Of a stretch of 12,697 nt of DNA, positions 1-12,697 are shown piece by piece; the stretch's first letter is position 1; every line of letters starts with the position of its first letter. The notes beneath the pieces were generated by a model. That model made no database searches. It saw only the letters and a program-made list of their open reading frames with translations, and was not told the origin of the DNA. The stretch comes from Deltaproteobacteria bacterium (GTDB taxonomy: Bacteria; Myxococcota; Polyangia; Polyangiales; B10-G4): the NCBI GenBank assembly GCA_019312705.1, contig JAFDCW010000037.1:1-12697 (forward strand), read 5' to 3'. The position numbers and the translations under genes are program-made.

Positions 1-104
1 TAGGGGGAGGCGGGGCCGGTTTCTCGCGCTACGTTGCTGGAAAGAAACGGGCGGCCTACGGCGGAGAAGAGGGCGCCCGGTACGCCTACGCGGCCGATGT
101 CGCG

Positions 105-938
105 ATGCTCAACGCCTTCCGCCGCATGAAGCCCGTGGAGCTGGCCGCCTCGTCCACCGTCCGCATGTACAAGGACGTCTACAAGAACAAGCTCCTCGGC
201 ACGACCATCAAGGTCACGGAGCGGCAGTTTCCGAGCATCTACTCCGTTGCTCGGGAATGCGCCGAGACCCTCGATGTCGCCGTGCCGCAGGTCTACATCG
301 CGAATAGCCCTGTGGTGAACGCCTATACCTTTGGCACCGACGACGACGCCTTCATCGTCGTGCACTCGGCCCTGGTCGATCACTTCGACGCGGACGAACT
401 CAAGTTCGTCATCGGCCACGAGACGGGGCACATCCAGAACAAACACGTCATCTATAATACGGTGCTCATCCTGCTGAAAACGGCAGCCTCGTTCTTGCGC
501 TATCTGATGCCGCCGGCGGAGGTCGCGTTGCAGGCGTGGTACCGCCGCGCCGAGGTGACCTGCGACCGGGCTGGGTTGCTCTGTTGCGGAGACCTCGAGG
601 CCGCGTCCCGGTCGTTCTTGAAGATGGCCTGCGGCTCGAAGAAGCTCTACGAAGAACTCGACGTCGACGAGTACCTGAATCAGGCCGATGAAGGCCGCCA
701 GGGCATCGGGCGGTTGACCGAACTCTTCGCCTCGCACCCCTATCTCCCCAAGCGCATCGAGGCCATGCGGGTCTTTGCCGAGAGCGAGATATATCGCCGC
801 GCCATCGGTGTGGGGGACGACGGACTCACCATGGAAGAAGTCGACGACCGGACCCACGAAATCATCCGGATCGTGAAGACTCAGAAGTTGCAGAAGGCCC
901 AGAAGTCGGAAGACGAGGAGGACTCGAGTGTCGATTGA
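105..938 (+). CDS. M48-family zinc metalloprotease (HtpX/Ste24-like), start uncertain
   Basis: Probable zinc-dependent endopeptidase. Visible residues: the zinc-binding helix HETGH at residues 105-109 (HEXXH), the downstream third ligand E150 in RRAEVTCDRAG with D154, and the late HP...R element at 211-217, all in M48 order. Family members degrade or process proteins, often at membranes. Unlike HtpX, this protein lacks four clear membrane spans; only residues about 116-135 are notably hydrophobic, so it may be cytosolic or peripheral. The C-terminal 20 residues are a charged, probably disordered tail. The next gene, a dynamin-like GTPase, overlaps it by 11 bp, so the two are probably co-translated. 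Start: 105 is the first in-frame ATG, but no Shine-Dalgarno precedes it and the frame stays open to the left edge without another start codon. The true start may lie outside the window, although the upstream codons have weaker G/C third positions than the gene. Substrate unknown. Confidence 0.86.
   Translation: MLNAFRRMKPVELAASSTVRMYKDVYKNKLLGTTIKVTERQFPSIYSVARECAETLDVAVPQVYIANSPVVNAYTFGTDDDAFIVVHSALVDHFDADELKFVIGHETGHIQNKHVIYNTVLILLKTAASFLRYLMPPAEVALQAWYRRAEVTCDRAGLLCCGDLEAASRSFLKMACGSKKLYEELDVDEYLNQADEGRQGIGRLTELFASHPYLPKRIEAMRVFAESEIYRRAIGVGDDGLTMEEVDDRTHEIIRIVKTQKLQKAQKSEDEEDSSVD
915..921 (+). promoter_or_regulatory. Shine-Dalgarno of the dynamin-like gene
   Basis: GAGGAGG lies 6 nt before the GTG at 928, inside the end of the protease gene. 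It decides in favour of the GTG start and supports translation of the GTPase from the same transcript as the protease. Confidence 0.75.
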
Positions 939-2694
939 TTTTCGCGCCGGTAAGGCGGATGTGCTCGCGTGTTTGCGAGAGGTAGCGGGGTTGGCCGAAG
1001 ACTCCGGCGCTGAGTCTCTCGCCGACAAGCTCCGGGACGACCGCATCCCCCGCCTCGAGGGTGAGCGATTTCATCTCGTGGTGCTCGGGGAGTTCAATCA
1101 CGGCAAGACCACCTTCGTGAACGCCCTCCTCGGCGAGCGGGTGCTGCCCGTGGGGGTCACTCCCACGACCGCCCTGATCCACCACATCGAGCACGGCGAT
1201 ACGCCGAGCGCGCGGGCGGTGTCGGAAAACGGCGACAAGGTCGATGTGCCCATCGGGGACCTGGAGAACTTCATGGTCGGCGGCGATGGCGCCCGGGACG
1301 ACGTGCACTTTCTCGAGATGTCGTACCCCTCGACGATGCTCGCCGAGGGCGTCGTGCTCGTCGATACCCCCGGGGTCAACGACCTGAACCACCAGCGCGC
1401 GGAGATCACCTACGGATACATCCCGCGGTCCGACGCGGTCATCTTCCTCCTCGACGCGGGGCAGATTCTCAAAGAGAGCGAGCGCCAGTTCATTGCGAAC
1501 AAGTTGCTCGCTGCCTCGCGCGACAAGCTGCGCTTCGTGATCAACAAGGCCGACCTCCTAGACGAACCCGAACAGCAGGAGGCTCTCGCCTACGCGCGCA
1601 AGCACCTCGCCGAAATCGTCCAAGACCCGAAGGTCTTCTTGCTGTCCGCGGAGCGTGCCCTCGAGGGCGACCGCGAAGACTCGGGCATCGACCCCTTCGT
1701 GGCTGAACTCACGCGCTTCTTGCAGCAGGAGCGGGGCCGCGTTTTGCTCGACAACGCCCTCGACCTCGCCCTGCGTACCTCTGGCGTGCTGCGGACGAGC
1801 GTCGAGGTGCAGAAGCGCGTGCTCTCGATGGAGCAGAGCGACCTCGACGGGCGTCTGTCCCGGCTCGAAGCGGACCTCGACGGGTCCGAGTCCACTGTCG
1901 AAGCACGCGAGCAGGCCGTTCGCGAGGCCCTCGCGGCGGTCCGGGCCACCACCCGCAAAGAAGTCGTCGATTGGGCCCATGCCTTTGCCGCGTCCCTTCC
2001 CGAGGAGATCGAGGCGAGCAAGGCCGATGACCTGAGGCGCTACCTACCGGGCTTCATCGAGGAGCGCTTTCGCGAGTTCGCGGACCAGGAGGCAAACGAA
2101 GTAGCCAAGCGCCTCGAGCGTGTCGCGGAGCAGGCCATCGCGTTTGTCACCGAGGACGCCGAGGACAAGGCAAACCGTCTACGGGAGGTCCTCGGCCCCG
2201 CGGCCCAGAGCCTCGACCTGAAGGTGAATACCTTCGCCTACGACGTCGGCGTCTTTGCCCTCGGTGCCTTCGGCGTGACCATCATGGCGCTGTCGAACGT
2301 GCTCGTCGGGGGCGCCCTCACTCTCGCGGCACCCATCCTTGCCTACGTCTTCCGCGGCCGTGCGGACCAGCGGGTCAAGGAGCGCGCCCTCGAAGAAGGC
2401 CCCAAGGCCATCATCGAAGCGGCCGAAAAGCTCGCGGATGCATTTGAAGCACAGATCGACGTCTTCGGCGACAAGCTCGTCGACTTCGTGCGACGTGCCA
2501 CCGAGGAGATGACCCGGTCCATCGCCGATGTGATTCGCACCGCCCGGGACGCCAAGCGGGAGGGCGAGTCATCGATCCAGCAACTGGAGGCCGCGACCGG
2601 TTCGGTCATGGCCCGCCTCGGCGCCGTCGACGACCGCATGAAGTCGCTGCGCGCGGGGCTCTGGGCAAACGGGACAGGGACCAACGGAGGCTGA
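928..2694 (+). CDS. Bacterial dynamin-like GTPase with membrane-inserting paddle
   Basis: A 588-residue dynamin-superfamily GTPase. The GTPase domain covers about residues 45-270: G1 P-loop GEFNHGKT (54-61), G2 threonine in TPTTA (78-82), G3 DTPG (146-149) and G4 NKAD (206-209). Long charged helices follow (about 290-430), with predicted coiled coil around 295-345. A hydrophobic hairpin at about 439-474 has glycine-rich small residues and matches the membrane-inserting paddle of bacterial dynamin-like proteins. A second helical segment (about 480-575) closes the protein. The family uses GTP-driven assembly to bend, fuse or repair membranes; the role here is not known. The GTG start is supported by a strong ribosome site in the preceding gene. 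It overlaps the M48 protease gene by 11 bp, suggesting a functional pair, for example membrane remodelling plus quality control (inference). All GTPase motifs look intact. Confidence 0.9.
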   Translation: MSIDFRAGKADVLACLREVAGLAEDSGAESLADKLRDDRIPRLEGERFHLVVLGEFNHGKTTFVNALLGERVLPVGVTPTTALIHHIEHGDTPSARAVSENGDKVDVPIGDLENFMVGGDGARDDVHFLEMSYPSTMLAEGVVLVDTPGVNDLNHQRAEITYGYIPRSDAVIFLLDAGQILKESERQFIANKLLAASRDKLRFVINKADLLDEPEQQEALAYARKHLAEIVQDPKVFLLSAERALEGDREDSGIDPFVAELTRFLQQERGRVLLDNALDLALRTSGVLRTSVEVQKRVLSMEQSDLDGRLSRLEADLDGSESTVEAREQAVREALAAVRATTRKEVVDWAHAFAASLPEEIEASKADDLRRYLPGFIEERFREFADQEANEVAKRLERVAEQAIAFVTEDAEDKANRLREVLGPAAQSLDLKVNTFAYDVGVFALGAFGVTIMALSNVLVGGALTLAAPILAYVFRGRADQRVKERALEEGPKAIIEAAEKLADAFEAQIDVFGDKLVDFVRRATEEMTRSIADVIRTARDAKREGESSIQQLEAATGSVMARLGAVDDRMKSLRAGLWANGTGTNGG

Positions 2695-2708
2695 GGGGGC
2701 TCGGGGCG

Positions 2709-4391
2709 CTATTCGTCGAAGTCGAGGACATCGACGTCGATGTTCCAGCGCACCCCGTCCCCGGCGGCGTCTCCGGCAGGCCCGGCAGTCGTCCGAAAGA
2801 AGAGTTCCTGCCCCTGCCGCATGTCGAGGGTGAGCACGTGGCCCGCCGTTCCGCCGTGGGTGAGCCGGGCGGGTCCCCAGAGTACGTGCTCGCCGTCGGT
2901 GATCTCCACCTCGGTCCCGTCGCCCGAGGTTCCGGCGTCCGTCGCTGAGACGGTGACGCGCATGCGGGCGCTTAGCGGCGCTGACCATGCGATCTCGGCA
3001 GCACGGCCCGCACTGGGCTGGACCATCGACGTGCCCACGGAGGCCTCCATGCCCTCCCAGCGGCCGCTGCGGCGATCATAGACCAGCGATGTGGGTGCGC
3101 TCCCCGGTGCGTGTTCGAGGTAGGTCCAGTAGCCATCCCCGCGGGCGCTGCTCAGGTCCTCTGGGAAGCTCCAGGACGAGCCATGCATGGCCGCTGTCGC
3201 CTCGGCGAAGCGTCGGCCGAGGGTCAACGTGCTCGCCGAGTCGTAGTGGGCGGGATCTGCTGCGTGGGTGCGCAGGTCATTGGTCTCGACGGCAATCATC
3301 GGACCGAGGTCGTCCGCCAGTCGAGAGGTCCCGCTGCGCACCGCGTCGGCGTGGGGCCAGAGATCTTGGTCCGAGATCAGGCCGGCGGTCACAGGGACCA
3401 GCGGCACCCCGATGTCCTCGCGAAGCCTTTCGATGAACGCTCGCAGCCGCGCCTCGTAGGCCCCCGCATCGCGCCTGCTGAAGGCGTCGGACTCCCCCTG
3501 CATCCACACGAATCCCGCGATCTGCGGTCGCCATTCGATGTGAAGATCGCGCATCTGTTGCTCGACCTCCTGCACCAGGAGCCGGTAGAGGTCTCCGGTG
3601 CCCGCGGCCCAGCGATCGGACAACGCCGTGGCTCCCTCGGCCACTTTGAGGATGGCGATGGTGCGTCCCGGCCACAGCTCATGCAGGCGTCGCCCAAACG
3701 AAAGCTCGGGCCCGAAGCGGTCTGCGAGCACGCCGAACCCCGGGCGCAGCCCGGTCCAGCGCATCGCATTCGGATTCGGGTGGACCGAGTCGTTGTAGTA
3801 GATGTGAGCTTGCGGCACGGAGGCGGCGTCGGCGGCTCCTAGCTCGCTGTTGATGCCCAGGCCAACCATGTTGGACTGGCCGGCGAGGATGACGACGGTG
3901 AGGCGCGGCTTCTTCGGGGCGCACGAGATCTCTTCGTCGACGAGTCCGTCACAGTCGTTGTCGAGCTCGTCGCAGGTCTCGGCGGCCGGAGACCTCGGGA
4001 CGCACAGTTGCCAAGCGCCGCCGCTGCATGACTGATCGCCGGCGCCTCCACAGAGATCCGAACAGGCTCGGGTGAGGCCCTCGTCGACGACTCCGTCGCA
4101 GTCGTTGTCCCGTCCGTCGCATACCTCGGCCCCGTCGCAGCTCGCATCGGGGGCGGCGCCATCTGTGGGCGATGATCTGCCATCGGGGACGGATGTGGCG
4201 CCGTCGGTGACGGCCGAGGAGCCGTCGACGCGGTCCGTGCCGGCGTCGAAGTCAGCCTCGCCGTCCGGCAGTGTGGCGGCGGCCGTGACGCTGCACCCCA
4301 GGGCCGCCAGTGCGGAGAGCGCGAGCATGAGCGGGATGGGCGCGAGCACCGAGCGCCTTTGCACGATGCCTGTCGTCGTAAGCTCGCTCAT
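2709..4391 (-). CDS. Secreted SASA/CE6-type acetylesterase lipoprotein with two MopE-like motifs
   Basis: A 560-residue predicted exported carbohydrate acetylesterase. The N-terminus has a positive-hydrophobic signal segment ending at C33 (ALGC, a weak lipobox), then an Asp/Gly/Ser-rich linker (about 40-85). Two E(V/T)C..xDNDCDGxVDE motifs (88-105 and 137-154) follow; this MopE-type calcium/metal-binding motif is common in secreted myxobacterial proteins. The catalytic SASA domain (about 163-405) shows block I GQSNM with nucleophile S173, WMQGESD (296-302) and candidate catalytic H382 in an AHYDS context. Residues about 450-560 form a beta-rich, probably carbohydrate-binding C-terminal domain. 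The family removes acetyl groups from xylan, sialic acid or other glycans; substrate not determinable here. The start at 4391 is chosen because it overlaps the upstream lipoprotein stop as ATGA and directly precedes the signal peptide. The longer frame upstream of it reads through that gene and lacks export features. No Shine-Dalgarno, so translation probably depends on coupling. Confidence 0.85.
   Translation of the reverse strand: MSELTTTGIVQRRSVLAPIPLMLALSALAALGCSVTAAATLPDGEADFDAGTDRVDGSSAVTDGATSVPDGRSSPTDGAAPDASCDGAEVCDGRDNDCDGVVDEGLTRACSDLCGGAGDQSCSGGAWQLCVPRSPAAETCDELDNDCDGLVDEEISCAPKKPRLTVVILAGQSNMVGLGINSELGAADAASVPQAHIYYNDSVHPNPNAMRWTGLRPGFGVLADRFGPELSFGRRLHELWPGRTIAILKVAEGATALSDRWAAGTGDLYRLLVQEVEQQMRDLHIEWRPQIAGFVWMQGESDAFSRRDAGAYEARLRAFIERLREDIGVPLVPVTAGLISDQDLWPHADAVRSGTSRLADDLGPMIAVETNDLRTHAADPAHYDSASTLTLGRRFAEATAAMHGSSWSFPEDLSSARGDGYWTYLEHAPGSAPTSLVYDRRSGRWEGMEASVGTSMVQPSAGRAAEIAWSAPLSARMRVTVSATDAGTSGDGTEVEITDGEHVLWGPARLTHGGTAGHVLTLDMRQGQELFFRTTAGPAGDAAGDGVRWNIDVDVLDFDE
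3930..4130 (-). repeat. Paired DNDCDG (MopE-like) motif region
   Basis: Two copies of an E-C-x(3)-DNDCDG-x-VDE protein motif sit 49 residues apart within the acetylesterase. At DNA level 3934-3962 and 4081-4109 match at 27 of 29 positions, an imperfect direct repeat with a 147-bp period. The intervening stretch has paired cysteines (C110, C114, C122, C130) suggesting a disulfide-bonded module. Resembles the Cu-binding MopE family repeat; the metal actually bound is unknown. Confidence 0.75.
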
Positions 4392-5986
4392 CGGACGGTG
4401 ACCAGCCGTTCGGCAATCGTTCGACGGTTTCCGTCCGTGTCGGTCGCGATGATCTCGACCAGGTGCGGGCACTCGGTGGGCGCTCCGAAGTCGTAGCTGC
4501 CCGAGTAGCCCACTCGACTGCAGCTCGGGTAGCCGGGCCAGACCAGGCATACGTCCGGTCGGTTATCGCCATAGCGCATGGGCACGGTCACGCTCCCGTC
4601 GATGCGGGCCTCGACCGATGCGACGCCCCGGTTGTCGAGGGCCCATCCGTGAAACGCGACGGTCCCCGTGCTCACCTCATTCGTGGGAGCGTCGAGGGAG
4701 CCGAAGGCGGGCATCGTCCGGAGGAGCTCCGTGGCGTCGGCCTGAATCGTGGCGAAGGAGCCGACCAGGAGATAGGCCCGGGCGTACACGGTCCCGCGAG
4801 CGGGCAGGCCGAAGATGATCCTGGAGCGCACGTTGTTGAAGGGCAGAGAGCGCTTCTGCCACCCTTGGAAAGCGCTCAGCCCGTTTTCGTAGAGGATGGC
4901 GACGCCGTAGCTCAGGTCGCTGTTCTGGAGTGAAACCCAGGGGCCGCTGGCGCGGAAGTTCTCGTAGAAGAAGCCGTCGGCGTCGCTGGGCGTGTCGATC
5001 GGGACCTCTCTTCCACTCGGGTCCATCAAGCGCCAGAGATCCTGCATGCCGCGTTGCCCGTTCGAGGTGTACATCGTGGGCATCTCTTGCCCCGTGGCGC
5101 CGTGGGCGATGTCCCCGAGGTTCTCGACGGTGTAGCGGAGCTCGGCGACGCGGGGCCGGACGAACCGCATAGTCTGGGTGAGACGCACGTCACTCGGGGG
5201 CCTCGAGGCCGCCCCTCGCGAATCACAGCTGTCCGAGCTGCACTCGTGGGCGTCCCAGTCGGGATTCCACTGGAGTGGTACGGTGGTGGTGATGAGGCTG
5301 CCGGGGCCCGTGCTCACGGACTCCGTCGGCGAGCCGTTGTTGCACCGGTTGCCGCCCTGGACCGGGTTCCAGCCAAGGTAGCGAATCGAAAGCGGACAGA
5401 TTGGGGACCGGGCGCAGCTGGCGTTCCAGGAACAGCCCTGCACTGTGCGGTCGGGGTCGTAGAGGGCCACCTGGACCTCGCGGCCGGTGTCGTTGGCGTC
5501 AATGGTGTTGGTGTTGTTCTGCCCGGGCCCGGTGCCGGCCTCGCCAAAGAAGGTGACGCTGCTTCCCCACTCTCGGCGGATTCCCAGCTTGTAGGCGCCG
5601 CTGGCGTCGTACAGGTATTCGTCGGTGAAACCGCCGGTGCGTACGGTCTCCGTCCGGCCGGAGACGTGGCCGAGGGGCGCGTCGGTGATGAGCGGGCGGC
5701 CGCCGTAGGGGCATCCCGGGATTCCGGAGTCGGTGCCCGTGTCCGCCGGGGGCAGGGTGGCATCCGAGGTGCGCCCCCCGTCGCTCGGAGACGACCCGCC
5801 GTCCGGGGCCGGCCACCCGGCGTCGGCGGGCAAGGGCGCGGTTCCGTCGGAGGGGGTACCGCTATCGGCGGAGATTGCCGCGTCGCCCGTGGGCGGGGCG
5901 CCCGGGGGGCCTGCGGGACTGCAGGCAGAGAGCATCGCGAGGGAGCCGGCGAGGGAGCCGACGAGGAGCAGGTGGGTGCGGCGCAT
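4388..5986 (-). CDS. Large lipoprotein of unknown function with C-terminal Ig-like domain
   Basis: A 532-residue protein I do not recognise by family. It has a clear lipoprotein signal: MRRTH, a hydrophobic core, and lipobox LSAC with C22 as the lipidated residue. Residues 23-90 are an Asp/Gly/Pro/Thr-rich low-complexity linker. The globular part (about 91-430) is beta-rich with many Asn, Trp and Gly residues and several cysteines (C185, C191, C197, C215, C249, C254), as in exported disulfide-bonded carbohydrate-active proteins; no catalytic motif could be assigned. Residues about 432-532 match a bacterial Ig-like domain (EVSTGTVAFHGWALDNRGV, then VEARIDG, NRPDV and ATDTDGNRR). The start at 5986 gives a proper signal peptide; an in-frame GTG at 6010 would add eight residues and neither has a convincing Shine-Dalgarno. 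Its stop overlaps the acetylesterase start (ATGA), so the two are probably expressed together and may act on the same extracellular glycan (inference). Confidence 0.85.
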   Translation of the reverse strand: MRRTHLLLVGSLAGSLAMLSACSPAGPPGAPPTGDAAISADSGTPSDGTAPLPADAGWPAPDGGSSPSDGGRTSDATLPPADTGTDSGIPGCPYGGRPLITDAPLGHVSGRTETVRTGGFTDEYLYDASGAYKLGIRREWGSSVTFFGEAGTGPGQNNTNTIDANDTGREVQVALYDPDRTVQGCSWNASCARSPICPLSIRYLGWNPVQGGNRCNNGSPTESVSTGPGSLITTTVPLQWNPDWDAHECSSDSCDSRGAASRPPSDVRLTQTMRFVRPRVAELRYTVENLGDIAHGATGQEMPTMYTSNGQRGMQDLWRLMDPSGREVPIDTPSDADGFFYENFRASGPWVSLQNSDLSYGVAILYENGLSAFQGWQKRSLPFNNVRSRIIFGLPARGTVYARAYLLVGSFATIQADATELLRTMPAFGSLDAPTNEVSTGTVAFHGWALDNRGVASVEARIDGSVTVPMRYGDNRPDVCLVWPGYPSCSRVGYSGSYDFGAPTECPHLVEIIATDTDGNRRTIAERLVTVR

Positions 5987-6025
5987 GACACCGGGCACGT
6001 TGACGTACACCCGCCGAAGGGCCGC

Positions 6026-6040
6026 TTAACGATGGGTTAA
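6026..6040. promoter_or_regulatory. AT-rich inverted repeat upstream of the lipoprotein operon
   Basis: TTAAC-N5-GTTAA is a perfect 5-bp dyad with a 5-nt spacer, 40-54 nt upstream of the lipoprotein ATG. It is one of few AT-rich patches in a very GC-rich region, so it could be an operator or overlap a promoter. No convincing -35/-10 pair could be identified. Confidence 0.3.
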
Positions 6041-6044
6041 TTCT

Positions 6045-6110
6045 GGGAACGGGAGCGGGAACGGGAGCGGGAGCGGGAGCGGGAATGGGAGCGGGAACGG
6101 GAACGGGAGT
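6045..6110. repeat. Eleven-copy GGGARY hexamer tandem array
   Basis: Eleven consecutive hexamers without indels: GGGAAC (4), GGGAGC (5), GGGAAT (1) and GGGAGT (1). The invariant GGGA core and pure purine-pyrimidine variation at the last two positions give the consensus GGGARY. It lies between lysA and the lipoprotein operon, outside any credible gene. The plus strand has GGG every 6 nt, compatible with G-quadruplex formation. The minus strand, which is the sense of both flanking genes, is C-rich (39 of 66 bases C, 9 of 66 G), resembling a Rho utilisation site in the lysA read-through transcript. Confidence 0.95.
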
Positions 6111-6115
6111 GGGTT

Positions 6116-6130
6116 CGACGAGAGGCGTCG
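6116..6130 (-). terminator. Possible hairpin after lysA, no U-tract
   Basis: CGACG-N5-CGTCG forms a perfect 5-bp stem, 5-nt loop hairpin starting 15 nt past the lysA stop. No T-run follows; instead the C-rich hexamer array begins 5 nt later in the transcript. It is too short to be a convincing intrinsic terminator alone, but together with the array it could end the lysA transcript. Confidence 0.25.
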
Positions 6131-6145
6131 TGCCCTGGACCGTCG

Positions 6146-7477
6146 CTAGCCCCGCTCTTCGCTGCGCATCAGTTCGGCGAAGGTCTCGCGCTGACGAATC
6201 ACGCGGAACTCACCCTCGTCGATCAGGACTTCGGCCGGCCGCGGGCGGGAGTTGTAGTTACTCGCCATGACCATGCCGTAGGCCCCGGCGCTCATGATGG
6301 CGATGAGGTCGCCGCGCTCGAGGGGCGGCAGGAGGCGGTCCTTGGCGAGCCAGTCGCCGCTCTCGCAGACCGGGCCGACGACGTCCGCGAGGGAGCGGGC
6401 CACCTGAGAGGGCGGGGTCTTGACCGGCGAAATGCCATGGTGGGCGTCGTAGAGGGCCGGGCGGATGAGCTCGGACATGGAGGCGTCGACGATGACGAAG
6501 CGCTTCTCCCCGCTCTCCTCGGACTCGCCGGCGACGGCGTCGGGTCGGTAGGGTTGGTCCTTCACGAAGATTACCCGGGATACGAGCGTGCCCGCCTCGC
6601 CGACCAGTGCGCGGCCAGGTTCGACGATGACTTCGAGGCCGAGGTCGTCGGCTCCGGCGTCGGCCAAGCCGTCGCGGATCGCGTCTCCGAATGTACGCGC
6701 CTCGGGGAAGTCGTCGCTCTCGTCGCCGTAGGGGATGGGCCAGCCGCCGCCGGCGTCGAGGGTGCGAATCGGGGCGCCAGCGTCGCGGCAGCGCTTGGCC
6801 AGGGCCGCCGTGGCGCCGACCGCCTCGCGCAGCGACGAGACGTCGCCGATCTGTGAGCCGATATGGCAGGTCACGCCCTCGAGGACGAGGCGCTGGCTCC
6901 GGAGGATGCGCGGAAGCAGCTCTTCGGCGACGCCGACCTCGAGGCCGAACTTCGTGTGGTGCAGGCCCGTGGCGATGTACGGATGGGTCTTCGGGTCGAC
7001 ATCGGGGTTGATGCGCAGGGAGATTGGAGCCTCGACCCCGAGGCGTTCCGCGATGGCCTCGATGGCTTCGACCTCCTGGGCGCTCTCGACGTGGATCGAG
7101 CGAATCGACGCGCGGAGGGCAGCCTCGATCTCTTCGTCGCGCTTGCCGACGCCGCTGAAGACGATGCGGTCGCCGCCGATGCCCACTTCGAGGCAACGCG
7201 CGAGCTCGCCGCCGGAGACGATGTCGGCGCCGGCGCCGAGGTCCCGGAGGCGTGCGAGGACGGCCAGGTTGGAGTTTGCCTTCACGGCGTAGGCGATCAG
7301 GTGCGGCGCGAAGGAGAGGGCTTCGTCGATTGCCGCATAGGCTCGGTCGATCGATGCGCCGCTGTAGACGTAGGTCGGCGTGCCGAACTTTTCAGCGATC
7401 TTGGTGAGCGATACGCCGTCGCAGAGCAGCTCTCCGTCGACGTGGGCGTAGTGTCGAGATTTCGGAATGCCACTCAT
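6146..7477 (-). CDS. lysA: Diaminopimelate decarboxylase
   Basis: A 443-residue fold-type III PLP enzyme that decarboxylates meso-diaminopimelate to L-lysine, the last step of lysine synthesis, in the cytoplasm. Visible signature: PLP-binding lysine K66 in AYAVKANSN, H205 in CHIGSQ, the glycine-rich phosphate loop DAGGGW (241-246), EPGR (286-289), the active-site cysteine region CESGD (371-375) contributed across the dimer, and GAYGM with Y400. Length and order match LysA. A short acidic insertion (about 312-325) is the only mild oddity. The start ATG overlaps the argH stop as ATGA, and GAGGAG lies 5 nt upstream inside argH, so translation is coupled. Argininosuccinate lyase next to LysA is a known arrangement in deltaproteobacterial Arg-Lys-DAP clusters; dapA and dapB do not follow here. 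Confidence 0.96.
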   Translation of the reverse strand: MSGIPKSRHYAHVDGELLCDGVSLTKIAEKFGTPTYVYSGASIDRAYAAIDEALSFAPHLIAYAVKANSNLAVLARLRDLGAGADIVSGGELARCLEVGIGGDRIVFSGVGKRDEEIEAALRASIRSIHVESAQEVEAIEAIAERLGVEAPISLRINPDVDPKTHPYIATGLHHTKFGLEVGVAEELLPRILRSQRLVLEGVTCHIGSQIGDVSSLREAVGATAALAKRCRDAGAPIRTLDAGGGWPIPYGDESDDFPEARTFGDAIRDGLADAGADDLGLEVIVEPGRALVGEAGTLVSRVIFVKDQPYRPDAVAGESEESGEKRFVIVDASMSELIRPALYDAHHGISPVKTPPSQVARSLADVVGPVCESGDWLAKDRLLPPLERGDLIAIMSAGAYGMVMASNYNSRPRPAEVLIDEGEFRVIRQRETFAELMRSEERG

Positions 7478-8907
7478 GGTCGCTCCTCGGCGCCGTGGGC
7501 CTTGGCGATGGTTTCGATGTCGACGGTGAAGCCCGTGAGGCGCTCCCGGAGCTCGGCGATGGCGGCTTCGACCCGCGCCCGCTTGGGCCCGCCGGGCACG
7601 TCCCGGCGTTCTACTGCGGTCTCCATGTCGAGGGCGCCGTATACGCCGTCGTCGAAGGCCGCGTGCTCTTCACGGTACACATCGAGGGGAAGGTCCGACA
7701 GCGTCTTCCGGTCGGCGACCGCTCGGGCTACCAACCGCCCAGAGACGTGATGGGCGTCGCGGAAGGGCACGCCCTTCGTGACGAGGTAGTCCGCGACTTC
7801 GGTCGCGTCGAGGAAGCCGGTCGCAAGGGCAGCGCGCATCGCGTCGACGCCGAACCGGGCGGTGGCGATTGCCCCGGTCAGGACCGCGAGGCTGTCGTTC
7901 ACGGTGTCGAAGGCGTCGAAGACCGGCGGCTTGTCCTCTTGCATGCCCCGGTTGTAGGCCAGCGGCAGGCCCTTCAGCATGACCAAGAGGGTGACCAGGT
8001 CGCCCACCACTCGGCCGGTCTTGCCTCGGACGAGTTCGGCCATGTCGGGGTTCTTCTTTTGCGGCATCATCGACGAGCCAGTCGTGAAGGCGTCGCTCAT
8101 ACGTACGAAGCCGTACTCCTGGCTGCTCCAGAGGACGAGTTCCTCGGCGATGCGGCTCAGGTGCACTGCGCAATTGGCTAGGCCGGCCACAAACTCCACC
8201 AGGAAGTCGCGGTCGGCGACGGTGTCGAGGGAGTTTCGGGTCGGTCGGTCGAAGCCGAGGGCCGCTGCCGTTGCGTCACGGTCGATGGGGAAGGTCGTCG
8301 CGGCGAGGGCGCCGGCCCCGAGGGGGCACTCGTTGAGGCGTCGCGCGGCGTCCTCGAGGCGACCGCGGTCGCGGAGAAGCATCTCGGCCCAAGCGAGCAG
8401 GTGGTGGGCCAGGCGAACGGGCTGGGCGCGCTGGAGGTGCGTGTAGCCCGGCATCAAGACATCGACGGTGCCAGCGGCGCGCACGGAGAGCACAGCGACT
8501 AGGCCCTCGATGGCCTCGGCGGTCTTGCGGCAGGCCCGGCGAACCCAGAGCCGCATGTCCGTCGCGACCTGGTCGTTGCGGCTGCGTCCGGTGTGCAAGC
8601 GTCCACCGGCGTCGCCGATGTTGGCCGTGAGCCGGGACTCGATGTTCATGTGCACGTCTTCTTTGTGCACGTCCCATTCGAACTCGCCGTCTTCTATCTC
8701 CTTCTGCACTTGACCGAGGCCGGTTTCGATCTTTTCGGCATCGCCGGCCGGGATGATCCCGCGGTTCGCCAGCATGCGCACGTGGGCGATCGAACCCTCG
8801 ATGTCCTCGCGATAGAGGCGGCGGTCGAACGAAACACTCTCGCTGAATCGGGGCGCAACGTCGTCGATCTCTTCTTCGAATCGTCCGCCCCAGGCCTTGT
8901 CGCTCAT
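7474..8907 (-). CDS. argH: Argininosuccinate lyase
   Basis: A 477-residue fumarase/aspartase-superfamily enzyme that splits argininosuccinate into arginine and fumarate, the last step of arginine synthesis; normally a cytoplasmic homotetramer. Seen motifs: N-terminal WGGRF (6-10), HTGRSRNDQVATD (105-117), THLQRAQP (156-163) with the conserved histidine, the superfamily signature GSSMMPQKKNPD (277-288) carrying the catalytic serine, and LAYNRGMQEDK (316-326). Length fits the family. ATG at 8907 is preceded by a GAGGAGA ribosome site (8913-8919) which overlaps the stop codon of the P-type ATPase-like gene, 10 bp away. The downstream end overlaps lysA by 4 bp. All catalytic motifs are intact. 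Confidence 0.97.
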   Translation of the reverse strand: MSDKAWGGRFEEEIDDVAPRFSESVSFDRRLYREDIEGSIAHVRMLANRGIIPAGDAEKIETGLGQVQKEIEDGEFEWDVHKEDVHMNIESRLTANIGDAGGRLHTGRSRNDQVATDMRLWVRRACRKTAEAIEGLVAVLSVRAAGTVDVLMPGYTHLQRAQPVRLAHHLLAWAEMLLRDRGRLEDAARRLNECPLGAGALAATTFPIDRDATAAALGFDRPTRNSLDTVADRDFLVEFVAGLANCAVHLSRIAEELVLWSSQEYGFVRMSDAFTTGSSMMPQKKNPDMAELVRGKTGRVVGDLVTLLVMLKGLPLAYNRGMQEDKPPVFDAFDTVNDSLAVLTGAIATARFGVDAMRAALATGFLDATEVADYLVTKGVPFRDAHHVSGRLVARAVADRKTLSDLPLDVYREEHAAFDDGVYGALDMETAVERRDVPGGPKRARVEAAIAELRERLTGFTVDIETIAKAHGAEERP

Positions 8908-8917
8908 TACTGTCTCC

Positions 8918-11110
8918 TCAAGCCGGCGCCGGAACGCGGAGGTCTACCCGGCGCAACAGCCGGGCGCCGGAAGGTAGCGCATATGCGTCGATTAGGGCGG
9001 CGGCGAGGGCCGCCGCCGCCGGGCCTGCGAATGCCAAGGCGGCGGCTACGATCACCACGCAGCCGGCGATGGCGGCGACGAGGGTCGCCCGGGTCGCCGC
9101 CTCGCGAGCCGCGTGGGCGATGAAGAGCGCGCCCGCCGCATCGCGGATGTCGTGGGTGGTCAGGGCGACGGTGCGACCGTCCCCCTCGGCACCCGCGGCG
9201 CCGAGGATGATCGCCGTGTCGGCCTCGGCGAGGGCGGTGTCCTCGGAGTCCGGGTGGCCGACCACGGCGACTTCGACTCCGGTTTCCCGGAGCCGCCGCA
9301 CCTCGTCGCCGCGGGCCTCCGGGAGTAGCTCGGCGCGCACGTTCACGACGTCGATCTGCCGCGCCAGCGTTGCGGCGGTGGTGCGGTGGTCTCCGGAGAG
9401 CAAGACCACCTCGGTGCCGAGGTCGAAGAGGCGTTGTACAGCGGCTCGGGAGCCCGGGCGGACCGGGTCATTGAGGGCCAGCACGGCGCGCACTCGACCG
9501 GCGATTCCGACGAAGAGGACCGTGTCGCCGCGGGCCTCCGCTCTCCCTGCTTCCTCGTCGGCGACCGCAATGCTCACGCCTTCGTCGAGCAGCAGTTGGC
9601 GATTGCCGATGACGAGGGACTCGCCATCGGGGGTGAGGGCCGTGACGCCCCGTCCCGGGAGGCGCAGGGCCCTCCGAACCGTGGCCGGTGCCACGTTTTC
9701 GGACTTGGCGTACCGAGCGATGGCGCGACCGATTGGGGTATCTCCGGCGGCATCTTCCGCACCGGTGACGAGGGAGAGCACTCTAGCGGCCTTCGCGCCT
9801 CCGGTAGGGTGCAGCTCCATGACTTCGAATTCGCCTTCGGTGACCGTGCCTCGGGTGGTGAGCGCGCAGACCCCGACGCGTCCGGCGCGTTCGAGCTGAG
9901 CCCCGGATGCGAACGTGATTCCCCGGGCCGCCGCAGCGGCGCCGGCGGCGGCGAGGGGAAGCGTCGCTGCGCGCCAGAGAGAGACGAGGGGGGCCGCGAG
10001 GAGGACCGCGCCGACCGCCGAGAGGGCCGCGGGAAGTCCAGCGCCCATTCCCAGGGCGAGGACCCCCGCGACGGCAGCCAAGATGCCACCGAGGAACGAA
10101 ACGCGCTGGGCGCGGCGCACCCCCGGGCTGGTCTTCGGTCCTGCGTCGGCTCCGAAACGTGCAGCCCGTGCGATCGCCCGCTCCGGACCGACCCGGGTGG
10201 CGACGAGGCGAAGTGCGCCGTCGGTAACCCGGGCGCCGGCGAGGACCGGTTCGCCGGCGCGCCGCGTCACTGGCAGGCGTGCGGCGGGGTGGGGAAGCAC
10301 CGAGGCCGAGCCCCCGACGGTCACGCCGTCGACCGGCACCACTTCGCCGGCGATGCACAGCACCTCTTCCCCGGTGCGCAGGCCGGCGGCGTCCACTTCC
10401 GAGAGAGCGAGTTCGCCGTGGCTGCGCTCATCTACGGGAACGCGGGCTTTCGCCGGGAGCAACGCGGTCAGATTGGCCAGCGCGCGGTCGATGGGTTGGC
10501 GTGCGCGCTCGTCGAGGAAGATGCGGCCGTTGACGACGGCTGCCGCGAGGGCGGCACCGAAGAGGCCCGCCCACGTCTCGGTTCCTTCGAGGGTTCCCAA
10601 GAGCGCGCCCACCGCGGCGAGGCTCGCCCCGAGGGGGGCTGCCAACCAGGCCGCTGCGCCGATGTCTCGTTGGGCCAACCGGCTGCCAAAGGCCGCAGCG
10701 GCCACCGACGCAAGGGTCGCCGCCGCGCTCGCCATGGCGACGAAGGGCACGGTGCCAAAAAACGACAGGGCGGCGCCGACGCCGGCTGCGCCGAGGCCGA
10801 GCCACGGGGGGGATACGTCACGAACCTCGACCTTCGTCGGCCGGGCGAGGGGGTCGAGGGCCGAGGGGTCGTGGGTGCGAATTATGCCCGTGTGCGGGTC
10901 CTTCCGCGGTGTGATGATGACCGGCGGACGAAAGCTCTCGTGGGTTCGCTCGCCTTCGAGGAAACGGGTCCGACACATCTGGTCACAGAGGTAGCGCAGC
11001 CCGCCTACGTAGGCGACGACCTCCCGCGCGCGGATCGGGTCTACGTCGCTACCGCAAACAGGGCAGGGCCTCGAAGGCAGAACGGGACGCGCCGGATGCA
11101 CCGGCACCAA
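8918..11110 (-). CDS. P1B-type ATPase-like membrane protein lacking catalytic residues (pseudo-ATPase)
   Basis: A 730-residue homologue of heavy-metal P-type ATPases that probably cannot pump. The N-terminus has C16-x2-C19 and C42-x3-C46 (YHS/TRASH-like metal site). Hydrophobic spans lie at about 103-145, 152-172, 180-196, 338-378 and 674-712, in P1B order. The actuator keeps GEVVPVDG (255-262) but lacks TGE (the region reads SVLPHPAARLPV). The sixth-span CPC is replaced by AAPL (372-375). The phosphorylation motif DKTGTLTEG is TTRGTVTEG (418-426): Asp becomes T418, Lys becomes T419. HP is TP (458-459), GDGxND is GHPDSE (618-623), while SGD (572-574) remains. Neither alternative minus-strand frame encodes DKTGT there, so a frameshift does not explain it. 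TTG start supported by GGAGGGG 9 nt upstream; GTG at 11107 is an alternative. Possible roles: metal sensing or buffering, or a regulatory partner of another pump (inference). Tightly upstream of argH. Confidence 0.88.
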   Translation of the reverse strand: MVPVHPARPVLPSRPCPVCGSDVDPIRAREVVAYVGGLRYLCDQMCRTRFLEGERTHESFRPPVIITPRKDPHTGIIRTHDPSALDPLARPTKVEVRDVSPPWLGLGAAGVGAALSFFGTVPFVAMASAAATLASVAAAAFGSRLAQRDIGAAAWLAAPLGASLAAVGALLGTLEGTETWAGLFGAALAAAVVNGRIFLDERARQPIDRALANLTALLPAKARVPVDERSHGELALSEVDAAGLRTGEEVLCIAGEVVPVDGVTVGGSASVLPHPAARLPVTRRAGEPVLAGARVTDGALRLVATRVGPERAIARAARFGADAGPKTSPGVRRAQRVSFLGGILAAVAGVLALGMGAGLPAALSAVGAVLLAAPLVSLWRAATLPLAAAGAAAAARGITFASGAQLERAGRVGVCALTTRGTVTEGEFEVMELHPTGGAKAARVLSLVTGAEDAAGDTPIGRAIARYAKSENVAPATVRRALRLPGRGVTALTPDGESLVIGNRQLLLDEGVSIAVADEEAGRAEARGDTVLFVGIAGRVRAVLALNDPVRPGSRAAVQRLFDLGTEVVLLSGDHRTTAATLARQIDVVNVRAELLPEARGDEVRRLRETGVEVAVVGHPDSEDTALAEADTAIILGAAGAEGDGRTVALTTHDIRDAAGALFIAHAAREAATRATLVAAIAGCVVIVAAALAFAGPAAAALAAALIDAYALPSGARLLRRVDLRVPAPA

Positions 11111-11119
11111 GTACCAGCG

Positions 11120-11126
11120 CCCCTCC
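11120..11126 (-). promoter_or_regulatory. Shine-Dalgarno of the pseudo-ATPase gene
   Basis: GGAGGGG in the 46-bp gap after the transpeptidase gene, 9 nt before TTG at 11110 and 12 nt before GTG at 11107. It supports initiation at the N-terminus just ahead of the cysteine motif and favours TTG by spacing. Confidence 0.55.
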
Positions 11127-11156
11127 GGGAGTCAACCTGGGAGAGGCCCGAGAGGG

Positions 11157-12697
11157 CTATTCCTCGATGAAGACGAAGGTTCCGTCTCTCGGCCCAGCAA
11201 ACATGCCGTGCCAGGCGGCGGGCAGGGTCGGGGTGCTCCAGGAGAACATCCACCGGGCGTCTGCGGGGGCGAGGTTTACACATCCGTGGCTGCGCACGCG
11301 CCCGAAGGAGTAGTGCCAGAACGCCCCGTGGATGGCGAAGTTGCCGTGGAAGTACATGGTCCAGGGCACGTCCTCGATGCTGTAGGCCCCCTCGGGGTTC
11401 GAGTCGTCGTCCATGGTCGTCGAGACGTGCTTCGACTGAATGCGGTAGAGGCCCACCGGCGTCTCGAAGCCTTCCTTGCCCGTCGACGTCAGAGTGGCGA
11501 AGACCGGGGTCTCGCCCTCGTAGGCGACGAGGTATTGGTCCGAGAGATCGACGTGGATCCACTTCGCCCCGGCTGGCACTCCCGGGGGCACGGCGCGGTG
11601 GCGAACGATGCGCAGGGAAGACTCGCGCACGATGGCTCCATCCCGTGACACGACGTAGCGCCGGTCTCGGTAGACTAGGTCGTCGTCGGCGATGCGCAGG
11701 GCCGAATGGCGGTCGAGGGTGCCCCGGTCGCGCATACGGCCCGTCGCGGGTTCGCGGCGGAGGCTGTGCACGCCCGTGCGGTAGACGATGCCCACGGGCA
11801 GCATCCAGTCCCCGCCGAGGACGACGCCCCGGCTCTCGGGGGGCTCGTTCGGTGTGAGCTCCGTGGCGCGCACGTAGCCCCCGCGGACCGTGCGGTAGAA
11901 GCGGCGTCCTGCCTCACTCGCTTCTTCCTGGTCGACGCTCACATAGAAGCCGCGGAGCATGCGGGTGCGCAGGTAGTCCGGCAGGTCCGGCTCTTCGGCG
12001 GCTTCGGTTTCTGCTTCCGTCTCGGCGTCGGTGCCCGGGGGCGCTGGGGCCTCGACCGCCGACGCGCGCTCAGCCCCGGCTTCGCCCTCGGCGTGGGCTG
12101 GCGAGTCGCCCTCTTCGCCCGAGGTGCCGTCTTCTTCGGTCGCAGAGTTCGCCGCGCCTGAGCCGGCGTCGGGGGCGGCGATGGCTTCTCGGTTCGCGTC
12201 CCTCGCGGCCGCTTCTTCGGCGCGGCGCCGGGCCTGCTCGCGGGTCGCCAGATCCCGGATCGCCTCTTCGGCCTCGGTCTCCTCGGCCATTGTCGGGATG
12301 CGGAAGTACTGGGGGACGACGTCCCGCATCGTATATGCGTAGAGGTAGGGCAGGGCGTCCTCGAGGGCCGCGGGGTTCGGTGAAGGCTCGAAGGTCTGGG
12401 GCGTCTCGCCGATCACGAAACCGCGTCCGGCGCATACGAAGCCGCCCCCGGGGACCTCGTGCCACGCGCGACAATCGCGGCCCCGGACGGATGCTCTGGT
12501 CCGAAACTGGCTTCCCCGACGCATGTAGCCGATGGGGCGCTCACCGTCGGGTTCGCCGAAGACCTGGGCGACGAAGTGGTAGACGACCCCGTGCAAGGGA
12601 TAGGCGGCCTCGAAGGCGGCGCGCTCGGCGGCTACCCGGGCCTCTTCGGCCACGCGAATGCGCTCGGCCTCGGCGAGGCGCCCCGCTTCTTCGGCTT
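11157..12697 (-). CDS. L,D-transpeptidase (YkuD) with SH3-like domain, 5' end outside window
   Basis: Partial gene; the frame is open to the right edge, so the start and any signal peptide lie beyond it. GTG at 12653 is unlikely to be the start, because the 14 codons before it continue the same Ala/Glu/Arg-rich helical (coiled-coil-like) sequence. Counting from that GTG: an SH3-like segment with C61 and C74 (about 20-85), a long acidic Ala/Glu-rich linker (about 122-225), a further beta-rich region (about 230-350), and the catalytic YkuD domain (about 363-498). The latter has H442 (IHGAF) and SHGCVN (455-460) with nucleophile C458. The family forms 3-3 peptidoglycan cross-links or attaches proteins to peptidoglycan in the periplasm, usually at meso-diaminopimelate. 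The catalytic motif is intact. The pseudo-ATPase gene follows after 46 bp; lysA, which uses meso-diaminopimelate, lies further down the same probable operon. Confidence 0.92.
   Translation of the reverse strand, partial: AEEAGRLAEAERIRVAEEARVAAERAAFEAAYPLHGVVYHFVAQVFGEPDGERPIGYMRRGSQFRTRASVRGRDCRAWHEVPGGGFVCAGRGFVIGETPQTFEPSPNPAALEDALPYLYAYTMRDVVPQYFRIPTMAEETEAEEAIRDLATREQARRRAEEAAARDANREAIAAPDAGSGAANSATEEDGTSGEEGDSPAHAEGEAGAERASAVEAPAPPGTDAETEAETEAAEEPDLPDYLRTRMLRGFYVSVDQEEASEAGRRFYRTVRGGYVRATELTPNEPPESRGVVLGGDWMLPVGIVYRTGVHSLRREPATGRMRDRGTLDRHSALRIADDDLVYRDRRYVVSRDGAIVRESSLRIVRHRAVPPGVPAGAKWIHVDLSDQYLVAYEGETPVFATLTSTGKEGFETPVGLYRIQSKHVSTTMDDDSNPEGAYSIEDVPWTMYFHGNFAIHGAFWHYSFGRVRSHGCVNLAPADARWMFSWSTPTLPAAWHGMFAGPRDGTFVFIEE

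Follow-up and report, generated by a model that had tools for sequence, protein, structure and literature searches.

P-type ATPases are defined by a phosphorylated aspartate, and a protein that lacks this residue, TGE and the Mg2+ site is unable to go through the Post-Albers cycle. Pseudoenzymes such as pseudokinases and pseudo-HAD proteins have lost catalytic residues, yet they keep their fold under purifying selection and part of the ligand pocket; we know of no P-type ATPase family of this kind. A search of open-access papers found no P-type ATPase pseudo-ATPase, pseudoenzyme or DKTGT-less family, and the review PMC10654040 describes none in the passages that a word search picked out. In apicomplexan guanylate cyclases a P-type ATPase module serves signalling, but according to the relevant passages of PMC7858053 the P4-ATPase-like domain keeps the conserved Asp and its authors conclude that it is catalytically active, unlike the protein described here, which has no such Asp. 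A second point of comparison is the TRASH/YHS-type finger, a small Cys-rich module that also occurs on copper ATPases and that the N-terminal finger of our protein resembles; according to PMC4626032, related YHS modules can sense copper.

The gene lies in a 12,697-nucleotide stretch of a contig from a Deltaproteobacteria bacterium (JAFDCW010000037.1), hereafter the window. An initial annotation, made from the window's letters, had taken it for an intact P1B-ATPase homologue that lost its catalytic motifs and was kept by long selection for a non-pumping role.

Results

A P1B-type frame without its catalytic motifs

The features of the gene, in the order of its protein, are as follows.

8918..11110, minus strand: P1B-ATPase-like pseudo-ATPase, 730 aa, TTG start
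10973..11065, minus strand: Cys4 finger C16, C19, C42 and C46 with D-P-I-R-A (family consensus VDPLRA)
10268..10297, minus strand: lost TGE site, residues 272-281, no TGE
9983..9997, minus strand: lost CPC site in helix M4, A-A-P-L-V, residues 372-376 (AAPL 372-375)
9845..9859, minus strand: lost DKTGT site, T-T-R-G-T, residues 418-422, with Arg in place of the first Thr
9521..9790, minus strand: N-domain, residues 441-530, E452 and G486-x-G488 retained, His of HP replaced by T458
9389..9397, minus strand: TGD retained as SGD, residues 572-574, Asp at 574 in 59/76 loci
9311..9313, minus strand: P-domain Lys replaced by Arg (R600); Arg in 70, Gln in 5 and Lys in 1 of 76 loci, Lys in 32/32 canonical pumps
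9242..9259, minus strand: lost GDGxND site, G-H-P-D-S-E, residues 618-623, with a basic residue where the Mg2+ Asp would stand

The 730-codon frame is open without break from its TTG start at 11110 to 8918. Its protein matches Pfam E1-E2_ATPase (PF00122, 47.3 bits, cut-off 28.1) and Hydrolase (PF00702, 53.8 bits, cut-off 26.4), and the NCBIfam heavy-metal P-type ATPase model TIGR01525 at E 1.1e-59 with 202.8 bits, under that model's 346-bit cut-off. The closest solved structures by sequence are CopA proteins (E 8.5e-38). The open frame and these matches bear out the claim of an intact, full-length P1B homologue. An AlphaFold2 model (pLDDT 94.4, pTM 0.88) compares with CopA PDB 7r0g at Foldseek TM scores of 0.65/0.72, with the same domain order, and its P and N domains lie within 1.8-2.0 A of CopA 3a1c/3a1d/3a1e over 264 residues. 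The two Pfam matches and the fold matches give the P1B-type order of A, P, N and membrane domains and common descent with P1B pumps, and the predicted model preserves the fold of CopA together with a large part of the nucleotide pocket. Opposite the gene, a plus-strand frame of 594 aa gave no Pfam match, and it and the other opposite frames were taken as GC-rich artefacts; no promoter or terminator scored above shuffled sequence.

Motif columns were counted in 76 loci, namely the window, 18 loci from a phylum sample and 57 from an order sample, with proteins extracted by profile (the start of the L057 copy, missed by the gene caller, was chosen by hand), and 32 canonical P1B-ATPases from the phylum sample served as control. 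DKTG and GDGxND are absent from all 76. At column 418, where every canonical pump has the phosphorylated Asp (32/32), the family has Cys in 40 loci, Leu in 12, Ser in 12, Ala in 4, Val in 2 and six single residues that include Phe, Met, Pro and the Thr of the window copy, and never Asp or Glu. Two columns on, the Thr of DKTGT (32/32 canonical) is Arg in 54 loci, His in 13, Ser in 5, Thr in 2, Asn in 1 and Gln in 1; in the clade of the distant relative in L052, the old Asp position is followed by A-R-G-T-L/V-L in 120/120 proteins listed. The TGE Glu, present in 32/32 canonical pumps, is Ala in 66/76 loci, Asp in one, a gap in one and Glu in none. The Mg2+ Asp of GDG (column 619, Asp in 32/32 canonical) has been replaced by a basic residue in 62/76 loci (Arg 41, His 20, Lys 1) and is Asp in one. 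Arg, His or Lys at column 420 or 619 is thus found in 70/76 loci, at both columns in 59, and in none of the 32 canonical pumps, with six loci non-basic there; the same holds for 113/120 and 120/120 proteins listed by the window and L052 searches, respectively.

The transport site has changed as well. Cys is found at columns 373-376 in 32/32 canonical pumps, against 0/240 family proteins and 1/18 other loci (L047). Some members of the third clade, to which L047 belongs, retain one Cys at the old CPC site ('TPCA' in 4 and 'SPCA' in 1 of 50 new proteins), so a residual metal site is possible in that part of the clade. The M5 Asn is found in 0/76 family loci versus 31/32 canonical pumps, and M4-M6 contain no Cys, His, Met, Asp or Glu that both main clades conserve. 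A loss of the M6 Met, indicated by one alignment and not reproduced by another, is not claimed. Pattern matches to 'TGE', 'SPH' and 'CPCA' turn up in a few family proteins; in the 240 proteins tested they fall off the aligned TGE and CPC columns, and the CPCA of P0270 sits within its finger, whereas the single Cys ('TPC', 'APC') at the old CPC site in part of the third clade is genuine. Seven very divergent proteins (P0271-P0275, P0290 and P0291) are eroded further in the TGE region and P-domain residues, and retain the finger wherever the N-terminus is complete.

Part of the machinery is kept. The nucleotide-pocket glycines G486 and G488 are present in 76/76 loci, and the final Asp of GDGxND, Glu in the window copy, is Asp in 237/240 family proteins and 73/76 loci. 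The His of HP is retained in 53/76 loci; the window copy has TP (residues 458-459), and nucleotide binding would therefore be weakened there. The initial annotation had placed TTRGT, the missing TGE, AAPL, TP and GHPDSE correctly, and its catalytic losses stand, but not its wording that every key motif is replaced, since SGD, E452 and G486/G488 are kept.

A separate family in Myxococcota

Three protein searches, each scoring only about 8000 candidates that shared most words, were made with the window protein (213 matches), a distant relative in L052 (592) and L047 of the third clade (284); the best 120 of each were used and the window's own record, P0002, was left out. Neither DKTG nor GDGxND occurs in the 120 + 120 proteins listed by the window and L052 searches. 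The best 120 of the 284 L047 matches comprised 60 family proteins (50 new, 10 already seen) followed by 60 proteins that were all canonical, with no intermediates between canonical and dead forms among them. Both motifs are absent from 290/290 family proteins among the best matches listed, the window and L052 proteins included, and no mixed motif forms occur in 34 selected aligned proteins (27 family, 7 canonical). A separate public metagenome-assembled contig holds a 93%-identical copy that differs in the DKTGT/GDGxND motif residues only by S for T418.

In trees, one branch parts 19 family from 32 canonical proteins with 100/100 support, and the same split has support of 100 when 76 family and 32 canonical proteins are placed by FastTree, where long branches call for caution. 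In a sample of Myxococcota, the phylum of the closest relative (L001), 81/140 genomes gave a match at E <= 1e-30; the 18 top matches belong to the family, and the 12 that follow, with which the set of loci ends, are canonical. A P1B match at E <= 1e-30, canonical when fetched, is also present in 9/18 family-bearing genomes of this sample. In the class of L001, 12/116 genomes match at 1e-50, all already seen. In the order of genome G126, which from protein source names we infer to be Polyangiales, 71/115 genomes have exactly one match at 1e-60, a count that leaves room for a second, weaker-scoring copy per genome and is a lower bound, because at least three of the 44 genomes without such a match (G037, G052 and G057) hold a weaker-scoring member. 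Source names on family proteins, where given (most have none), are Polyangiaceae, Sandaracinaceae, Sandaracinus, Sorangiineae, Myxococcales, Myxococcota and Deltaproteobacteria. This is an old P1B-type pseudo-ATPase family of Myxococcota, and most genomes sampled from the one order hold a single copy. Some members carry the public labels 'Cu+-exporting ATPase', 'P-type Cu+ transporter' or 'cation transport ATPase'; these pump and transporter labels are probably wrong.

Purifying selection

Between the window copy and its 93%-identical relative L059, dN/dS is 0.150 (NG86), or about 0.105 from YN00 values, and the neighbours in the same comparison give 0.067 (argH) and 0.130 (YkuD). The ratio is 0.060-0.236 across 14 family pairs, with two canonical pairs at 0.150 and 0.158; four further family pairs give 0.129, 0.173, 0.208 and 0.322, the last being a more distant pair. 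In another pair, the pseudo-ATPase has 0.173 versus 0.115 and 0.074 for its arg neighbours, and its higher ratio points to looser constraint. The family evolves under constraint, yet faster than the adjoining arg genes. The initial annotation had named orthologues with intact DKTGT, or a family dN/dS near 1, as findings that would overturn it; the 290 listed proteins and 76 loci contain no such orthologue and the ratios are low, and together with the separate branch they support its proposal of long selection for a non-pumping role. The particular roles that it put forward, metal sensing, storage or partnership with another pump, are candidates, and it did not include the arginine linkage or the conserved finger.

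Arginine-biosynthesis genes beside the family

The neighbours of the gene in the window are the following.

11157..12695, minus strand: YkuD-type L,D-transpeptidase with SHGC motif (PF03734, 79.7 bits, cut-off 23.4), upstream, running off the window end
7474..8907, minus strand: argH, argininosuccinate lyase (TIGR00838, 616 bits, cut-off 279.5), 10 nt downstream of the pseudo-ATPase
6146..7477, minus strand: lysA, diaminopimelate decarboxylase (TIGR01048, 464.8 bits, cut-off 297.9), overlapping argH by 4 nt

The minus-strand order is therefore YkuD, pseudo-ATPase, argH and lysA. Across the family, arginine-biosynthesis genes adjoin 57/76 copies: argH lies directly downstream in 31, with lysA seen after it in 27, argH is divergent upstream in 2, and argD or argF is directly upstream in 24. 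The gap between match edges before argH is 13-30 nt in 21/31 loci. Neighbours were identified by tblastn at E <= 1e-15 with query proteins taken from a few loci, a procedure that may overlook divergent arg genes; the arg genes of representative loci were named by NCBIfam. With E <= 1e-10, argD, argF and argH were found beside 0/32 canonical pumps within shorter flanks (loci of 3158-4797 bases), one weak argH match coinciding with a fumC match. The 19 loci with no arg neighbour comprise 9 with short or cut flanks and 10 whose two flanks each span roughly 4 kb or more.

The occurrence of the two arg arrangements in distant clades, with small gaps, suggests that linkage has been maintained. An ancestral order argD-argF-pseudo-ATPase-argH-lysA, since split in two, would explain both arrangements; no locus with both halves of this order was seen among the 76. 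The linkage may also be historical.

Other genes recur. A YkuD homologue is near the pseudo-ATPase in 23/76 loci, and 10 of the 19 loci that lack an arg neighbour have one; loci with YkuD include the window (11157-12695), L047, L111, L113, L120, L125-L127, L141, L143 and L156. Copper inhibition of L,D-transpeptidases has been described, but a copper link through this neighbour, present in 23/76 loci, was set aside as too indirect. A Fur-family gene, its match under the Fur cut-offs, is downstream in 15 of the 76 loci, in the argD/argF clade (L048, L051, L052, L054, L055, L142, L147, L148, L150-L153, L155, L157 and L159), and a gene for 5-formyltetrahydrofolate cyclo-ligase often comes next. 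fumC is divergent upstream in one clade (L043-L045, L130-L140) and also adjoins 2/32 canonical P1B pumps (L064 and L068). Elsewhere in the window, an M48-type peptidase gene cut by the window edge overlaps a dynamin-like GTPase gene (3-2694, plus strand), and a minus-strand gene at 2709-4550 encodes a SASA-type esterase that carries Cu-binding MopE repeats (PF11617, 31.4 bits, cut-off 27).

The N-terminal finger

Residues C16, C19, D24, R27, C42 and C46 do not vary across an alignment of 16 loci, and the pattern is found in 68/76 loci within the first 300 residues; of the 8 loci without it, some are copies cut by contig ends. It is present in all clades, including loci without arg neighbours. 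Pfam DUF7576 matches 13/16 members at E <= 1 (best 3.4e-6) and gives the window copy 16.9 bits, under its 27-bit cut-off; matches to TRASH, zf-FCS and ribosomal L24e-type fingers are weaker. From its Cys pattern the finger would be a metal-binding module, although with weak, below-cut-off profile matches in the window copy its metal binding is putative.

Discussion

What might a P-type ATPase do without its phosphorylated aspartate? Compared with CopA-type pumps, the window protein lacks the phosphorylated Asp, TGE Glu, GDG Asp, CPC and P-domain Lys, and it has a Cys4 finger (VDPLRA consensus) and basic residues at the old catalytic site. With no aspartyl-phosphate, usual Mg2+ binding or CPC metal site possible, it should not be a pump, and we infer that catalysis and transport are absent. 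The clade is conserved and under purifying selection and, judged by its residues, catalytically dead; like pseudokinases and pseudo-HAD proteins, it has lost catalytic residues and retained fold and part of the pocket. The protein is almost certainly a conserved, non-pumping pseudoenzyme. There is next to no chance that it is a decaying pseudogene or misassembled copy of an ordinary copper pump, a reading favoured by the motif loss itself and nothing else: the motifs occur in 0/76 loci and 0/290 listed proteins, dN/dS is 0.060-0.236 in 14 pairs, and a single copy is present in at least 71/115 genomes of one order. The 93% copy on a separate contig, the 75 other loci and the dN/dS values rule out pseudogene, sequencing or assembly error and chance.

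What the pseudoenzyme does is less clear-cut. We tentatively favour, with somewhat less than even confidence, a non-pumping membrane pseudo-ATPase that acts as a ligand-responsive sensor or scaffold tied to arginine and diaminopimelate (DAP) enzymes. Its sensing parts would be the Cys4 finger and the remodelled, basic site of the P and N domains, with metal, nucleotide or another anion as the ligand, and the membrane-embedded protein would control or tether the arginine/diaminopimelate enzymes whose genes adjoin its own. Several findings weigh against this reading: 19/76 loci have no arg neighbour, 10 of them despite long flanks; the pseudo-ATPase is under looser constraint than the arg genes next to it; the window copy has lost the HP His; six loci have no basic residue at column 420 or 619; and some third-clade members keep a Cys at the old CPC site. 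Taken separately, the functional tie to these enzymes is possible if doubtful, and the sensor or scaffold mode of action lies on the unlikely side.

A conserved membrane metal sensor, store or chaperone unrelated to arginine, with the arg neighbourhood as inherited gene order, is unlikely but a serious contender. The finger occurs in all clades, also where arg neighbours are absent; 19/76 loci have no arg neighbours, 10 of them with a YkuD neighbour instead; a Fur-family gene is downstream in 15/76; and related YHS modules can sense copper (PMC4626032). Yet the argH-downstream and argD/argF-upstream arrangements in distant clades, with gaps of 13-30 nt, suggest maintained linkage, and metal binding by the finger is read from a Cys pattern whose DUF7576 match in the window copy is below cut-off. 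It is improbable that the protein partners a canonical P1B pump in the same cell to regulate or inhibit it, for example in a mixed dimer. Canonical matches at E <= 1e-30 do occur in half (9/18) of the phylum-sample genomes that bear the family, but the fetched canonical loci sit elsewhere in the genome, and none was seen beside family copies in the fetched regions, a weak point as those searches used arg, Fur, YkuD and family references only. P1B pumps are not known to us to form working mixed dimers. An enzyme or carrier with altered chemistry, in which Cys or Ser at the old Asp column is a new nucleophile or the protein a passive carrier, is more improbable still: the 40 Cys and 12 Ser among the 76 loci, and the frequent retention of TGD and of the final Asp of GDGxND, would suit it, but column 418 is also Leu (12), Ala (4), Val (2), Phe, Met or Pro, and Thr in the window copy, the Mg2+ Asp has given way to a basic residue in 62/76 loci, and M4-M6 hold no Cys, His, Met, Asp or Glu conserved in both main clades.

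A more specific form of the favoured sensor or scaffold reading, itself unlikely, is that the pump was turned into a membrane switch, its phosphoryl-Asp/Mg2+ centre remade from fixed basic residues; the switch would bind nucleotide or another anion without turnover while the finger ties metal status to arginine/DAP synthesis; the pseudo-ATPase would then possibly be a membrane platform for Arg enzymes. If this were true it would be, to our knowledge, the first P-type ATPase clade shown to have traded pumping for regulation. An old, selected clade without the Asp and other catalytic groups suggests that the P-type fold can be retained for non-pumping use, and its linkage to arginine operons is a concrete, testable lead to its function in myxobacteria.
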